DNA of 64,000 nucleotides from an uncultured Phocaeicola sp. (GTDB lineage: Bacteria > Bacteroidota > Bacteroidia > Bacteroidales > Bacteroidaceae), in NCBI GenBank assembly GCA_947626525.1, contig CANQSM010000006.1, positions 1-64,000 on the forward strand. Reading direction: 5' to 3'. Below are positions 1-64,000 of this stretch, piece by piece (positions within the stretch are counted from its first letter, which is position 1; every line of letters begins with the position of its first letter). Under the pieces are notes generated by a model. The model made no database searches. It saw nothing but the letters and a program-made list of their open reading frames with translations, and was not told the DNA's origin. The translations under genes and the position numbers were made by a program.

Positions 1-93
1 TACAGCCATGTGGAGATAGACGACAACGGAACGGCACGGCTGACAATCATACCGGGTAAGACGAAAACGGTGGATTTATCCGTTTCTGATTGA
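1..93 (+). CDS. C-terminal end of an unidentified protein (partial)
   Basis: An open frame runs in from the left edge and ends at a TGA at 91-93, giving the last 30 residues of a protein that ends TVDLSVSD. The tail looks like beta strands ([14 protein letters not shown]). This is too little to name a family. The stop lies 44 bases before the rnhB ATG, so the two genes may be cotranscribed. Confidence 0.5.
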
Positions 94-137
94 TTTTTCC
101 AGAGATAAAAACTATTTTTGTGGACAAATCACTGTAT

Positions 138-737
138 ATGCTATTACCTTATTTATATGAAGAACTGATAGAGGCGGGCTGTGATGAGGCGGGCCGCGGA
201 TGTTTGGCGGGGCCGGTCTATGCGGCGGCGGTAGTGCTCCCGAAAGAGTTCCGGAACGAGGGGCTGAATGATTCCAAACAGTTGACAGAAAAGCAGCGCT
301 ATGCCTTGCGCGAAGTGATAGAACGTGAAGCGTTAGCGTGGTCGGTGGGCATTGTGACGCCGGAGGAAATAGATAGGATAAACATCCTGAAAGCCTCTTT
401 CTTGGCTATGCACCGGGCGATTGACGGGCTGAAGGCGCGTCCGCAGCATTTGCTTATTGACGGGAACCGCTTTGCGAAATATGCCGGCATCCCCCATACG
501 ACGGTAGTGAAAGGAGATGGCAAATACCTTTCCATAGCGGCGGCTTCCATTCTGGCCAAGACGTATCGGGACGATTATATGAACCGTCTGCACGAAGAGT
601 ATCCTTCTTACGGCTGGAACCATAACAAGGGGTATCCTACCAGGAAGCATAGAGAGGCTATCCGGGAACATGGAGCGACACCTTATCACCGGATGACGTT
701 CAATCTGTTGGGAGACGCGCGACTGGAGTTGTTTTAA
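138..737 (+). CDS. rnhB: Ribonuclease HII
   Basis: Cuts the RNA strand of RNA-DNA hybrids and removes single ribonucleotides from DNA, a cytoplasmic repair role. The 199-aa product has the type 2 RNase H signature CDEAGRG near the N-terminus, giving catalytic Asp16 and Glu17. A third acidic residue is Asp108 in LLIDGN and the fourth is the Asp of KTYRD (145). LNDSKQL and the [10 protein letters not shown] helix are also family hallmarks. The frame stays open upstream to a TTG at 90, but the ATG at 138 puts the DEAGRG motif at the usual distance from the N-terminus, so I chose it. The length is normal. Confidence 0.96.
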
Positions 738-824
738 TGAGGAGTGATTCAGGAGCGAAAGAGGGTCGGGGATAGGAAGGGAATCGTAGGGCGATAATGA
801 GTAATTTTGCTAAAAAAAAGCGTA

Positions 825-850
825 TTGAACTGTTTTTTTCTTTAATTTTG
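825..850 (+). promoter_or_regulatory. Putative Bacteroidetes promoter of gpmI
   Basis: TAATTTTG at 843-850 fits the Bacteroides -7 consensus TAnnTTTG, about 40 bases before the gpmI start. A TTG at 825-827 could be the -33 box, but the spacing is shorter than usual. A second TAATTTTG lies at 802-809. Only the -7 element is convincing. Confidence 0.4.
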
Positions 851-890
851 CAGGCTCTTAGGAGAAAAAACTTTAAAAATAGAATAGATT

Positions 891-2405
891 ATGGGTAAAA
901 AGGCTCTTTTAGTGATTCTCGACGGTTGGGGAATCGGTAAACATGACAAGGCGGATGTGATTTATAATACGCCGACTCCTTATTGGGACAGTCTGATGGC
1001 AAATTATCCTCATTCACAGCTTCAGGCGAGTGGCGAAAATGTAGGGTTGCCCGAAGGACAGATGGGGAACTCGGAAGTGGGTCACCTGAATATTGGTGCC
1101 GGACGTATCGTTTATCAGGATTTGGTGAAAATCAACCGTGCCTGTGCGGACAACAGCATCCTGAAGAATAAAGAAATCGTTTCGGCTTTCTCGTATGCAA
1201 GGGAGAATGGAAAGAACATCCATTTCATGGGATTGACTTCCAACGGCGGAGTGCACAGCTCGTTGGATCATCTGTTCAAACTTTGCGATATCGCCAAAGA
1301 ATATGGATTGGTGAATACTTTTGTCCACTGTTTTATGGATGGCCGTGATACCGATCCGAGAAGTGGAAAGGGATTTATCGAGAAACTGGAGGCTCATTGT
1401 GCCGAATCGGAGGGCAAGATTGCTTCCATTATCGGGCGTTACTACGCCATGGACCGTGACAAACGTTGGGAACGTGTGAAAGAAGCGTATGATTTGCTGG
1501 TAAACGGTGTAGGCAAGAAAGCCGATGATATGGTGAAGGCGATGCAGGAATCCTACGATGAAGGAGTGACCGATGAGTTTATCAAACCGATAGTCAATGC
1601 CAACGTGGACGGCACGGTTAAGGAAGGTGACGTTGTGATTTTCTTCAATTACCGTAACGACCGCGCCAAGGAGTTGACTGTCGTGCTGACCCAGCAGGAT
1701 ATGCCGGAAATGGGAATGCGTACCATTCCCGGATTGCGGTATTACTGTATGACTCCGTATGACGCTTCTTTTAAAGGCGTACACATTTTGTTCGATAAGG
1801 AGAATGTACAGAATACTTTGGGAGAATATCTTTCGAAAGAGGGAAAGACCCAGCTTCATATTGCGGAAACGGAAAAGTACGCGCATGTCACTTTCTTCTT
1901 CAACGGCGGACGGGAAACTCCGTATGAGCGGGAGGACCGTATCTTGGTGCCGTCGCCCAAAGTGGCTACATACGACTTGAAACCGGAGATGAGCGCTTAC
2001 GAGGTGAAAGGCAAACTGGTGGACGCCATCCGCGAAAACAAATATGATTTCATTGTGGTGAACTTTGCCAATGGTGACATGGTAGGGCATACAGGCGTGT
2101 ACGAAGCGATAGAGAAAGCCGTGAAGGCGGTGGATGCTTGCGTGAAGGATACCATTGAAACTGCCAAGGCTGCCGGTTACGAAGCTATCATTATCGCTGA
2201 CCACGGAAACGCGGATAATGCGCTCAATGCCGACGGTACGCCCAACACGGCTCACTCTCTGAATCCTGTGCCTTTTGTCTATGTGACGGAAAATAAAAAG
2301 GCAAAGGCGGAAAACGGCGTATTGGCGGATGTGGCGCCTTCTATTCTGCATATCATGGGATTGCGCCAACCTGCTGAAATGACAGGCAAGGATTTGATTA
2401 AGTAG
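891..2405 (+). CDS. gpmI: 2,3-bisphosphoglycerate-independent phosphoglycerate mutase
   Basis: Interconverts 3- and 2-phosphoglycerate in glycolysis and gluconeogenesis, using a phosphoserine intermediate and two metal ions. The 504-aa product shows the alkaline-phosphatase-superfamily metal motif LVILDGWG (Asp11) and the nucleophile motif GNSEVGHLN (Ser61). The phosphotransferase insert carries FMDGRDTDP, and the C-terminal half has ADHGNADN and [11 protein letters not shown]. Length matches the family (about 500-515 aa). It stands 13 bases before the DUF3109 gene on the same strand, so the two probably share a transcript. A 468-aa antisense frame across this gene is a shadow. Confidence 0.97.
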
Positions 2406-2418
2406 TTTCAGCAGAGGC

Positions 2419-3000
2419 ATGGTTCAAATAGGAGATGTTGTCGTTTCGTTTGATGTATTAAAGGAAAAATTCTTGTGTAATCTGGAAGCCTGTAAAGGCG
2501 CGTGTTGCATAGAAGGAGATGCCGGAGCGCCGGTGGAGCTGGATGAAATAGAGAAACTGGAGGAGGTGCTCCCTGTCGTGTGGGAAGAACTGTCTCCCGA
2601 GGCTCGTGAAATAATTGACAGGCAGGGAGTCGTATACACTGACCAGGAGGGTGATTTGGTAACTTCGATTGTGAATGGTAAAGATTGCGTCTTTACCTGC
2701 TACGATGAACGTGGCTGTTGCTATTGTGCCATTGAGAAAGCGTATCGGGAGGGCAGGACTGATTTTTACAAGCCCGTCTCTTGTCACCTGTATCCTGTTC
2801 GGGTAGGGGATTACGGTCCCTATAAGGCGGTGAACTATCATCGTTGGGATGTTTGTAAGGCGGCGGTGCTGTTGGGGGAGAAAGAGAACCTTCCGGTATA
2901 TAAGTTCCTGAAAGAGCCGTTGGTTCGTAGGTTTGGTGAAGAGTGGTATAATGAATTGGAGGAGGTGACGGCAGAGCTGGAGCGGCGGAAAATGATTTAA
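2419..3000 (+). CDS. DUF3109 family cysteine-rich protein
   Basis: A 193-aa soluble protein of unknown function, recognised as DUF3109 by its overall pattern. Cysteines occur as CNLEACKGACC (residues 20-30), then CVFTCYDERGCCYC in the middle and SCHLYPVRV after that. So many paired cysteines suggest bound metal, possibly an iron-sulfur cluster or zinc; this is inference and no enzyme activity is implied. It follows gpmI by 13 bases and ends before a strong hairpin shared with gyrB. Confidence 0.8.
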   Translation: MVQIGDVVVSFDVLKEKFLCNLEACKGACCIEGDAGAPVELDEIEKLEEVLPVVWEELSPEAREIIDRQGVVYTDQEGDLVTSIVNGKDCVFTCYDERGCCYCAIEKAYREGRTDFYKPVSCHLYPVRVGDYGPYKAVNYHRWDVCKAAVLLGEKENLPVYKFLKEPLVRRFGEEWYNELEEVTAELERRKMI

Positions 3001-3054
3001 AAAGGGGAAGAAGAATAGGGAATATGGCGTCTGCCCTTGCGGCATGCGGAAAAT

Positions 3055-3101
3055 AAAGAGCACTGATTGGAATCGGAAGTGATTTTTAATCAGTGCTCTT
3101 T
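3055..3101. terminator. Bidirectional terminator between the DUF3109 gene and gyrB
   Basis: A perfect 14-bp inverted repeat (AAAGAGCACTGATT and its complement) with a 19-base loop lies between convergent genes. The arms begin with A and end with T runs, so the hairpin can work on both strands. Confidence 0.8.
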
Positions 3102-3143
3102 GTTATATAATCTAAAATAGCCGTGAAAAATGTGTGTCCGTTA

Positions 3144-5301
<2,158 letters not shown>

Positions 5302-5336
5302 CTAAAATCTTATAATTATCAATGAAATATATTGGA

Positions 5337-5591
5337 TTAAGCCAATTTATTGATATATACAGACAACTTAGACTTTAAATTCGATGCCTTGTTCTTATGG
5401 ATGATATTGTTCTTCGCCAATTTATCCAACATCTTCTGTACGCTGGGATACATTGCGGCAGCCTCAGCTTTGTCAGTTGTCGCACGAAGCTTTCTAACAG
5501 CGTTTCTCATGGTTTTGACATAATATCTGTTATGAAGCCTTCTTTTCTCTTCTTGTCTGATCCTTTTTACTGATGATTTATGATTTGCCAT
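5337..5591 (-). CDS. rpsT: 30S ribosomal protein S20
   Basis: Primary 16S rRNA-binding protein of the small subunit. The 84-aa product is very basic and starts [19 protein letters not shown], the typical S20 opening, followed by the two long helices of the family. It lies 40 bases downstream of the tRNA-Glu gene on the same strand and is probably read from the promoter before that tRNA. A hairpin follows it. Confidence 0.97.
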
Positions 5592-5631
5592 CTCGACTAA
5601 TCTTTTATTTGTTCTTTAATTCGTTTTATTG

Positions 5632-5703
5632 TAGCCCGTGGGGGAATCGAACCCCCCTTTCAAGAATGAAAATCTTGCGTCCTAACCGATAGACGAACGG
5701 GCC
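5632..5703 (-). tRNA. tRNA-Glu (anticodon TTC)
   Basis: The minus strand folds into a 72-base cloverleaf. The acceptor stem is GGCCCGT with ACGGGCT and discriminator A. The anticodon arm is CAAGA-TTTTCAT-TCTTG with anticodon TTC, and the T arm contains GGTTCGATTCC. CCA is not encoded. Confidence 0.96.
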
Positions 5704-5753
5704 TTCCTTTAGCTTTCGCTTTGCATTCGAGGGGTTTTCCTCGATTGCGGATG

Positions 5754-5785
5754 CAAATGTAGAGACTATTTTTGAATTGGACAAG
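5754..5785 (-). promoter_or_regulatory. Promoter of the tRNA-Glu/rpsT unit
   Basis: On the minus strand, CTTG (5785-5782) is followed after 20 bases by TACATTTG (5761-5754), matching the Bacteroides -33/-7 pattern. A small hairpin (TCGAGG/CCTCGA) lies between promoter and tRNA. Confidence 0.6.
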
Positions 5786-5963
5786 CTTTCTTCTGAAAAA
5801 AATTATATCTTTTTTGCTTATCTCTCTTTTCGTAATGGTATGACATTGTATATCAGGTGAATATAAATGAAGGGAGATGCTTTTCTTGGATTTTTTTGAA
5901 AGGGATTGTGTGTGCATTGCTTTTTTTGTAGATTTGTGGCATGAACTTAAGGCAAAAGGACGC

Positions 5964-6689
5964 ATGCTTCAAAAAATAAGAGGAGTTGTATTGCATTCAT
6001 TAAAGTATAATGACGGTTCTAATATTGTGACTGTTTATACGGAGCAGCATGGCTGTGTATCGTATATGGTATCGGTTTCCCGTTCGAAGAAGGCAGGAAG
6101 TCATAATGCGTTTTATTTGCCTCTTGCCTTGATAGAGTTTGAGTCGGATTACAGGACGAATGTCTCCATTCATCGGATGAAAGAGGTGAAAGCTTCATAT
6201 GTTTTCCGTTCTCTTCCTTATGACCCTTATAAATCGGCCATTGCGCTTTTCTTATCGGAATTTTTATATAGGGCATTGCGTGAGGAGGGTGAAAACGTTT
6301 CCTTATTTTCTTATCTTATGTATTCTATCCAATGGTTGGATACATGCGAAAAGAGTTGTGCCAATTTTCATTTGGTCTTTCTGATGAGGCTTCTCCGTTT
6401 TTTGGGGTTGTATCCTAATCTTGAAGATTATTATCCGGGAGTCTGTTTTGATTTGAGGAATGCTTGTTTTACGGGCCGTATACCTTTACATTCCGATTAT
6501 ATATTACCGGAGGAAGCTTCTCGCTTGGTCAGCCTGATGCGGATGAACTATGATACCATGCATCTTTTTGTGATGAACCGGAACGAACGTTCGCGTTGTC
6601 TGGAAGTGATAAACGACTATTATCGTCTGCACTTGCCGGATTTTCCTTTATTGAAATCCATTGATGTGTTGAAAGCTCTTTTTGAGTAA
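5964..6689 (+). CDS. recO: DNA repair protein RecO
   Basis: Helps load RecA on gapped DNA in the RecFOR pathway. The 241-aa product starts [17 protein letters not shown], the usual RecO opening into an N-terminal OB fold, then has the helical C-terminal half ([19 protein letters not shown]). The frame is open to 5877, but the ATG at 5964 matches the family start. Identity rests on overall pattern rather than a catalytic motif. Length is normal. Confidence 0.88.
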
Positions 6690-6726
6690 CGGGATAAAAA
6701 GCTTGTAGTTGGATTCGGATTATAAC

Positions 6727-6769
6727 AAAGCCCCAATGTTTGTTTCTTATAGGAACATTGAGGCTTTTT
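6727..6769. terminator. Bidirectional terminator between recO and the YqeY gene
   Basis: AGCC-C-CAATGTT pairs with AACATTG-A-GGCT across a 13-base loop, followed by TTTTT. It lies between convergent genes. Confidence 0.75.
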
Positions 6770-6782
6770 AGGATATGGAAGT

Positions 6783-7232
6783 TTATCCCAATAATTGTTT
6801 TACGGTTGCGGATATGACACGTCCTTCTGCCTTGCCGGCTAATTTTTTGGAAGCTACGCCCATGACCTTGCCCATATCCTTTCCGCTGGTGGCACCTACT
6901 TTTGCTATGATTTCTTTCAAAGCGGCTTCTAATTCTTCGGCGCTCATTTGTTTAGGCAGATATGTTTCGATAACCGCCACCTGTTCCAATTCTCCTTGAG
7001 CCAGGTCTTCACGTCCCTGTCCTTTGTATATTTCTGCGGAGTCTTTGCCCTGTTTTACCAGTTTTTGCATGATTTTCAGCGCGATGTCATCTGTCAGTGT
7101 ATCGTTTGCGCCCGGAGCTGTTTTGGCTTCGAGAAAGAATTTCTTTACATTGCGCAAGGTTTCCAGCCTTACCTTGTCTTTGGCTTTCATAGCCTCTTTG
7201 ATGTCATTGCTGATTTGCTCAAATAAGTCCAT
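6783..7232 (-). CDS. GatB/YqeY domain protein
   Basis: A 149-aa soluble protein of the YqeY family, related to the C-terminal domain of GatB (the tRNA-dependent amidotransferase subunit). Pattern: MDLFEQISNDIKEAMKAKDK at the start, LRNVKKFFLEAK, and near the end the conserved MGKVMGVASKKLAGKAEG. Its exact role is unknown; tRNA contact is assumed from the GatB relation. It lies 26 bases after ftsZ and may be the last gene of the dcw transcript. Confidence 0.85.
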   Translation of the reverse strand: MDLFEQISNDIKEAMKAKDKVRLETLRNVKKFFLEAKTAPGANDTLTDDIALKIMQKLVKQGKDSAEIYKGQGREDLAQGELEQVAVIETYLPKQMSAEELEAALKEIIAKVGATSGKDMGKVMGVASKKLAGKAEGRVISATVKQLLG

Positions 7233-7258
7233 AATTGTATAATGTTAAATGAATGATT

Positions 7259-8572
7259 TTAAAAGGTAATGGTGGTGACTTCAGGTTCTCCTTCCGCGGC
7301 ATTCGCCTGAGACTCTCTTTCTTGACGCTTGTTCTCCAGTTCGCTTAACTCTTTTGAAGTACGCAGGTAAGTGGGAGAATTCTCGATACTGTAAATTAAT
7401 CCATCGTTGTCCAGATCGGCTTCTTGTATGATGAAAGAGCGGACAGTTCGTTTGGAGGGCTTGCCTGGCCCATAGAATTTCTCCAATATGGCCTGTTCTT
7501 TTTCCTCTCTTTCCTGTCGTTCCCGTTCGGAAACAATCTGCTGCTGTTCTTTGCGTGCATCGATGGCTTCTTTCATTCCCGGGATATTGCTCATGCCGAA
7601 TCCTGTAGCCAGCACGGTGATTTTTACTTCATCTTTCAGATTTTCGTCTTCAGCCAATCCCCAGATAACTTCAATGTCTTCGGTTTCAAACCTTTCCATA
7701 AAAGCGTCCAACTCTTCCAATTCTTCCACAATGAGAGGCTGCTCTATACTTTGGTAGATATTGAAGAGAATTTTTTTGGAGTTGTAGATATCGTTGTCAT
7801 TCAGCAGAGGAGAGTGCAGAGCGTTTTCGATGGCACTTTCCAATCGTTTTTCACCGGATCCGATTCCATAGCTCATAATGGCAACGCCACCGTCTTTCAG
7901 TATTTTGCTCACATCCCGGAAGTCGAGATTGATGATTCCTTCCATGGTGATGATTTCTGCGATACTCTTGGTTGCAGTGGTTAATGTTTCATCTACTACT
8001 CGGAATCCTTCTCTGACCGGAAGGCTGGGATAAATGTCCAATAAGCGTTCATTGTTGATGACTAACAATGCGTCTACATTTTTGGCAATTTCTTCTACTC
8101 CTTTCAGGGCCTGGATGATTTTTTTCCTTTTCTCGAATTTGAAAGGAATGGTGACAATACCAATGGTCAGGATACCCATTTCTTTGGCAACGCGGGCCAC
8201 CACGGGAGCGGCTCCCGTACCGGTTCCTCCCCCCATACCCGCCGTGATGAATACCATTTGGGTCTCGTCGCGGAACAAATCCTTGATATCCTCGATGCTT
8301 TCCTCGGCTGCTTCACACGCTACTTTCGGGTCGTTTCCCGCTCCAAGTCCTTTGGTGGTCTCACGCCCCAATTGTATTTTAACGGGAATGTCCGAATTCA
8401 TGAGAGCTTGCCTGTCGGTATTGCACAATACGAATGTTACATCGTGTATCCCTTCTTTGTACATGTTTTTTACGGCATTGCTGCCACCACCGCCCACGCC
8501 TATTACTTTGATGATACTGGGTGATTTTGCCGGTCTGTCGAATGCTTCTATTATATCGTCTTCGTCTGTCAT
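7259..8572 (-). CDS. ftsZ: Cell division protein FtsZ
   Basis: Tubulin-like GTPase that forms the division ring. The 437-aa product carries GVGGGGSNAV (about residues 25-34) and the signature GGGTGTG (114-120). The T7-loop region reads GIINLDFRDV. A disordered charged linker follows residue 340 or so, and a short tail containing YSIENSPTYLR probably binds FtsA. Length is slightly above E. coli FtsZ because of the linker. The gene starts 29 bases after the ftsA stop. Confidence 0.97.
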   Translation of the reverse strand: MTDEDDIIEAFDRPAKSPSIIKVIGVGGGGSNAVKNMYKEGIHDVTFVLCNTDRQALMNSDIPVKIQLGRETTKGLGAGNDPKVACEAAEESIEDIKDLFRDETQMVFITAGMGGGTGTGAAPVVARVAKEMGILTIGIVTIPFKFEKRKKIIQALKGVEEIAKNVDALLVINNERLLDIYPSLPVREGFRVVDETLTTATKSIAEIITMEGIINLDFRDVSKILKDGGVAIMSYGIGSGEKRLESAIENALHSPLLNDNDIYNSKKILFNIYQSIEQPLIVEELEELDAFMERFETEDIEVIWGLAEDENLKDEVKITVLATGFGMSNIPGMKEAIDARKEQQQIVSERERQEREEKEQAILEKFYGPGKPSKRTVRSFIIQEADLDNDGLIYSIENSPTYLRTSKELSELENKRQERESQANAAEGEPEVTTITF

Positions 8573-8601
8573 AATGGTCTGTTATTTATAGGGTGATGTA
8601 T

Positions 8602-10173
8602 TTATTCTTCGCTTAAAAGGTTGTCTACAAATGTTTTTAGCTTTTTGCCGAGTCTGTTGGGCAAGGCGTTCTCTTCTTTTTGTTTGTCCAGCAATTCCCG
8701 GGCTTCGGGGGCATGTCTACCTTCAGGATATTTTTTGAGATATTGAGTCCATTTTTTGTTTGGTTTGCATATTGTTTCCCAATAGTTATCATCCTCTCTG
8801 TCGGCCTGCAATTGTTTTTCTGCCCGCAAGGCCTCACGTGCCTCATCTATGTGCCGTCCGTTGGGATATTTTTCTATGTATTTTTCCCATTGTTCGTTGT
8901 CTTGGCACTCTTTCCAATAATCATCGTCTTGGGCTGACCGTTTCGCTTCTTTCTCTTTTTCCAATCGTTCTTCTTCTTTTTCTTCCGGTGCGTCATCGAA
9001 CAAACTTCCGATTTGGGCTACCTTACAGCAGTTTTCCTTTCCGGCAGCCAGCAGTCCGAATAGGGTATTCAGCATCCCATTTTTAATTAACAATTCCGAT
9101 CGGGTCGCTTTGATTTCCCATTGTGCAAAATTGGCTATACGTACTTTATTCACTTTGTGGCGGATAGTGAGCGCTTCGGTCAGCTTTTTCAGGTTGGCGC
9201 CTCCTCCGGTTAGGATAAATCCGGCAGTCAGTTTGTCCCGGTAGCCGGATACATCTATTTGATTCAGGATATTGGCGATGATTTCTTCCATGCGTGCCTC
9301 TATGATTTCATTCAAGGTCTTGGCAGAAATGTCCCGTTTGCCTTCAACGGGATAAGTCTTGTTTTCCAATTCTCCGTCGTCTGAATTAATGTAAGCGCAT
9401 CCATATTTGATTTTCAGTGTTTCGGCGTCTGTCTCTTCTAATTGCAGGCTGCAAATATCTTTCGTAATGTTGTTGCTGCCCAAGGGGAGTACGACCAGAT
9501 GTCTTAACAGCTCATTTTTATAGATCGCTACTGTTGTCGTATCGGCTCCGAGGTCGACCAATACACATCCCAATCGTTTTTCTGCGTCTGTCAGGACGGC
9601 ATTGCTTAAGGCCATGGGCGCAATGATAAGTTCGGCGATGTCAATATCGGCCTGTTTGAAAGAAGTCAAAAGATTCTGTTTGATAGACGAACGGGTCACG
9701 ATATTTAGGAAATGTCCTTCTATTTGGTTGCTGACCATGCCGATAGGATCGGTGACATAGCTGTTCTTTACTTTATATTCCTCCGGAATGACATCTAAAA
9801 TTTCCAATTCGGCGTACGGGGTATTTAAATTGCTCTCTATCATGGAATCAATCAAATCTTTTTGGATTTTGATTTCTTCTTCCATTTGGCGGGCAATAAA
9901 GTTCTTCTTCGAGCGTAAAGACTGTCCGCCGATTCCTACATATACTTTGGCTATGGAGGCATCCAGCTCGGCTTCCAGCTTGTTGATGATTGAAGTAAGG
10001 CTCTGCGCCATTTTGTCAATATTGTATACAATGCCTTTTCGGATGAATGAAGAGGCTTCTTCCCGGGCATAAGCAAAAATCTGTATGCTTCCGTCACTGT
10101 TTTTCTTTCCGGCTATCCCTGTTATTTTGGATGACCCTAATTCGATAGCTACGATAAAATCCTTTGCTGTCAT
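8602..10173 (-). CDS. ftsA: Cell division protein FtsA with C-terminal tandem repeats
   Basis: Actin-like protein that anchors FtsZ to the membrane. The N-terminal part has the actin-fold motifs VAIELGSSKITG and VLVDLGADTTTVAIY, and FILTGGGANL further on. At 523 aa it is about 100 aa longer than E. coli FtsA. The extra part from residue 416 holds two near copies of a 45-aa unit of pattern DDxYW...W..Y..KYPxGRH..EARE.L. The protein ends in an amphipathic helix (NRLGKKLKTFVDNLL), the expected membrane anchor. It lies 3 bases after ftsQ. Confidence 0.95.
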   Translation of the reverse strand: MTAKDFIVAIELGSSKITGIAGKKNSDGSIQIFAYAREEASSFIRKGIVYNIDKMAQSLTSIINKLEAELDASIAKVYVGIGGQSLRSKKNFIARQMEEEIKIQKDLIDSMIESNLNTPYAELEILDVIPEEYKVKNSYVTDPIGMVSNQIEGHFLNIVTRSSIKQNLLTSFKQADIDIAELIIAPMALSNAVLTDAEKRLGCVLVDLGADTTTVAIYKNELLRHLVVLPLGSNNITKDICSLQLEETDAETLKIKYGCAYINSDDGELENKTYPVEGKRDISAKTLNEIIEARMEEIIANILNQIDVSGYRDKLTAGFILTGGGANLKKLTEALTIRHKVNKVRIANFAQWEIKATRSELLIKNGMLNTLFGLLAAGKENCCKVAQIGSLFDDAPEEKEEERLEKEKEAKRSAQDDDYWKECQDNEQWEKYIEKYPNGRHIDEAREALRAEKQLQADREDDNYWETICKPNKKWTQYLKKYPEGRHAPEARELLDKQKEENALPNRLGKKLKTFVDNLLSEE

Positions 10174-10176
10174 ATC

Positions 10177-10914
10177 TTACTTCTCCTTTTTAGTGCAAAT
10201 AATTTGATTGTTAAATTCCAGGCTGATACGGGAATATTTATTCCATCCCACTTTATTCAGGGCCTTTTCGTAGAAAGCTTTTAGTCTGGATAATTTTTCT
10301 CCGAATTGTGCCGGCTTTCCTAAAAATATAATATGATCTCCCACTCGGGGAACAAGTTCCAGCTCTTTTTCCGGTGTTACATGGATTTGTTGTATCTGTG
10401 CATTCCAGAATTTGTCTTTCTGCAAAAACATACCGAGCTCATACAATTCTTTGCATGCCATTCCTTTGTCTATATTTCCGGTCGCTATGGCCAAATAGGC
10501 CGCAGTTCGGGTTTCAGGCATGACTTTGCCTTTGCTGTCCACAAAATAGCTGTCCCCGCTCTGACTCATAATCCGGAGTATGGGTAATCTTTGGACAATC
10601 TCAATGCAGATACGGTTTGTGGGACTTTTGTAACATTCCGCATTTTCAATGCGGGGATCTTTTTGCAAACACGCTTCAATCTCCCTACAAATGACAGAAT
10701 CAATATTCTTTCCTTTTGGGTAGAGCTTTTGCTTTTTAAGGATATTTTCTATTTCATACGAATTGATAAAAGCGGACTGGATACTGTCTTTTATCATACA
10801 CTCTACCCGTTGGCAAACGGCTCCTTGCGGTTTGCTGTTCAGTACAGTCAGTGCTGCAATCAAGTAAACACTGATCCATATCAGAGTGAATAATATCAGT
10901 ATCTTTCTTATCAT
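10177..10914 (-). CDS. ftsQ: Cell division protein FtsQ
   Basis: Bitopic divisome protein. The product (245 aa from this start) has one N-terminal membrane segment (ILILFTLIWISVYLIAALTV), a POTRA-like region and a beta-rich periplasmic domain; sequence identity is low, as usual for FtsQ. A TTG at 10935 would add seven residues, but the ATG at 10914 overlaps the murC stop as ATGA, the usual coupling, so I chose it. Its place between murC and ftsA strongly supports the call. Confidence 0.88.
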   Translation of the reverse strand: MIRKILILFTLIWISVYLIAALTVLNSKPQGAVCQRVECMIKDSIQSAFINSYEIENILKKQKLYPKGKNIDSVICREIEACLQKDPRIENAECYKSPTNRICIEIVQRLPILRIMSQSGDSYFVDSKGKVMPETRTAAYLAIATGNIDKGMACKELYELGMFLQKDKFWNAQIQQIHVTPEKELELVPRVGDHIIFLGKPAQFGEKLSRLKAFYEKALNKVGWNKYSRISLEFNNQIICTKKEK

Positions 10915-12287
10915 GATTCGTTTAGTATTTCGCAAATTTGTGAAACATATCTGTCAAGATCTCCTGCTCCGAGTAAAATCAGTACTTCGATAGGCTCTTC
11001 TTTTATTACGGTAAGAACATCTTCTTTTTTGCACAATCTTTTTTTTACGTGAGGGTCTAAATTCTCGTAAATCAGTTCACTGGTAACCCCAGGGATGGGT
11101 GTTTCGCGTGCCGGATAGATTTCTGTGAGAATGACTTTGTCGAATAATGACAGGCTTTCGGCAAAATCTTTATAGAAATCGCATGTGCGGGTATAAAGAT
11201 GGGGTTGAAACAGGGCTGTAATCTTTTTATCCCGATAAAGTTCCCTGACAGAAAGGGCGCTCTGCCTGACTTCCGAAGGATGATGTGCATAGTCGGTAAG
11301 GAACACTACGCGATCGCTTTTGATTTGGAAATCAAAACGGCGCACGACTCCTTGGAAACTTTCCATTCCCTTCTTGATCTCATTGTCGGTAGCTCCGTTT
11401 AGTTGCGCCAAAGCCATGGCTGCAATGCCGTTTTCTATATTGATGCTGACGGGTACTCCCAGACGAATATTGCGGATGGTACCTTTGGGGGAGACAAAAT
11501 CTATATAGATCTCTCCGTTGCCGATGCGTATATTTTCAGCATGGAAATCCCCTTTCTCTTTTGAATATGTGTAAATATTTACCCCTTGTTGTACGTTTGG
11601 TTTCATGTCCAAGTCTTCGTGGAGTATAAGTGCTCCACTTGGCTGGATCAGTGTGGTAAACTTTGTGAAGCTCTCTAAATAGGCCTCTTTCGTTCCGTAA
11701 ATATCCAGATGATCGGGGTCGGTAGCTGTGATGACAGCCATATAGGGAGAAAGCCAATGGAAGGAACGGTCAAACTCGTCAGCTTCGATAACCACGAAGT
11801 CGCTCTTGTCGGATAGCAATAAATTCGTACCATAGTTTTTGGAAATGCCTCCTAAAAACGCATTGCACTCTACATGTGATTGATGCAAAAGATGCGCAGC
11901 CATGGTGGAGGTGGTGGTCTTTCCATGTGTTCCGGCGACACAAAGTCCTTTGCTCGAACGGGTTATTGTACCCAAAACTTGGGCACGCTTTTCCATTTTA
12001 AAACTGTTTTGGAGAAAATACAGGTATTCTGGATGCGTCGTGGGTATGGCAGGCGTGTATACAACCAACGTATGCTTTGGATTCCGGCATTCAAAAGGAA
12101 TTTCATTTACATCCTCTTGGTAATGGATTCGGGCTCCTTCTTGGATAAGTTGTTCCGTCAGCTCACTGGGAGTACGGTCATAGCCAGCCACTATCTTTCC
12201 TTTTGAAAGAAAGTAACGGACCAAGGCACTCATACCGATACCTCCTGCTCCGATGAAGTAGACCGCTTTTATTGTGCTAACATCCAT
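10911..12287 (-). CDS. murC: UDP-N-acetylmuramate--L-alanine ligase
   Basis: Adds L-alanine to UDP-MurNAc in the cytoplasm, the first step of stem-peptide assembly. The 458-aa product has the UDP-binding Rossmann start YFIGAGGIGMSALVR, the ATP loop GTHGKTTTS, and DEFDRSF and TDYAHHPSE of the Mur ligase central and C-terminal domains. It overlaps murG upstream by 11 bases and ftsQ downstream by 4. Confidence 0.97.
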   Translation of the reverse strand: MDVSTIKAVYFIGAGGIGMSALVRYFLSKGKIVAGYDRTPSELTEQLIQEGARIHYQEDVNEIPFECRNPKHTLVVYTPAIPTTHPEYLYFLQNSFKMEKRAQVLGTITRSSKGLCVAGTHGKTTTSTMAAHLLHQSHVECNAFLGGISKNYGTNLLLSDKSDFVVIEADEFDRSFHWLSPYMAVITATDPDHLDIYGTKEAYLESFTKFTTLIQPSGALILHEDLDMKPNVQQGVNIYTYSKEKGDFHAENIRIGNGEIYIDFVSPKGTIRNIRLGVPVSINIENGIAAMALAQLNGATDNEIKKGMESFQGVVRRFDFQIKSDRVVFLTDYAHHPSEVRQSALSVRELYRDKKITALFQPHLYTRTCDFYKDFAESLSLFDKVILTEIYPARETPIPGVTSELIYENLDPHVKKRLCKKEDVLTVIKEEPIEVLILLGAGDLDRYVSQICEILNES

Positions 12288-13407
12288 GTTCTTTCTGGTA
12301 TTGCTCTGCCAGCCTGATTACTTCATCGGCAATGGTGTCTGCCGAGTGTTCAAAGGCCAGTAGGGATATATTCTTACCTAAGGTAGCAAGCTTTTCTGTA
12401 TCTTTCACTGTCCGGATGGCTGTTTTAACTAATGTTCCGGTAGCTTCGCTGTCTTTAATGTAAAGGGCGGCTTCCTTATTGACTAAAGCCAATGCGTTTT
12501 TCGTTTGATGATCTTCCGCGACATTGGGAGACGGTACCAGAATGACCGGTTTCTTTAGCAGGCAGAATTCGGAAATGGAACCGGCTCCTGCACGGGAGAT
12601 AATCAAGTCAGCTGCACTGTAAGCATATTCCATATTGGATATGAAATCAGTGATGTGTATCATCGGGTGGTTCCCTGTTTCTTGCAATCGTCTTTTATCC
12701 TCTTCATAATAGTATTTTCCGGTTTGCCAGATAAATTGTACATCGGATGCGGCAATTTTTTTCACATGGCCCAGTATGCTTTCATTTAGAGTACGTGCTC
12801 CCAGACTACCGCCAATGACTAGAATCGTTTTCTTTTCCGGTGCCAGTCCAAATGATTGGATAGCTTCTTCCCGAGTTACCGTATGGTTCAATAATCCTTG
12901 GCGGACCGGATTTCCGGTAAGGATGATTTTCTCTGGATCGAAAAAGCGTTCCATGCCTTCGTAAGCGACGCAGATTTTTTGCGCCCTTTTGGCCAGAAGT
13001 TTATTCGTAACGCCTGCATAAGAGTTTTGCTCCTGTATTAAAGTCGGAATGCCCATCTTACCCGCCATGTTCAGAGTTGGACCGCTTGCGTATCCGCCTA
13101 CACCGACTGCTACATGCGGTTTAAATGTCTTGATGATTTTACGTGCTTTCAACTGACTTTGCATCAATTTGTACAAAACACGGACATTTTTCAACAAATG
13201 ACTTCGGTCGAATCCGCATACGGGCAACCCTTGTATTTCGTATCCGGCCGCTGGAACACGCTGCATCTCCATACGTCCTTCCGCGCCTACAAACAGGATT
13301 TGTGCCTCCGGACGTTTGGCCTTGATAGCGTTGGCTATAGATATAGCCGGAAAGATATGTCCTCCGGTTCCTCCTCCGCTAATGATTATTTTTAAATTTT
13401 CTTTCAT
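12277..13407 (-). CDS. murG: UDP-GlcNAc:lipid I N-acetylglucosaminyltransferase MurG
   Basis: Makes lipid II at the inner membrane face. The product (376 aa) opens with the glycine-rich loop IISGGGTGGHIFPA and contains GVGGYASGP, LIQEQNSYAG, VIGGSLGAR and ISRAGAGSISE of the GT-B fold. The frame is open to 13434, but MKENLKIIISGG at 13407 gives the correct N-terminus. It sits between ftsW and murC. Confidence 0.97.
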   Translation of the reverse strand: MKENLKIIISGGGTGGHIFPAISIANAIKAKRPEAQILFVGAEGRMEMQRVPAAGYEIQGLPVCGFDRSHLLKNVRVLYKLMQSQLKARKIIKTFKPHVAVGVGGYASGPTLNMAGKMGIPTLIQEQNSYAGVTNKLLAKRAQKICVAYEGMERFFDPEKIILTGNPVRQGLLNHTVTREEAIQSFGLAPEKKTILVIGGSLGARTLNESILGHVKKIAASDVQFIWQTGKYYYEEDKRRLQETGNHPMIHITDFISNMEYAYSAADLIISRAGAGSISEFCLLKKPVILVPSPNVAEDHQTKNALALVNKEAALYIKDSEATGTLVKTAIRTVKDTEKLATLGKNISLLAFEHSADTIADEVIRLAEQYQKEHGC

Positions 13408-13465
13408 ATAAGTAATTTGCCGAGAAATCAGCAAAAATATAAATAAAATTTTTAAAATGAATGTA

Positions 13466-14698
13466 TTAATCCATATTTTCTTCTATGTCTTCCGCATCTG
13501 TCTCTTGTGGGATGCCTTCAGTCAGTGCTTGTTTCTGTTTTTCCTGTTTTTGGACGTAACGGCTTACGCTTAGAATCATGCCGATGTATGCGCAATTGAT
13601 AAAGGTGGACGTACCTCCTTTGCTGATAAGCGGAAGGGGCTGTCCGGTGACAGGAAACAGGCCTACTGCCACCATCATGTTCAGAATGGCTTGTGAAACA
13701 AGTAATAAGGTGATTCCCATGACCAGGAAAGCCGGAAAGTTGCTTTCGCATTTATTGGCAATCCGTCCGGCGCGAATGAGTAAAACAATATATAAAAAGA
13801 CAACAAAAACACCTCCAAGCAATCCTAACTCTTCGATAACTATAGCAAAAATGAAGTCGGAAAAAGCCTGAGAAAGGAAATCCCGTTCCACTGAATTTCC
13901 CGGCATTTTCCCAATGATATGACTACTGGCAATGGCAATGTTGGCGTGGGCAATCTGTGCGTCTTTGTCTATGTCGAATTCAGCCGGCGTGATGGCTTTC
14001 TTATCCTCGAAATGGCCTTTGATGCGGCTTTGCATAGTGGGTAATCTTCTGGAGACATGTTCCAGCGCACCGGATGGTATGTAGGTGATGGAAAGAATGA
14101 AGGCGCTGCCTGCCAAGGCGATCACACCCAGCATTTTTCCTAATTGTTTCCAGGGGACACGTCCGATAATCATCATTAGCATAGTTACCCCGAAAAGCAA
14201 TAAAGCGGTGGAACCGTTTTCCCTGAAGATGAGAAAACAGATCGGCATGCTGATGCATAGGACGTATTTGAATGCTTGTTTATTTGCTGCTTTTTCCTCT
14301 TGCATTTTGGAAAGAATCAGCGCGGTACCGATGATGACTCCCATTTTCCCCAGTTCGGACGGCTGGAACTTCAGACCGAAGATGTCAATCCATCTGGCAG
14401 CTCCGTTGATAAGGAGACCTCGGGCTGTCAGATAAAGAAGTAATACGGTAGATAGAGGTAATAATATGATGGGCAGTACCTTAAACCATCGGCATGAAAT
14501 GTTATGTACGATTAGGACGATGACCGTACCTACCATTAGAAATATGCAGTGTTGAGTGATAGGTCCCCAATGGTCTCCCGATTTATAAGTCAGTGTGCTG
14601 GCGGCACTGAATACCTCAATAATGGAAATAAGGCACAGGAACATGAAGACGATCCAGACCCCCTTGTCTCCTTTGAATAAGTTTTTAACTAAATCCAT
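13466..14698 (-). CDS. ftsW: Cell division protein FtsW (SEDS glycosyltransferase)
   Basis: SEDS-family septal peptidoglycan polymerase, partner of FtsI. The 410-aa protein has about ten membrane segments, GRGLLINGAARWI-type FtsW/RodA sequence before FQPSELGKM, and the C-terminal signature GQPLPLISKGGTS. A cytoplasmic acidic tail follows residue 385. It could be RodA by fold, but the position within dcw decides for FtsW. Confidence 0.94.
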   Translation of the reverse strand: MDLVKNLFKGDKGVWIVFMFLCLISIIEVFSAASTLTYKSGDHWGPITQHCIFLMVGTVIVLIVHNISCRWFKVLPIILLPLSTVLLLYLTARGLLINGAARWIDIFGLKFQPSELGKMGVIIGTALILSKMQEEKAANKQAFKYVLCISMPICFLIFRENGSTALLLFGVTMLMMIIGRVPWKQLGKMLGVIALAGSAFILSITYIPSGALEHVSRRLPTMQSRIKGHFEDKKAITPAEFDIDKDAQIAHANIAIASSHIIGKMPGNSVERDFLSQAFSDFIFAIVIEELGLLGGVFVVFLYIVLLIRAGRIANKCESNFPAFLVMGITLLLVSQAILNMMVAVGLFPVTGQPLPLISKGGTSTFINCAYIGMILSVSRYVQKQEKQKQALTEGIPQETDAEDIEENMD

Positions 14699-14735
14699 CT
14701 TTTGTTCTCCGTTTAATGTTTTTATAATTCTTTAT

Positions 14736-16070
14736 TTACAGGGCTCTGACACAAGCTTTGAACTGGTTTCCTCTGTCTTCATAACTTTTGAACAAGTCGA
14801 AACTTGCACAACAAGGACTTAACAATACGGTCTCTCCTTTTTGAGCCATCTTGTAGGCCGCTTCTACCGCTTCTTTCATACTTTGGACATCGGCTACGGG
14901 TAATCCCATTGAATCGAAGAACGCATGTAATTTTTCATTATGCAGTCCTAGGTAAATGAGTCCGCTGCATTTTTCTTTTACCAGGCTGGCAATTTCATTA
15001 TAGTCGTTACCTTTGTCTTTTCCTCCCAGGATAAGTATGGTTTTGGTTGTCATACTTTGCAATGCATACCAGCAAGAGTTTACATTGGTGGCTTTGGAGT
15101 CGTTGATATAATCGACACCTCGTATACGGGCCACTTTTTCCAAACGGTGCTCTACGCCTTTGAAATCACTTAATGCTTCTCGAATATACTCTTTCCGTAT
15201 GCCGGCGAGATTTGCCGAGATGCCTGCGGCCAAGGAATTATACAGGTTATGTGTGCCGGTCAAGGCAAGTTCTTCCTGTTCCATGTTAAATGCAATCGGT
15301 TCGGTGATAACCACTTTATGGTCTTCTGTATAGGCGATGACTCCTTTTTCTTTTACGGCAGAAAATGGATACAATTTTGCATGGAGGCCGTATTTTTTCA
15401 GTTCGCGTTGTATAATGGGGTCATCATTCCAGAAGATAAAGGCGTCTTCTTCCGTTTGGTTTTGTATAATCCGGAATTTGGCGTCCACATAATTCTGCAT
15501 ATTATGGTCATACCGATCCAGATGATCCGGAGTAATGTTCATCAGGATGGCGATGTTTGCATGAAATTTGTACATGTTGTCCAATTGGAAGCTGCTCAAT
15601 TCGATTACATAATAATCGTGATTTTTTTCTGCCACCTGCAAGGCAAGGCTCTGCCCGATATTTCCCGCCAGTCCTACATTCAGTCCGGCACTTTTGAATA
15701 TATGATAGATAAGGGAAGTCGTGGTCGTTTTTCCATTACTTCCTGTAATGCAGATCATCTTGGCATTTGTATAACGTCCGGCGAATTCTATCTCCGAGAT
15801 AACTGGAATATGCTTTTCTTTTATTTTCAGAATAATGGGCGCGTCATTGGGGATACCCGGACTTTTGATGACTTCGTCCGCATTTAATATCAGTGATTCC
15901 GTGTGTTGTCCTTCTTCCCATGAAATACCTCTGGAGTCTAACATTTCTTTGTATTGTTCTTTTATTTTCGACATATCTGAAACAAACACGTCGAAACCTT
16001 TTTTTAAGGCTAATACGGCTGCTCCCACACCGCTTTCACCTGCTCCTAAAACAACAATTCTTTGACTCAT
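14736..16070 (-). CDS. murD: UDP-N-acetylmuramoylalanine--D-glutamate ligase
   Basis: Adds D-glutamate to UDP-MurNAc-L-Ala. The product (444 aa) starts MSQRIVVLGAGESGVGAA, has the ATP loop ITGSNGKTTTTS, NITPDHLDRY, and the C-terminal LSPCCASFDLFKSYEDRG. The frame is open to 16193, but the ATG at 16070 is only 3 bases from the mraY stop and starts the Rossmann motif properly. Confidence 0.97.
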   Translation of the reverse strand: MSQRIVVLGAGESGVGAAVLALKKGFDVFVSDMSKIKEQYKEMLDSRGISWEEGQHTESLILNADEVIKSPGIPNDAPIILKIKEKHIPVISEIEFAGRYTNAKMICITGSNGKTTTTSLIYHIFKSAGLNVGLAGNIGQSLALQVAEKNHDYYVIELSSFQLDNMYKFHANIAILMNITPDHLDRYDHNMQNYVDAKFRIIQNQTEEDAFIFWNDDPIIQRELKKYGLHAKLYPFSAVKEKGVIAYTEDHKVVITEPIAFNMEQEELALTGTHNLYNSLAAGISANLAGIRKEYIREALSDFKGVEHRLEKVARIRGVDYINDSKATNVNSCWYALQSMTTKTILILGGKDKGNDYNEIASLVKEKCSGLIYLGLHNEKLHAFFDSMGLPVADVQSMKEAVEAAYKMAQKGETVLLSPCCASFDLFKSYEDRGNQFKACVRAL

Positions 16071-16072
16071 CT

Positions 16073-17341
16073 TTATCTGATTTTTAAAGTTATAATAGTG
16101 ATGGCTGCCAGCAATATGGTGATAATCCAGAATCGTACTGTAATTTTGGATTCGTGGAAGGCACTGTTCGGCTTGGTGATGACGTAACGGCAATTGGGAT
16201 CAAGTTGCGCCAGTGTGGTACGGAAATGATCGTGTATGGGAGTACGTTTGAATATACGTTGTCTTATCCCTTTTTTCTTTCCGTTTTTGTAATATCTGAC
16301 CTGTAGGATGACTGACAGATTTTCTACCAGAAAGATTCCGCAGAGGATAGGAATGAGCAATTCCTTATGTATGATGATTGCAAAGACAGCGATAATGCCT
16401 CCGATGGTCAGACTTCCGGTATCACCCATGAAAATTTGGGCGGGGAAAGCATTGTACCATAGGAATCCGATGAGCGCGCCGATGAATGCGCAAATGAAGA
16501 TAACCAATTCTTCGCTTCCGGGGATGTACATGATATTCAGATAGCCTGCATATTGTATATGGCTTGATACGTATGCCAGAATTCCCAACGTCACTCCGAT
16601 GATAGCTGAATTACCGGCCGCCATGCCGTCCATACCGTCATTCAGGTTGGCTCCGTTTGATACGGCGGTGACGACAAATATCGTAATAATCACAAACAGA
16701 ACCCATCCGGCCGTTTCGGCGTGTTCGCCCATAAAAGATACCAAGTCCGCATAATCCAGATTGTTGTTCTTAAAGAACGGTATCGTAGTTTGAGTGGACT
16801 TCTCAGCTTGGCTTTTATGAACGACTTCCACGGTTTGATTGCTGCGTTGTATTTCTATATTCTTGCGTATCACTACATCCGGACTCAAGTAAAGCGTAAG
16901 TCCTACGATAAGCCCTAATCCTACCTGACCGATGATTTTGAATTTGCCATGTAAACCTTCCTTATCTTTTTTGAAGACTTTGATGTAATCGTCTAAAAAA
17001 CCCAGTGTACCCAGCCAAACGGTGGTAATGAGCATAAGAATCATGTAGATGTTGGTCAGATTACCGAGCAACAAACAAGGAATGATAATGGCGATTATGA
17101 TAATCACTCCACCCATGGTCGGAACCCCTACCTTATTTATATTGAACGGGTCGATACTTGCATCCCTCTGAGTTTCGGATATTTGTTTTTTTCGCAGAAG
17201 ATTGATAAAATATTCTCCGAATATGGCAGAAATCAGCAAGGCCAGGATGATGACCATTAATGAACGGAATGAAACGTATCCGAACATTCTGGCTCCCGGA
17301 ATATCATACTGCTCCAGATATTGAAATAAATGATATAACAT
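16073..17341 (-). CDS. mraY: Phospho-N-acetylmuramoyl-pentapeptide transferase MraY
   Basis: Transfers phospho-MurNAc-pentapeptide to undecaprenyl phosphate, making lipid I. The 422-aa membrane protein has PTMGG, LGFLDDYIKV with the catalytic Asp pair, NGANLNDGMDGMAAG, GDTGSLTIGG and the histidine motif RTPIHDHF. It is about 60 aa longer than E. coli MraY; much of the excess is a hydrophilic stretch around residues 165-205 (EIQRSNQTVEVVHKS and after), between membrane segments. Confidence 0.96.
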   Translation of the reverse strand: MLYHLFQYLEQYDIPGARMFGYVSFRSLMVIILALLISAIFGEYFINLLRKKQISETQRDASIDPFNINKVGVPTMGGVIIIIAIIIPCLLLGNLTNIYMILMLITTVWLGTLGFLDDYIKVFKKDKEGLHGKFKIIGQVGLGLIVGLTLYLSPDVVIRKNIEIQRSNQTVEVVHKSQAEKSTQTTIPFFKNNNLDYADLVSFMGEHAETAGWVLFVIITIFVVTAVSNGANLNDGMDGMAAGNSAIIGVTLGILAYVSSHIQYAGYLNIMYIPGSEELVIFICAFIGALIGFLWYNAFPAQIFMGDTGSLTIGGIIAVFAIIIHKELLIPILCGIFLVENLSVILQVRYYKNGKKKGIRQRIFKRTPIHDHFRTTLAQLDPNCRYVITKPNSAFHESKITVRFWIITILLAAITIITLKIR

Positions 17342-17367
17342 ACTTTTTCTTTTTCGCTTCTATTCTT

Positions 17368-18825
17368 TTAATTTGAAAAACAATCTTTCAGCACTTCTTT
17401 ATCGTCGAAATGATGTTTTATTCCTTTTATTTCCTGGTAGTCCTCATGACCTTTGCCGGCTACCAAAATGACATCTCCCGGTTGGGCCAGGGCACAGGCG
17501 GTGCGTATGGCCTCTTTACGGTCTACAATGGAAAGCACCTTCTTCATTTCTGAGGGGGTCAGACCGGCAAGCATGTCCTGGATAATGTCTTGTGGTTCCT
17601 CGAAGCGAGGATTGTCGGAAGTGATGATGACTTTATCACTCCTTTTTACTGCTTCCTGGGCCATTAATGGACGTTTCCCTTTGTCACGGTTTCCTCCGGC
17701 TCCGACCACAGTTATGATTTTGACCTTACCTTTTCCTTCCAGCACCTCGTGGATGGCATTCAATACATTTGCCAAAGCGTCAGGGGTGTGTGCGTAATCT
17801 ACAATGGCTGTGTAGCCTTCCGGTGACCGCAAGGAGTCAAAGCGTCCTGCGACAGGGCGCAACGTACTCAATATGAGCAGGACGTCTTCTTCATCTTTCC
17901 CTAACAAACAGGCCGCTCCGAACACAGCCAATAAGTTGGAGGCATTGAATTTTCCGATAAACTGTACATTGACCTCTTTCCGGTTGAATTCCAATTCCAT
18001 TCCCTCAAAATGGTCTTCTATGATTTTTCCCTTGAAGTCACTCATGCTTCGGAGAGAGTAGGTGTATACCTTGGCCTTGGTATTTTGTACCATGACCAGT
18101 CCGTTCTTATCGTCCATATTGGTCAGTGCAAAGGCAGTTTTGGGGAGATTGTCGAAGAAAGCCTTTTTGGCCTTTAGATAGTTTTCCACCGTTTTGTGAT
18201 AATCTAAGTGGTCACGTGTCAAGTTGGTGAAAATACCTCCGGCAAACTTGAGTCCCCCAATTCGTTTTTGGGCTATGGAATGCGAACTGACTTCCATGAA
18301 AGCATATTTGCATCCCTCGTCAGCCATTCGTCCGAGTAAGGCATTCAAGGTTATTGGGTCCGGAGTGGTATGTTCGGTCGGGAGGGCTTCGCCATCAATG
18401 TAGTTGCATACAGTAGAAATCAGTCCTACTTTATATCCGAATTTCCGGAACATCTTATATAATAAGGTAGCAATAGTTGTTTTGCCGTTAGTTCCTGTTA
18501 CGCCCACTAATTCCAGTTTGGAGGTCGGGTCACCGTAAAATAGGGTAGCCATCTGGCCGGTGATGGCTTCTGTATCCGATACCTGTATATATGTCACGCC
18601 GGGGCTCAATGTTTCCGGCAGTGTTTCGCAGACGATAGCTGTCGCCCCCTTTTCTATGGCTTTGGCAATGTAGGAATGTCCGTCAGCTTGTGTTCCCCGT
18701 ATGGCTACGAAGAGGTAATCCTCTCCGATGAGACGTGAGTCTATATGAATGCCGGCGATTTCTTTGGAAATATCACCGACCTGTCGCTTTATCTGAATAT
18801 TTTTGATAATCTCTTCCAGTTTCAT
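17368..18825 (-). CDS. murE: UDP-MurNAc-tripeptide synthetase (meso-diaminopimelate-adding)
   Basis: Adds the third residue of the peptidoglycan stem peptide. The 485-aa product has [10 protein letters not shown], the EVSSHSI motif, [10 protein letters not shown] and [11 protein letters not shown]. The substrate motif near residue 400 reads [13 protein letters not shown] is the signature of enzymes that add meso-diaminopimelate rather than lysine, so the wall should be of the mDAP type. It lies 13 bases after ftsI. Confidence 0.97.
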
Positions 18826-18838
18826 GTTTTCTTTATAT

Positions 18839-21004
18839 TTAATGGTTAAGTTGAAGTTTTATGGTTTGTCCTTTCCGTATTCGGGAACCTGGTGTGATAC
18901 TTTGCGAGCGCACTTTCCCCACTCCGGAGAGGCTGGCTCTCAATCCCCGTTCTTCTAATAGGTAAACGGCGTCTTTCGCTCCCATGCCGATGACGTTGGG
19001 TACCAGTTCTTTCAGGCTCGTACGGGGGGTAAGCCCTATCTCATGTGCATAGGATTGCGCATATCCCCATGTCATGCTCTCTTTTGCCGGTTCTTTTTCT
19101 TCCCATCGGGTGGGAATGTCCAGCCCTTTCAATACATAGTCGGCGGCAGTGAGGTTGCCGTTTTTTGTGTCGGGAATCGCTATCGAAGTAGAGTCGATGG
19201 CTTTTTCCAGCCTTATGGCCAGATTCTTGGCATAGACTCTTTCTGCAATCTTGCTGAATACACTTCCGGCCATTAACCCTCCTGAAACGGGAAGACCGGA
19301 TTTCTGGATGGCGACGATGCAACTATATTTAGGCGACTCTGAAGGAAAGTATCCGCAGAAACTGACTAAATATTTAGATCCGGTCTGGTATCTTCCGCTG
19401 GAAGCCACTTGGGCCGTTCCGGTTTTCCCGGATACACGAAACTGTTTGGAACCGGCTCTTTTTCCCAGACCTTCGCTTACCACCTTTTCAAGGATGTATT
19501 GTATTTTTTTTAGGGTGCTTTCCGAGCAGATCCGTTCGTTTAGAACCTCTACCGGGTATTTTTTAACCACTTGACCATCTTTGATGGCTTCTTTTACGAA
19601 ACGTGGTTTAACCATTACTCCATTGTTGGCTATGGCATTATAAAAAGTCAGTGTATTGATGGGGGGTATCAACGTTTCATATCCGATGGACATCCATGCC
19701 AGGGCTGTTCTCGACCACCCTTTTCCGTTGGGTTTACGGATGAACGGTGTGCCTTCTCCACCGATTTGCAGATTTAGCTTGGTTGGCAGACCGGTACGGT
19801 AAATACCGTCTACAAACTTTTGAGGATTGTCGTGATAATGATCATCGATAATGCGGGATACGCCGACATTTGATGAAACCATTAAAATCTGGGGAACCGT
19901 AAGATAACCGTATCCTCCTCTATACCAGTTATGATCTTTCATGGCACGTCCATGCATCATGTAAATGCCGTTGCCTGTGTCTACACCACTGTCCAGGTCA
20001 ATCATGCCGTCTTCCAAGGCGACCATGATAGAGGCTGTCTTGAAAACCGAGCCTGGCTCCATCATATCTGAGATGGCATTGCTATGTATTTCCCGATATT
20101 CGCCGTCAGCGCATTTTGTCATGTTGACGATGGCTTTTACATCCCCTGTAGCTACCTCCATTAGTACGGCCACGCCTACCGTCCCGTTGATTTCCTTCAA
20201 TTCGTCGATCAGTGCTTTTTCAGCGATGTCCTGCATGTCCACATCAATCGTGCTTACTATATCGCATCCGTCCACCGGAGGGATATCTACGATGTTCAAA
20301 TATTTGTTCATTATTTTTTGCCGGTGAGTAATGCCGACAGTTCCCCGTAAGATGGAGTCAAAAGCCAGCTCCATACCGTTTTTTGCCGAGTCCTTGGCAG
20401 GATACATATCCCCCAATGTATGCCTGGCTAAAGAACCGAAAGGTTTTTTGCGCTGATTGAAAGGCTGTTCATGAAATCCTCCTTTGTATTTGTTCAGATT
20501 GAATACAGGCAGACGTTTTACCTCTTTGTATTGGATATAGGAGATGCGTTTGGGATAGAGCAAATAACTACGACTTTCTTTCTTGCGTCCTTTCCTGATA
20601 TGTTCTTTGAATTCGTTGACGCTCTTGTCCGGAAATATTCGGTGTAGTCCGCGACAGATGGAGTCAAGGTTCACGGTGAGTGTCGAATCTTTCAGATGTT
20701 GTGCCCTTTCACGGTTTTTTCGTTCCGTGTCGCTTTCGTTTTTTTTCTTTGCCACCATGAAATCCATATAGATCTTGTATTCCGGCAGACTGCTTGCCAT
20801 GAGCTGTCCGTCGGCGGAGAGAATGTTGCCGCGATTAGGTTTCACTATTACGCTGTCTTTTACAAAACGCTCCGATACCTCTTTCCAATATTGCCGTTCT
20901 CCAAACATGATGATTCCCGCCTTGACGATGATGGCAATGCAGGTGATCCCCATTAACACGATAATGAAGATATAGCGTCGCATTATGTTTTTGTCTTTAG
21001 GCAT
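18839..21004 (-). CDS. ftsI: Septal penicillin-binding protein (FtsI/PBP3) with PASTA domain
   Basis: Class B transpeptidase that crosslinks septal peptidoglycan. The 721-aa protein has an N-terminal membrane segment (residues 10-32) and a dimerisation domain. The transpeptidase motifs are SVFK (Ser319-Lys322), SSN (377-379) and KTGT (527-530). A PASTA domain occupies about residues 660-721 ([21 protein letters not shown] onward), absent from E. coli FtsI but common in Bacteroidetes. It is 7 bases after the ftsL-like gene. Confidence 0.95.
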
Positions 21005-21011
21005 GGCTCTG

Positions 21012-21581
21012 TCACTTTATTAAATAAGGAGGATTTGTCGATGTTTGCAATGCGCTCCCTTCTTGTGAAACATATTCTTCGATATGCGACTGCCTGCTTT
21101 TCTCCGTCAATTCGGATGAACGGGTCAGGGCATCGTATTTGATGTCTGTCAATTCTTTCTTCAACTGGTCTATTTCAATCATTTCCTGTTGGCAGGAATA
21201 TCGGTTACTGATGTATATGATGGCAAGGATGACTAACAAAACCAATAACTTCATCTGTCTTCGGAAGAAATCATTGGTCAGGATGTCTCCTCCCAGAATG
21301 CTTCTCAATGACATGCCGTTGCCTGTATTGTTTTTGGAGGAAGAGGGTCCTTCATTCCTTTCCTCCTGGTTGGATCCGGACCCCTTTTCTTTTAAAGACT
21401 CCTTTTCCTCTTCTTCCGGGAGAACCGCTTCCGATGTGTGTGCCGGAATCCACCCTTTGGCTCTTTGCGATGTCGGAAGAGGGGAGACTGACCTTTCGTC
21501 ATGCTCCGATAAGGCTTCTCCGGTGAGAAGCTTCTCCTGTTCGGATACTATGTTTGTCTCGTCGGTTGTCATATACGTCAT
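21012..21581 (-). CDS. FtsL-like bitopic division protein
   Basis: A 189-aa protein with a long polar cytoplasmic N-terminus (about 110 residues, rich in Ser, Glu and Gly), one membrane segment (LLVLLVILAIIYISNRY) and a short periplasmic coiled coil (EIDQLKKELTDIKYDALTRS). FtsL is recognised by topology and position between rsmH and ftsI, not by sequence. Its start overlaps the rsmH stop as ATGA. FtsL proteins scaffold FtsQ, FtsB and FtsI. Confidence 0.75.
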   Translation of the reverse strand: MTYMTTDETNIVSEQEKLLTGEALSEHDERSVSPLPTSQRAKGWIPAHTSEAVLPEEEEKESLKEKGSGSNQEERNEGPSSSKNNTGNGMSLRSILGGDILTNDFFRRQMKLLVLLVILAIIYISNRYSCQQEMIEIDQLKKELTDIKYDALTRSSELTEKSRQSHIEEYVSQEGSALQTSTNPPYLIK

Positions 21582-22489
21582 TTCTTTTGTGCGATTCGTA
21601 ATTTGGCGCTTCGGGAACGGGGATTCCTTTGCTGCTCGTTTTCATCGGGGATGATCACTTTATTGTTGACCAGCGTATAGGGTGACTGGATGTTACCGAA
21701 AAAGTCCTGTTCCACTTTGCCCTCCGCATTTCCGGTTTTCATCATATTCTTTACGATACGGTCTTCCAGTGAGTGATACGTGATGACGACCAACCGTCCA
21801 CCGGGTTTCAATGCTTCCGTGGCGGCGTACAGCATTTCCTTGAGGGCCTCCATTTCCTCGTTTACTTCGATGCGGAGAGCCTGGAAAACTTTGGCAAGTT
21901 CCTTTTTTTCCCGTTCCCGTCCAAACAAGGGCCTGATAAGCGTAAGGAACTCTTCGGTGGTTTCTATTCGGTGGTTGTTGCGTGCCTTCACGATAACGGA
22001 AGCCAGTTTCCTGCTGTTTTTCAGCTCTCCATAAAGATGAAAGACAGAAGCCAATTTCTCCTCTTCGTAGGTGTTGAGGATGTCGGCGGCCGTCACACCG
22101 GCTCTTTTGTTCATTCTCATATCCAACTTTCCGTCGAAGCGGAAAGAGAAGCCTCTTTCGGAGTCATCGAGATGATGGGAGGAAACGCCCAGATCAGCCA
22201 GTATGGCATCTACTTTTTCCGCATGTTCGTAGCGTAGGAAGTTATGTAGGTATCGGAAATTGCTTCGGATAAAAGTGAACCGTTTGTCGTCTACGATGTT
22301 TTTTTCGGCGTCTTCATCCTGATCGAAACCCAGCAGTCTTCCGGTGTCGCCCAGTTTCGACAAAATGTATTGGGAATGTCCTCCTCCTCCGAAGGTCACA
22401 TCGACATACGTGCCGTCCGGACGGATATTCATTCCGTCAATACTCTCTTTCAGCAGTACCGGTATGTGGTATGTCATTTCTTCCGTCAT
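21578..22489 (-). CDS. rsmH: 16S rRNA (cytosine1402-N4)-methyltransferase
   Basis: Methylates N4 of C1402 of 16S rRNA. The 303-aa product shows the opening HIPVLLKESIDGMNI, the SAM motif DVTFGGGGHS, LADLGVSSHHLDDSERGFSFR and the C-terminal YHSLEDRIVK. It shares one base with the mraZ stop (TGATG) and is the second gene of the dcw cluster. Confidence 0.97.
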   Translation of the reverse strand: MTEEMTYHIPVLLKESIDGMNIRPDGTYVDVTFGGGGHSQYILSKLGDTGRLLGFDQDEDAEKNIVDDKRFTFIRSNFRYLHNFLRYEHAEKVDAILADLGVSSHHLDDSERGFSFRFDGKLDMRMNKRAGVTAADILNTYEEEKLASVFHLYGELKNSRKLASVIVKARNNHRIETTEEFLTLIRPLFGREREKKELAKVFQALRIEVNEEMEALKEMLYAATEALKPGGRLVVITYHSLEDRIVKNMMKTGNAEGKVEQDFFGNIQSPYTLVNNKVIIPDENEQQRNPRSRSAKLRIAQKK

Positions 22490-22956
22490 CAGATGTCTCC
22501 TCCTTCTTGTTTGTCATACCCCATTATCCTTTCCAGCTCTGTACCGAATTGCTGCGTGTCCATGAAAGGCTGTTCCGTATCTTCCTGCGTCCATATTTCA
22601 ATCGTGTCGTCCATTCCGATGAAACGGATACTTTGCCGGATATGAATCACTTTTTGGAATCTTTTGGGAATGAGGATGCGTCCGTTTGCGTCAAGCGTGA
22701 TAATCTCCACGTCCGAAATAAATTGTCTGAATAGCGTTTGATGGAAAGCGTTCCAGCGGTTCAGGCGGCCGCGTAATAGATCCAATTGCTGATTCCAGAC
22801 GCTTTCGGGATACAAGACCAGACAGTCTTGGAAAATATCTTTGCGCATAATAAGGCGGTCTTCGGAATTCGTTTGAAGCTCTTTCCGGAAAGCTGCGGGA
22901 AAAAAGGCACGTCCTTTTGTGTCTATTTTCGCTTCTATGTTACCTAAAAAACGCAT
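22489..22956 (-). CDS. mraZ: Transcriptional regulator MraZ
   Basis: First gene of the dcw cluster; MraZ binds repeats upstream of its own gene in other bacteria. The product (155 aa) starts MRFLGNIEAKIDTKGRAFFPAAFR, has the AbrB-like fold repeated (second copy DANGRILIPKRFQKV). The frame is open to 23046 but the ATG at 22956 matches the family. Upstream on the minus strand is an AT-rich stretch containing GTGGGG runs (two copies near 23002 and 23012), the sort of repeat MraZ recognises. Confidence 0.94.
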   Translation of the reverse strand: MRFLGNIEAKIDTKGRAFFPAAFRKELQTNSEDRLIMRKDIFQDCLVLYPESVWNQQLDLLRGRLNRWNAFHQTLFRQFISDVEIITLDANGRILIPKRFQKVIHIRQSIRFIGMDDTIEIWTQEDTEQPFMDTQQFGTELERIMGYDKQEGGDI

Positions 22957-23162
22957 ATTACACCTTATTATAGCTTTGAGCGGTAAAGTTATATATTTTC
23001 CCCCACAATTCCCCACAAATTTTAAAGAAAATATGATTATTAACATTGTACTTTCTTGATTTTCTCTTTAATATATTGATATTCAAATATATGTTTGTGG
23101 TATGTGAGAGTGGGGGATGAGTTTGTGGAAACGGTAAACAAAAAATTGAATTGCTTCGGTAT

Positions 23163-23193
23163 GTTGCATAATTCTTTTTCATTTGTAACTTTG
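23163..23193 (+). promoter_or_regulatory. Promoter of the mgtC-like/ECF sigma unit
   Basis: TTG at 23164-23166 and TAACTTTG at 23186-23193 are 19 bases apart, a close match to the Bacteroides consensus. The ATG of the mgtC-like gene lies 23 bases beyond. Confidence 0.6.
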
Positions 23194-23216
23194 TCAGGCA
23201 ATATAAAAAAAGAGCG

Positions 23217-23879
23217 ATGGTTTGGGAATGGGTTATCAGATTGTTCGTAGCCGGAGTGTTGGGTGCGTTGATCGGCCTCGACAGGGAGTACCGTGCTAAG
23301 GAAGCGGGTTATAGGACGCATTTTTTGGTCTCCTTGGGGAGCGCGTTGATTATGCTTGTTTCTCAGTATGGTTTTCTGGAGTTGTTTCATGAGAAAGGGG
23401 TTGCGTATGATTCGTCCCGTGTGGCGGCGCAAGTCGTGAGTGGCATTGGCTTTATAGGGGCCGGCACGATTATTTTCCAGAAACAGATTGTACGCGGGCT
23501 GACCACAGCCGCAGGCATTTGGGCCACATCGGGCATCGGACTGGCAATAGGTGCCGGAATGTATGTTTTGGGAATATCGGCGGCTGTCCTGACGTTGGTC
23601 GGGCTGGAAGCGTTGAGCCTCATTTTCAAAAGTGTCGGAATGAAAAGTTCGTTGATAGAGTTTTCCACTAATAATAAGAAAGTATTGGATGAGATGAGGA
23701 ATCGTCTTGACTCGAAGGATTATATAGTGGTCTCTTATCAGATGGAACAGCAAAATCATCAGGATGTCGTGACCTATCAGGTCTGTATGGTGGTAAAAGC
23801 CCGGAGAAGCGGTGACGAGAGCCTTTTTTCGCTGCTCCGTGAGTTTCAGGATGATATGGTAATTTATAGAATCGAATGA
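23217..23879 (+). CDS. MgtC/SapB family membrane protein
   Basis: A 220-aa inner-membrane protein with about four N-terminal membrane helices and a soluble C-terminal domain of about 80 residues. Family motifs include GALIGLDREYRAKEAGYRTHFLVSLGSAL-type sequence (split here: GLDREYR, AGYRTH, LVSLGSA) and VVSGIGFIGAGTI, RGLTTAAGIWAT. MgtC proteins in pathogens inhibit ATP synthase or help under low magnesium; the role here is not shown. Its TGA overlaps the ATG of the next gene (ATGA), so translation of the ECF sigma factor may be coupled to it. Confidence 0.9.
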   Translation: MVWEWVIRLFVAGVLGALIGLDREYRAKEAGYRTHFLVSLGSALIMLVSQYGFLELFHEKGVAYDSSRVAAQVVSGIGFIGAGTIIFQKQIVRGLTTAAGIWATSGIGLAIGAGMYVLGISAAVLTLVGLEALSLIFKSVGMKSSLIEFSTNNKKVLDEMRNRLDSKDYIVVSYQMEQQNHQDVVTYQVCMVVKARRSGDESLFSLLREFQDDMVIYRIE

Positions 23880-24457
23880 AAGATATGGATAGGGAGTTTG
23901 ACAAGGCGATTCTGAAAAGGCTGAGAGAAGGTGACGAATCTGCTCTGAAGTCTCTCTTCGATCGTTACTATATGCCGCTTTGCATATATTCCGTACAGTA
24001 TACGGATTTTTTGCAAGTCTCGGAAGACTTGGTGCAGGAGGTGTTCATTTCTTTCTGGGAGCGGAAAGCTTATCGGAATGTGGATTTCAGCATATACCAT
24101 TATTTGTTCGGAGCTGTACGGAACGCGTCGCTTAATTATTTGCGGAACGACCGTCCTTATGCATTGCATGAATTGGAAGAGTCTGTGCTGCAGGAGTCGG
24201 ATTGGTTTGAGATTGATGAGGACGAGGAGGATGATGCGAAGGCTCTTTGCAGGGAGAGACTGAACAGGGCCTTGAAACAGCTTTCCCCTCAGGAATATAA
24301 AGTCTTTTGTGCTGTCGTGTTTGAGGACAAGAAATATAAGGAAGTGGCCGAAGATTTGAATCTGTCCATAAATTCAGTGAAGACTTATCTGGCTCGCGCT
24401 TTGAAATTTCTTCGGTCACAATCATTGCTTTTGGATTTATTTTATATCTGTTTTTAA
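23876..24457 (+). CDS. ECF RNA polymerase sigma factor (FecI-like)
   Basis: A 193-aa sigma-70 family factor. Region 2 is seen in LFDRYYMPLCIYSVQYTDF and SEDLVQEVFISFWE (about 25-65), region 4 in LSPQEYKVFCAVVFEDKKYKEVAEDLNLSINSVKTYLARAL (split between 140 and 180). The acidic linker between them (IDEDEEDDAK) is long. It starts inside the stop of the mgtC-like gene and precedes a FecR anti-sigma gene and susCD, the normal arrangement for a receptor-controlled sigma. A second start three codons in is possible. Confidence 0.92.
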   Translation: MKDMDREFDKAILKRLREGDESALKSLFDRYYMPLCIYSVQYTDFLQVSEDLVQEVFISFWERKAYRNVDFSIYHYLFGAVRNASLNYLRNDRPYALHELEESVLQESDWFEIDEDEEDDAKALCRERLNRALKQLSPQEYKVFCAVVFEDKKYKEVAEDLNLSINSVKTYLARALKFLRSQSLLLDLFYICF

Positions 24458-24524
24458 AATTTTTCTATTTTTTGTCACCCGAAATTCTTCCGTTTGTTAC
24501 TTATATAAAAACTAAGGACAAACT

Positions 24525-25667
24525 ATGAGTGACGAGGAACTACGGCTTTTCCTGCATAAATACAAAGAAAACGGCTTGTCGGAAGAGGAGTATTTACGTT
24601 TTAGGACTTGGGTGGCACAGTCTCCCGAGAACCGTCTTCTTATCGAAAATTTTATTAAATTATACAAGCTTGAACAGCAATGCCGGGCGGCGGAACGGAT
24701 TGATTTGTCGCAGGCGTGGCAAACGTTTTGCCGTCGTCGCCGGAACCGTTCTCTTCGGAGAATGGTATGTCGGGCGGCTATGGCCGCTTGTCTGATAGGC
24801 GTGTTGTGGGGGCTGGCTTTGTATTTCTTGTATCCGGACGAGCCGTCTTCGGTAGCGTTAAATGAGTCGGGAAATCGTTCCTCGGGCATTGATAAGAAAA
24901 GTAGCGTTGTTTTGACGTTGTCGGATGGTCAGGAGATAGAGTTGAGAGACTCTGTGATGACTGTCGACAGCCGATTGCTGGATGCGGATGCGTCGGCGAG
25001 CGCCCGGAAAGGAGAGGCCGCACGGCAAGATTATCATCAGGTATCCGTTCCCGAAGGAGGCAGGTTCGAGTTGGTTCTGCCTGATGGAACAAAAGTCTGG
25101 ATAAATTCGGCTTCCGTGTTCCGCTTTCCGTCTTGCTTTACGGATATGAGGCGGGTGGAACTGGAGGGAGAGGCTTTTTTTGAAGTGGCGAAAAGTAACA
25201 TTCCTTTCGAGGTGCGTACCTCCGGCATGACCGTAAGAGTGTTGGGCACGAGGTTTAATGTATCGGCTTATCGGGAGTATCCGTTGCAGGCTACTTTGGT
25301 GCAAGGGGGAGTGGAGGTGGAAAGCGCGGGTGAAAAAGTCCGTCTGACACCGGGGCAGCAGGCTGAAATTAAGTCGGGACACGCTTCCATAGCAGTCAGG
25401 GAAGTCAATACGGATATTTACACCGCATGGATGATGGACGCGTTCAATTTCGAGAATGTTTCTTTGGAGGATATCGTTTCATTGTTGTCCCGTTGGTATG
25501 GGGCGGAGATGGAGTTCGCATCTCCCGCGTTGCGTTCCATTCGTTATTCCGGAACGATTCTGCGCAAGGAATCACTGGATTATGTTTTGGAAATGATTCA
25601 AAAGGTATCGGATGTGGAATTTGTCAAAGGGAACGGGAATAAAGTGATTGTCAAAATGAGAAAGTGA
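24525..25667 (+). CDS. FecR family anti-sigma factor
   Basis: Membrane protein that holds the neighbouring ECF sigma factor and passes on the signal of a TonB-dependent receptor. The 380-aa product has a cytoplasmic N-terminus of about 80 residues, one membrane segment (82-103), and the periplasmic FecR domain (VPEGGRFELVLPDGTKVW, LEGEAFFEVAK, VRVLGTRFNVSAY). The C-terminal STN-interacting region (NFENVSLEDIVSLLSRWYG) fits a partner for the N-terminal domain of the SusC homologue 56 bases downstream. Confidence 0.93.
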   Translation: MSDEELRLFLHKYKENGLSEEEYLRFRTWVAQSPENRLLIENFIKLYKLEQQCRAAERIDLSQAWQTFCRRRRNRSLRRMVCRAAMAACLIGVLWGLALYFLYPDEPSSVALNESGNRSSGIDKKSSVVLTLSDGQEIELRDSVMTVDSRLLDADASASARKGEAARQDYHQVSVPEGGRFELVLPDGTKVWINSASVFRFPSCFTDMRRVELEGEAFFEVAKSNIPFEVRTSGMTVRVLGTRFNVSAYREYPLQATLVQGGVEVESAGEKVRLTPGQQAEIKSGHASIAVREVNTDIYTAWMMDAFNFENVSLEDIVSLLSRWYGAEMEFASPALRSIRYSGTILRKESLDYVLEMIQKVSDVEFVKGNGNKVIVKMRK

Positions 25668-25723
25668 TATGATAAAGGCCCTTGTAGTGAGGGAAAATGT
25701 TCAATAATTAATTTTTTAAGTTT

Positions 25724-28700
25724 ATGGAAAAACAACAAGAGATGAGATCTTTTCGGCTTAATGGACCGAGGATCAGGAGTCTGACATTCCTGTTGATGTT
25801 CTTATGCTTTTCGGCCTATCAGGCTATGGCTTTGAATCTGGAGGAGGCGTTGCCTGTCTCCATCCGGAACTCGAGTATCAGTGTGAAGGAGGCATTGGAA
25901 CAAGTGAAAAAGCAAAGTGGCGTATACCTGTTGTATCAGGAAGATGTCATCGACCGGAATGTCCGGCTGAACCTGGATTTGGACAACGCTTCGTTTGAGG
26001 ATGCTATGGAGGTGATTTGCCGTGCGGCGGGACTGAAGTATGAGGTTTCCAACAATCATGTGCTGATTACCAGAAACCATGCGGTACAGAAAGAAAACCA
26101 GCAGAAGAAAATGGTGACGGTCAGCGGAAAGGTCGTTGATGTGGACGGCATGCCCTTAACCGGCGCCAGCATTCAGGTAAAAGGCACTACTTTGGGAACT
26201 GTCGCCGACATGGATGGAAATTTCAGTATCAACGTGCCGGCCGATGCCACCTTGCTGGAAGTCTCGTTTGTAGGAATGAAAACTGAAACCGTGAAGCTGG
26301 GGGGTAAGAAAAGTTTAAAGATCGTCCTTTACGAAGATGGTAAACAGATGCAGGAGCTGATTGTTACCGGTTATCAGACTATTTCAAAAGAACGGGCGAC
26401 CGGTTCGTTTGGTGTCATCAGCTCCGCAAAGTTGGAGAGCAAGCTTCAGCCTGATTTGAAGTCGGTGTTGGAAGGCCAGGCGGCGGGTGTCGTACTGGAC
26501 AAGGACGGCAACATCGAAATCCGAGGTGTCTCCACGTTCTCCGCTGAAAAGACACCGTTGATTGTCGTGGACGGTTTCCCGGCCGAAGTGACGCTGGACG
26601 ACCTTAACCCCGATAACATCGAGAGCATCACGGTGCTGAAAGACGGAGTGGCCGCTTCCATCTACGGCTCGCGCGCGGCTAACGGTGTGATTGTGGTGCA
26701 GACCAAGAGCGGTCAGATGGGAAAACCTCGTATCTCGTACAAAGGAACAATCGGTTTGACTCCCCGTCCGAATCTGAATGATTTGCACAAAGCGTCTTCT
26801 TCGGATTATATCGATGCGGAGATTGAACTGTTCAACCAGAATCCGAGTAGGCCCAAGCCGACGAGCATGGATCCGAAGGGAAAGGTGACGTACTTGCTGA
26901 TGAAAGCGCGTGACGGAGTCATTACACAAGATCAGGCAATGGCGGAAATCAACCTGCTGCGTAATGTCAATGGCTTGAAGCAAGTGGAGAAAAATATGTT
27001 CCGTAACAAACTGAGCACGCAACATAACCTCTCCTTGTCGGGAGGTACGGAGACAAACCGTTACAATATTGTCCTGAACCTGTATGATGCGCGCGAGCAT
27101 TTCCTGAATACGGCCGAAAACCGTCTGCTGCTCGATTTGAAGAACGAGTGGAAGCCTTATAAGTTTCTGACGATTAACACTTCGGCGAATATCAATTACA
27201 ATAAGAGTAAGGAACCGACCAAGAGCCCGGAAACTTTCTGGAACTATACATCGACTTCCTATATCCAACCTTATACGGATATCGTGGATGCGAACGGAGC
27301 TCCTATCAATATCTGGGGCGTGCCTGAATATAAGATAAGTAAGTATGAGGCGACTCCGGGCATGAAGGACTGGAATTACAATCCGATTGAAGATTTGGGA
27401 ATGGACGCATACCACGGTGTTCAATGTGCGTTTAAGCGGGTCTATGCGTTTTGATATCTGGCAGGGCTTGAATCTGGAAGTGGGAGGAAACTGGCAGAGA
27501 GGCAATTCGCAATACAAGCAGATCCGGGGTGAAAACTGTTTTGCCGTGCGTACCACCTTTAATGACGCGACTTCCGTTTCAAATCCGGCTAACCACTACT
27601 TCCCTGACGGGGCGTTGATTAATGAGTCGCGCAACTTCAATCAGAGTTGGACCGTGCGTACTCAGTTGAATTTCCACCATGATTTTGATAACGAGAAGCA
27701 TCGTATCACTGCGTTGGCAGGAAATGAGGTGCGCCGTCAGACTTACGATAACAATACCATGGCCTCGCGTGCCGGATATAATGCCGTTGCCGGTTCGTTC
27801 GTACCGGTGAGCATTCAGGATTACAACAATGCTAAATATGCTTCGGATATGCTGATGGAAGATTATTATCTGTATCAGGGTCTGATTGATAACTTAGAAA
27901 ATGGCAGATATCAATACCGTGATAACCGTTTTGTTTCCTGGTATGGTAACGGATCGTATGAGTATGACAACCGGTTTATCCTGAGCGGAAGTATTCGTCT
28001 GGACCTGACCAACTTCTTCGGTACCGACTCGAAATACCGTTACAAACCGCTATGGTCGGTGGGCGGGACTTACAAGTTAAGTAACGAGAAATTCTTTGAT
28101 GTACCTTGGATGAACCGTTTGTACCTCCGTGCTTCATACGGTATCAATGGTAACATTTCTTTGAGCCAAGGCCCGTTCTTGATATTGAGTACCGGTAGCT
28201 TCAATGATACGGCAGGTGGTGTTTCTTACAGTGTGTCTTCTCCTCCCAATAACCAGTTGCGTTGGGAAAAGACGGCTTCCACCAATGTGGGTGTGGACAT
28301 GTCGTTCCTTGACAGTCGGATCAATGTAAGTCTGGACTATTACCGGAAGCAGAGCCGCGATTTGCTGGCTGATGACAACATCGATCCGACAACCGGATTT
28401 ACCTCCTTGACAAAAAATGTGGGTGGTATCACCAATAAGGGTTTTGAATTGACATTGGATGCAACGCCTGTCCGTAAGCAGGATTTCGCTTGGAATGTGG
28501 TTTACAACGTGGCGTTCAATAAAAGTCATGTGGATACCTATAATGTGACTCGTAGTTATGCGCACAATTATGCGACAGCTGCCAGCATTCGTGTGGCGGG
28601 CTATCCGGCCAACAGCTTATGGGGGTATCGTTTTGCCGGTTTGAATGACAAGGGAGAAACTCAAATCTATGATGCCAACGACAACGTGATTCTGATAGGG

Positions 28701-29246
28701 AATGCCACGACGGATGATGTCGTGTATCAAGGAACTACCCGACCAAAGACAGATATGTCCTTGACGAACCGTTTCCGTTATAAAGATTGGGATCTTTCTT
28801 TCATGTTGATTGCAAAACTGGGACATAAATACCGTAAAGATTGCTTCAGCGGGTCGAATATTCAGAACCGTCACGTGGGAGAACGTTGGAAACAGGCGGG
28901 AGACGAAGAGCATACCATCTATCCGGTTTTGAAATCATCGAATACGGATATGCGCTATTTCCCTTTTATTGATAAATTAGTGGGGAATGCCAGCTATATG
29001 AAGTTGCGTGATGTGACGCTGGCCTATAATGTGCCGGCTCGTTGGACCAAGGTGATCGGTATGAGCGATGCGAAGATTTATTTACAGGCACGTAACTTGT
29101 TTACTGTTACGGCAAGCGGATGTGATATCGATCCTGAAACCGCTGAAGTGAATACAACTGGCATGACTAATGCGGCTACAGAACAAGGATACGTATCCTT
29201 GCCATTGCCCACTGAGTTCTATTTTGGTTTGTCGTTCTCGTTTTAA
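25724..29246 (+). pseudogene. SusC/RagA TonB-linked outer-membrane receptor, broken by a frameshift
   Basis: Outer-membrane TonB-dependent transporter of the SusC family. The first frame (25724-27454) encodes a signal region, an STN domain (about residues 45-125) that would contact FecR, a carboxypeptidase-regulatory-like domain (GKVVDVDGMPLTGASIQVKG) and the plug (SVLEGQAAGVV, IEIRGVSTFSAEKTPLIVVDGFP, SIYGSRAANGVIVV). The rest of the barrel, to LPTEFYFGLSFSF, is in the +1 frame (to 29246). The switch lies near 27400-27415, where frame one passes from NYNPIEDLGMD to unrelated sequence and frame two picks up TTVFNVRLSGSM. One extra base (or two lost) explains it. No homopolymer run marks the site. 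Otherwise the reading is complete at about 1170 aa. A sequencing error or a recent mutation are both possible. Confidence 0.85.
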
Positions 29247-29264
29247 CAAATAAATTCCTAAACT

Positions 29265-30818
29265 ATGAAGATAAAATATATACCTGTGATAGCGAGTGTT
29301 GTTGCGCTGACAGCCTGCAATGACTTTCTGGATGTGAAGCCGGTGGGAAAATTGATTCCTACGGAGGTGACACAATTTGAGAACCTGCTTAACAATTCGA
29401 GTACCTATAGATACCATTTCAATGATAATAACGGGGGATGTGGCATCGCTTATTGGGGAGATAATCTGGCCATTAGTGAGAATCAAGCGGAATATCTTTA
29501 TAAAAGTACACATCCGAATATCGACCGTTATGCGGCCTATATCTATTATGAGCCGTTTGAAGATCCCACGAAGATGTCTTATACATGGGAATATGGAGTA
29601 TATAGGGCTGTCGGATTGTTCAATAACGTGATTGAAGGTATCGAGGACTTAGGCATGGCGGAAGACGAATATGCCAAAGGGGTGATTGCGCAGGCCAAGG
29701 CCGGCAGAGCCTGGTCTTATTTGGTCGGTGGATTGGGCTATGGCCCGATGTATAATCCGGGCGGTGCCAATGATGCGAAGACGATTTCTTATCGTACGGC
29801 GGCCAGTGTTTCCGAACCTAATCCGCAACTCGCCACAACGGCGGAGTTATTCGATCTGTTGAAGGAAGATTTGGATTACGCTGTGGCCAACGCTCCCGAT
29901 AATGTAGTGAAGCCTGTGCGGGCCAGCAAGGCGGCGGCGTATGCCCTGCGTGCGCTCTATTGGATGTATATGCGCAATTGGACAGAGATGTACAAGGACG
30001 CTGATGAGGCTTGGACACGCTCGGTGGCTACGAAAGGCGGTGTGGAGAAGTTGCTGTATAATTACAATGATTTCTATTATCGGGATGATCCGGCTGCTGT
30101 GCCGCAGGAGGGGGAAGACGTGCAAATCTATTTACAGCTGAAGTCCGAGGATGGTGATACCGATTTCAACAAGGCTTACAGCCGTGAACATCTCTTCTAT
30201 CGGGAATGCCCAAATGGTAGCGATACTTATTCTTCGGATGATTTCATTGCCCTTTTCGATACCGAAAAGGATTTGCGTTACAAACTGTTTATGCTGCATA
30301 AAATAGGTTATAGTACCACATCGGGAGGTGTGAAATACGAGGACGGAGTACGCCTCTATTATTTGCGTGGAAAGAATACGAAGAATAACGCAGGCATCTC
30401 TTATCCGGAACTCCTGCTGATGCGGGCTGAGGCACAAGCCCGTGAACATCGGTTGGAAGGAGCCTTGTCCGATTTGAACTTGCTGCGCAAGTACCGCTAT
30501 GCCGGTGAGGATACCGACTTGCCGAACGGATCTTCCTTGAGCGAGGACCAGCTGCTGGAGGAAATCCTGAAAGAGCGTCGCCGCGAATTGCCGTTTGAGT
30601 CTTTCCAACGTATTTTCGACCTTCGCCGTTACTTGCTGGATAGCGGGAAGCCTTGGTGCAAGACGATGATAGAGCACAAGGTAGGCGCAAAGACATATTC
30701 ATCGCCGGTGAACGACGAGAAGTTTACCATGAAGATAAAGAATACCTATATCCGTTACAATCCGCAATGGGGATTGGCTGAATGGGAAGGATATTACGAT
30801 CCGAAGAGTGCGGAATGA
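29265..30818 (+). CDS. SusD/RagB family nutrient-binding lipoprotein
   Basis: Surface lipoprotein that caps the SusC barrel and binds its ligand, usually a glycan. The 517-aa product has a lipobox ending LTAC (Cys18) followed by NDFLDVKPVGKLIP, the standard SusD start. TPR-like helices follow, with the C-terminal signature YPELLLMRAEAQAREH, LNLLRKYRY and KERRRELPFES. It begins 19 bases after the susC stop. No glycan enzymes flank the pair, so the substrate cannot be guessed. Confidence 0.94.
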   Translation: MKIKYIPVIASVVALTACNDFLDVKPVGKLIPTEVTQFENLLNNSSTYRYHFNDNNGGCGIAYWGDNLAISENQAEYLYKSTHPNIDRYAAYIYYEPFEDPTKMSYTWEYGVYRAVGLFNNVIEGIEDLGMAEDEYAKGVIAQAKAGRAWSYLVGGLGYGPMYNPGGANDAKTISYRTAASVSEPNPQLATTAELFDLLKEDLDYAVANAPDNVVKPVRASKAAAYALRALYWMYMRNWTEMYKDADEAWTRSVATKGGVEKLLYNYNDFYYRDDPAAVPQEGEDVQIYLQLKSEDGDTDFNKAYSREHLFYRECPNGSDTYSSDDFIALFDTEKDLRYKLFMLHKIGYSTTSGGVKYEDGVRLYYLRGKNTKNNAGISYPELLLMRAEAQAREHRLEGALSDLNLLRKYRYAGEDTDLPNGSSLSEDQLLEEILKERRRELPFESFQRIFDLRRYLLDSGKPWCKTMIEHKVGAKTYSSPVNDEKFTMKIKNTYIRYNPQWGLAEWEGYYDPKSAE

Positions 30819-30857
30819 TGAGGTGAACATTTTTTTCTCTCTTTATATATTAGGAAC

Positions 30858-30905
30858 GCCGCTTTCTTTTCTTGCTCCGGCAGGAAGGAAAGCGGCTCTT
30901 TCTTT
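30858..30905 (+). terminator. Terminator of the susCD unit
   Basis: GCCGCTTTC and GAAAGCGGC form a perfect 9-bp stem (30858-30866 with 30888-30896), followed by TCTTTCTTTG. The rest of the gap to the next gene holds no ORF I trust. Confidence 0.7.
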
Positions 30906-31016
30906 GTTTTTCAGCTGTACATCTTCATTCCTTCACTTTTGTGATAATCGATTGTGAATTAATTGTTTGGAGTGAAGATGCGAAGATGAGTAATTACACT
31001 CCCTATATGTCGGGAA

Positions 31017-31074
31017 AAACTGTCGGAGTTTTCCGGAACTTTCTTAAGAATCTTTCCGAAAACTCCGACAGTTT
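31017..31074 (-). terminator. Long inverted repeat, probably the terminator of the B3/B4 gene
   Basis: Arms of about 22 bases (AAACTGTCGGAGTTTTC and complement, with minor mismatches near the loop) flank a loop containing the palindrome TTCTTAAGAA. On the minus strand it follows the B3/B4 stop by 45 bases and is followed by TTTTTCCC. The right arm can also pair with downstream GGAGTTT (31078-31084), giving an alternative hairpin. Confidence 0.6.
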
Positions 31075-31118
31075 CGGCGGAGTTTCTTAAGAGTTTTTTC
31101 GACCGCTTTCTATTCCGC

Positions 31119-31778
31119 TTAAAATCTGATCAGCACCCCTCCGTCTGAGTCCGCAAATTGTCCCAGCAGCTTTTGCAGGTATCCGGCGGCTTCTTGCAAT
31201 CCTTTCTCTCCTCCATATCCGTTGATGATGGCCAGCAGATGAGTCGTTTCCAGAGAAAGTTTAGTGCGCTCGTGGTCGCTCGTAGGCGTGCCGATGCCTC
31301 CGGCCGTATCCCGGTAGACGGGCATTCCTTCGATGTTGAGCGCGCCCCGTCCGATTCCCTCGTAAGGCTCTTCCCGCCGTCCGATTCCCAGCACGAGCGT
31401 GTCTCCCTGTATCTTGTCCGCATCGAAACCGCCGATGGAATAACCGGTAGCGATGGATACCAGATTGATGAGGTCTACCAATGTATTGATCCGGTACAGG
31501 TCCATTCCCTTCAATATCCTGCGGCAGAGCGCTTCTCCCGAAGGCCGATAGCGGCTCGGGTCTTTTCCGCAGCGCTTGTAGGCTTCGCGGGTGGCCTGAA
31601 TGGTTTCCATCCGTTTGATGGAGTCGGTGGTGTATATTTGCCGGTATTCGCGGGTGAAACGGGCGATTTCTTCCCAAAGCGCGGCGCAATATCCGCTGTT
31701 TTTTACTGTGGCGTAAACGGCTATGCCCCTGAACTCGGGACATGCGTTTCGTATTTCGTCAGAGACCTGGATTTTCAT
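31119..31778 (-). CDS. B3/B4 tRNA-binding domain protein
   Basis: A 219-aa protein matching the B3/B4 domain of phenylalanyl-tRNA synthetase beta chain, found as a free-standing protein in many bacteria. Motifs: YRPSGEALCRRIL, LVDLINLVSIATGYSIGGFD, then TPTSDHERTKLS. The stand-alone form is thought to act on mischarged tRNA or amino-acid recognition; this is family knowledge and unproven here. It is transcribed alone, convergent to susCD. Confidence 0.85.
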   Translation of the reverse strand: MKIQVSDEIRNACPEFRGIAVYATVKNSGYCAALWEEIARFTREYRQIYTTDSIKRMETIQATREAYKRCGKDPSRYRPSGEALCRRILKGMDLYRINTLVDLINLVSIATGYSIGGFDADKIQGDTLVLGIGRREEPYEGIGRGALNIEGMPVYRDTAGGIGTPTSDHERTKLSLETTHLLAIINGYGGEKGLQEAAGYLQKLLGQFADSDGGVLIRF

Positions 31779-31980
31779 TCTTAAACCTCCTTTGTTGCTT
31801 TTCTTGTTGTTGGCAGGGCGCCCTCTTTCCTCCGCGTCGGCGGCCGGATTTCTTCTGTCCCGGCAGGAGACGTCGGCTTCGGCAAAATTAGTGAAAATGA
31901 GGAGACAGGAGAAAGGAATGGGTCAAATAGTGTGCAAAAAGCATTAAAAACGATTCGACAGCTTCAATTTTTTCAGAATA

Positions 31981-32013
31981 TTGGGCAAAAATAAAAAAGT
32001 TGCGTTATTTTTG
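31981..32013 (+). promoter_or_regulatory. Putative promoter of glsA-glsB
   Basis: TATTTTTG at 32006-32013 fits the -7 consensus; TTGG at 31981-31984 is a possible -33 box at 21 bases. The glsA ATG lies 22 bases downstream. The gap between 31779 and this site shows no other feature. Confidence 0.45.
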
Positions 32014-32035
32014 CAGAGATTATAGAAAACATGTA

Positions 32036-32854
32036 ATGACAGACGATTCGCTTTTTTTATTGGATATAGATAAAATAGTACGTTCTAAGGCAGGGGATAA
32101 GGTAAAATATATACCACGTTTCGTGATATCCTATTTAAAGAAGATTCTTCATCAGGAGGAGATCAATGAATTCCTGAAAAAGGAACAGGGACGTATGGGA
32201 GTGGATTTCCTGTCCGATTGCATGAAATTTCTGGATACGACTCTTCAAGTGGAAGGAGTTGAGAACCTGCCGGCCGACGGCTTGTGCACATTCGTCAGCA
32301 ATCATCCGCTGGGAGGACAGGACGGGGTGGCGCTGGGCTATCTGTTGGGCTCGCATTACAATGGAAAGATCAAATATCTGGTGAATGACCTGCTGATGAA
32401 CCTTCACGGCTTGGCTCCGTTGTGCATCCCCATTAATAAGACCGGTTCGCAGGCCAAGGATTTTCCTTTGATGGTGGAGAAAGGATTCAAGTCCGACAAT
32501 CATATTATCATGTTCCCGGCCGGACTGTGTTCACGCAGGCAAAAAGGAGTGATACGTGACCTGGAGTGGAAAAAGACATTTATTGTAAAAAGCGTGCAGA
32601 CCTGTCGGGACGTGGTGCCTGTTCATTTTGAAGGAAGGAATTCCGATTTCTTTTATAATCTGGCCGACCTGTGCAAGATGTTGGGGATTAAATTCAACGT
32701 GGCCATGCTCTATCTGGCTGACGAAATGTTCAAAAACCGCCATAAAAGTTTTAGGGTGACGATAGGCAAGCCGATTGCGTGGCAGACTTTTGACAAATCG
32801 AAGACTCCCTATCAGTGGGCGCAGTATGTGAAAGAGATCGTTTATAATTTGTAA
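32036..32854 (+). CDS. glsA: Lysophospholipid-type acyltransferase, likely GlsA of glycine lipid synthesis
   Basis: The 272-aa product belongs to the PlsC-like acyltransferase superfamily: NHPLGGQDG around residue 88 supplies the catalytic His and Asp, and FPAGLCSRR the substrate region. In Bacteroides thetaiotaomicron the adjacent glsB and glsA genes make N-acyl and then O-acylated glycine lipids; here a GNAT-type gene follows at 20 bases, as expected for the pair, though gene order differs from what I remember as glsB-glsA naming. The start at 32036 is the first ATG after the promoter-like site; a TTG at 32000 lies inside it. The product is probably membrane associated. Confidence 0.78.
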   Translation: MTDDSLFLLDIDKIVRSKAGDKVKYIPRFVISYLKKILHQEEINEFLKKEQGRMGVDFLSDCMKFLDTTLQVEGVENLPADGLCTFVSNHPLGGQDGVALGYLLGSHYNGKIKYLVNDLLMNLHGLAPLCIPINKTGSQAKDFPLMVEKGFKSDNHIIMFPAGLCSRRQKGVIRDLEWKKTFIVKSVQTCRDVVPVHFEGRNSDFFYNLADLCKMLGIKFNVAMLYLADEMFKNRHKSFRVTIGKPIAWQTFDKSKTPYQWAQYVKEIVYNL

Positions 32855-32874
32855 AGAAGTAATGTAGCTGATAT

Positions 32875-33864
32875 ATGGAAGAGATTATTGCACCGGTAAG
32901 CAAGGAAATCCTGAAATCGGAGTTGACTGAGGACAAACGTCTCCGTTTTACCAACAAGAGTAATAATGAAATTTATATTGTCACGTATCAGGACTCTCCG
33001 AATGTGTTAAGGGAAATCGGGCGTTTGCGTGAGATCGCTTTCCGGGCGGCCGGCGGCGGTTCGGGGCTGGCCATGGACCTGGACGAGTTCGATGTGATGG
33101 AAAATCCGTATAAGCAGTTGGTGGTATGGAATCCGGAAGATGAGGAGATTTTAGGGGGATACCGGTATATATTAGGTACGGATGTGCGTTTTGACGGGCA
33201 CGGGCATCCCTTGCTGGCTACAGCCCACATGTTCGACTTCTCCGAGAAATTCCTGAAGGAATATCTTCCTACTACTATCGAACTGGGCCGTTCGTTTGTG
33301 ACCCTTGAGTACCAGTGCACGCGTTCGGATTCGAAGAGCTTGTTTGCGCTGGACAATCTTTGGGATGGATTGGGGGCCTTGACGGTGGTGATGCCTAACG
33401 TGAAATATTTCTTTGGAAAAATGACGATGTACCCTTCGTTCAACCGTCGCGGCCGTGACATGATTCTTTATTTCCTCAGCAAGCATTTTGGCGATCCGGA
33501 CCATTTGATTACGCCGATGAAACCGTTGGAAATAGAGGAAGACCCTGCTGAGCTGGCCCGGCTTTTCTGTGAGGATTCTTTCAAGAAGGATTACAGGATT
33601 CTCAATCGCGAGGTGCGTAAGCTGGGGTTCAACATTCCGCCTTTGGTGAACGCGTACATGGGTTTGTCTCCCACCATGCGTATGTTCGGTACAGCCATTA
33701 ACTACGGTTTTGGCGATGTGGAGGAGACAGGTATCCTGATTGCGGTCAACGAGATTCTGGAAGAGAAGCGTATCCGTCATATCGAATCGTTTGTGAAGCA
33801 ACATCCCGATGCGCTGAAAATCACTTCCGGAGCCAATAAGGTGATTACTCCGGTAAAGGGATAA
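32875..33864 (+). CDS. glsB: GNAT-type N-acyltransferase, likely GlsB of glycine lipid synthesis
   Basis: A 329-aa hemolysin-like/OlsB-type acyltransferase. Recognisable features: GRLREIAFRAAGGGSG, LVVWNPEDEEILGGYRYI, ELGRSFV and the FFGKMTMYPSFNRRGRDMI stretch. In B. thetaiotaomicron GlsB links a 3-hydroxy fatty acid to glycine. Gene pairing with the acyltransferase 20 bases upstream supports this over ornithine lipid synthesis, which uses the same families; the amino acid cannot be told from sequence. Confidence 0.78.
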   Translation: MEEIIAPVSKEILKSELTEDKRLRFTNKSNNEIYIVTYQDSPNVLREIGRLREIAFRAAGGGSGLAMDLDEFDVMENPYKQLVVWNPEDEEILGGYRYILGTDVRFDGHGHPLLATAHMFDFSEKFLKEYLPTTIELGRSFVTLEYQCTRSDSKSLFALDNLWDGLGALTVVMPNVKYFFGKMTMYPSFNRRGRDMILYFLSKHFGDPDHLITPMKPLEIEEDPAELARLFCEDSFKKDYRILNREVRKLGFNIPPLVNAYMGLSPTMRMFGTAINYGFGDVEETGILIAVNEILEEKRIRHIESFVKQHPDALKITSGANKVITPVKG

Positions 33865-33899
33865 GGCGCAACTATATCGAAAGTTATCCTCTTGTATGG

Positions 33900-34112
33900 A
33901 TGGTATCACATTTGAAAGGTGGAAAAATTCATGGCCGGACAGCGACAAATATTTTAGCCCAAACAGGTAATTTAAAGATATGGGCTGCAAAGATTGATAC
34001 GGACAAAATGAAAGCCCCGTTCTTCTTAATGGTGTTGGCGGCAACGGGAAAATTCGCCTATCGGCGTGCAGACGGGGTTTATGTAGTTCCCGTTGGATGC
34101 TTAAAAGACTGA
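33900..34112 (+). CDS. Small ORF of unknown function (doubtful)
   Basis: A 70-aa frame starting ATGGTATCAC and ending VYVVPVGCLKD. No domain is recognised. The second half overlaps interleaved inverted repeats (34011-34095), so the conserved unit may be the DNA or RNA rather than a protein. No ribosome binding site is obvious. It follows glsB by 35 bases. Confidence 0.25.
   Translation: MVSHLKGGKIHGRTATNILAQTGNLKIWAAKIDTDKMKAPFFLMVLAATGKFAYRRADGVYVVPVGCLKD
34011..34095 (+). repeat. Interleaved inverted repeats (possible pseudoknot)
   Basis: AAAGCCCCGT (34011-34020) can pair with ACGGGGTTT (34072-34080) with one bulge. CAACGGGAA (34042-34050) pairs perfectly with TTCCCGTTG (34087-34095). CGCC/GGCG (34055-34066) forms a small hairpin inside. 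The two larger pairings alternate (A-B-A'-B'), the order of an H-type pseudoknot. Confidence 0.45.
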
Positions 34113-34203
34113 TAGACGATATTATTGCCAACGATGTTCTTGTGAATGTTCTTCGGTATGACAGTCCCGTTTCTTGAGAAAATATAAAAACTATGTTACT
34201 ATA

Positions 34204-34235
34204 TTTGGCGTTTGGGTTAAAAAGTTCTATTTTTG
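34204..34235 (+). promoter_or_regulatory. Promoter of the candidate structured RNA
   Basis: TTTG (34204-34207), 20 bases, then TATTTTTG (34228-34235): a near-perfect Bacteroides -33/-7 promoter. Transcription would start at about 34240, exactly where strong secondary structure begins, and no ORF starts for another 380 bases. Confidence 0.6.
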
Positions 34236-34238
34236 CCT

Positions 34239-34547
34239 CCACGCAGTTACCCCAACAGGGTGTGGGGTAGGGCGTGGTGATATTATAAAAGAGGCGTTTA
34301 CCAGAACGTAATCTTCTTTCGCTCAAATCTCGCAAGTTTGAAACTACAAGGAGATACGGCAACGGAGAACGTCCACATGAGATGTTTATAGATTCTTTAA
34401 ACTTCTTTCCCGTTTTGGGTGCGGGGAAGATTGTTTGGGTTTATTATACATCTTGGCGTGGGCTAACTGCGTTGCTTATCCTTGTAGGAAGGCGATGCGA
34501 GAGCCTGAGCGGAGGGATGAGCGAAGTAAGTTTTCCCCCGCCTTTTT
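34239..34547 (+). ncRNA. Candidate structured RNA or long leader
   Basis: Just past the promoter a nested stem forms: CCACGC/GCGTGG (34239-34244 with 34272-34277) enclosing ACCCCA/TGGGGT. ACGCAGTTA (34241-34249) is also complementary to TAACTGCGT (34464-34472), so a long-range pairing that competes with the first stem could close a 230-base domain. TCAAA/TTTGA forms a hairpin inside. The unit ends at a terminator-like stem GCGG(A)GGG/CCCCCGC with TTTTT (34509-34547). It could be a stand-alone RNA of about 305 bases or a regulated leader of the HTH gene at 34620. It does not fit RNase P, tmRNA or 6S RNA as I know them. Confidence 0.4.
34509..34547 (+). terminator. Intrinsic terminator before the HTH gene
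   Basis: GCGG(A)GGG pairs with CCCCCGC, followed by CTTTTTG. It lies 73 bases before the HTH start codon and so ends the candidate RNA, or attenuates the HTH gene. Confidence 0.5.
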
Positions 34548-34619
34548 GTATTGTGGCATTTCGTATCATATATAAGGTAAGACCCGGGCGGGGAAACTTG
34601 GGCAGAAGGAATCTGTTCT

Positions 34620-34844
34620 ATGATACCGATTGGGCAACTGATTCAGACAAAATTGAACGAAAGGGGGAGGACGGTCGTCTGGCTTTCCCGGCAGATTCCA
34701 TGTAGCCGGCAGAACCTTTATAAAGTTTTCAAGAAAGATTGCATCGATACGGAAATGCTCATGCGTATTTCCCGGATATTGGAGTACGATTTCTTCCAGC
34801 ATTATTCTTCCGATTTCAAAAATAAAGCAGAGTGTCACCAATAA
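34620..34844 (+). CDS. Small helix-turn-helix DNA-binding protein
   Basis: A 74-aa protein that is almost entirely one XRE-like HTH domain: IGQLIQTKLNERGRTVVWL, then the recognition-helix region PCSRQNLYKVFKK, then DTEMLMRISRILEYDFFQHY. Small proteins of this sort are common in Bacteroides. Its stop codon (34842-34844) lies inside the 38-bp palindrome that follows. It is preceded by the candidate structured RNA and terminator and followed by the coiled-coil lipoprotein gene; a target is not known, and the palindrome is an obvious candidate operator. Confidence 0.7.
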   Translation: MIPIGQLIQTKLNERGRTVVWLSRQIPCSRQNLYKVFKKDCIDTEMLMRISRILEYDFFQHYSSDFKNKAECHQ

Positions 34845-34870
34845 GTTTACATGTAAACTTATTGGTGACA
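34833..34870. repeat. Perfect 38-bp palindrome
   Basis: TGTCACCAATAAGTTTACA is followed at once by its exact reverse complement, with no spacer. It contains the HTH gene stop codon. There is no T run after it, so it is a poor classical terminator. It could be an operator or a cruciform-forming site upstream of the lipoprotein gene at 34963. Confidence 0.8.
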
Positions 34871-34962
34871 TTTCGTTTGGAGTTATACTTCTATTTCTGT
34901 TTTTCTTTGTAGCGTTTTAAGAAATAGGACTCTTAACTATAATCTTTTAAATTTATAAATGT

Positions 34963-37785
34963 ATGAAGAAAATCACTTATTTGGTTGTTTCCCTGTTGCT
35001 GATGGGAACGACACCAATGCTTACCGGTTGTATTGACAACGATGAACCGGCGGGAATTGAAGAACTTCGCGGCGCGAAATCCGAGCTGTTGAGAGCCAAA
35101 GCGGCTGTGGAACAAGCCAAAGTGGCTACGGAACAGGCCAACGCGGCGTATAGAAACGCCGAGGCTGAATGGATGAAAGCCAAGGCTGCTTATGAAGCTG
35201 CTCAGGCCGCACGGGTCAACGCTGAGACTGAGATTGAAAAGGCTGAAGCAGAGCAAGCGCTGGAAGAGGCAAGGCAAAAAGCGGAACAGGCCGCGAAGGA
35301 CTGGGAGCTTTCGTATAAGGAAGCCGAAGTGCGTTATCAGGCACTGTTGGTTGAGTTGGCGACACAAAAGTCTATGGCTATAGATGAGGCTTTGCGTTCT
35401 TACAAGGCTGCGGTGACGGAGGCAAAAGCGTCTATGGAGACGAAGGCTGAAGCTTTACGTAAAGCACAGCGAACATACAATGAAGCGTTGGCTGATTGGG
35501 AAGAAGACGAGGCTAAAAAAGAACTGTATACACGTGGATTACAGAAAGAGGTTACTCTGGCAGAGCGTGGTGTAGAAGGCGCTGAGTTGGCTTTGGCCGA
35601 GGCGAAGGAGGCTTACGAGGAAGCTCAGAATATGGAATTGGACGATGTGGCTGTGAAGCGCGATGAATTGGAGGAGAAAATAGCCCAATTAGATAAAGAG
35701 GTATTCGATTTGAAAGTTACCATGTCTGAGAAAATATGCGAATATGATCAGACTTTAGGTGCTGAATACAGACAACATCAAAAGGAATTGCTTGCTTTGG
35801 GGAAGGAAAACATCCAAATCCCGGCTTTCTCTTTGAAATTGAACGGTGCCCTTCCTGATGGATTAGAAGGGTCTGTTGATGCAGAAGCTGCTGAGTATTC
35901 GTTGGATGCCCCAGGTGCCTATGGAAATCGTAAGAAGGCTCTTGAAAAGTTGCAGGAAAAAGTGTTGTCGTGGGTGCGTGATGGTAACGATGATTTGTGG
36001 ACCAAAGAACGCATCGCTAAGAAAAAGAAGGACATCGAAGAACTTACTAAGACGTTGAATGATACTAAACAAACTTGGAAGGAGGTTGTGGCCGCTTACA
36101 ATACCAACCAGGCGGATGTGACCGATCCTACGAAGATAACAGGTTATGCGGAACTGAAAAAGGGAGTGGATGATTATAATGCGGCTGCGACGGCATGGAA
36201 TGCGGTGAATAAGAAAATAGCAGACGCAGAGAGTGCAATAGAGGCTGCAAAGAAAACGTATGAGGCGAAAGTGGACGAATTAAAAAAGGCAATGAACGCT
36301 GCTTATGCAGCAGCCGATGCTACTTGGTGGGAAACCGAGCAAAAAATCCCTGAACAGGCTGAATCTGAAGCGAAAGGTCTCCAAAAGGCCGTAGATGATG
36401 CGCAAAAAGCATTGGATGCTGCGGACAAGGCTTTAACTCAGGACCCTGATAACAACGATTTAAAACGGGCAAAGTTAGAAGCTGAAATTGCACTGGAAGA
36501 TGCTCAGAAAGCTTGGAAAAGTGAGGGTGAACTGTTGGCTTCTTTGAGAGCGGAAAGTACAGAAGCACGTCTCGCTGCGAAAGCAAAGGCGAATACAGAC
36601 TATAATACAAGTGAGGCAGCTGCGAAAGGTACACGGGATAAGGTTGAAGAAGAACAGCAAGCCATTATTAAGGGATTGAAGGAAGAAGGTGGTGAGTTAG
36701 AGGTTGCCACTAAAACATTGAATAAAACGGTCGATGCTATCTGTGATGATGGTAAGCTTTTTGATACGTTCAATAAAAAACGGGCTGATACGTTCAAAGA
36801 AGAACAGAGCATAACTTTGAGCGAGTTGAATATCAAGAATCTCATGTATGCTGCAGCATATCGTTCTGTTGATACCGCAGGTAATCCTTATGCAGAAGAA
36901 GTGGATATCAAAGAATTGACAAATTTGGATAAGGCTGCCTTGACACGTGCTATCCAGACTCTTTCAAATGCCTTGTATGGTACGGCTATTTTCAAAACCA
37001 ATGAATATGGTGATTTTGAGGCTCGTTTGACTGAAATCCCTGAGGCTACAATTAAAGAGTATGCACAGGAAGCCTTGAAGAAGGATGAGGATGAGATTGT
37101 AGCAGGTAAAAATGGTAATATTAGAGATAATACCGTCTCTTTGAAGGATTATACGGACGTGTATGGCAAATATGGTATTACAGGTCAGTTGATGTCGGAA
37201 AATGAATTGGTAGCTCTGGCAGAGAAATGGATTACCAACGATGACGATGTGATGGCTATGGTTGAGGCTGTACAAACAGCTTTGGAAGAGTTGACTGCAA
37301 CGTATGAGGCTGCAAACGATGCCGTTGAGGCGAAGGAGGAAGCTTTGAAAGATGAATGGGAGGCATTGATGGCCAAGATTGAGGAGGCAAAACAGCCGGC
37401 AGAGGAAGCGGTAGCCAAAAATGAACCTCTTGAAAAGTTACTTGGCTACTATAAGCGGTGGATTAAAGAGTATGAGGAAAATAATGCTACTAACGAAGCT
37501 GGGAAGCCGTGGTTTGATAAAGAAGCCCTTGATGGGTATGTTGAATTATGCAAAAGCAAGATTGAGGACGCAGAAAATGACTTGTATGATGCCAATACGA
37601 ATTTGATGCAGGCTAAGCAGAATTTGGCTGATTTTAAATCAGGCAAGTTAACCGCTTATAAAATGGCAGCGCAAAGACTTGAAGATGCACAAATTGCATA
37701 CGAGAGTGCTGAGGAGGCTTACAATGCGGCACTTACTGAATTGAACAACAAGATTGCCGAGCTGTCTGTATCGACTGCTGAATAA
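34963..37785 (+). CDS. Long coiled-coil lipoprotein of unknown function
   Basis: A 940-aa protein with a signal peptide and lipobox MLTGC (Cys23) followed by IDNDEP; acidic residues right after the Cys resemble the Bacteroidetes surface-export signal. From about residue 35 the sequence is dominated by Ala, Glu, Lys and Gln with heptad spacing (KAAVEQAKVATEQANAAY, AEAEQALEEARQKAEQ), so long coiled coils are expected. Breaks occur near 265-315 and 600-740. The family is not recognised. A beta-barrel gene follows at 23 bases and may be a partner. The very high Ala and Glu content could also give false similarity to unrelated coiled coils. Confidence 0.85.
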   Translation: MKKITYLVVSLLLMGTTPMLTGCIDNDEPAGIEELRGAKSELLRAKAAVEQAKVATEQANAAYRNAEAEWMKAKAAYEAAQAARVNAETEIEKAEAEQALEEARQKAEQAAKDWELSYKEAEVRYQALLVELATQKSMAIDEALRSYKAAVTEAKASMETKAEALRKAQRTYNEALADWEEDEAKKELYTRGLQKEVTLAERGVEGAELALAEAKEAYEEAQNMELDDVAVKRDELEEKIAQLDKEVFDLKVTMSEKICEYDQTLGAEYRQHQKELLALGKENIQIPAFSLKLNGALPDGLEGSVDAEAAEYSLDAPGAYGNRKKALEKLQEKVLSWVRDGNDDLWTKERIAKKKKDIEELTKTLNDTKQTWKEVVAAYNTNQADVTDPTKITGYAELKKGVDDYNAAATAWNAVNKKIADAESAIEAAKKTYEAKVDELKKAMNAAYAAADATWWETEQKIPEQAESEAKGLQKAVDDAQKALDAADKALTQDPDNNDLKRAKLEAEIALEDAQKAWKSEGELLASLRAESTEARLAAKAKANTDYNTSEAAAKGTRDKVEEEQQAIIKGLKEEGGELEVATKTLNKTVDAICDDGKLFDTFNKKRADTFKEEQSITLSELNIKNLMYAAAYRSVDTAGNPYAEEVDIKELTNLDKAALTRAIQTLSNALYGTAIFKTNEYGDFEARLTEIPEATIKEYAQEALKKDEDEIVAGKNGNIRDNTVSLKDYTDVYGKYGITGQLMSENELVALAEKWITNDDDVMAMVEAVQTALEELTATYEAANDAVEAKEEALKDEWEALMAKIEEAKQPAEEAVAKNEPLEKLLGYYKRWIKEYEENNATNEAGKPWFDKEALDGYVELCKSKIEDAENDLYDANTNLMQAKQNLADFKSGKLTAYKMAAQRLEDAQIAYESAEEAYNAALTELNNKIAELSVSTAE

Positions 37786-37808
37786 TAATAAGGTTTAAAA
37801 GTAATAAA

Positions 37809-38714
37809 ATGAGAAAATTACTATACTCAATTCTATTGTCTGTCGCCGTTGTTGCGCCCTTGTTGGCGCAACAATCGGACGATTGCAAGAAAAAGGATGG
37901 TGTAGTGTATGCTCCCCGGAAAGGCCAGTGGCAGGTGTCGCTGATGTTGGGAAACAGCGGGCAGATGTATGGAGACGATAACTCCTTCCTGCTTCCGCAG
38001 ATTACCAACACCGGCGGGTCGATAGGACTTCCCAACGGAAGTTCTGATGCCTCCGGTTCACTGAACCGGTATCTGAACATCTCCGGGATGAATGAGAACA
38101 GTCTGACCAACATGCTTGGCGTGCAGTTTAAGTATTTCGTCTCCGATTGCTGGAGTCTGAACTTGTCACTGGGCATGAACATCGATGTGACTCCCAAGAA
38201 GGATTATGTGGAAGGCGACTACGAATCGGTGGCCGACATGATTATCCCCGAACAGAAGTACATCAATGCGCAAACCTCCAACAATTGGTTTGTCAACATC
38301 GGTACGGACCGTTACTTCAAGACGAGCAATCCGCGCATTCATCCTTACCTCGGAGTGGCCGCGGGCTTCCAAATGGCGCGTGTCGATGCCAGGGAACCTT
38401 ATGTAGGCACCTATGCCGACGGGGAAGATGACTTTGCCGATGTAGACGAAGACTCGGATATGGAAGGACTGGACAAGCATGTGTACTATGCCGCCGGAAA
38501 GGTGGGGCAGATGTTCGCCATCAAGGGCGGAGTGGTTGCCGGTGTGGAATACAGTCTGGCCAAAGGCCTTATCCTGGCTTTGGAATGTCAGCCGCTGGCA
38601 TATCGCTACGACGTGATCCAGATATGTCCGCAAGGATTTGACAAATACAATGTCTCTCACCATAACATCAAGTTGATTGAGATGCCGGTAGTGAAGATTG
38701 GTTTCAGATTCTAA
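37809..38714 (+). CDS. Outer-membrane beta-barrel protein (BT1926-like)
   Basis: A 301-aa secreted protein with a signal peptide cut after LLAQ. The body alternates polar and hydrophobic residues with aromatic girdles (GKQWQVSLMLGNSG-like strands, VQFKYFVSDCWSLNLSLGM, HPYLGVAAGFQMARVD) and ends in the typical barrel C-terminus PVVKIGFRF. It resembles a Bacteroides barrel family I remember as BT1926-like. It lies 23 bases after the coiled-coil lipoprotein gene and is followed by a terminator. Confidence 0.8.
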   Translation: MRKLLYSILLSVAVVAPLLAQQSDDCKKKDGVVYAPRKGQWQVSLMLGNSGQMYGDDNSFLLPQITNTGGSIGLPNGSSDASGSLNRYLNISGMNENSLTNMLGVQFKYFVSDCWSLNLSLGMNIDVTPKKDYVEGDYESVADMIIPEQKYINAQTSNNWFVNIGTDRYFKTSNPRIHPYLGVAAGFQMARVDAREPYVGTYADGEDDFADVDEDSDMEGLDKHVYYAAGKVGQMFAIKGGVVAGVEYSLAKGLILALECQPLAYRYDVIQICPQGFDKYNVSHHNIKLIEMPVVKIGFRF

Positions 38715-38769
38715 GGTGACGGACTTCATACGGGGCATTGGTGGAATGCGAATGCCTTACAAGAGAAAG

Positions 38770-38810
38770 AAAAGCGATTCCGCTAATGGAGAATTAGACG
38801 AGTCGCTTTT
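38770..38810 (+). terminator. Terminator after the beta-barrel gene
   Basis: AAAAGCGA pairs with TCGCTTTT across a 25-base loop, followed by CTTGTTT. Confidence 0.6.
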
Positions 38811-38839
38811 CTTGTTTAAAAAAGAAAGATTGGATTGAC

Positions 38840-39412
38840 ATGAAACATATATGCGTTATTTGGTTCGGAGAAATCCTCGCTTGTTGTCTGGCTGCATGCG
38901 CCGGACACGACGGATGGACGCTGGAAGGAAAGATTTCCTTTTCCCGGTATACCTCTGTCCTGCTTACGGATGAGGCGTATCATCCGCTCGACAGCATGCC
39001 CCTTCGCGACGGAAGCTTCCGCATGGAGCTTCCCGGGGAGGTGGAACATCCGTATCCCGTCGTGCTCCGTTTCGTGAACCGCGAGGACGCGGACGATGTG
39101 ATGGAGATGCCGCTGATGGTGGAGAACGGGACGGTGCGGCTGGATATCGGGGAGTATGTCCGTGTGGGCGGAACACCCCTCAACGATGCCTTGCAGGAGT
39201 TCCTGAACGGATTGCAGGACTGCAAGGAGCATTGCGCCCGGCAGACGGAGCTTGGCGCGGAGGAGGTGGAGAAACTCTTCTCCGCTTTCTACCTGCAGCA
39301 GATTTCCATCCATCGCCGGGATACACTTGGGGCGTATCTCTTCCGGCAATACGGCATTCATCTGGACGAGAGGGACGGATTGGAAGCAAGGAAATTATTG
39401 AATATTGATTAA
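38840..39412 (+). CDS. DUF4369 domain lipoprotein
   Basis: A 190-aa protein. The start MKHICVIWFGEILACCLAACAGHDGW reads, in short stretches, as a signal peptide with lipobox LAAC. The following GWTLEGKISF, DSMPLRDGSFRME, and LDIGEYVRVGGTPLNDALQEF are typical of DUF4369, the N-terminal domain of many Bacteroidetes thiol-disulfide lipoproteins. The thioredoxin domain that usually follows is absent, so this is a stand-alone form. It precedes the OmpA gene by 20 bases. GC content is higher than its neighbours. Confidence 0.75.
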   Translation: MKHICVIWFGEILACCLAACAGHDGWTLEGKISFSRYTSVLLTDEAYHPLDSMPLRDGSFRMELPGEVEHPYPVVLRFVNREDADDVMEMPLMVENGTVRLDIGEYVRVGGTPLNDALQEFLNGLQDCKEHCARQTELGAEEVEKLFSAFYLQQISIHRRDTLGAYLFRQYGIHLDERDGLEARKLLNID

Positions 39413-39432
39413 ACGGATATGAAAGAAAGGAA

Positions 39433-40497
39433 ATGAAAATGAAACTGAGATGCTTTGTGATGGGCGCGGCATTGGCCGCATCGTTTTCCGGCGTGTATGC
39501 TCAGCAGCAGGAAAAGGAAAATCCGTGGTTCGTTGGCGGACAGCTCGGGCTGAGTTACGCCCGGAGCCACGGGGGATTGGGCGAATTGCTTTCACCTTCG
39601 GGTGAGATTTCGGCAGGTAAGTATTTTTCACCCCTATGGGGAGCGCGTCTCGCCCTGAGCGGCTGGCGCGGACGGGCTGCCGGAGAGCGGGGAAGCGGGA
39701 CGAGCGGCTTTTTCTATGGAGCGGCTACCGTGGACGGACTGTTGAACCTCAGTCAGGCGTTCAAACGCAATCCGGACCGTCTGTTCGATGTGAGCCTGGT
39801 GGCAGGTGCCGGATATAACCGCAGCTACGATGGCCCCAATGCCGGCAGCTTTATGGGACGGGCCGGCTTGCAGGGCAGTTTCCGTCTGAACAAGGCGATG
39901 AGCCTCAACGTGGAGGCCATGGCCAATGGCGTGTCCGACCGTTGGAACGGTCTGGACGACCACTCCATCGACACGTACTTCAACGTGGGCTTCGGACTGA
40001 CCTGCCGGTTGGGGACGGGATACAAGTGTCCCACTTGTGTCAGCACGGAGTATAACAACGATTTTGAGTATGTGAACCAAAAGGTGAACGCCCAGCGTGA
40101 GGAAAAGGTGAAGCAGACGGTGAAGGTGGTGCATGATACGGTGCTCGTGAAAGAGCCTGCCACCAAGGTGGTGAAGGGATTGCGCAGCCATGTCTCCTTC
40201 GAACTGGCCAAGACGGCCGTCGCCTCCAGCCAGGAAATCAATGTGCTGGCCGTGGCCGATTACATGAAACAGTATCCCGATTCGAAGGCCGTCATCATCG
40301 GATATGCCGACACCGGTACCGGTACGCGTGAAATCAATCTGCGCCTGGCCCGGGAACGTGCCGAAACGGTGGCCGATATGTTGGCGAATAAGTTCGGGAT
40401 AGAGCGTGACCGTATGGAGGTGAGCAGCATGCAGGGAGATGAGCAGCCTTTCCAGATCAATGACTGGAATCGGGTGGTCATCATTACCGTCGATTGA
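39433..40497 (+). CDS. OmpA family outer-membrane protein
   Basis: A 354-aa protein with a signal peptide (ending VYAQQ), a beta-barrel of about 180 residues, a linker with Cys pair YKCPTC, and a C-terminal OmpA-like peptidoglycan-binding domain (YADTGTGTREINLRLARERAETVADML). The domain normally binds diaminopimelate; the expected Asp and Arg are seen in this motif. It therefore probably fastens the outer membrane to the wall. Confidence 0.9.
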   Translation: MKMKLRCFVMGAALAASFSGVYAQQQEKENPWFVGGQLGLSYARSHGGLGELLSPSGEISAGKYFSPLWGARLALSGWRGRAAGERGSGTSGFFYGAATVDGLLNLSQAFKRNPDRLFDVSLVAGAGYNRSYDGPNAGSFMGRAGLQGSFRLNKAMSLNVEAMANGVSDRWNGLDDHSIDTYFNVGFGLTCRLGTGYKCPTCVSTEYNNDFEYVNQKVNAQREEKVKQTVKVVHDTVLVKEPATKVVKGLRSHVSFELAKTAVASSQEINVLAVADYMKQYPDSKAVIIGYADTGTGTREINLRLARERAETVADMLANKFGIERDRMEVSSMQGDEQPFQINDWNRVVIITVD

Positions 40498-40524
40498 GCG
40501 GTTATTCGTAAAGTACGGTTGGAA

Positions 40525-40566
40525 AAGGAAGAAAGGAGACCGGGAAGCTCCTTTCTTCCTTTTTTG
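40525..40566. terminator. Bidirectional terminator between the OmpA gene and dgt
   Basis: A perfect 14-bp stem (AAGGAAGAAAGGAG and its complement) with a 9-base loop, followed by TTTTT, between convergent genes. Confidence 0.8.
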
Positions 40567-40572
40567 CATGGA

Positions 40573-41910
40573 TCATACCGCAGGGAGACTGTTCCCGTTG
40601 ATTTTGCGGTACAAGTCCAGCGCGTATACGTCTGTCATGCCCGAAATATAGTCCAGCACCGCTTGCACTTTGCCGTAGAGAGTGTCTGCGTGAATGTCGT
40701 ATTGTTCGGAGACGCGGTTGATAAGCAAACGGGAATAGGCCTTGTCAGGAGAAAGGACCGCTTCTATCATCAAGTCGAGCAGGGTGCTGATGACCCGGAA
40801 ACCGGCCAGCTCAATGTCCAATACGTCTTTGGAACGGTAGATACGCCGGAAAGAGAGATCAGCGCAGAAACCGTAAGCCTCCCTTACCGGTCGGGAGATA
40901 TGCTTGATGAGCGATCCTTCGAACGCTCCGTCCAATATGTTTTGTTCGTTCCGGACAAAGGTGTCCGTACATTCCTTGATCAGTGCGCCGATCACGCAAG
41001 AGCGCAGGTAGGCGATCTGCTCATTGACGTCATCTACCATATCGCAGATATGGAAGATGTGGTTTTGCTTGTCTTCATCGAAGAAACGCAACATTAATTC
41101 TTTCGTCTCTTCCGTAGTGAGCAGTTTCAGTTTGTGCGCGTCTTCTATGTCCATAATCTGGTAACAGATGTCATCGGCGGCTTCTACCAGATAGACCAGC
41201 GGATGACGCGCGTATTTCGGAGGTTCTTCTTCCTTGCTGAGCCGGGTGATGCCCAATTCATCGGCAATTCTGATATAATCGGCTTCTTCGCTACGGAAGA
41301 AACCGAATTTGGCTTTTGTATGGGCCCATTGCGAGGAGAACGGATACTTTACGATGGAGGCAAGCGTGGAGTAGGTCATGACGAAGCCTCCCTTTCTCCG
41401 TCCGTTGAATTGGTGGGTGAGCAATCGGAACGCATTTGCGTTGCCTTCGAAATGCGTGAGGTCGTCCCACTCCTCCTTGCTTAGTTTCTCCTTTAACTGT
41501 AACCCGTTCCCTTCGGAAAAATAGGTTCCTATAGCCCTTTCTCCGGAGTGCCCGAAAGGAGGATTCCCCAAGTCGTGAGCCAGACAGGCCGCTGATACGA
41601 TGGCGCCTATTTCGGACAGATGGGGACACTCTTCCTGTAGTCCGGGGTGAAGGGACAGGAGCTCTTTGGCGACATCATTGCCTAAAGAACGGCCTACGCA
41701 GGATACTTCCAGACTGTGGGTGAGGCGGTTGTGCACGAAAATGCTTCCCGGCAAGGGGAATACCTGGGTCTTGTTTTGCAACCTGCGGAACGGGGCCGAA
41801 AAGATGAGGCGGTCGTAATCGCGCTGGAATTCCGTACGGTCGTCTTTCCGGGTGGCATGCAATGCTTCCAGTCCGAAGCGTTTATTTGATATCAGTTGTT
41901 TCCAATTCAT
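40573..41910 (-). CDS. dgt: Deoxyguanosinetriphosphate triphosphohydrolase (dGTPase)
   Basis: Hydrolyses dGTP to deoxyguanosine and triphosphate, controlling dNTP pools. The 445-aa product is an HD-domain protein: RLTHSLEVS (His65), ACLAHDLGNPPFGHSGE (His112-Asp113), DDICYQIMDIEDAHK. Residues 30-50 show SAPFRRLQNKTQV. The length matches the shorter dGTPase class. dut, which hydrolyses dUTP, starts 109 bases away in the opposite direction. Confidence 0.94.
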   Translation of the reverse strand: MNWKQLISNKRFGLEALHATRKDDRTEFQRDYDRLIFSAPFRRLQNKTQVFPLPGSIFVHNRLTHSLEVSCVGRSLGNDVAKELLSLHPGLQEECPHLSEIGAIVSAACLAHDLGNPPFGHSGERAIGTYFSEGNGLQLKEKLSKEEWDDLTHFEGNANAFRLLTHQFNGRRKGGFVMTYSTLASIVKYPFSSQWAHTKAKFGFFRSEEADYIRIADELGITRLSKEEEPPKYARHPLVYLVEAADDICYQIMDIEDAHKLKLLTTEETKELMLRFFDEDKQNHIFHICDMVDDVNEQIAYLRSCVIGALIKECTDTFVRNEQNILDGAFEGSLIKHISRPVREAYGFCADLSFRRIYRSKDVLDIELAGFRVISTLLDLMIEAVLSPDKAYSRLLINRVSEQYDIHADTLYGKVQAVLDYISGMTDVYALDLYRKINGNSLPAV

Positions 41911-42019
41911 CTTATTTCCGATTTATTGGTGGCAAAAGTAATGATTCGGTTTAAAATTGTGAAATTCTTTCGTCCTTTCTTGCTGAAATGCTTATTTTCG
42001 CATCATATATCATTAAAAT

Positions 42020-42454
42020 ATGAAGATACAGGTTATTAATACGTCCAGGCATCCGCTTCCGCAGTATGCGACGGAGCAATCGGCCGGCATGGACTTGCGT
42101 GCCAATCTGGACACTCCCATTGTATTGAAGCCGATGCAACGTTGTCTTGTTCCGACAGGATTGTATATGGCTCTGCCGAAAGGATACGAGGCGCAAGTCC
42201 GTCCGCGGAGCGGCTTGGCGATAAAGAAGGGAATCGGCGTGCTGAATGCTCCCGGAACCATTGACGCGGACTACAGGGGTGAAATTTGCGTGATTCTAAT
42301 CAACTTCTCTGATGAGGATTTCGTCATTGAGGACGGTGAACGAATTGCGCAGATGGTCATTGCCCGTCATGAACAGCCGGAATGGGAAGAAGTGGAAGTG
42401 CTGGAAGCGACCGAGCGTGGAGAAGGAGGCTTTGGCCATACAGGTAAAAAATAG
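42020..42454 (+). CDS. dut: dUTP diphosphatase
   Basis: Hydrolyses dUTP to dUMP to keep uracil out of DNA and feed thymidylate synthesis. The 144-aa product has [35 protein letters not shown]-type motifs (here in short pieces: [16 protein letters not shown]), DGERIAQMV and the C-terminal loop GEGGFGHTG. The last motif usually reads GFGSTG; His replaces Ser here. The next gene starts 3 bases after its stop. Confidence 0.95.
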
Positions 42455-42457
42455 AAA

Positions 42458-44236
42458 ATGAGTGGAAAACAAATCGGATATGGCTTGTTAAGCGGCTGTC
42501 TATTGAGTCTTGCGCTGCTTTGCGGGGCGTGTGGTTCTGCCCGGAACACTGTCAACGCAAAGGAGAAGGACATGCGTGCCTCTGAAATGAGGCTTACCCC
42601 GGAAGAGGAACGGAAATTTGAATATTTCTTCTTGGAGGCCAATCGCTATAAGCTGAAGGGGGAGTATGATACCGCTTACGAAATGTACAGTCGCTGTTTG
42701 GATATCTGTCCCGGATCGGCTTCCGTTCTCTACGAAATGGCTCATTTCAGTCTTTTTCTGAACCAGCCGGAGAAGGCGCGGGAGCAGCTGGAAAAAGCCG
42801 TGGAACTTGATCCGGAAAACATCTGGTACAAACAGACTCTTGCTGCCTACTACCAGCAAAAAGGGGAGACAGAAAAGGCCATATCTGTATACGAAGACAT
42901 TGCGGCACAGTTCCCCAAACGGAGTGAAGCGTTGATGGTACTGGTGGATTTGTACGGCAGGCAGAAGCGTTACGAAGAGGTGGTGCGTACTTTGGACCGC
43001 CTTGAGATAAAGGAAGGCAAATCCGAGCAGATCAGCATGGAAAAGTTCAGGATGTACCTTAACATGGATAACCAGGAAGAGGCTTATCATGAAATAGAAA
43101 GTCTGGTGAAAGAATATCCGAATGATTTTCGGTATAAAGTCATATTGGGTGACGTATACTTGAATAATGGCAAACTGGAAGAGGCACGGACTGTTTTTCA
43201 GTCTGTATTGGATGAAGAGCCTGACAATGCCCCGGCACAGTTATCCATGGCCTCCTATTATGAAAAAAAAGGCCTTGATTCCTTGTATCACAATCAATTG
43301 GATACCGTGTTGCTGAATAAAAAGCTGGATACGGAAACCCGGCTCAATATGATGCGCCGTCTGATTATCGATACTGAGCAGAAAGGGCAGGACAGTACCA
43401 AGATTCTGGCTGTCTTTCATCACATGATGGCCGGAGAAGAGGAAACGGCTGATATCAGCATGCTGTGTGTGCAATACATGCTTTCGAAGCAGATGGACGA
43501 GGAGGCTGTCAAACCGGTCCTGAACCATATCCTTTCTATCGAGCCGGATAACACGGCCGCCCGTTTGCAGCTATTGAGTTATGCGGTGAAGAGAAACGAT
43601 TACGAACAGGCGATTGCCATTTGCAAGCCGGCTCTGGAATACAATCCGGAAGTGATAGAGTTTTATTATTATCTGGGGCTTTCTTATTACCAGGCCGAGA
43701 AAAAAGAGGAGGCGCTGGACACTTTCCTGAAAGGGCTTGATCAGATTAATGCCGATAGTGACAAAGGCGTTATCTCCCAGTTTTACGAACTGGTGGGTGA
43801 TCTTTATTACCAAAAGAAGATGAACGGGCAGGCTTATGCCGCTTACGATTCGGCCTTGGTGTATAATCCGGACAATATCAGCGCCTTGAATAATTATGCA
43901 TATTATCTCTCGCTTGAAAAGGTACATCTCGATAAGGCGGAAGAAATGAGCTACCGTACGGTGAAAGCTGAGCCTCAGAATGGTACGTATCTGGATACAT
44001 ACGCTTGGATATTGTTTGAAAAGGGGCGTTATGCGGAGGCCAGGATCTATATGGACGATGCGATTAAGAACGGAGCGGGAGACAGTTCGGTAGTGCTGGA
44101 GCATTGCGGAGACATCTATTATATGAATGGAGAGCCGGAAAAAGCCTTGGAATATTGGAAGCAAGCCTCGGAAATGGAGCATGAGTCGAAAACGCTGGAA
44201 CGGAAAATAAAACTAAAAAAATACATTGCAGAATGA
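42458..44236 (+). CDS. TPR-repeat lipoprotein
   Basis: A 592-aa secreted protein with lipobox LCGAC. About ten tetratricopeptide repeats cover the rest, e.g. YDTAYEMYSRCLDICP, PEKAREQLEKAVELDPENIWY, YYYLGLSYYQAEKKEEALDTF and MNGQAYAAYDSALVYNPDN. TPR proteins are scaffolds; the partners here may be the next two genes, with which it forms a tight cluster (ATGA overlap with the DUF4292 gene). Probably attached to the inner face of the outer membrane. Function otherwise unknown. Confidence 0.88.
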   Translation: MSGKQIGYGLLSGCLLSLALLCGACGSARNTVNAKEKDMRASEMRLTPEEERKFEYFFLEANRYKLKGEYDTAYEMYSRCLDICPGSASVLYEMAHFSLFLNQPEKAREQLEKAVELDPENIWYKQTLAAYYQQKGETEKAISVYEDIAAQFPKRSEALMVLVDLYGRQKRYEEVVRTLDRLEIKEGKSEQISMEKFRMYLNMDNQEEAYHEIESLVKEYPNDFRYKVILGDVYLNNGKLEEARTVFQSVLDEEPDNAPAQLSMASYYEKKGLDSLYHNQLDTVLLNKKLDTETRLNMMRRLIIDTEQKGQDSTKILAVFHHMMAGEEETADISMLCVQYMLSKQMDEEAVKPVLNHILSIEPDNTAARLQLLSYAVKRNDYEQAIAICKPALEYNPEVIEFYYYLGLSYYQAEKKEEALDTFLKGLDQINADSDKGVISQFYELVGDLYYQKKMNGQAYAAYDSALVYNPDNISALNNYAYYLSLEKVHLDKAEEMSYRTVKAEPQNGTYLDTYAWILFEKGRYAEARIYMDDAIKNGAGDSSVVLEHCGDIYYMNGEPEKALEYWKQASEMEHESKTLERKIKLKKYIAE

Positions 44237-45060
44237 AAAGACTGACAGTTTGGGGATGGCTGGGAATAATGACCATCTTGTTGTTTGCATCTTGTAAATC
44301 ATCGAAAGTGGCGACAGTGAATGATTTGAACGGATTGGAAGGCGAGAAGTTTGTGGAGGGAGTGATTGCCAACACACCGGATTGCCAGACCATTAGCGCT
44401 AAGATGAAATTCGCTCTGAATGTAAATGGACAAAAAATTTCGGTCGGAGGGAACTTGCGCATGAAGAGAGATGATGTCATCCAACTTTCTTTGGTGGGCT
44501 TTGGCTTCGTGGAGGGAGGACGCATTGAATTTACCAAAGAGGATGTTCTGGTGATAGACCGCATCAACCGGCAGTATGTCAGGATTTCTTATTCAAAATT
44601 GGGATTCCTGAAAGAAGCGGAGATAGACTTCCATACATTACAGGCTTTGTTCTGGAATGAACTCATCCTTCCGGGGAAAGAGCATGTAACGTCATCCAAT
44701 GCTTCCTCTTTTACAGTGAGGAAGGAGGAAAACCGGGCTGTCCTTTCGGGCAAGTCATCCCGTAAACTTTCTTACCGCTTCTTTGCTTCTTTGTCTACCG
44801 GGGCTTTGGAAAAAACGGAAATCAGCGCGAAGGCTCCTTATGGTTTAAACTGGAATTATCAGGATTTTGTGCCGTTGGACGACAAGGCCTTTCCTTCTGT
44901 GATGAATATCCGGCTGGAAGGTTTGGAGAAGCCGGCTACCGTCTCCATACACCTTGGGAATATGAGTACGGATGACAATTGGGAAACACGCACCAAAGTT
45001 TCGAAACGGTATAAAGAAGTGACGGCTGAAGACATTTTAGACCGTATTTTGAGGTTGTAG
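44233..45060 (+). CDS. DUF4292 lipoprotein
   Basis: A 275-aa lipoprotein (lipobox LFASC, Cys21) of the DUF4292 family, recognised by the pattern CQTISAKMKFALNVNGQKIS (read in pieces), SVGGNLRMKRDDVIQLSL and the C-terminal VSKRYKEVTAEDIL. The overall pattern resembles LolA/LolB-like lipoprotein carrier folds, so an envelope transport role is possible but unproven. It overlaps the TPR gene by 4 bases and is followed 1 base later by the EnvC-like gene. Confidence 0.8.
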   Translation: MKRLTVWGWLGIMTILLFASCKSSKVATVNDLNGLEGEKFVEGVIANTPDCQTISAKMKFALNVNGQKISVGGNLRMKRDDVIQLSLVGFGFVEGGRIEFTKEDVLVIDRINRQYVRISYSKLGFLKEAEIDFHTLQALFWNELILPGKEHVTSSNASSFTVRKEENRAVLSGKSSRKLSYRFFASLSTGALEKTEISAKAPYGLNWNYQDFVPLDDKAFPSVMNIRLEGLEKPATVSIHLGNMSTDDNWETRTKVSKRYKEVTAEDILDRILRL

Positions 45061-45061
45061 G

Positions 45062-46354
45062 ATGAAGCGTATACTCATTTTGTTGTTGAGTGGTTGTCTG
45101 CTGTGTCCTCTTTTTGCTCAGACGAACCGGAAAATTAAAGAATTGGAGAGCAGGAGAGGGGCTTTGCAGGAGGATATTGCCCGGTCGGAGACCCTTTTGC
45201 GTTCCACCCGGAAAGATGTGAAGAGTCAGCTGAGCGATTTATCGTTGATTACCAATCAGATTGGAGCCAGAAAAAAGTTGATAGCCCAGATGGAAAGTGA
45301 TGTACAGTCGTTGGAAAATGAAATCACTTCACTGCAAAAGCAACTCGCTTTACTTCAAAAAGAGTTGAAAGAGAAAAAGAGCAAGTATGAAGCTTCCGTT
45401 CGGTATATGTATAGGAATCGTTCCATTCAGGAAAAACTGATGTTTATTTTTTCGGCACAGTCGCTTGGTCAAACTTATCGTCGTCTTCGCTATGTGCGGG
45501 AATACGCTACTTATCAACGTATTCAGGGAGAGGAGGTCATAAAGAAACAGGCGCAGATTGAAGCGAAGAAGAAGGAACTGGAGCAGGTACGTTCCGAGAA
45601 AACAAATCTTTTGCTTTATAGGGAGCATGAACGGGAGAAATTGGAGTTGCAAGAGAAGGAACAACGTGCTTTGGTGGCCAATTTGCAGAAAAAACAGAAA
45701 AGTCTGCAGAATGAGATTGCCCGAAAACGGCGTGAGGCTCAGCGCCTGAATGCCCAGATAGACCGTTTGATAGAAGCCGAAATAGCCGCGGCCAAGAAAC
45801 GTGCCGAAGAGGAGGCCCGTAGGGAGGCGGCAGCCCGGAAGAAAAACGGTTCGAAAGAAAAAGGCGGTCCGGGTACTTCCGGTAATGCAGGCAAGACCAC
45901 TCCTATGGAGACATACCGTCTGAATCCGGCCGATCGACAATTGTCCGGTGACTTCGAACGAAACCGGGGTATTCTTCCTCCCCCCATTACAGGACCTTAT
46001 TTGATAGTCAGTCATTATGGAGCTTACGAAGTGACGGGCCTGAAACATGTCAAACTGGATAATAAGGGGATTGACATCAAAGGGCAAAAGGGGGCGCAGG
46101 CGCGTGCCATATTTGATGGAGAGGTTTCAGCCATATTCCAGTATAATGGGATGGTAAACGTGTTGGTACGGCATGGCAACTATATTTCTGTATATTGTAA
46201 TCTCTCTTCGGCCGGTGTAAAGAAAGGGCAGCATGTCAAGACAAAAGAGATTTTGGGCAAAATATGTACGGACGCTTCAGGTAATACCGTTCTGCACTTT
46301 CAGTTACGCAAGGAAACGGTGAAACTGAATCCGGAGGTTTGGCTGGGACGGTAG
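45062..46354 (+). CDS. EnvC-like murein hydrolase activator with a degenerate LytM domain
   Basis: A 430-aa periplasmic protein: signal peptide (ending PLFAQ), a long coiled coil from about 20 to 260, a Lys/Gly-rich linker, and a C-terminal M23/LytM domain (about 305-430). The zinc ligands are mostly lost: NKGID instead of H-GID (Asn334), YCN instead of YxH (Asn380), and VLH instead of HLH (Val410). Only Asp338 and His412 remain. E. coli EnvC has the same layout and activates amidases rather than cutting peptidoglycan, so the same is inferred here. Confidence 0.87.
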   Translation: MKRILILLLSGCLLCPLFAQTNRKIKELESRRGALQEDIARSETLLRSTRKDVKSQLSDLSLITNQIGARKKLIAQMESDVQSLENEITSLQKQLALLQKELKEKKSKYEASVRYMYRNRSIQEKLMFIFSAQSLGQTYRRLRYVREYATYQRIQGEEVIKKQAQIEAKKKELEQVRSEKTNLLLYREHEREKLELQEKEQRALVANLQKKQKSLQNEIARKRREAQRLNAQIDRLIEAEIAAAKKRAEEEARREAAARKKNGSKEKGGPGTSGNAGKTTPMETYRLNPADRQLSGDFERNRGILPPPITGPYLIVSHYGAYEVTGLKHVKLDNKGIDIKGQKGAQARAIFDGEVSAIFQYNGMVNVLVRHGNYISVYCNLSSAGVKKGQHVKTKEILGKICTDASGNTVLHFQLRKETVKLNPEVWLGR

Positions 46355-46453
46355 AAATCCGCCTCCGCTATATGAAGCGCAATCTCTTTCCACAGCGTTG
46401 GGGGGGATGGAAAGATATGGCGGGTGGAAGAGGCCGGACTTGCTATTCAGTAA

Positions 46454-47515
46454 TTATAGCTTCAGTCCGTCCAATAGTCGCAGGTACAGTCCGACAGCTT
46501 CCTCTATCTCCCTGAGCATGATGTATTCGTCGGCTGTGTGGGAGCGGGATGAACGTCCCGGACCTATCTTTACTGAAGGGAAACGCATGAGTGCTTGGTC
46601 TGACAGGGTGGGAGAGCCGAAAGGAACCCGTCCCAAAGCTACGGCCCGACGGATGAATGGATGATTCTCGTCTATGCGTGAAGAGCTAAGGCGGAACGAA
46701 CGGGCCTTCGCTTCGCAGTTAATATGGCGGTTAACGATATCAAAGATTTCTTCGTTGGTGTAAAGCTCATTGCTCCGGATATCCACAACGAAAGCACAAC
46801 GGTCGGGGATAACGTTGTGTTGTGTACCCGCGTTGATTTGGGTAACGCTCATTTTTACCGAGCCGAGAAAGGGAGAGGTCTTCTCAAACTGAAAATCGCG
46901 AAACCATTCCACGTCTCTCAGCGCTTTATAGATGGCGTTGTCTCCCTCTTCCCGTGCGGCATGTCCGGATTTTCCGTAAGCGGTGACATCCAATACCATC
47001 AATCCTTTTTCAGCAATGGCAGGTTGCATTTCTGTCGGTTCGCCTACAATGCCTAATGCAACGGGAGGCAGGTCGGGCAATACGCTTTCTATGCCATTCT
47101 TGCCGGATACTTCTTCTTCGCAGGATGCCAGATAGACAAGATTGTAGGCCTGCTCTTTCCGGCATAATTCACGGAATACCTGAAACAGCGACACGACACT
47201 TGCTCCGGCATCATTACTGCCGAGCCCGTATAACTTTCCGTTTATTTCGGCGGGAGTGAACGGGTCTTTTCGCCATCCGTTTACTGGTTTCACCGTATCG
47301 ATGTGGGAGTTTAGCAAAATAGTCGGTTTGTGTAAATCGAACATCGGACTTACACACCATATATTGTTTCCGGAACGGTTGGCGATGATACCGGTTTCTT
47401 CGATGATTGCTTGTAATGTGTCGGCTGCTTCTGTTTCCTCCTTGCTTATGGAGGGTATTCGGATCAAGGCTTTTAGCATGTTTATAGCGTCCCAGACAAG
47501 TTCTTCTTTGTTCAT
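46454..47515 (-). CDS. M20 family metallopeptidase (ArgE/DapE-like deacylase)
   Basis: A 353-aa zinc hydrolase. Metal-binding motifs: LLNSHIDTV, GLGSNDAGAS, CEEEVSGKNG and VGEPTEMQPA, then HSHTADEYI near the end. The closest role is an arginine-pathway deacylase. In Bacteroides the pathway uses N-succinyl intermediates, so desuccinylation of N-succinylcitrulline is a plausible job, but acetylornithine deacetylase or DapE activity cannot be excluded. No other arg gene is next to it. Confidence 0.8.
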   Translation of the reverse strand: MNKEELVWDAINMLKALIRIPSISKEETEAADTLQAIIEETGIIANRSGNNIWCVSPMFDLHKPTILLNSHIDTVKPVNGWRKDPFTPAEINGKLYGLGSNDAGASVVSLFQVFRELCRKEQAYNLVYLASCEEEVSGKNGIESVLPDLPPVALGIVGEPTEMQPAIAEKGLMVLDVTAYGKSGHAAREEGDNAIYKALRDVEWFRDFQFEKTSPFLGSVKMSVTQINAGTQHNVIPDRCAFVVDIRSNELYTNEEIFDIVNRHINCEAKARSFRLSSSRIDENHPFIRRAVALGRVPFGSPTLSDQALMRFPSVKIGPGRSSRSHTADEYIMLREIEEAVGLYLRLLDGLKL

Positions 47516-47605
47516 ATTTTTATTCTTTTAGGACCATCCGTTTGTCCGAATGGCTTGTTACTATTTTCGTTAAGCAAATATAAGGATTCTTTCAATTAAA
47601 AAACA

Positions 47606-47613
47606 TATCTTTG
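47606..47613 (+). promoter_or_regulatory. -7 element before the acyl-CoA ligase gene
   Basis: TATCTTTG matches the -7 consensus 24 bases before the start codon; no clear -33 box. Confidence 0.4.
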
Positions 47614-47637
47614 TAGCATATTAAATTAAAAAAGGCT

Positions 47638-49443
47638 ATGAATTGTCCGCATTTGTCCATACTCGTTCATAAACAGGCGGAAAAGTATGGCAATCGTGTC
47701 GCGTTACGGTATCGGGATTATGAAACCGAACGATGGGTTCCTGTTACGTGGAATCAGTTTTCGGCTGTCGTGAGAACAGCTGCGTGCGCTTTACTTGAAT
47801 TGGGAATCAAAGAACAGGAAAATATAGGTGTCTTTTCACAAAACAAGCCGGAGTGTCTGTTTGTTGACTTTGCCGCATTCGCCGACCGGGCGGTGTCCAT
47901 CCCACTGTATGCCACCAGTTCGGAAGCACAGGTGCAATATATTGTAAACGATGCTTCCATTCGTTATCTGTTTGTCGGAGAACAATTTCAGTATGAAGTG
48001 GCCTATCGGATCCATAGTTTGTGTCCTACGTTGCAGAAACTTATCATTTTTGATTCTTCGGTGAAGCGTAATCCCGAAGACGCGACTTCTGTTTTCTTTG
48101 ATGAGTTCCTGAAAATGGGCGAGCATGGGAAGAGAAGGAGTGAAGTGGAGGAACGTACCGCAAAAGCATGTGCTGAGGACTTGGCAAATATTCTTTATAC
48201 TTCCGGTACGACAGGGGACTCGAAAGGTGTCATGTTGCATCACTCTTGTTACATGGAGGCTTTTCGTATTCATCAGATTAGACTTACTGCCATGAGTGAC
48301 CGGGATGTGGTTTTGAACTTTTTGCCATTGACTCATATCTTCGAGAAAGCATGGACTTATTATTGCTTGTGTGTCGGATGTCAGATTTGTATCAACTTGC
48401 GTCCGGCGGATATCCGGAAGACTATTAAGGAAATCCGTCCGACACTGATGTGTGCGGTCCCGCGTTTTTGGGAAAAGGTATATGCGGGTGTGCAGGAGAA
48501 GATCAACAGTACGACAGGGATAGCCAAAATGATGATGCTGGATGCGGTGAAAGTGGGGCGTGCCTATAACCTTACTTATAAGCGGGTAGGGAAAGAGCCT
48601 CCTTTATGGCTGAGCCTGAAATATAAATTATATGAGAAAACGGTATATAGCTTGCTGAAAAGAACGATTGGCATTGAAAACGGTAACTTCTTTCCTACTG
48701 CAGGCGCAGCGATACCTCCGGCAGTAGAGGAATTTGTCCATGCAGTGGGTATCAATATGGTAGTTGGTTATGGGTTGACGGAGTCTACGGCTACCGTTTC
48801 GTGTGATGTGCTGCCTCATTATACAATAGGCTCTGTGGGCCGTATTATGCCGGATGTGGAAGTGAAGATCGGTGAAAACAATGAGATCCTTTTACGGGGC
48901 AAGACGATAACGAAAGGATATTATAAAAAAGAGTTCATTACTGAAACAGTCATTGATGCGGAAGGCTGGTTCCATACGGGAGATGCGGGATATATTGAAA
49001 ACGGTGAACTTTTCCTGACTGAACGCATTAAGGATTTGTTTAAGACCTCCAATGGGAAATATATTGCACCGCAGGCCATTGAGAGCCGGTTGGTAGTCGA
49101 CAGGTATATCGATCAGATTGCCATTATAGCCGACCAGCGGAAGTTCGTTTCTGCCTTAATCATCCCTACTTATGAGTTGGTGGAAGACTATGCGAAGAAA
49201 CATCACATTGCTTATGGAAACGTGGCTGAGTTGTTGCAGAGAGAAGAGATTGTGGAACTGTTTAAAGAAAGAATTGATACCTTGCAGCAGCAATTCGCCC
49301 ATTATGAGCGAATTAAACGCTTTACGCTGTTGCCGGAGCCGTTCAGCATGAAGAAAGGTGAATTGACCGATACGCTGAAAATACGGAGACCGGTGCTGTA
49401 TAAGAATTATTCGGTAGAAATTGAAAAAATGTATGAGGAGTAA
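47638..49443 (+). CDS. Long-chain fatty acid--CoA ligase (AMP-forming)
   Basis: Activates fatty acids to acyl-CoA through an acyl-adenylate. The 601-aa product has the ATP loop ILYTSGTTGDSKGVML, the VVGYGLTESTA motif, and WFHTGDAGY with LTERIKDLFKTSNGKYI. The C-terminal lysine motif reads KKGELTDTLKIRR. It is likely a cytoplasmic membrane-associated enzyme. Substrate length is not determined by sequence. Transcribed alone. Confidence 0.94.
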   Translation: MNCPHLSILVHKQAEKYGNRVALRYRDYETERWVPVTWNQFSAVVRTAACALLELGIKEQENIGVFSQNKPECLFVDFAAFADRAVSIPLYATSSEAQVQYIVNDASIRYLFVGEQFQYEVAYRIHSLCPTLQKLIIFDSSVKRNPEDATSVFFDEFLKMGEHGKRRSEVEERTAKACAEDLANILYTSGTTGDSKGVMLHHSCYMEAFRIHQIRLTAMSDRDVVLNFLPLTHIFEKAWTYYCLCVGCQICINLRPADIRKTIKEIRPTLMCAVPRFWEKVYAGVQEKINSTTGIAKMMMLDAVKVGRAYNLTYKRVGKEPPLWLSLKYKLYEKTVYSLLKRTIGIENGNFFPTAGAAIPPAVEEFVHAVGINMVVGYGLTESTATVSCDVLPHYTIGSVGRIMPDVEVKIGENNEILLRGKTITKGYYKKEFITETVIDAEGWFHTGDAGYIENGELFLTERIKDLFKTSNGKYIAPQAIESRLVVDRYIDQIAIIADQRKFVSALIIPTYELVEDYAKKHHIAYGNVAELLQREEIVELFKERIDTLQQQFAHYERIKRFTLLPEPFSMKKGELTDTLKIRRPVLYKNYSVEIEKMYEE

Positions 49444-49475
49444 ATAACCTGCTACTCATCTTTCATATATTGACC

Positions 49476-49502
49476 CCGGAGGAGATCCTTTCCGGCTTTT
49501 TC
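49476..49502 (+). terminator. Weak terminator after the acyl-CoA ligase gene
   Basis: CCGGA (49476-49480) pairs with TCCGG (49491-49495), followed by CTTTTTC. Confidence 0.4.
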
Positions 49503-49602
49503 AGTAATGTGGTTATCATGACGGTGGGCCCGGGCATGTGTTTTCTGGGTGTTCTCATGGTATTTGTATGACCGTTGTTGTTTCCCTTTTAAATATTTCG
49601 TA

Positions 49603-49610
49603 TATCTTTG
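49603..49610 (+). promoter_or_regulatory. -7 element before prfB
   Basis: TATCTTTG, 21 bases before the prfB ATG. A TTG at 49578-49580 is a possible -33 box at 22 bases. Confidence 0.45.
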
Positions 49611-49631
49611 CATCTAAAATAGAACCTCGAA

Positions 49632-50747
49632 ATGATTACAATAGAACAATTTAAAGATGTAAAAGGGCGTACCGAAGCCTTGAAACGTTACCTTGATATC
49701 GATGGAAAGCAAGTTCAGGTGGAAGAAGAGCAGTTACGTACGCAGGCTCCCGGTTTTTGGGATGATGCTAAGGCGGCGGAAGCGCAGATGAAAAAGGTAA
49801 AAACACTTCAGGCTTGGATTGACGGCTATAATGAAGTGAAGACTTTGGCGGATGAGCTTGCTTTGGCCTTTGATTTTTTTAAAGATGAACTGGTTACTGA
49901 AGAGGAAGTGGATGAGGCTTATAAGAAAGCGTTGTCGGCTGTAGAGGCACTGGAATTGAAAAACATGCTTCGTCAGGAGGCCGATCAGATGGATTGTGTG
50001 CTGAAGATTAATTCGGGAGCTGGGGGAACAGAGAGCCAGGATTGGGCATCCATGCTGATGCGTATGTATATGCGATGGGCTGAAACTCATGGATACAAGC
50101 TGGCTATTGCAAACTTGCAGGAAGGTGATGAGGCGGGGATTAAAAGTGTGACGATGGAGATCGAGGGTGATTCGGCTTACGGATATCTGAAAGGAGAGAA
50201 TGGAGTGCACCGTTTGGTAAGGGTTTCCCCGTTTAATGCACAGGGAAAGCGTATGACTTCCTTTTCTTCTGTTTTTGTCACGCCTTTGGTAGACGATTCC
50301 ATTGAAGTGAATATCAGTCCGGCGTGTATCTCTTGGGATACATTCCGTTCGGGAGGTGCCGGCGGGCAGAATGTCAACAAGGTGGAGTCCGGTGTGCGTT
50401 TGCGTTATCAATATAAAGATCCTTATACGGGTGAAGAGGAGGAAATCTTAATTGAAAATACGGAAACCAGAGATCAGCCAAAGAATAAAGAAAATGCCAT
50501 GAGACAGTTGCGCTCTATTCTTTATAATAAGGAATTGCAGCATCGGATGGCTGAGCAGGCAAAAATAGAGGCCGGAAAGAAAAAAATAGAATGGGGCTCC
50601 CAGATACGAAGCTATGTTTTTGATGATCGTCGCGTGAAGGATCATCGGACAAATTATCAGACTTCGGATGTAAACGGGGTGATGGATGGAAAAATTGATG
50701 AATTCATCAAATCGTATTTGATGGAGTTTTCTGATACAGAAGGTTAA
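49632..50747 (+). CDS. prfB: Peptide chain release factor 2, without programmed frameshift
   Basis: Releases peptides at UGA and UAA. The 371-aa product has the SPF stop-codon motif (Ser199-Phe201) that marks RF2 and the catalytic GGQ (244-246) in RSGGAGGQNVNKVESG. Many bacteria carry an in-frame UGA near codon 25 read by +1 frameshifting (CUU UGA C). Here the corresponding RYLDID region reads CTT-GAT (49692-49697): the extra T is gone and the frame is continuous, so the autoregulation is absent. It is followed after 21 bases by a 46-aa membrane protein gene. Confidence 0.96.
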   Translation: MITIEQFKDVKGRTEALKRYLDIDGKQVQVEEEQLRTQAPGFWDDAKAAEAQMKKVKTLQAWIDGYNEVKTLADELALAFDFFKDELVTEEEVDEAYKKALSAVEALELKNMLRQEADQMDCVLKINSGAGGTESQDWASMLMRMYMRWAETHGYKLAIANLQEGDEAGIKSVTMEIEGDSAYGYLKGENGVHRLVRVSPFNAQGKRMTSFSSVFVTPLVDDSIEVNISPACISWDTFRSGGAGGQNVNKVESGVRLRYQYKDPYTGEEEEILIENTETRDQPKNKENAMRQLRSILYNKELQHRMAEQAKIEAGKKKIEWGSQIRSYVFDDRRVKDHRTNYQTSDVNGVMDGKIDEFIKSYLMEFSDTEG

Positions 50748-50768
50748 TAACTTAAATATAAGATTACT

Positions 50769-50909
50769 ATGAGTACAAAAAAAGTAAAAAGAAGCGCTGC
50801 CCGGGAGAAACGTGAGGAAGAACAGGCCCGAAAAGTGATAAAAGGGATTTTTGTAGGGCTGATTATTTTAGCTGTCCTTGCTATAGCCTGCTTCTCTATC
50901 TGGGGATAA
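50769..50909 (+). CDS. Small single-pass membrane protein (46 aa)
   Basis: A 46-aa ORF in the gap after prfB. The N-terminal half is very basic and charged (MSTKKVKRSAAREKREEEQAR), read in two pieces, and the C-terminal half is one membrane segment (GIFVGLIILAVLAIACFSIWG), so the cytoplasmic end carries the charge. A strong hairpin follows 63 bases past its stop, so it probably shares the prfB transcript. Function unknown; the layout is that of small stress or assembly proteins. Confidence 0.65.
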   Translation: MSTKKVKRSAAREKREEEQARKVIKGIFVGLIILAVLAIACFSIWG

Positions 50910-50971
50910 AAAAGTTTCCCTTTGACCTTTTTAATTTGAAAAAGAACTTCTCGGGGATTAATTTCCGGTAG

Positions 50972-51014
50972 AAAAGGGTGTAAAAACTGATATATATCAT
51001 TTTTGCACCCTTTT
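50972..51014 (+). terminator. Terminator of the prfB/small membrane protein unit
   Basis: A 15-bp stem with one G-T pair (AAAAGGGTG-T-AAAAA against TTTTT-G-CACCCTTTT), followed by TTCTTAT. Confidence 0.75.
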
Positions 51015-51106
51015 CTTATCTGAATACAGGTCGTACACTTAAATTTATCCACTACTTTCGCATTGACCATTGGGTCATAATTAAACAATAACTAAAGTTT
51101 TAAGGT

Positions 51107-51601
51107 ATGAATTTCACAGAAAATTTGGTAAACATCCAACATGACTTGTTTCGCTTTGCCACAAAGCTCACAGCGAATGAAAATGATGCAAGAGACCTTT
51201 TGCAGGAAACATTTTTAAAGGTGTTAGATAATGAGAGTAAGTTTACGCCTGATACGAACTTTAAAGGTTGGGTTTTTACGATAATGCGTAATTTGTTTAT
51301 CAACGATTATCGGAAAATTATTAGAGAACAAACTTATATAGATCAGACGGATAATCAATATTATCTGAATCACTCGGAAGATTATGCGGTTGACATGATT
51401 GAATCTGTTTATGATGTAAAGGAGATGTACCATATCATTAATAAGTTGTCCAATGAGTACAGACAACCTTTCCTTATGTTTGTAGCAGGATATAAATATC
51501 ATGAAATCGGTGATAAGTTACATCTGCCATTGGGTACGGTGAAGAGTAGGATTTTCTTTGCTCGCCGGCAACTGAAAAATGAATTGAAAGATTTTAATTA
51601 G
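51107..51601 (+). CDS. ECF RNA polymerase sigma factor
   Basis: A 164-aa sigma-70 family factor. Region 2: LFRFATKLTANENDARDLLQETF and FKGWVFTIMRNLFINDYRK (in pieces). Region 4: LPLGTVKSRIFFARRQLKNEL. No anti-sigma gene is adjacent, and the next gene is convergent, so its regulation is not visible. It resembles stress-type ECF factors of Bacteroidetes more than FecI types. The start at 51107 is preceded by an AAGGT stretch. Confidence 0.9.
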   Translation: MNFTENLVNIQHDLFRFATKLTANENDARDLLQETFLKVLDNESKFTPDTNFKGWVFTIMRNLFINDYRKIIREQTYIDQTDNQYYLNHSEDYAVDMIESVYDVKEMYHIINKLSNEYRQPFLMFVAGYKYHEIGDKLHLPLGTVKSRIFFARRQLKNELKDFN

Positions 51602-51621
51602 GGTGTATTTTCGTGTAGAAA

Positions 51622-51654
51622 AAGGGGTATAATCTGGTAACGGAGATACCCCTT
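51622..51654. terminator. Bidirectional terminator between the ECF sigma and VanZ-like genes
   Basis: AAGGGGTAT and ATACCCCTT form a perfect 9-bp stem, with A runs on the left and T runs on the right, overlapping the end of the VanZ-like gene. Confidence 0.65.
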
Positions 51655-52042
51655 ATCTTTTTTTCCTTTTCATAAAGGGGCGTATAATGTAATAGCCGAT
51701 GATTGTGCCTAAAATTACCCCGATGCTGTTTGCGGCCATGTCGAGCCAATCTCCATTCCGTGTAGTGGTGCAACAAGTTTGCAACAGTTCCATGCTTCCA
51801 CTGAGGATAAGAGGAAAAATAGCGGTAGGCAGGACGGCTTTTATAAACCTGACGGAGCGGTGAGACTTCATATATTCTATCCATATCACTCCACTTAGGC
51901 TCCCATACATGCACAGATGAACCCATTTGTCTATGAATGGGATATCATCCATTTCCGTTTGGGGCATAGGGCAAAGGGATAGATAAAAGATTGCACAAAT
52001 GATAACGAAACTGAACGGATATTGTTTTAAATGATGTATCAT
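51653..52042 (-). CDS. VanZ-like membrane protein
   Basis: A 129-aa integral membrane protein. Family features: FIDKWVHLCMYGSLSGVIW, EYMKSHRS and MELLQTCCTTTRNGDWLDMAANSIGVILGTIIGYYI (read in pieces), with the WLDMAANSIG motif typical of VanZ. About four membrane segments. Its role is not known outside the vancomycin operon. The frame is open to 52102; the ATG at 52042 gives the usual start just before the first membrane segment. Confidence 0.83.
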   Translation of the reverse strand: MIHHLKQYPFSFVIICAIFYLSLCPMPQTEMDDIPFIDKWVHLCMYGSLSGVIWIEYMKSHRSVRFIKAVLPTAIFPLILSGSMELLQTCCTTTRNGDWLDMAANSIGVILGTIIGYYIIRPFMKRKKR

Positions 52043-52242
52043 GTGGTAATTTCTATTTGGATTCGGTGCAAAAATATAAAATAATTCATACATTTGCAGC
52101 AATACGTTCGAATATGATGGTTGAAACAGATATTTTGTTTATAATGACAACCTGTTTTCAAACCAGAATGAAAAAAGGCCTATTTTATATGGAGAAATAG
52201 AGTAATGTTTGTAGCATCATTAAAAAGGAAGGATTTTGAAGC

Positions 52243-53607
52243 GTGAAGAATGACAGAGTAAATTTTGGCAGTAAATTAGGCGTGATATTTGCCTCTGCGG
52301 GATCGGCTGTTGGACTTGGAAATATTTGGCGTTTCCCTTATGAAACCGGTCAACATGGCGGAGCTGCCTTTATCTTGATTTATCTGATTTGTGTGCTGGT
52401 ATTGGGTATGCCCATTATGATTTCTGAGTTTTTGATAGGCCGCCGTTCACGGGCTAATACGGCGGGCGCTTATAAAGTGCTTGCTCCCCGTTCTCCTTGG
52501 CGTTGGGTCGGTTTTATGGGAGTGTTGGCTGGCTTTTTGATATTAAGTTATTATTCGGTTGTGGCTGGCTGGACATTGGAATATATTTTGGAAGCAGGAG
52601 TGAATGGTTTTGCCGGTAAGTCTGCAGAAGATTTTAAGGGCGCTTTCATCGCGTTTTCCCAAAGTCCGGCGCGTCCGTTGGTTTGGCTTGTTGCCTTTCT
52701 GTTCATGACGCATTATGTGATTGTAAAGGGAGTAAAAAAGGGAATAGAGCGTTTTTCGAAAGTAATGATGCCTATGCTTTTCATGTTGATATTAGTGTTG
52801 GTCTTTTGTTCATTATCTCTTCCCAATGCTGATAAGGGGTTGGAGTTTTTGTTATATCCCGATTTTTCGAAAGTAAATTCCGATGTCTTTCTGGGGGCTA
52901 TGGGGCAAGCTTTCTTTTCACTGAGTCTGGGAATGGGATGCCTTTGTACGTATGCTTCTTATTTTAGCAAGGATACGGATTTGAGTAAGACCGCGTTTAG
53001 TGTGGGGATTATTGATACATTTGTGGCGATTTTGGCCGGGCTGATTATTTTTCCGGCGGCTTTTTCTGTCGGAATCAGTCCGGATGCAGGACCATCTCTT
53101 ATTTTTATTACTTTGCCGAATGTTTTTCAGCAGGCGTTTAGTGGAGCTTCTGTTTTGTCATATGTGTTTTCGCTGATGTTTTACGTATTGTTGGCTTTGG
53201 CGGCTTTGACTTCTACCATTTCGATGCATGAGGTAGTCACGGCCTTTATACATGAAGAGTTTCATGTTTCCCGAATAGCTGCAGCCCGTTGTGTAACAGG
53301 AGGATGCATCGTATTGGGTATTCTTTGTTCTTTGTCTTTAGGAGTTTTGCAGCAGGCGCAACTGTTTCATTTAACTTTCTTCGATTTCTTCGATTTTGTA
53401 ACGGCGAAGATAATGTTGCCGTTAGGAGGTATGTTCATAGCTTTGTTCACCGGTTGGTATCTTGACCGTAAGCTGGTAAAGGAAGAGGTGAGCAATGGCG
53501 GAACATTGAAAGTACTGTTTTTCAGGTTATATATTTTTATTCTTCGCTATATAGCGCCTGTAGCCATAGCTGTCATATTTATAAATGAACTGGGCCTGTT
53601 AGGCTGA
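52243..53607 (+). CDS. Sodium-dependent transporter (SNF/NSS family)
   Basis: A 454-aa sodium-coupled symporter, probably for amino acids. The opening GSKLGVIFASAGSAVGLGNIWRFPYETGQHGG (seen in pieces) is the sodium-site and unwound TM1 of the LeuT fold, and about eleven membrane segments follow. It starts with GTG at 52243. The HhH gene follows 4 bases later. Substrate unknown. Confidence 0.93.
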   Translation: MKNDRVNFGSKLGVIFASAGSAVGLGNIWRFPYETGQHGGAAFILIYLICVLVLGMPIMISEFLIGRRSRANTAGAYKVLAPRSPWRWVGFMGVLAGFLILSYYSVVAGWTLEYILEAGVNGFAGKSAEDFKGAFIAFSQSPARPLVWLVAFLFMTHYVIVKGVKKGIERFSKVMMPMLFMLILVLVFCSLSLPNADKGLEFLLYPDFSKVNSDVFLGAMGQAFFSLSLGMGCLCTYASYFSKDTDLSKTAFSVGIIDTFVAILAGLIIFPAAFSVGISPDAGPSLIFITLPNVFQQAFSGASVLSYVFSLMFYVLLALAALTSTISMHEVVTAFIHEEFHVSRIAAARCVTGGCIVLGILCSLSLGVLQQAQLFHLTFFDFFDFVTAKIMLPLGGMFIALFTGWYLDRKLVKEEVSNGGTLKVLFFRLYIFILRYIAPVAIAVIFINELGLLG

Positions 53608-53611
53608 ATTT

Positions 53612-54523
53612 ATGTGGAAAGATTTCTTTTATTTTTCGAAAGCGGACAAAAGAGCTATTCTTATATTGGTTTGCCTAATTTGTTTTTTAATGATAGGAAG
53701 TGGGATATATATGGCTTTGCGGAAGGAAGAGACTGTTCCGGAAGAGAATATGCAGGAAATAGAGGCTTTTCTTGCTTCAGTAAGAAAGAAAGAGGAGACG
53801 GCCGTTGCCTCCCGTTTAAGAAAAAGAAGAGAGAAAACGGTTGCCTTGTTCCCTTTTGACCCGAATGAAGCCGATTCTGTAGATTTTGTCCGGTTGGGAT
53901 TACCTCCCTTCATGTCCCATAATATTTTGCGTTATAGAGAAAAAGGAGGAATATTCCGTTCCGTGGAATCTTTTGCGAAAGTGTATGGGCTTACTACGGA
54001 ACAGTATGAGACATTGAAGCCTTATATTCGTATAGGGGACCCTTATAAACCTGTTCAACGAGATACGACTCTTCGTCAGAAATGGCTGGCACGTACGGAT
54101 TCGTTAAAAGCACAGAAATATCCGGAGGGAACCGTTATTGATTTGAATAAGGCAGATACTACGGAATTGAAAAAAATACCGGGTATCGGTAGTGCTTATG
54201 CTCGTCAGATCATTGCTTACAGGAGTCATTTAGGTGGCTTTTATAAGGTAGAGCAGTTGCAAGAGTTGCCCTTTTTGTCGAAAGAATTCAATGTTTGGTT
54301 CAAAGTAGAGCAGAAAGAACATCCGTATATATTGGTGAATAAATGGGGAGTGGAACATTTAAGAAGCCATCCTTACCTTAATTTTTATCAGTCGAAGGTT
54401 ATAGTGGAACATCGTAAGAAATATGGAAAAATAAAGAGTCTTTCCCAGCTTTCCCTTTATGAGGAATTTACTGAGAAAGACTTGGAACGTTTGTCTCCTT
54501 ATGTTTGTTTTGATTCTGAATAG
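53612..54523 (+). CDS. Helix-hairpin-helix protein (ComEA-like)
   Basis: A 303-aa protein with one N-terminal membrane segment (AILILVCLICFLMIGSGIYM) and, outside it, several helix-hairpin-helix motifs: FDPNEADSVDFVRLGLP, DLNKADTTELKKIPGIGSAYARQIIAYR and further HhH-like units near the end. Such domains bind DNA backbone without sequence specificity. ComEA of DNA uptake is the nearest relative. Competence itself is not implied. Confidence 0.85.
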   Translation: MWKDFFYFSKADKRAILILVCLICFLMIGSGIYMALRKEETVPEENMQEIEAFLASVRKKEETAVASRLRKRREKTVALFPFDPNEADSVDFVRLGLPPFMSHNILRYREKGGIFRSVESFAKVYGLTTEQYETLKPYIRIGDPYKPVQRDTTLRQKWLARTDSLKAQKYPEGTVIDLNKADTTELKKIPGIGSAYARQIIAYRSHLGGFYKVEQLQELPFLSKEFNVWFKVEQKEHPYILVNKWGVEHLRSHPYLNFYQSKVIVEHRKKYGKIKSLSQLSLYEEFTEKDLERLSPYVCFDSE

Positions 54524-54532
54524 CTGTGGAAC

Positions 54533-55939
54533 TTATTCGGCTATGTATCCGGCCGCTTTAGCAATTGTACGTGGTATTTCAGCATTATCTGTGCGATGAT
54601 GAAACAATTCGGATCCGGCTCCAATAGCTGCTACCGGGACAAATCCTGCTGTATGGCCGCCGGTAGTCCACCCTATCCAAGCTATTTCACTGATGATTTC
54701 TTTGGCAGCGGCAGCAATCGGTTCTGCTTTTTGGTATTCACTCTCTTTCAGTATGGCATCTTTGTTGCCAAAGCTTTCATTGTAGATGTTTTTCAGACGG
54801 GTTTCTTGTGCATCTGTTAAAGTCAGTGTATCCCAAAAGCCGAAGTTCTCTTTTAATGCTTGTTGTATCATTTCCCAAGAGACCTTATTTCCTGTTTCTT
54901 TTCGCATGTTGTTGATTAATTCCGTGAACGCTTTCTCACTCATTTTTTGTGAGGCCAAGGCTTTTAGATTCAGTTTCGATTTTCCTTTGATACCTAAAGT
55001 GAAACCTCCTGTTTCGTGATCCGCAGTGACGACAATCAATGTTTCATCTGGATGCTTTTGGTAGAATTCATAAGCTTCTTTGATAGCGTTGTCCATATCG
55101 ATGACTTCCCGAAAAACAGTTGCCGCGTCATTGCTGTGACAAGCCCAGTCAATTTCACCTCCTTCTACCATGAAAAAGAATCCTTTGGATAAATCTTTGG
55201 AGAAGAAATCAATGCCCGCTTTTACAATCTCCTGCAGACTCATATCTCCCTGTTTCCGGTCTATGGCATAAGGAATCGATTTGTTTGCTCCTCCTTCAGG
55301 TTGGAAAAGGATTACTTTTTCCTTGTTGCTGCCTTTTTGGTATTCGTCATATCCACGGTAGATGGTGTAGCCTGCTTGCTGTGCCAGCTCATACAGACTG
55401 GGTTGTTTCCCATCTTTACCTTGAGGCAATAGAAAGTCTGAGGCTGCGTAAAAATCAAAGTTTGCTTTCATCAGATCATTTCCTATTTCATAATACATGT
55501 GCCGGTCCGGCTGATGCGCATAAAAGGCTGCGGGAGTTGCGTGATCTATGCTGACACTGGTGCTGATTCCTACTCTTGCGCCTTGTTTTTTTGCCCATAC
55601 GGCAATGCTGTTTGTCGGAGTTTTTTGGTCCGCCAGCATGCCTATTGTACCATATTTGGTTTTATGGCCGGTTGCAAGTGCCGTCCCTGAAGCAGCCGAA
55701 TCGGTGATTCCATTATTTGCTGCATAGGTGGTGGCAACAGTCATGCTTGGAAACTGAGTAAATAAAAGGGGAGTTGTTCCTATTTTATGATCTAGTTCAC
55801 CTCGGTACATTTCCGTACCGTTCACTTGATTGATGCCCATTCCGTCTCCGATAAAATAGAATACATATTTGGCCTGTTGGGCAAACCCTGCTACAATGAA
55901 TAAAAACAGGGTGACAAGCATCATGGAAATCTTTTTCAT
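54533..55939 (-). CDS. Secreted alkaline phosphatase
   Basis: A periplasmic phosphomonoesterase of 468 aa. It has a signal peptide ending VAGFAQQ, the metal motif FIGDGMGINQV, the nucleophile motif ITDSAASGTALATG with Ser after the TD, VDHATPAAFYAHQ, and TADHETGGFTLG. The length is normal. On the minus strand TACTTTTG (55978-55971) may be its -7 element. No phosphate-regulon box was identified. Confidence 0.93.
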   Translation of the reverse strand: MKKISMMLVTLFLFIVAGFAQQAKYVFYFIGDGMGINQVNGTEMYRGELDHKIGTTPLLFTQFPSMTVATTYAANNGITDSAASGTALATGHKTKYGTIGMLADQKTPTNSIAVWAKKQGARVGISTSVSIDHATPAAFYAHQPDRHMYYEIGNDLMKANFDFYAASDFLLPQGKDGKQPSLYELAQQAGYTIYRGYDEYQKGSNKEKVILFQPEGGANKSIPYAIDRKQGDMSLQEIVKAGIDFFSKDLSKGFFFMVEGGEIDWACHSNDAATVFREVIDMDNAIKEAYEFYQKHPDETLIVVTADHETGGFTLGIKGKSKLNLKALASQKMSEKAFTELINNMRKETGNKVSWEMIQQALKENFGFWDTLTLTDAQETRLKNIYNESFGNKDAILKESEYQKAEPIAAAAKEIISEIAWIGWTTGGHTAGFVPVAAIGAGSELFHHRTDNAEIPRTIAKAAGYIAE

Positions 55940-56084
55940 ACTGTGTTTTTTCTTTTTTGTTAGTTGATTGCAAAAGTAGCAAAAGCAGGTTACATGAATG
56001 TAAAAGAAATGTTAATGTTCTTTGAATTTTATGTGACCCTTTGATGTCCTTTCTCTTTATCCCAAATCGGTCATTAGAAACGGG

Positions 56085-56762
56085 ATTACCTTTTGGTGGG
56101 CTTTCCTTGTTGTTCAAGATGCTCGAGAAATGTCCGGGAAACACCGTAGCGAGCACCAACTATCTCGCTTTTCTTGAGGCCCCTCTCAAGGCTTGAGAAC
56201 AAGACGGTGGAACTTGTCCGTATGGACAGCGGATTTTTCAAAAAGGATACTTGACTTTCTGGAATACAAAGATTTACACTATATCATAGCTTGCCGATTC
56301 AACAACCGCATCAAGTACAACCTCATCCATGAACAGTCATGGGTGGAGGTAGCAAACGGTCTGGAAATATCCGAAACGACATACCAGGTGAACAGTTGGG
56401 ATAAGCCAAGGCGCATAATAATGGTCAGACAGGAAATAGAGAAACGTCCGAATGCCGCCGGCAAACAAGCCAGGCAATTGAAGCTTTTCGAGGACGGGAA
56501 CGATTTCGGCAAATACCGTTACAGCTGTCTCGTCACCAACCTCAGACTGCCGGCCAAGATAGTGTACGATTCGTATCGCGGAAGAGCGGATTCTGAAAAC
56601 AGGATCAAGGAATTAAAGTATGACATTTCCATTGATGACTTTGCCTCTGACAATTTTTGGGCGACGGAAGCATGTGGAAACATTATAGTCATGGCATATA
56701 ACTTCATGTCGCTGTTCCGTCACTTATCAATTCCGATGAAATTTATTTCGAACTCACGTTAA
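56085..56762 (+). mobile_element. Remnant of an IS1380-type insertion sequence
   Basis: The middle of an IS1380-like DDE transposase survives in three frames. VELVRMDSGFFKKD (56210-56251) is in one frame; ILDFLEYKDLHYIIACRF onward, to YNFMSLFRH with the catalytic YRGRADSENRIKELKYD, is in another; a piece around KMLEKCPGNTVASTNY lies upstream. Both ends of the gene are missing (family length about 430 aa) and one frame switch sits near 56245. The remnant ends in an IS-terminus-like stretch ATTTCGAACTCACGTTAA. Confidence 0.8.
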
Positions 56763-56784
56763 TAACAATTATTGACACATTTCT

Positions 56785-57075
56785 TCATTTGCCGATATTG
56801 AATCCGAGTTTCATGATTAACTTCAACGTTCCTATAGACGTATTGCGGTCATACTCCTTCTCTTCCTCAGACAGTTCTTCGTAGGGAACCAAGCACGGAT
56901 GAGTCTTGAGTTTATCGTTGCGTTGTTCGCCATACGTCCATCCTTGTGAGATACGTGTTTCTGCCCATACCTCATGCACATTCTTCGACATCTGCTCTAC
57001 TAGTTGTTCCAACTCTTTGGGCAGCTTGACATCTGTTATGTCGATAGGTTGCGGTGTGTATTTTTCTGTTTTCAT
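56785..57075 (-). CDS. Standalone RyR-domain protein
   Basis: A 96-aa protein that is one RyR (ryanodine receptor) repeat domain. The pattern is YTPQPIDITDVKLPKEL, then NVHEVWAETRISQGWTYGEQ, THPCLVPYEELSEEEKEYD and a C-terminal TLKLIMKLGF. Prokaryotic RyR domains were described in nucleotide-centred conflict systems, often beside Rossmann-type sensors. It is intact, including the start, and lies 53 bases from an HU-like gene on the same strand. Ligand and target are unknown. Confidence 0.85.
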   Translation of the reverse strand: MKTEKYTPQPIDITDVKLPKELEQLVEQMSKNVHEVWAETRISQGWTYGEQRNDKLKTHPCLVPYEELSEEEKEYDRNTSIGTLKLIMKLGFNIGK

Positions 57076-57127
57076 CTTTTTTCAGTTCTTTATTGTGCGA
57101 TAACATTGATAAAGAGCTTTTCTTCCT

Positions 57128-57553
57128 CTATAGCTCTATGGACATGGCCATAGGACTTGCATTGAGTGGCACTGTGCGAAAGTCCAGAGTATTGATGGCA
57201 TTCATGAGCACCTTATTGGGCTGGAAGTCGACTCCACGGACAACAACCTTACGTTTATGGTCCGGCGTTGCTGGGGTAACGTAACTGTCCGTACCTATTG
57301 ACAATTTGAATGCACCAAAATCTTCAAGGTCGATGGTCTTGCCTTCATGGAGCAACGTCTTCATGACATCTATCGTATCACTGACGATGCCAATCACTGT
57401 TCCTATGGTTTTAGAAGAGTGATTTGAAACCTTTTCGCACAGTTTATGAAAGTCAACAACTTCATTGTCAACCAATCGGGGGTATAACTGTGGTTGCTCC
57501 CCCTTTTTTCTACGTGAGGATGGCAGTACCTGCCAATCTATATGAATCGCCAT
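57128..57553 (-). CDS. HU-like DNA-binding protein
   Basis: A 141-aa protein that fits the HU/IHF-like family of Bacteroidetes: N-terminal beta region, VVDFHKLCEKVSNHS, IVSDTIDVMKTLLHEGKTIDLEDFGAFKLSI, then a C-terminal extension (VDFQPNKVLMNAINTL). The frame is open to 57661, but the ATG at 57553 is the first start compatible with the family; the extra 36 residues would cross the hairpins. It may shape DNA or act as a minor nucleoid protein. It sits between the RyR genes, on the same strand. Confidence 0.78.
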   Translation of the reverse strand: MAIHIDWQVLPSSRRKKGEQPQLYPRLVDNEVVDFHKLCEKVSNHSSKTIGTVIGIVSDTIDVMKTLLHEGKTIDLEDFGAFKLSIGTDSYVTPATPDHKRKVVVRGVDFQPNKVLMNAINTLDFRTVPLNASPMAMSIEL

Positions 57554-57593
57554 GGTTATGAATATGTTTTGTTTGTTTCTTGTATCTCCGTTC

Positions 57594-57687
57594 ACCGTCC
57601 AGCGTTCGCTGGACGGTCCATGCAGATAGGTGCATCGGCTTTCGCAGCTATCTAACTTCACCGTCCAGCGGACTGTTGGACGGTGAA
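57594..57687 (-). repeat. Two tandem hairpins upstream of the HU-like gene
   Basis: Hairpin 1 (57594-57617) pairs ACCGTCCAGCG with CGCTGGACGGT, an 11-bp stem with 2-base loop. Hairpin 2 (57657-57687) pairs TTCACCGTCCA with TGGACGGTGAA across 9 bases. Both share the core TTCACCGTCCAGCG. They lie 41-134 bases upstream of the HU-like start codon on the minus strand. Confidence 0.7.
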
Positions 57688-57781
57688 CGGTGCTTACTTG
57701 TTATTACTATGTAACCATCTTCTCTATGTCTTTAATGTGCTTGCTCCGGAATTAAAGCTTGCATGTTATACACAATAGTAT

Positions 57782-59058
57782 TCATTTCTTCACTATCTCA
57801 AATCCTGATTTCTTTACCAACTTAATCGTGTCAGGCGCCATGAGGCGGTCATATTCCTTCTCGCTGTCGGGCAATGAGGAATAGGGGATGAGGTCAGGAT
57901 GCTTCTTGTTGGCGTCGTCTCGTTTCTTGCCATAAGTCTTCTTTGATGTCTTTAAGGGCGACCTGAGTCAGCTGAGTCATGGCACGGTTTGATATTGTAT
58001 AGATTTGCCGTTGTGATATTCATTTCTTGTGCCAATCGCTCCGGTTCCCAATCTTCAAGGATGAGGCGACGGATGACATGTACGTACCGTTTGTTCGGCA
58101 TTTTCTTGAGAAATCGTTCTATGTCCCCTTCCGCAGTCATGTTCTTTTCTGTGTTCCAGCGATTGTGTTCCAATTTTGCCAACATCTCTATCTCATTATC
58201 AGATAGCGGGTCATAATCGTGCGACCTGTCGTCAATATTCAGCTTACGTAAAGCCCGAAGCGTTTCCATCTTCGTTCTTATGGCATAAGCACTGTATAGG
58301 TTCGACCACTTCAGTGCAACAGAGAGCCCTCGCCAGTGTTCAGTAGCTTCTGACCAAATTCGTTCCTCGGATACAGCATCCAATGACAGAATACTCTGAA
58401 ACTTGTAAGTATTATAGTTTGCTGTAGAATATAAATAGTTGAGAAGTTTTGCACGCTTCAAAGAGTGTTCATCAGCACAATACGCCGTTTCGTTCATGCC
58501 GAAAGGATAGATATTGGCATAGCGTGCGTTACGAACTTCTTGATTGAATTCACCTTTTTCGTTTACTACAGAATATACAAATGTGTCTTCTGTCTTTTTC
58601 AAGTCTTCATTTCGCAAATTGGTGACGAAGTTATCAGAACGGTCTTGACGAATAAACACATTTACTTCTTTGTCATAAACCTCATCGGGCATATTCATGC
58701 CCATCACGAAATTTTGGCGTTGGTCTTCCAACGCAAGGAATATGGATAAATATTGCTTGTCTTTATGTTCATTAGCCCAATTGCAAATCTTATTCTGAAC
58801 TTTCTGTGAAAAGATGTTACCTTTTATGAACTCAAACTCCACATCGAGGAAATTGGCATCGTCTCCCTTAAAGAGGAGATATTCTGTCCCGGTATCTGGT
58901 GAAACGACCTCAGGCTTATTTGACAAATCCCTATAAAGATAAGGTTGTATCTCAAATAGATGGCGGTTACGGGTGATGAATTCATCTTTCTCCTTGTCTG
59001 CATTCTTGTCTATGAAAGTTATTCGTGTTCCTTGTCTCGTGGATATAGTGATAATCGT
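57782..59058 (-). pseudogene. Large RyR-domain protein, broken and interrupted
   Basis: The frame at 57952-58926 (324 codons) continues upstream without a start to 59058, where an in-frame stop lies at 59059-59061, so the N-terminus is lost. The protein shows a Rossmann-adjacent helical region, YANIYPFGMNETAYCADE, WRGLSVALKWSNLYSAYAIRTK and then the RyR motif LEHNRWNTEK. Downstream, in another frame, TYGKKRDDANKKHPDLIPYS and SEKEYDRLMAPDTI complete the RyR domain and end at 57782. Between them lies a segment of about 200 bases (57940-58143) that resembles sigma-factor region 4 (KKMPNKRYVHVIRRLILED, EMNITTANLYNIK and RAMTQLTQVALKDIKE). The sigma-like reading itself has a frameshift near 57985. 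Confidence 0.72.
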
Positions 59059-59217
59059 TTAAAGCTTAATTACGTGTGAAGCAAATCTGTATCATGTTAT
59101 TTTTTTGAATTAAAAAATGGGAAATATATTTTATAAATTTTGATATGTGATACTTCGAAATAGAAAAATATGAAAAAGATTTCTTTGTGTTTAGTATATA
59201 ATTAAGTATAATTATTG

Positions 59218-59255
59218 TATCTTTGTCGCCCGAATTCAATTTTTTAGTACTTTTG
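59218..59255 (+). promoter_or_regulatory. -7 elements before the DUF177 gene
   Basis: TATCTTTG (59218-59225) and TACTTTTG (59248-59255) both match the -7 consensus in an AT-rich gap. TTTG at 59222-59225 could serve as the -33 box for the second, at 22 bases. The gap from 59059 to 59217 holds nothing else I can see. Confidence 0.4.
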
Positions 59256-59269
59256 CAGAGATTTACATA

Positions 59270-59842
59270 ATGGGAAAGTTCGATAAATATAAAATTGATC
59301 TAAAGGATATGGAGAATGATTCGAGTGCGTATGAGTTTGTGCTTGATAATGCTTTCTTTAATTCGATAGATGCACCGGAAGTACAAAAAGGTAATATACA
59401 TGTAGCTTTGACTGTGAAAAGGACTGCTGGGGCTTATGAACTTTCTTTTCAAATCAATGGTACAGTGCAAATTCCTTGTGATCGTTGCTTGGATGATATG
59501 GATCTTGATATAACTTCCACTGATAAGTTGAAAGTGAAGTTAGGGAAAGATTATGCAGAGGAAGGTGATATAGTAGTGATTCCAGAGGAGGAAGGTATTA
59601 TAAATATCGCATGGTTTATGTATGAGTTTATTGCTTTAAGCATTCCTATGAAGCATGTACATGCTCTCGGAAAATGTAACAAAGCGATGGTGGGGAAGTT
59701 AAATAAACATTTGAGAGTTTCATCAGATGATGATGAGTGGAGTGCGGATTTAGAGGAAACACTTACCGAAATTGATGAAGAGGTTTCTCAGGAAATGGAT
59801 CCGAGATGGAATGATTTAAAGAAAATATTAGATAATAATTAA
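59270..59842 (+). CDS. DUF177 (YceD-like) protein
   Basis: A 190-aa soluble protein of the DUF177/YceD family, linked genetically to 23S rRNA maturation in E. coli and plants. Features: AYELSFQINGTVQIPCDRCLDDMD (read in pieces) with the conserved CDRCL, then EGIINIAWFMYEFIALSIP and KLNKHLRVS. It precedes rpmF by 11 bases, the usual linkage. GC content is lower here than in the genes up to 55 kb. Confidence 0.9.
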   Translation: MGKFDKYKIDLKDMENDSSAYEFVLDNAFFNSIDAPEVQKGNIHVALTVKRTAGAYELSFQINGTVQIPCDRCLDDMDLDITSTDKLKVKLGKDYAEEGDIVVIPEEEGIINIAWFMYEFIALSIPMKHVHALGKCNKAMVGKLNKHLRVSSDDDEWSADLEETLTEIDEEVSQEMDPRWNDLKKILDNN

Positions 59843-59853
59843 AGTTTAGAAAA

Positions 59854-60039
59854 ATGGCACATCCTAAAAGAAGACAATCAAAAACAAGAACTGCAAAGAG
59901 AAGAACTCATGATAAAGCAGTAGCTCCTACTTTGGCAATTTGTCCAAATTGTGGAGAATGGCATGTTTATCACACCGTGTGCGGTGCTTGCGGATACTAC
60001 AGAGGTAAGCTGGCAATTGAGAAAGAAGCTGCTATTTAA
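59854..60039 (+). CDS. rpmF: 50S ribosomal protein L32
   Basis: A 61-aa ribosomal protein. It starts MAHPKRRQSKTRTAKRRTH, and has the zinc ribbon CPNCGEWHVYHTVCGACGYY (two CxxC pairs), so this is the zinc-binding form. A hairpin follows the stop. Confidence 0.97.
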   Translation: MAHPKRRQSKTRTAKRRTHDKAVAPTLAICPNCGEWHVYHTVCGACGYYRGKLAIEKEAAI

Positions 60040-60056
60040 TAGGTAGTATAAAATAT

Positions 60057-60086
60057 AGCCAGAGAGCATTGCTCTCCGGCTGTTTT
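60057..60086 (+). terminator. Terminator after rpmF
   Basis: AGCC-A-GAGAGC pairs with GCTCTC-C-GGCT around ATT, then GTTTTT. It may reduce readthrough into fabH. Confidence 0.8.
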
Positions 60087-60107
60087 TAAAGTGAAAATTA
60101 AAGATTA

Positions 60108-61112
60108 ATGGAAAAAATAAATGCTGTAATTACAGGAGTCGGAGGTTATGTTCCTGAGTATGTGTTGACAAACGAAGAATTGTCACGCATGGTGGATACC
60201 AATGATGAATGGATTATGACTCGTATCGGAGTGAAAGAAAGACGTATCTTGAATGAAGAAGGTTTGGGTACTTCTTATCTGGCTCGTAAGGCAGCTAAGC
60301 AATTGATGCAACGTACAGCTTCTGATCCGAATGATATTGATGTGGTCATTGTGGCTACAACTACTCCGGATTATCATTTCCCTTCAACTGCCTCTATTCT
60401 TTGTGATAAGCTTGGATTAAAAAATGCATTTGCCTTCGATTTACAAGCAGCATGTTGTGGCTTTTTGTATGGACTGGAAACAGCGGCAGGATTAATTGCT
60501 TCGGGACGGCATAAAAAGATTATATTGGTGGGAGGAGACAAAATGTCCTCAATGATTAACTATTCAGACCGTGCTACATGTCCGATTTTTGGTGATGGTG
60601 CTGCTGCTGTTATGATTGAAGCTACAACGGAAGAATATGGAATAATGGATTGTATTTTGCGTACAGATGGAAAGGGACTTCCCTTTTTACATATGAAGGC
60701 TGGTGGATCTGTATGTCCTCCTTCTTATTTTACAGTAAGCAATAAAATGCATTATTTATATCAGGAAGGTAGAACCGTATTTAAATATGCAGTTTCCAAT
60801 ATGTCAAATATTACGGCGGAGATTGCTGAACGTAATGGTTTGAGCAAAGAAAATATTAGTTGGATTGTTCCTCATCAGGCTAATCTTCGTATTATAGATG
60901 CGGTAGCTAGCCGATTGGAAGTTCCGATGGATAAAGTAATGATTAATATTCAACATTACGGAAATACAAGTGGGGGTACATTACCCCTTTGCCTTTGGGA
61001 TTTTGAAAATAAGTTGAAAAAAGGTGATAATCTTATTTTCACTGCTTTTGGTGCAGGCTTTACATATGGGGCTGTTTATGTGAAATGGGGCTATGATGGT
61101 ATTAAAAAGTAA
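60108..61112 (+). CDS. fabH: Beta-ketoacyl-[acyl carrier protein] synthase III
   Basis: Starts type II fatty acid synthesis by condensing acetyl-CoA with malonyl-ACP. The 334-aa thiolase-fold enzyme has the triad Cys116 (AACCGF), His256 (PHQAN) and Asn286 (HYGNTSGG). [12 protein letters not shown] and the GDGAAAV motif are also present. It follows rpmF and DUF177, the common rpmF-fab linkage. Confidence 0.97.
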
Positions 61113-61135
61113 AAATACTATAAAACCATATAAAC

Positions 61136-61167
61136 AAAAAACGCATCTTTTTTGGTGCGTTTTTTTG
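61136..61167 (+). terminator. Terminator after fabH
   Basis: AAAAAACGCAT pairs with GTGCGTTTTTT across an 8-base loop, with a run of T at the end. It stands 20 bases before the era start. Confidence 0.75.
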
Positions 61168-61187
61168 TCTGTAAATGATTAAAAAGT

Positions 61188-62069
61188 ATGCATAAAGCCG
61201 GATTTGTAAATATTGTCGGAAATCCGAATGTGGGAAAATCTACATTAATGAATCTATTGGTGGGAGAACGGATTTCTATTGCTACTTTCAAGGCGCAGAC
61301 TACCCGCCATCGTATCATGGGTATTTTAAATACAGAAGATATGCAGATTGTATTTTCTGATACACCTGGAGTTCTGAAGCCAAATTATAAATTGCAAAAG
61401 TCAATGTTGAATTTTTCGGAATCAGCATTGTCTGATGCGGATGTGTTGTTGTATGTAACGGATGTGGTAGAAAAACCGGACAAGAATGCTAACTTTATAG
61501 AGAAAGTACGTAAAATGCAGGTGCCTGTTTTACTGCTGATAAATAAAATAGATTTAAGTAACCAAGAGGCGTTGGTTAAATTGGTGGAAGAATGGCACAA
61601 ACTTTTACCTCAGGCAGAGATTATTCCTATTTCTGCAACTTTCCGTTTTAACATAGATACGGTGATGAAACGTATTAAAGAGCTACTTCCGGATTCGCCG
61701 CCTTATTTTGGAAAAGATCAGTGGACGGATAAGCCTGCTCGTTTTTTTGTGACGGAGATTATTCGTGAAAAAATACTCTTGTATTATGATAAGGAAATTC
61801 CTTATTCTGTAGAAGTGGTTGTGGAGCAATTCAAGGAAGAGCAGAAAAGTATTCATATCAATGTTGTAATTTATGTAGAGAGGGATTCGCAAAAAGGCAT
61901 TATTATTGGAAAGCAGGGAAAAGCTTTGAAAAAAGTGGCTTCTGAGGCTCGTATATCTTTAGAATGTTTTTTTGGTAAAAGTATTTATTTGGAAACTTTT
62001 GTAAAGGTGGATAAAGATTGGAGAAATTCAGATAAGGAACTGAAAAATTTTGGTTATAATTTGGATTAA
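61188..62069 (+). CDS. era: GTPase Era
   Basis: Ribosome-associated GTPase needed for 16S rRNA maturation. The 293-aa product has the G1 loop [17 protein letters not shown], and ISA motifs, then a C-terminal KH domain ([19 protein letters not shown]) that binds the 3' end of 16S rRNA. The hairpin before it may separate it from fabH. It is followed by der, 38 bases later. Confidence 0.96.
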
Positions 62070-62107
62070 ATATTCATCCGGCTGTGATAGCCGTAATAAG
62101 AAAAAGT

Positions 62108-63421
62108 ATGGGAAATTTAGTTGCTATTGTTGGACGCCCTAATGTGGGTAAATCAACTTTATTTAATCGTTTGACACAGACTCGTCAAGCTATTGTGAAT
62201 GATGAAGCTGGTACCACTCGTGACCGGCAATATGGAAAAACGGAATGGGTAGGTCGAGAATTTTCAGTAGTGGATACTGGAGGTTGGGTCATTAATTCTA
62301 ATGATGTGTTTGAAGAGGAAATCCGAAAGCAGGTGATGATTGCTATTGATGAGGCTGATGTAATTCTGTTTGTCGTGGATATTGTCAATGGAGTAACAGA
62401 TTTAGATATGGAGGTTGCTTCTATATTGCGACGGACTAAGATACCGGTTATATTGGTTGCTAATAAGACTGACAATAATGATTTGCAATATAATGCCGCA
62501 GAGTTTTATTCATTAGGATTGGGGGATCCGTATTGTATTTCTGCTTTGAGTGGAAGTGGAACCGGTGATTTGATGGACTTGGTTGTCAGTAAATTTAAGA
62601 ATGAACCTGAAGAATTACTGGATGAAGATATACCTCGTTTTGCTGTGGTTGGACGCCCGAATGCGGGAAAATCATCGATAGTAAATGCTTTTATTGGCGA
62701 GGAACGGAATATTGTTACTGAAATTGCAGGTACTACGCGTGATTCCATTTACACCCGATATAATAAATTTGGTTTTGATTTTTATTTGGTGGATACTGCT
62801 GGTATCCGTAAAAAAAATAAGGTCGTTGAGGATTTAGAGTACTATTCTGTAATGCGTTCTATTCGAGCCATAGAAAATGCGGACGTTTGTATTTTGATGC
62901 TGGATGTTATACGGGGAATAGAAAGTCAGGATTTGAATATTTTTTCACTGATTCAGAGAAATCAGAAAGGACTTGTTGTAGTGGTGAATAAATGGGATTT
63001 GGTGGAAGATAAGACTTCAAAAGTCATGAAGACTTTTGAGGAGGCCGTACGGAGTCGTTTGGCACCTTTTACTGATTTCCCGATTGTATTTGCTTCAGCC
63101 TTAACAAAGCAACGTATATTTAAAGTACTTGAGATGGCAAAAGATGTGTATCATAATCGGACAACCCGTATTCCGACAGCTCGTTTAAATGAAGAAATGT
63201 TACCTCTTATTGAAGCTTATCCGCCTCCTTCTAACAAAGGAAAATATATCAAGATTAAATATTGTACGCAGTTACCTAATACTAGGGTTCCTTCATTTGT
63301 GTTTTTTGCAAATCTACCTCAGTATGTGAAAGAACCGTATAGGCGTTTTTTAGAAAATAAAATGCGTGAGCGTTGGTCGCTTAGTGGAACACCTATTAAT
63401 ATTTATATTCGGCAGAAATAG
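62108..63421 (+). CDS. der: Ribosome biogenesis GTPase Der (EngA)
   Basis: A double GTPase for 50S assembly. The 437-aa product has two G domains, starting [12 protein letters not shown] (near residue 9) and [12 protein letters not shown] (near 180), each with a DTGG/DTAG switch and NKxD, and a C-terminal KH-like domain. The frame is open to 62084, but [12 protein letters not shown] at 62108 is the normal start. Confidence 0.97.
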
Positions 63422-63453
63422 TATAGGGGTATTCAGTAAATGACATAAGATTC

Positions 63454-63499
63454 GCCAACTAATTCATACTTAAAGTATTGCGAATTAGTTGGCTTTTTT
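63454..63499 (+). terminator. Terminator after der
   Basis: GCCAACTAATTC pairs with GAATTAGTTGGC (12 bp) around a 16-base loop, then TTTTTT. Confidence 0.85.
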
Positions 63500-63519
63500 G
63501 TATCTATCCCCCGCAAATG

Positions 63520-63967
63520 AGGTTTGACAGCCAAAACAATGGGGGAATTCTCAATTTCATGTTTACTCCAGGAAACGTGGATGATCGGGAACCATTAAAG
63601 CCGGGTAAATTCCTGGAGAACATCAAAGGGAAATTATGTGCGGTATCGGACAGGTGTTGTTTGAAAATCTCTTTCTTAACGGGATACAGCCGGTCACTAA
63701 GGTTAAAGACAATATGGAACTCCCTCATGAGTATTGCCGACAAGATTCTGCTCAGGAAAAGAACCTTGATAGAAACGGTCAATGACGAGTTGAGGAACAT
63801 TGCACAGATAGAACACTCCGGACATCGTTCATTCAGTAACTTTATAGCCAACTCCTTGTCAGCTATCGCAGCATACTGCTTTTTTGAAAAAAAACTGCCA
63901 TTGAAGTGAACTTTATCAATGACGGGCAGCTTACATGCCTTTGATTTTATTTCGAACCCACGTTAAA
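63520..63967 (+). mobile_element. Remnant of an IS982-family insertion sequence
   Basis: The C-terminal part of an IS982-like transposase: ILNFMFTPGNVDDREPLKPGKFLENI, then NSLMSIADKILLRKRTLIETVNDELRNIAQIEHS and SNFIANSLSAIAAYCFFEKK, with catalytic-region motifs of the family. In the middle the family sequence (IGQVLFENLFLNGIQPVTKVKDNM) is found in a shifted frame, so two compensating frameshifts flank it. The 5' part of the IS is missing. The 3' end TTTCGAACCCACGTTAA at 63950-63966 matches the stretch that ends the IS1380 remnant 7 kb upstream, with one mismatch. Confidence 0.8.
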
Positions 63968-64000
63968 ATAGTGGCTTTTTATGCTCCGTATATCATATAT

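Follow-up and report, generated by a model that had tools for sequence, protein, structure and literature searches.

The SusC gene of a nutrient uptake operon of the ECF sigma/anti-sigma/SusC-SusD type, located within the window (the whole 64-kb stretch of DNA analysed here), has probably, at a rough probability of 0.7, been inactivated by a single small deletion, a net 5 nt, in the part that encodes the barrel. The frame break is real, and the broken gene by itself is an ordinary case of strain-level gene loss. The comparison with related genomes that it prompted, described further below, matters more than the break itself.

A SusC gene in two frames

The four genes of the operon, encoding a FecI-like sigma factor, a FecR-like anti-sigma factor, SusC in two frames and a SusD-like lipoprotein, are all located on the plus strand. 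The features are as follows.

23876..24457, + strand: FecI-like ECF sigma factor, 193 aa, intact (Pfam Sigma70_r4_2, 50.8 bits, cut-off 25.7; Sigma70_r2, 30.5 bits, cut-off 24)
24525..25667, + strand: FecR-like anti-sigma factor, 380 aa, intact (Pfam FecR, 62 bits, cut-off 24; FecR_C, 69.3 bits, cut-off 24.4)
25724..27454, + strand: N-terminal part of SusC, 576 aa, with ~561 residues of SusC and the last 15 out of frame
26299..26304, + strand: short G6 run followed by TAAG within SusC, in frame, too short for the count of G8-or-longer runs
27387..29246, + strand: C-terminal part of SusC, the remaining barrel, in the +1 frame, 619 aa open
27395..27413, + strand: the break, where a net 5 nt are missing relative to four homologues and neither a homopolymer nor a tandem repeat is present
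29265..30818, + strand: SusD-like lipoprotein, 517 aa, intact (Pfam SusD_RagB, 48.7 bits, cut-off 23.1)

The original prediction that the neighbours of SusC are intact is borne out, each of them scoring above a curated Pfam cut-off. The FecI-like protein also exceeds the cut-off of the NCBIfam sigma70-ECF profile (80.3 bits vs 42.9) and falls under that of Sig70_bacteroi1 (117.8 bits, cut-off 126.4); the narrower NCBIfam profiles for FecR (39 bits, cut-off 385) and SusD (21 bits, cut-off 725) likewise score below their thresholds. The gene order FecR-SusC-SusD is the same around the homologues in two other genomes of the genus (L003 and L004, ORFs read by eye).

The N-terminal part of SusC contains STN, CarboxypepD-like (CarbopepD_reg_2) and Plug domains, all above Pfam cut-offs, and the start of the barrel. 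It matches positions 2–385 of TIGR04056 (E 1.7e-94), and the C-terminal part matches positions 411–981 of the 981 in this profile (E 4.5e-90). Thus, the locus resembles a SusC/RagA receptor of the TIGR04056 family encoded with FecI, FecR and SusD, in that the two halves match in order, the domains are as listed, and the sigma factor, the anti-sigma factor and a SusD over the SusD_RagB cut-off adjoin the gene. It differs in that there is no single continuous frame, given the break at 27395–27413, and neither half reaches the 368-bit cut-off singly (318 and 303 bits). The two frames overlap at 27387–27454. In its wrong frames, the gene stays open for at most 78 codons, so that the resumed 619-aa frame with its SusC homology is not a chance occurrence.

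In the comparisons below, G000 is the genome that contains the window, and G003, G008 and G009 are other genomes of the same genus; the genome set includes one genome per species, and all comparisons are across species. The homologue L003 (from G008) is a single frame of 1189 aa, L004 (also contained in L100) is the G003 orthologue, and L022 and L023 come from two rumen MAGs titled Prevotella sp., with 59% identity across the C-terminal part; in L022 and L023, as in L003, the gene is unbroken. In tblastn searches, the N-terminal part aligns to L003 over residues 14–561, and the C-terminal part is 59–74% identical to L003, L004, L022 and L023. A DNA search of 61 genomes found a long match solely in G000, G008 and G003, and the same three genomes were recovered in a protein search of 15 genomes of the genus at E <= 1e-100.

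The break and its explanation

When the gene is compared with L003 and L004 by tblastn, the N-terminal frame matches through residue 561 (27404–27406) and the C-terminal frame from residue 5 (27399), which positions the frame change at 27399–27406; ORFs and tblastn agree with the place of the break and the +1 frame originally proposed. The distance between common anchors is 45 nt in the window gene vs 50 in L003 and L004, and also 50 in L022 and L023 (computed as 49, with the anchor pattern starting one base later). A MAFFT alignment has one 5-column gap at the break, in agreement with the anchor spacing. A net loss of 5 equals +1 modulo 3. One extra base, as implied by the original prediction, is ruled out because there are 5 nt fewer between the anchors than in the four homologues; the question whether only one base differs is answered, for homologues in other species, by a net difference of 5 nt. 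The absence of a homopolymer was correctly noted: the stretch 27370–27440 is free of homopolymers, tandem repeats and close direct repeats, the longest repeated word being one 5-mer, 26 bases apart. Slippage at a homopolymer or tandem repeat at the break is ruled out, since none is present there.

We propose that the small deletion in the barrel part shifted the gene to the +1 frame. The resulting 576-aa product would keep the periplasmic and plug domains and lack most of the barrel (~600 C-terminal residues), and such a truncated SusC would not be expected to assemble in the outer membrane. By the known roles of these families, uptake via the SusC-SusD pair and STN signalling to FecR/FecI would both be lost. 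The deletion is likely to be recent because ~1,170 codons in the two halves contain no further stop or frame change. The original prediction, a recent mutation silencing uptake and signalling or else a sequencing error, offered the right pair of choices, and the recent date fits; more than one base is involved, and the silencing is deduced from the missing ~600 residues. Given that nothing repetitive is found at the break, the loss is best regarded as fixed in that cell line and not as a reversible switch.

The alternative that deserves most attention, even if we consider it rather improbable, is an assembly or consensus error, with the gene being continuous in the sequenced organism. The assembly is a 233-contig draft, the break is the sole obvious defect of the locus, and several SusC genes in the draft genome G003 (L093, L094 and L095) are broken too; a second SusC gene of G000, L087, is likewise interrupted, beside its G10 run, at a site with no homopolymer, a finding compatible both with frequent loss of SusC and with a recurrent weakness of the assembly. 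Nevertheless, the lesion amounts to five bases that form neither a homopolymer nor a repeat. Base-calling errors more typically alter a single base than remove several at once, so that a simple base-call error is a less likely source of the net 5-base loss. A collapsed assembly is also less likely because there is no close paralogue in the same genome (no second match to the C-terminal part of SusC at E <= 1e-100). Furthermore, in a greedy ORF layout of the window inspected by eye, SusC is the one obvious split gene, whereas ~50 other ORFs have no obvious split.

Two further explanations appear highly improbable. That the break site acts as a reversible phase-variation switch might be suspected because the G003 orthologue loses its frame at a G8 run and many SusC genes of the genus contain such runs. 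However, the break region contains none of the repeats listed above, the only run in the window gene is the G6 at 26299–26304, which is in frame, and the runs across the genus cluster at the 5' end rather than in the barrel. To a similarly slight degree, one might consider a programmed +1 ribosomal frameshift that joins the halves, given that the frames overlap and the second is +1. This is contradicted by the four homologues, all of which are in one frame at this site with 5 more nt; since they agree in spacing, a frameshift product would still miss residues. No known +1 stimulator was recognised on inspection by eye.

Several other SusC genes are broken as well. L087 (G000:C105) is out of frame at a G10 run (995–1004) and has a second frame break at ~1516–1570 without a homopolymer. 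Among the G003 genes, L093 is interrupted next to a run of 6 bases, L094 is interrupted at a site with no run, and L095 lacks ~190 residues. Judging by these cases, it is not unusual here for SusC genes to be lost through ordinary lesions, and the window gene is better placed with them than with the switch group.

Poly-G runs at SusC starts in the genus

The G003 orthologue of the window SusC changes frame at a G8 run (L004:1321–1328, equivalent to L100:8079–8086, on G003:C92) that is followed by TAAA and lies inside the CarboxypepD-like domain. Here, a homopolymer coincides with the frame break, as expected of phase variation by slippage, in contrast to the window gene. We consider it probable that the genus runs a large poly-G “phasome”, in which slippage in G8–G12 runs, often followed by TAAA and located near the 5' end of SusC, commonly between the signal peptide or STN and the CarboxypepD-like domain, would switch dozens of SusC genes by frame. 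The window gene would then belong to an orthologue group in which the run-bearing copy of G003 is off, and would itself be locked off by the deletion.

Runs of G8 or longer number 61 in G000, 43 in G008, 21 in G003 and 18 in G009. Counted from −450 to +600 relative to where the SusC profile match begins, a range picked after part of the data had been seen, sense-strand runs occur at 38 of the 179 SusC starts examined in the four genomes, compared with 9 antisense and 0 in gene bodies. By genome, with expected numbers that assume an even spread of runs, there are sense runs at 13/37 SusC starts in G000 (0.31 expected; antisense 2), 18/49 in G008 (0.37 expected; antisense 4), 3/44 in G003 (0.13 expected; antisense 1) and 4/49 in G009 (0.13 expected; antisense 2). 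The starts are those of the best 49 of 78 candidates in G003 (5 of these 49 rows dropped), the best 49 of 76 in G008 and the best 49 of 89 in G009; in G000, 9 of 46 rows (second halves, 3' fragments and weak matches) were dropped. In G003 and G009, SusC runs are few (3 and 4), and in G000, 46 of the 61 runs are elsewhere than at SusC starts.

By our reading of the frame on either side of each of the 38 runs, 24 genes are on, with a signal-peptide-like or long N-terminal frame joined to SusC, 9 off (L040, L087, L184, L189, L191, L193, L199, L100 and L201) and 5 unclear (L029, L044, L054, L181 and L182). Two pairs of presumed orthologues, matched by similarity alone, differ in state: L198 (G003, G9, on) and L184 (G008, G8, off) differ by one G in the run, with the DNA otherwise well aligned, and the runs also differ between L192 (G008, G8 then T, on) and L199 (G003, G12, off). 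Judged from sequence, the SusC poly-G runs look like candidate phase variation. In L032, the run is inside the plug and may reflect mere sequence constraint.

The motif G8TAAA occurs 246 times vs 61 for the reversed control in 121 genomes of the family, and 62 vs 3 times in 6 genomes of the same genus; other genera (g14 and g22) also show an excess over the control. This motif gives a TAA stop in one of the three frames, which would make the off state tight.

Relation to known switches and runs in other genes

Poly-G phase variation of TonB-dependent receptors is described for HmbR and HpuAB of Neisseria meningitidis (PMC3786947). Both the orthologue in G003 and numerous other SusC genes of the genus share with these a G run inside the reading frame of an outer membrane receptor; unlike HmbR and HpuAB, the window SusC has no run at its break, SusC is a different family found in Bacteroidota, and switching here is only a candidate. 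In Bacteroides fragilis, SusC/SusD phase variation is mediated by an invertase (Nakayama-Imaohji 2009, as cited in PMC11868660 and PMC12632263). That system is similar in the on/off expression of Bacteroidota SusC/SusD receptors but operates by DNA inversion, whereas the candidate mechanism in this genus is slippage in a coding G run. Among the matches listed for SusC, Prevotella or Bacteroidetes in connection with phase variation or homopolymers, none dealt with poly-G switching of SusC; they come from a collection in which preprints are absent and subscription papers few.

If poly-G slippage does switch SusC genes in this genus, the glycans that a species can take up would be misreported by single draft genomes, and seeming SusC pseudogenes may be off-phase genes. 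Under the same condition, any phage or bacteriocin that uses SusC would be confronted with mixed populations.

Some runs in G000 are located in other genes. A FecR gene (L204, G000:C38) upstream of a same-strand SusC has an in-frame G9 run ahead of an apparent membrane segment. Runs of G8 or longer are also present inside an AraC-type regulator (L163), an acyltransferase-3 gene (L176; likewise L158, just under the profile cut-off) and a KAS III-like gene (L179).

Follow-up and report, generated by a model that had tools for sequence, protein, structure and literature searches.

A widespread leader-like RNA of Bacteroidaceae with competing stems and copy-specific loop pairing, consistent with transcription attenuation

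Does the short region between a promoter and the start codon of a small gene (34228-34620 of the window, i.e. of the whole 64,000-nucleotide stretch of uncultured Phocaeicola sp. DNA analysed here) produce an RNA that acts by itself, or one that governs the gene behind it? The region comprises a Bacteroidales-type promoter, an RNA of ~310 nt with a terminator at its end and, finally, the start codon (Table 1). An earlier note, made from the sequence alone, had claimed a promoter, a nested stem, a 9-base complementarity between distant strands and a terminator hairpin with a T run, and had wavered between a switch and a stand-alone regulatory RNA. These elements were recovered: the promoter (TTTG and TATTTTTG) is of the Bacteroidales type, the nested stem folds by itself better than any of 200 shuffled sequences, ACGCAGTTA (34241-34249) has its exact complement in TAACTGCGT (34464-34472), and the terminator stem is followed by its T-run. 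For the full RNA the folding energy is -133.4 kcal/mol, much lower than for shuffled sequence (z = -8.9; 0 of 100 shuffles equal), and the motif TAnn(n)TTTG occurs 20-120 nt 5' of P2 in 110 of the 139 relatives (12.9 in shuffled sequence). Coding potential, named in the same note as a possible refutation, was not found: no reading frame is conserved, and we rejected a coding stretch since one-base indels sit inside conserved blocks.

Table 1. Features of the RNA region and of the genes downstream of it (window coordinates)
Feature	Position	Strand	Remarks
Promoter, Bacteroidales type	34204-34235	+	TTTG near -33 (34204-34207); TATTTTTG at -7 (34228-34235)
P1, 5' hairpin	34239-34277	+	nested stem 34239-34244/34272-34277 and 34248-34253/34264-34269; z = -3.45 folded alone; 5' strand is strand 1 (34240-34253), which covaries with strand 3
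5' domain	34293-34373	+	holds P2, P3, P4, N5, N8 and conserved ACGGCAACGG
P2	34293-34299/34367-34373	+	5' domain
P3	34311-34316/34350-34355	+	5' domain
P4 hairpin	34324-34340	+	loop TCTCGCAAG; 5' domain
N5 and N8 loop segments	34317-34323; 34341-34349	+	5' domain
Conserved ACGGCAACGG	34356-34365	+	5' domain
P5, hairpin of variable length between the two domains	34380-34453	+	closing bases 34380-34385/34448-34453; sequence and length differ among relatives
P6 5' arm (terminator)	34455-34462	+	pairs with 34535-34542
Strand 3	34460-34472	+	partner is strand 1 (34240-34253); overlaps terminator arm
P7 stem-loop	34474-34522	+	stem 34474-34481/34515-34522; loop pairs with P3 loop
N8'	34482-34489	+	inside P7
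P8 hairpin	34490-34506	+	loop GATGCGAGA; inside P7
N5'	34507-34514	+	inside P7
Strand 4	34528-34542	+	includes terminator 3' arm (34535-34542); alternative partner is region 5
Intrinsic terminator T-run	34543-34547	+	TTTTT
Region 5, complement of strand 4	34587-34599	+	between terminator and start codon
Gene for helix-turn-helix-like 74-aa protein	34620-34844	+	assigned by sequence pattern
Gene for 940-aa lipoprotein, second downstream	34963-37785	+	weakly similar to BT1927-family outer membrane S-layer protein

Copies of the RNA elsewhere did not figure in the earlier note (nor did the pairing of the two loops, the strand beyond the T-run that pairs with the terminator arm, or the downstream gene). 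After a DNA search of 60 related genomes, 13 of 61 (the window's own included) were seen to carry the RNA in divergent form, the pieces aligned being 72-88% identical. Furthermore, a covariance model built on the 3' domain of an early alignment of relatives, and used for the genome searches, detected relatives in 105 of 151 Bacteroidaceae genomes (1-16 copies each; 11 copies at E <= 0.001 in the window's own genome) and in 44 of the 247 genomes of an order-wide sample. In a phylum sample of 296 genomes the sole match was the window's own genome, two other Bacteroidaceae being negative and none of the 293 genomes outside the family being matched (a result that doubles as a false-positive control). 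Among the named carriers are Bacteroides bouchesdurhonensis, Phocaeicola massiliensis and Xylanibacter rarus, and many carrier MAGs are labelled Prevotella, Muribaculaceae or Parabacteroides. Copy L159 comes from B. bouchesdurhonensis and the copy at L229/L081 from P. massiliensis DSM 17679. The earlier remark that no known RNA family came to mind agrees with Rfam 15, where the RNA (window and six relatives) was unmatched at the gathering threshold and the window region was unmatched up to E = 5. A tRNA/tmRNA scan left the RNA unmatched as well (the only hit was a tRNA-Glu elsewhere), and at the sensitivity used it was not found in plasmid, phage and viral-contig collections, which gave no sign of a phage- or plasmid-borne mobile element. 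For many copies (G162, G063, G124, G157, G112, G173, G077, G008 and others) the contig begins no more than a few hundred bases away and is broken just 5' of the promoter, the picture that a repeated or rearranging flank would give.

The covariation set held 178 sense-strand copies (150 after thinning; ~120-150 divergent copies in individual tests), and a swap test compared each copy's own partner strand with partner strands from other loci, kinship being handled by thinning alone. Compensatory variation in these sequences supports P2, P3, P7, the terminator and three long-range pairings. P2 is 98% paired across most of its length (with G-C/A-U/G-U exchange), 96.7% of the cells of the 3' domain pair (37-57% with slid partners), and P7 and P3 reach z = -11.8 and -10.8, respectively, in the swap test. 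The terminator is conserved throughout (P6 98.5% paired, z = -6.4), with at least five T in the 10 nt past the arm in 147 of 150 relatives. The comparative structure differs from the lowest-energy fold of the single sequence: the one long hairpin of the latter was rejected as a conserved fold, its central pairing (b:c) being without significant covariation while the local P3 and P7 covary.

Moreover, the competing pairings that had been read out of one sequence covary among divergent relatives. Strand 1 with strand 3 gives z = -17.2 in the swap test (p of about 1e-11 to 1e-12 with GC-matched partners) and shares bases with the 5' hairpin as well as with the terminator arm. The overlap with the arm is an invariant GGG, complementary but unable to covary, and the covariation is still significant with the bases outside the arm alone, as expected of an antiterminator. 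The 9-base complementarity is thus beyond chance, since it is part of a helix kept by compensatory change in ~150 divergent relatives. Strand 4, in turn, covaries with region 5, a G-run just 5' of the start codon (z = -16.5; p of about 1e-12 with GC-matched partners); at the 90 loci with exactly one G-run the neighbouring pairs exchange T:A, A:T and G:C, and this covariation is therefore free of match choice.

The P3 and P7 loops pair through three consecutive segments, forming an internal kissing complex of ~20 bp whose sequence is different in each copy (swap test: N8:N8' z = -44; N5:N5' z = -36; P4 loop:P8 loop z = -13.6; two cross-arm control pairings, z = -1.0 and +0.8). In the P4/P8 kissing loops UC occurs with GA 58 times and CU with AG 65 times, crossed combinations being absent (0; p = 1.6e-36); this contingency test superseded a first automatic test for rewired pairs, which was weak owing to a too-loose hairpin finder. 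Further rewired kissing pairs are UAGCA:UGCUA, UGGCA:UGCCA and UCGCCA:UGGCGA, and distant copies carry fully rewired ones (UUCCAC:GUGGAA, UUGGAC:GUCCAA). An early candidate, the H-type pseudoknot GCGUU:AAUGC, was rejected for want of two-sided changes, the partner of the P8 loop being the P4 loop. Among eight copies of the window's own genome self-pairing averages -31.5 kcal/mol (vs. -12.8 kcal/mol with paralogues), and for 117 of 122 copies every other tested partner was weaker than the copy's own. As far as the sequences tell, this orthogonality suits folding in cis amid many paralogues; the complex might also pair homotypically between two molecules of one copy, for which the covariation would be the same.

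The next gene lies directly downstream on the same strand in 146 of 156 loci, its start codon most often 62-72 nt past the terminator arm; the orientation of upstream genes, taken as a control, is split 27:25, and the RNA is therefore associated with the downstream gene alone. This context bears on the choice between switch and stand-alone RNA. A trans-acting non-coding RNA that merely happens to sit upstream of genes would have its own promoter and a strong predicted terminator, and could well show an elaborate fold and up to 16 copies per genome. For a transcript that ends at the T-run, however, neither a same-strand gene at a preferred distance nor a region 5 that lies beyond the terminator and covaries with its arm would be expected, and we consider a stand-alone RNA unlikely. 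Of the two options in the earlier note, then, the switch is favoured, given the covarying competing stems and the position and spacing of the next gene, and the stand-alone option is the less favoured one.

The reading that we prefer, and to which we attach a fair degree of confidence, is that the RNA is a cis-acting leader governing the next gene by transcription attenuation; its competing folds would probably decide whether that gene is transcribed. In the OFF fold strand 1 would be kept in P1 and strands 3 and 4 would make the terminator, the product being the ~310-nt leader alone. In the ON fold strand 1 would take strand 3, including the top of the terminator 5' arm, and polymerase would read through; strand 4 would afterwards be bound by region 5, and the read-through RNA would stay open. 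As polymerase reaches region 5 only once it has passed the terminator, the pairing of this region with strand 4 cannot itself block termination. P3 and P7 would lock through the kissing complex, which joins the 5' domain to a stem-loop inside the terminator loop and so is positioned to affect the timing or the stability of the decision, and which probably does so while keeping copies in the same cell from mutual interference. We infer the order of these events, a working terminator and the existence of a trigger, which might touch the RNA at the conserved GGCAACGG, at the P4 loop or in the P8 region. Constrained folds (pseudoknot energies excluded) gave -116.1 (OFF) vs. -95.9 kcal/mol (ON) for the terminated RNA and -132.5 (OFF) vs. 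-125.1 kcal/mol (ON) with region 5, i.e. the computed gap shrinks from ~20 to ~7 kcal/mol upon read-through because strand 4 can pair with region 5. That the OFF fold is computed as the stabler one in the window, pseudoknot energies again being excluded, counts against an attenuator, as do a few copies without T-run and without same-strand downstream gene (L068, L078, L277 and L285).

The first downstream genes vary widely in kind (BspA-type leucine-rich-repeat proteins, lipoproteins, Big_2 and PEGA proteins, KDO transferase, UpxY antiterminators, and defence proteins, for example a BrxP-like protein and an HKD+SNF2 helicase; Cys-rich radical-SAM targets of TIGR04117 follow 6 of 90 leaders), and since they share no pathway the trigger cannot be read from the targets. 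The helix-turn-helix-like protein of the window, unmatched in Pfam, NCBIfam and PDB, belongs to a family of 72-80 aa (pattern GQLI..L...GRTV.WLARQL.C.RTNVYKIF.K..ID..LL.RIS) with a homologue directly downstream in 15 of 146 loci (among them L002, L009, L011, L015, L019, L083, L110, L120, L133, L138, L142, L156, L182 and L211), and might either regulate the leader or be regulated by it. At the stop codon of its gene lies a perfect inverted repeat (CACCAATAAGTTTACATGTAAACTTATTGGTG, 34832-34871), probably the terminator of this gene or an operator. The lipoprotein encoded next matches NF053619 with E = 9e-23 and 80.8 bits, far below the curated cut-off of 1300. Just 5' of the promoter, a 70-aa reading frame without family matches (33900-34112) resembles, by its sequence, the tail of a larger gene, perhaps one for an ATPase.

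The UpxY genes among the targets raise the alternative that the RNA is not a self-contained switch but a site at which a specialised NusG-type (UpxY-like) protein is recruited for processive antitermination. Bacteroides capsule loci have leaders subject to antitermination by UpxY, a NusG paralogue, with premature termination as the control point (PMC13114119, PMC7593976). The present RNA resembles them in bacterial order, in its surface-structure operons and in the position of some copies ahead of UpxY genes: in the window's own genome three copies (L070, L071 and L072) directly precede UpxY-family genes (the frame in L071 being broken by stops), and the targets include long, apparently horizontally acquired operons for surface proteins and defence. 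In contrast to UpxY leaders, most copies have no adjacent UpxY gene, and a fourth, clear UpxY gene of the same genome (C38, above the family cut-off) lacks the RNA upstream; moreover, a single protein need not demand loop sequences that differ per copy. UpxY association as a rule was accordingly rejected, even with three of four own-genome UpxY loci carrying the RNA, and the literature searched on UpxY leaders contained no comparable RNA structure. We regard recruitment as a quite improbable account of the family, and as a possible one for some copies.

Many divergent copies with a large inverted-repeat architecture, 2-4 of which end in ..CTT(T/G)AACC in place of the T-run, could also represent a mobile or recombinogenic palindromic DNA element (MITE-like, or a recombination site) whose repeats only resemble RNA helices. 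We consider this very improbable, as the inverted repeat is flanked on either side by covarying partners that do not belong to it (strand 1 and region 5), conservation extends to promoter and T-run, and the orientation to the downstream gene is fixed. The deviating terminator end was seen in L068 (5080-5090), L078 (5070-5080), L277 and L285, where no same-strand gene lies just downstream and a loosely similar motif (TGATACCA...TTCCC) then follows. L277 is otherwise near-identical to L066, which keeps the T-run, and the sequence difference between them suggests a recombination junction.

Returning to the attenuator, we infer that the RNA works in the manner of the trp leader, T-box and terminator-type riboswitches, which likewise are 5' leaders that precede a gene and whose strands form either an antiterminator or a terminator. 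Unlike in the trp leader and T-box, two loops of ~35-40 nt lock here by a ~20-bp kissing complex private to each copy, an extra strand beyond the terminator pairs with the terminator 3' arm, and the targets have no common pathway. The literature search did not find the present RNA described. Its nearest candidates are Bacteroidetes structured RNAs such as HMP2_1881 (Fremin and Bhatt 2021, PMC8040213), for which that article gives 108 bp, a location near radical SAM genes and expression in 13 of 13 occurrences in faecal samples; taxon, 3'-domain size and radical-SAM neighbourhood are alike, whereas the text of the article describes no long-range structure. Such candidates, compared by description only, could be fragments of the present RNA. 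Bacteroidales-1 (RF01693, a suggested 6S RNA), likewise a Bacteroidales RNA, matched the locus of one copy (L229) at another position, did not match the present RNA and is separate from it. By Rfam 15 and the searched literature the family is apparently new, the nearest candidates (PMC8040213) having been compared by description only.

Bacteroidales are dominant in the human and animal gut. To our knowledge, they do without Shine-Dalgarno-based initiation, and we know of few RNA switches in them. Tentatively, the RNA may constitute a new class of leader, in which a private 20-bp loop lock, orthogonal to every paralogue in the cell, gates the three-way choice between 5' hairpin, antiterminator and terminator, with possibly a single signal sensed by the conserved core and a dozen unrelated operons for surface and defence functions joined in a single RNA-controlled regulon. 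The private loop codes also pose the question of how a dozen copies of a complex RNA fold in one cell without cross-pairing. If the attenuator reading is true, a ~310-nt leader ahead of adhesins, S-layer-like proteins, LPS genes, peptide clusters, capsule antiterminators and defence systems would add a major, so far overlooked level to the control of surface and defence functions in most sampled Bacteroidaceae genomes.
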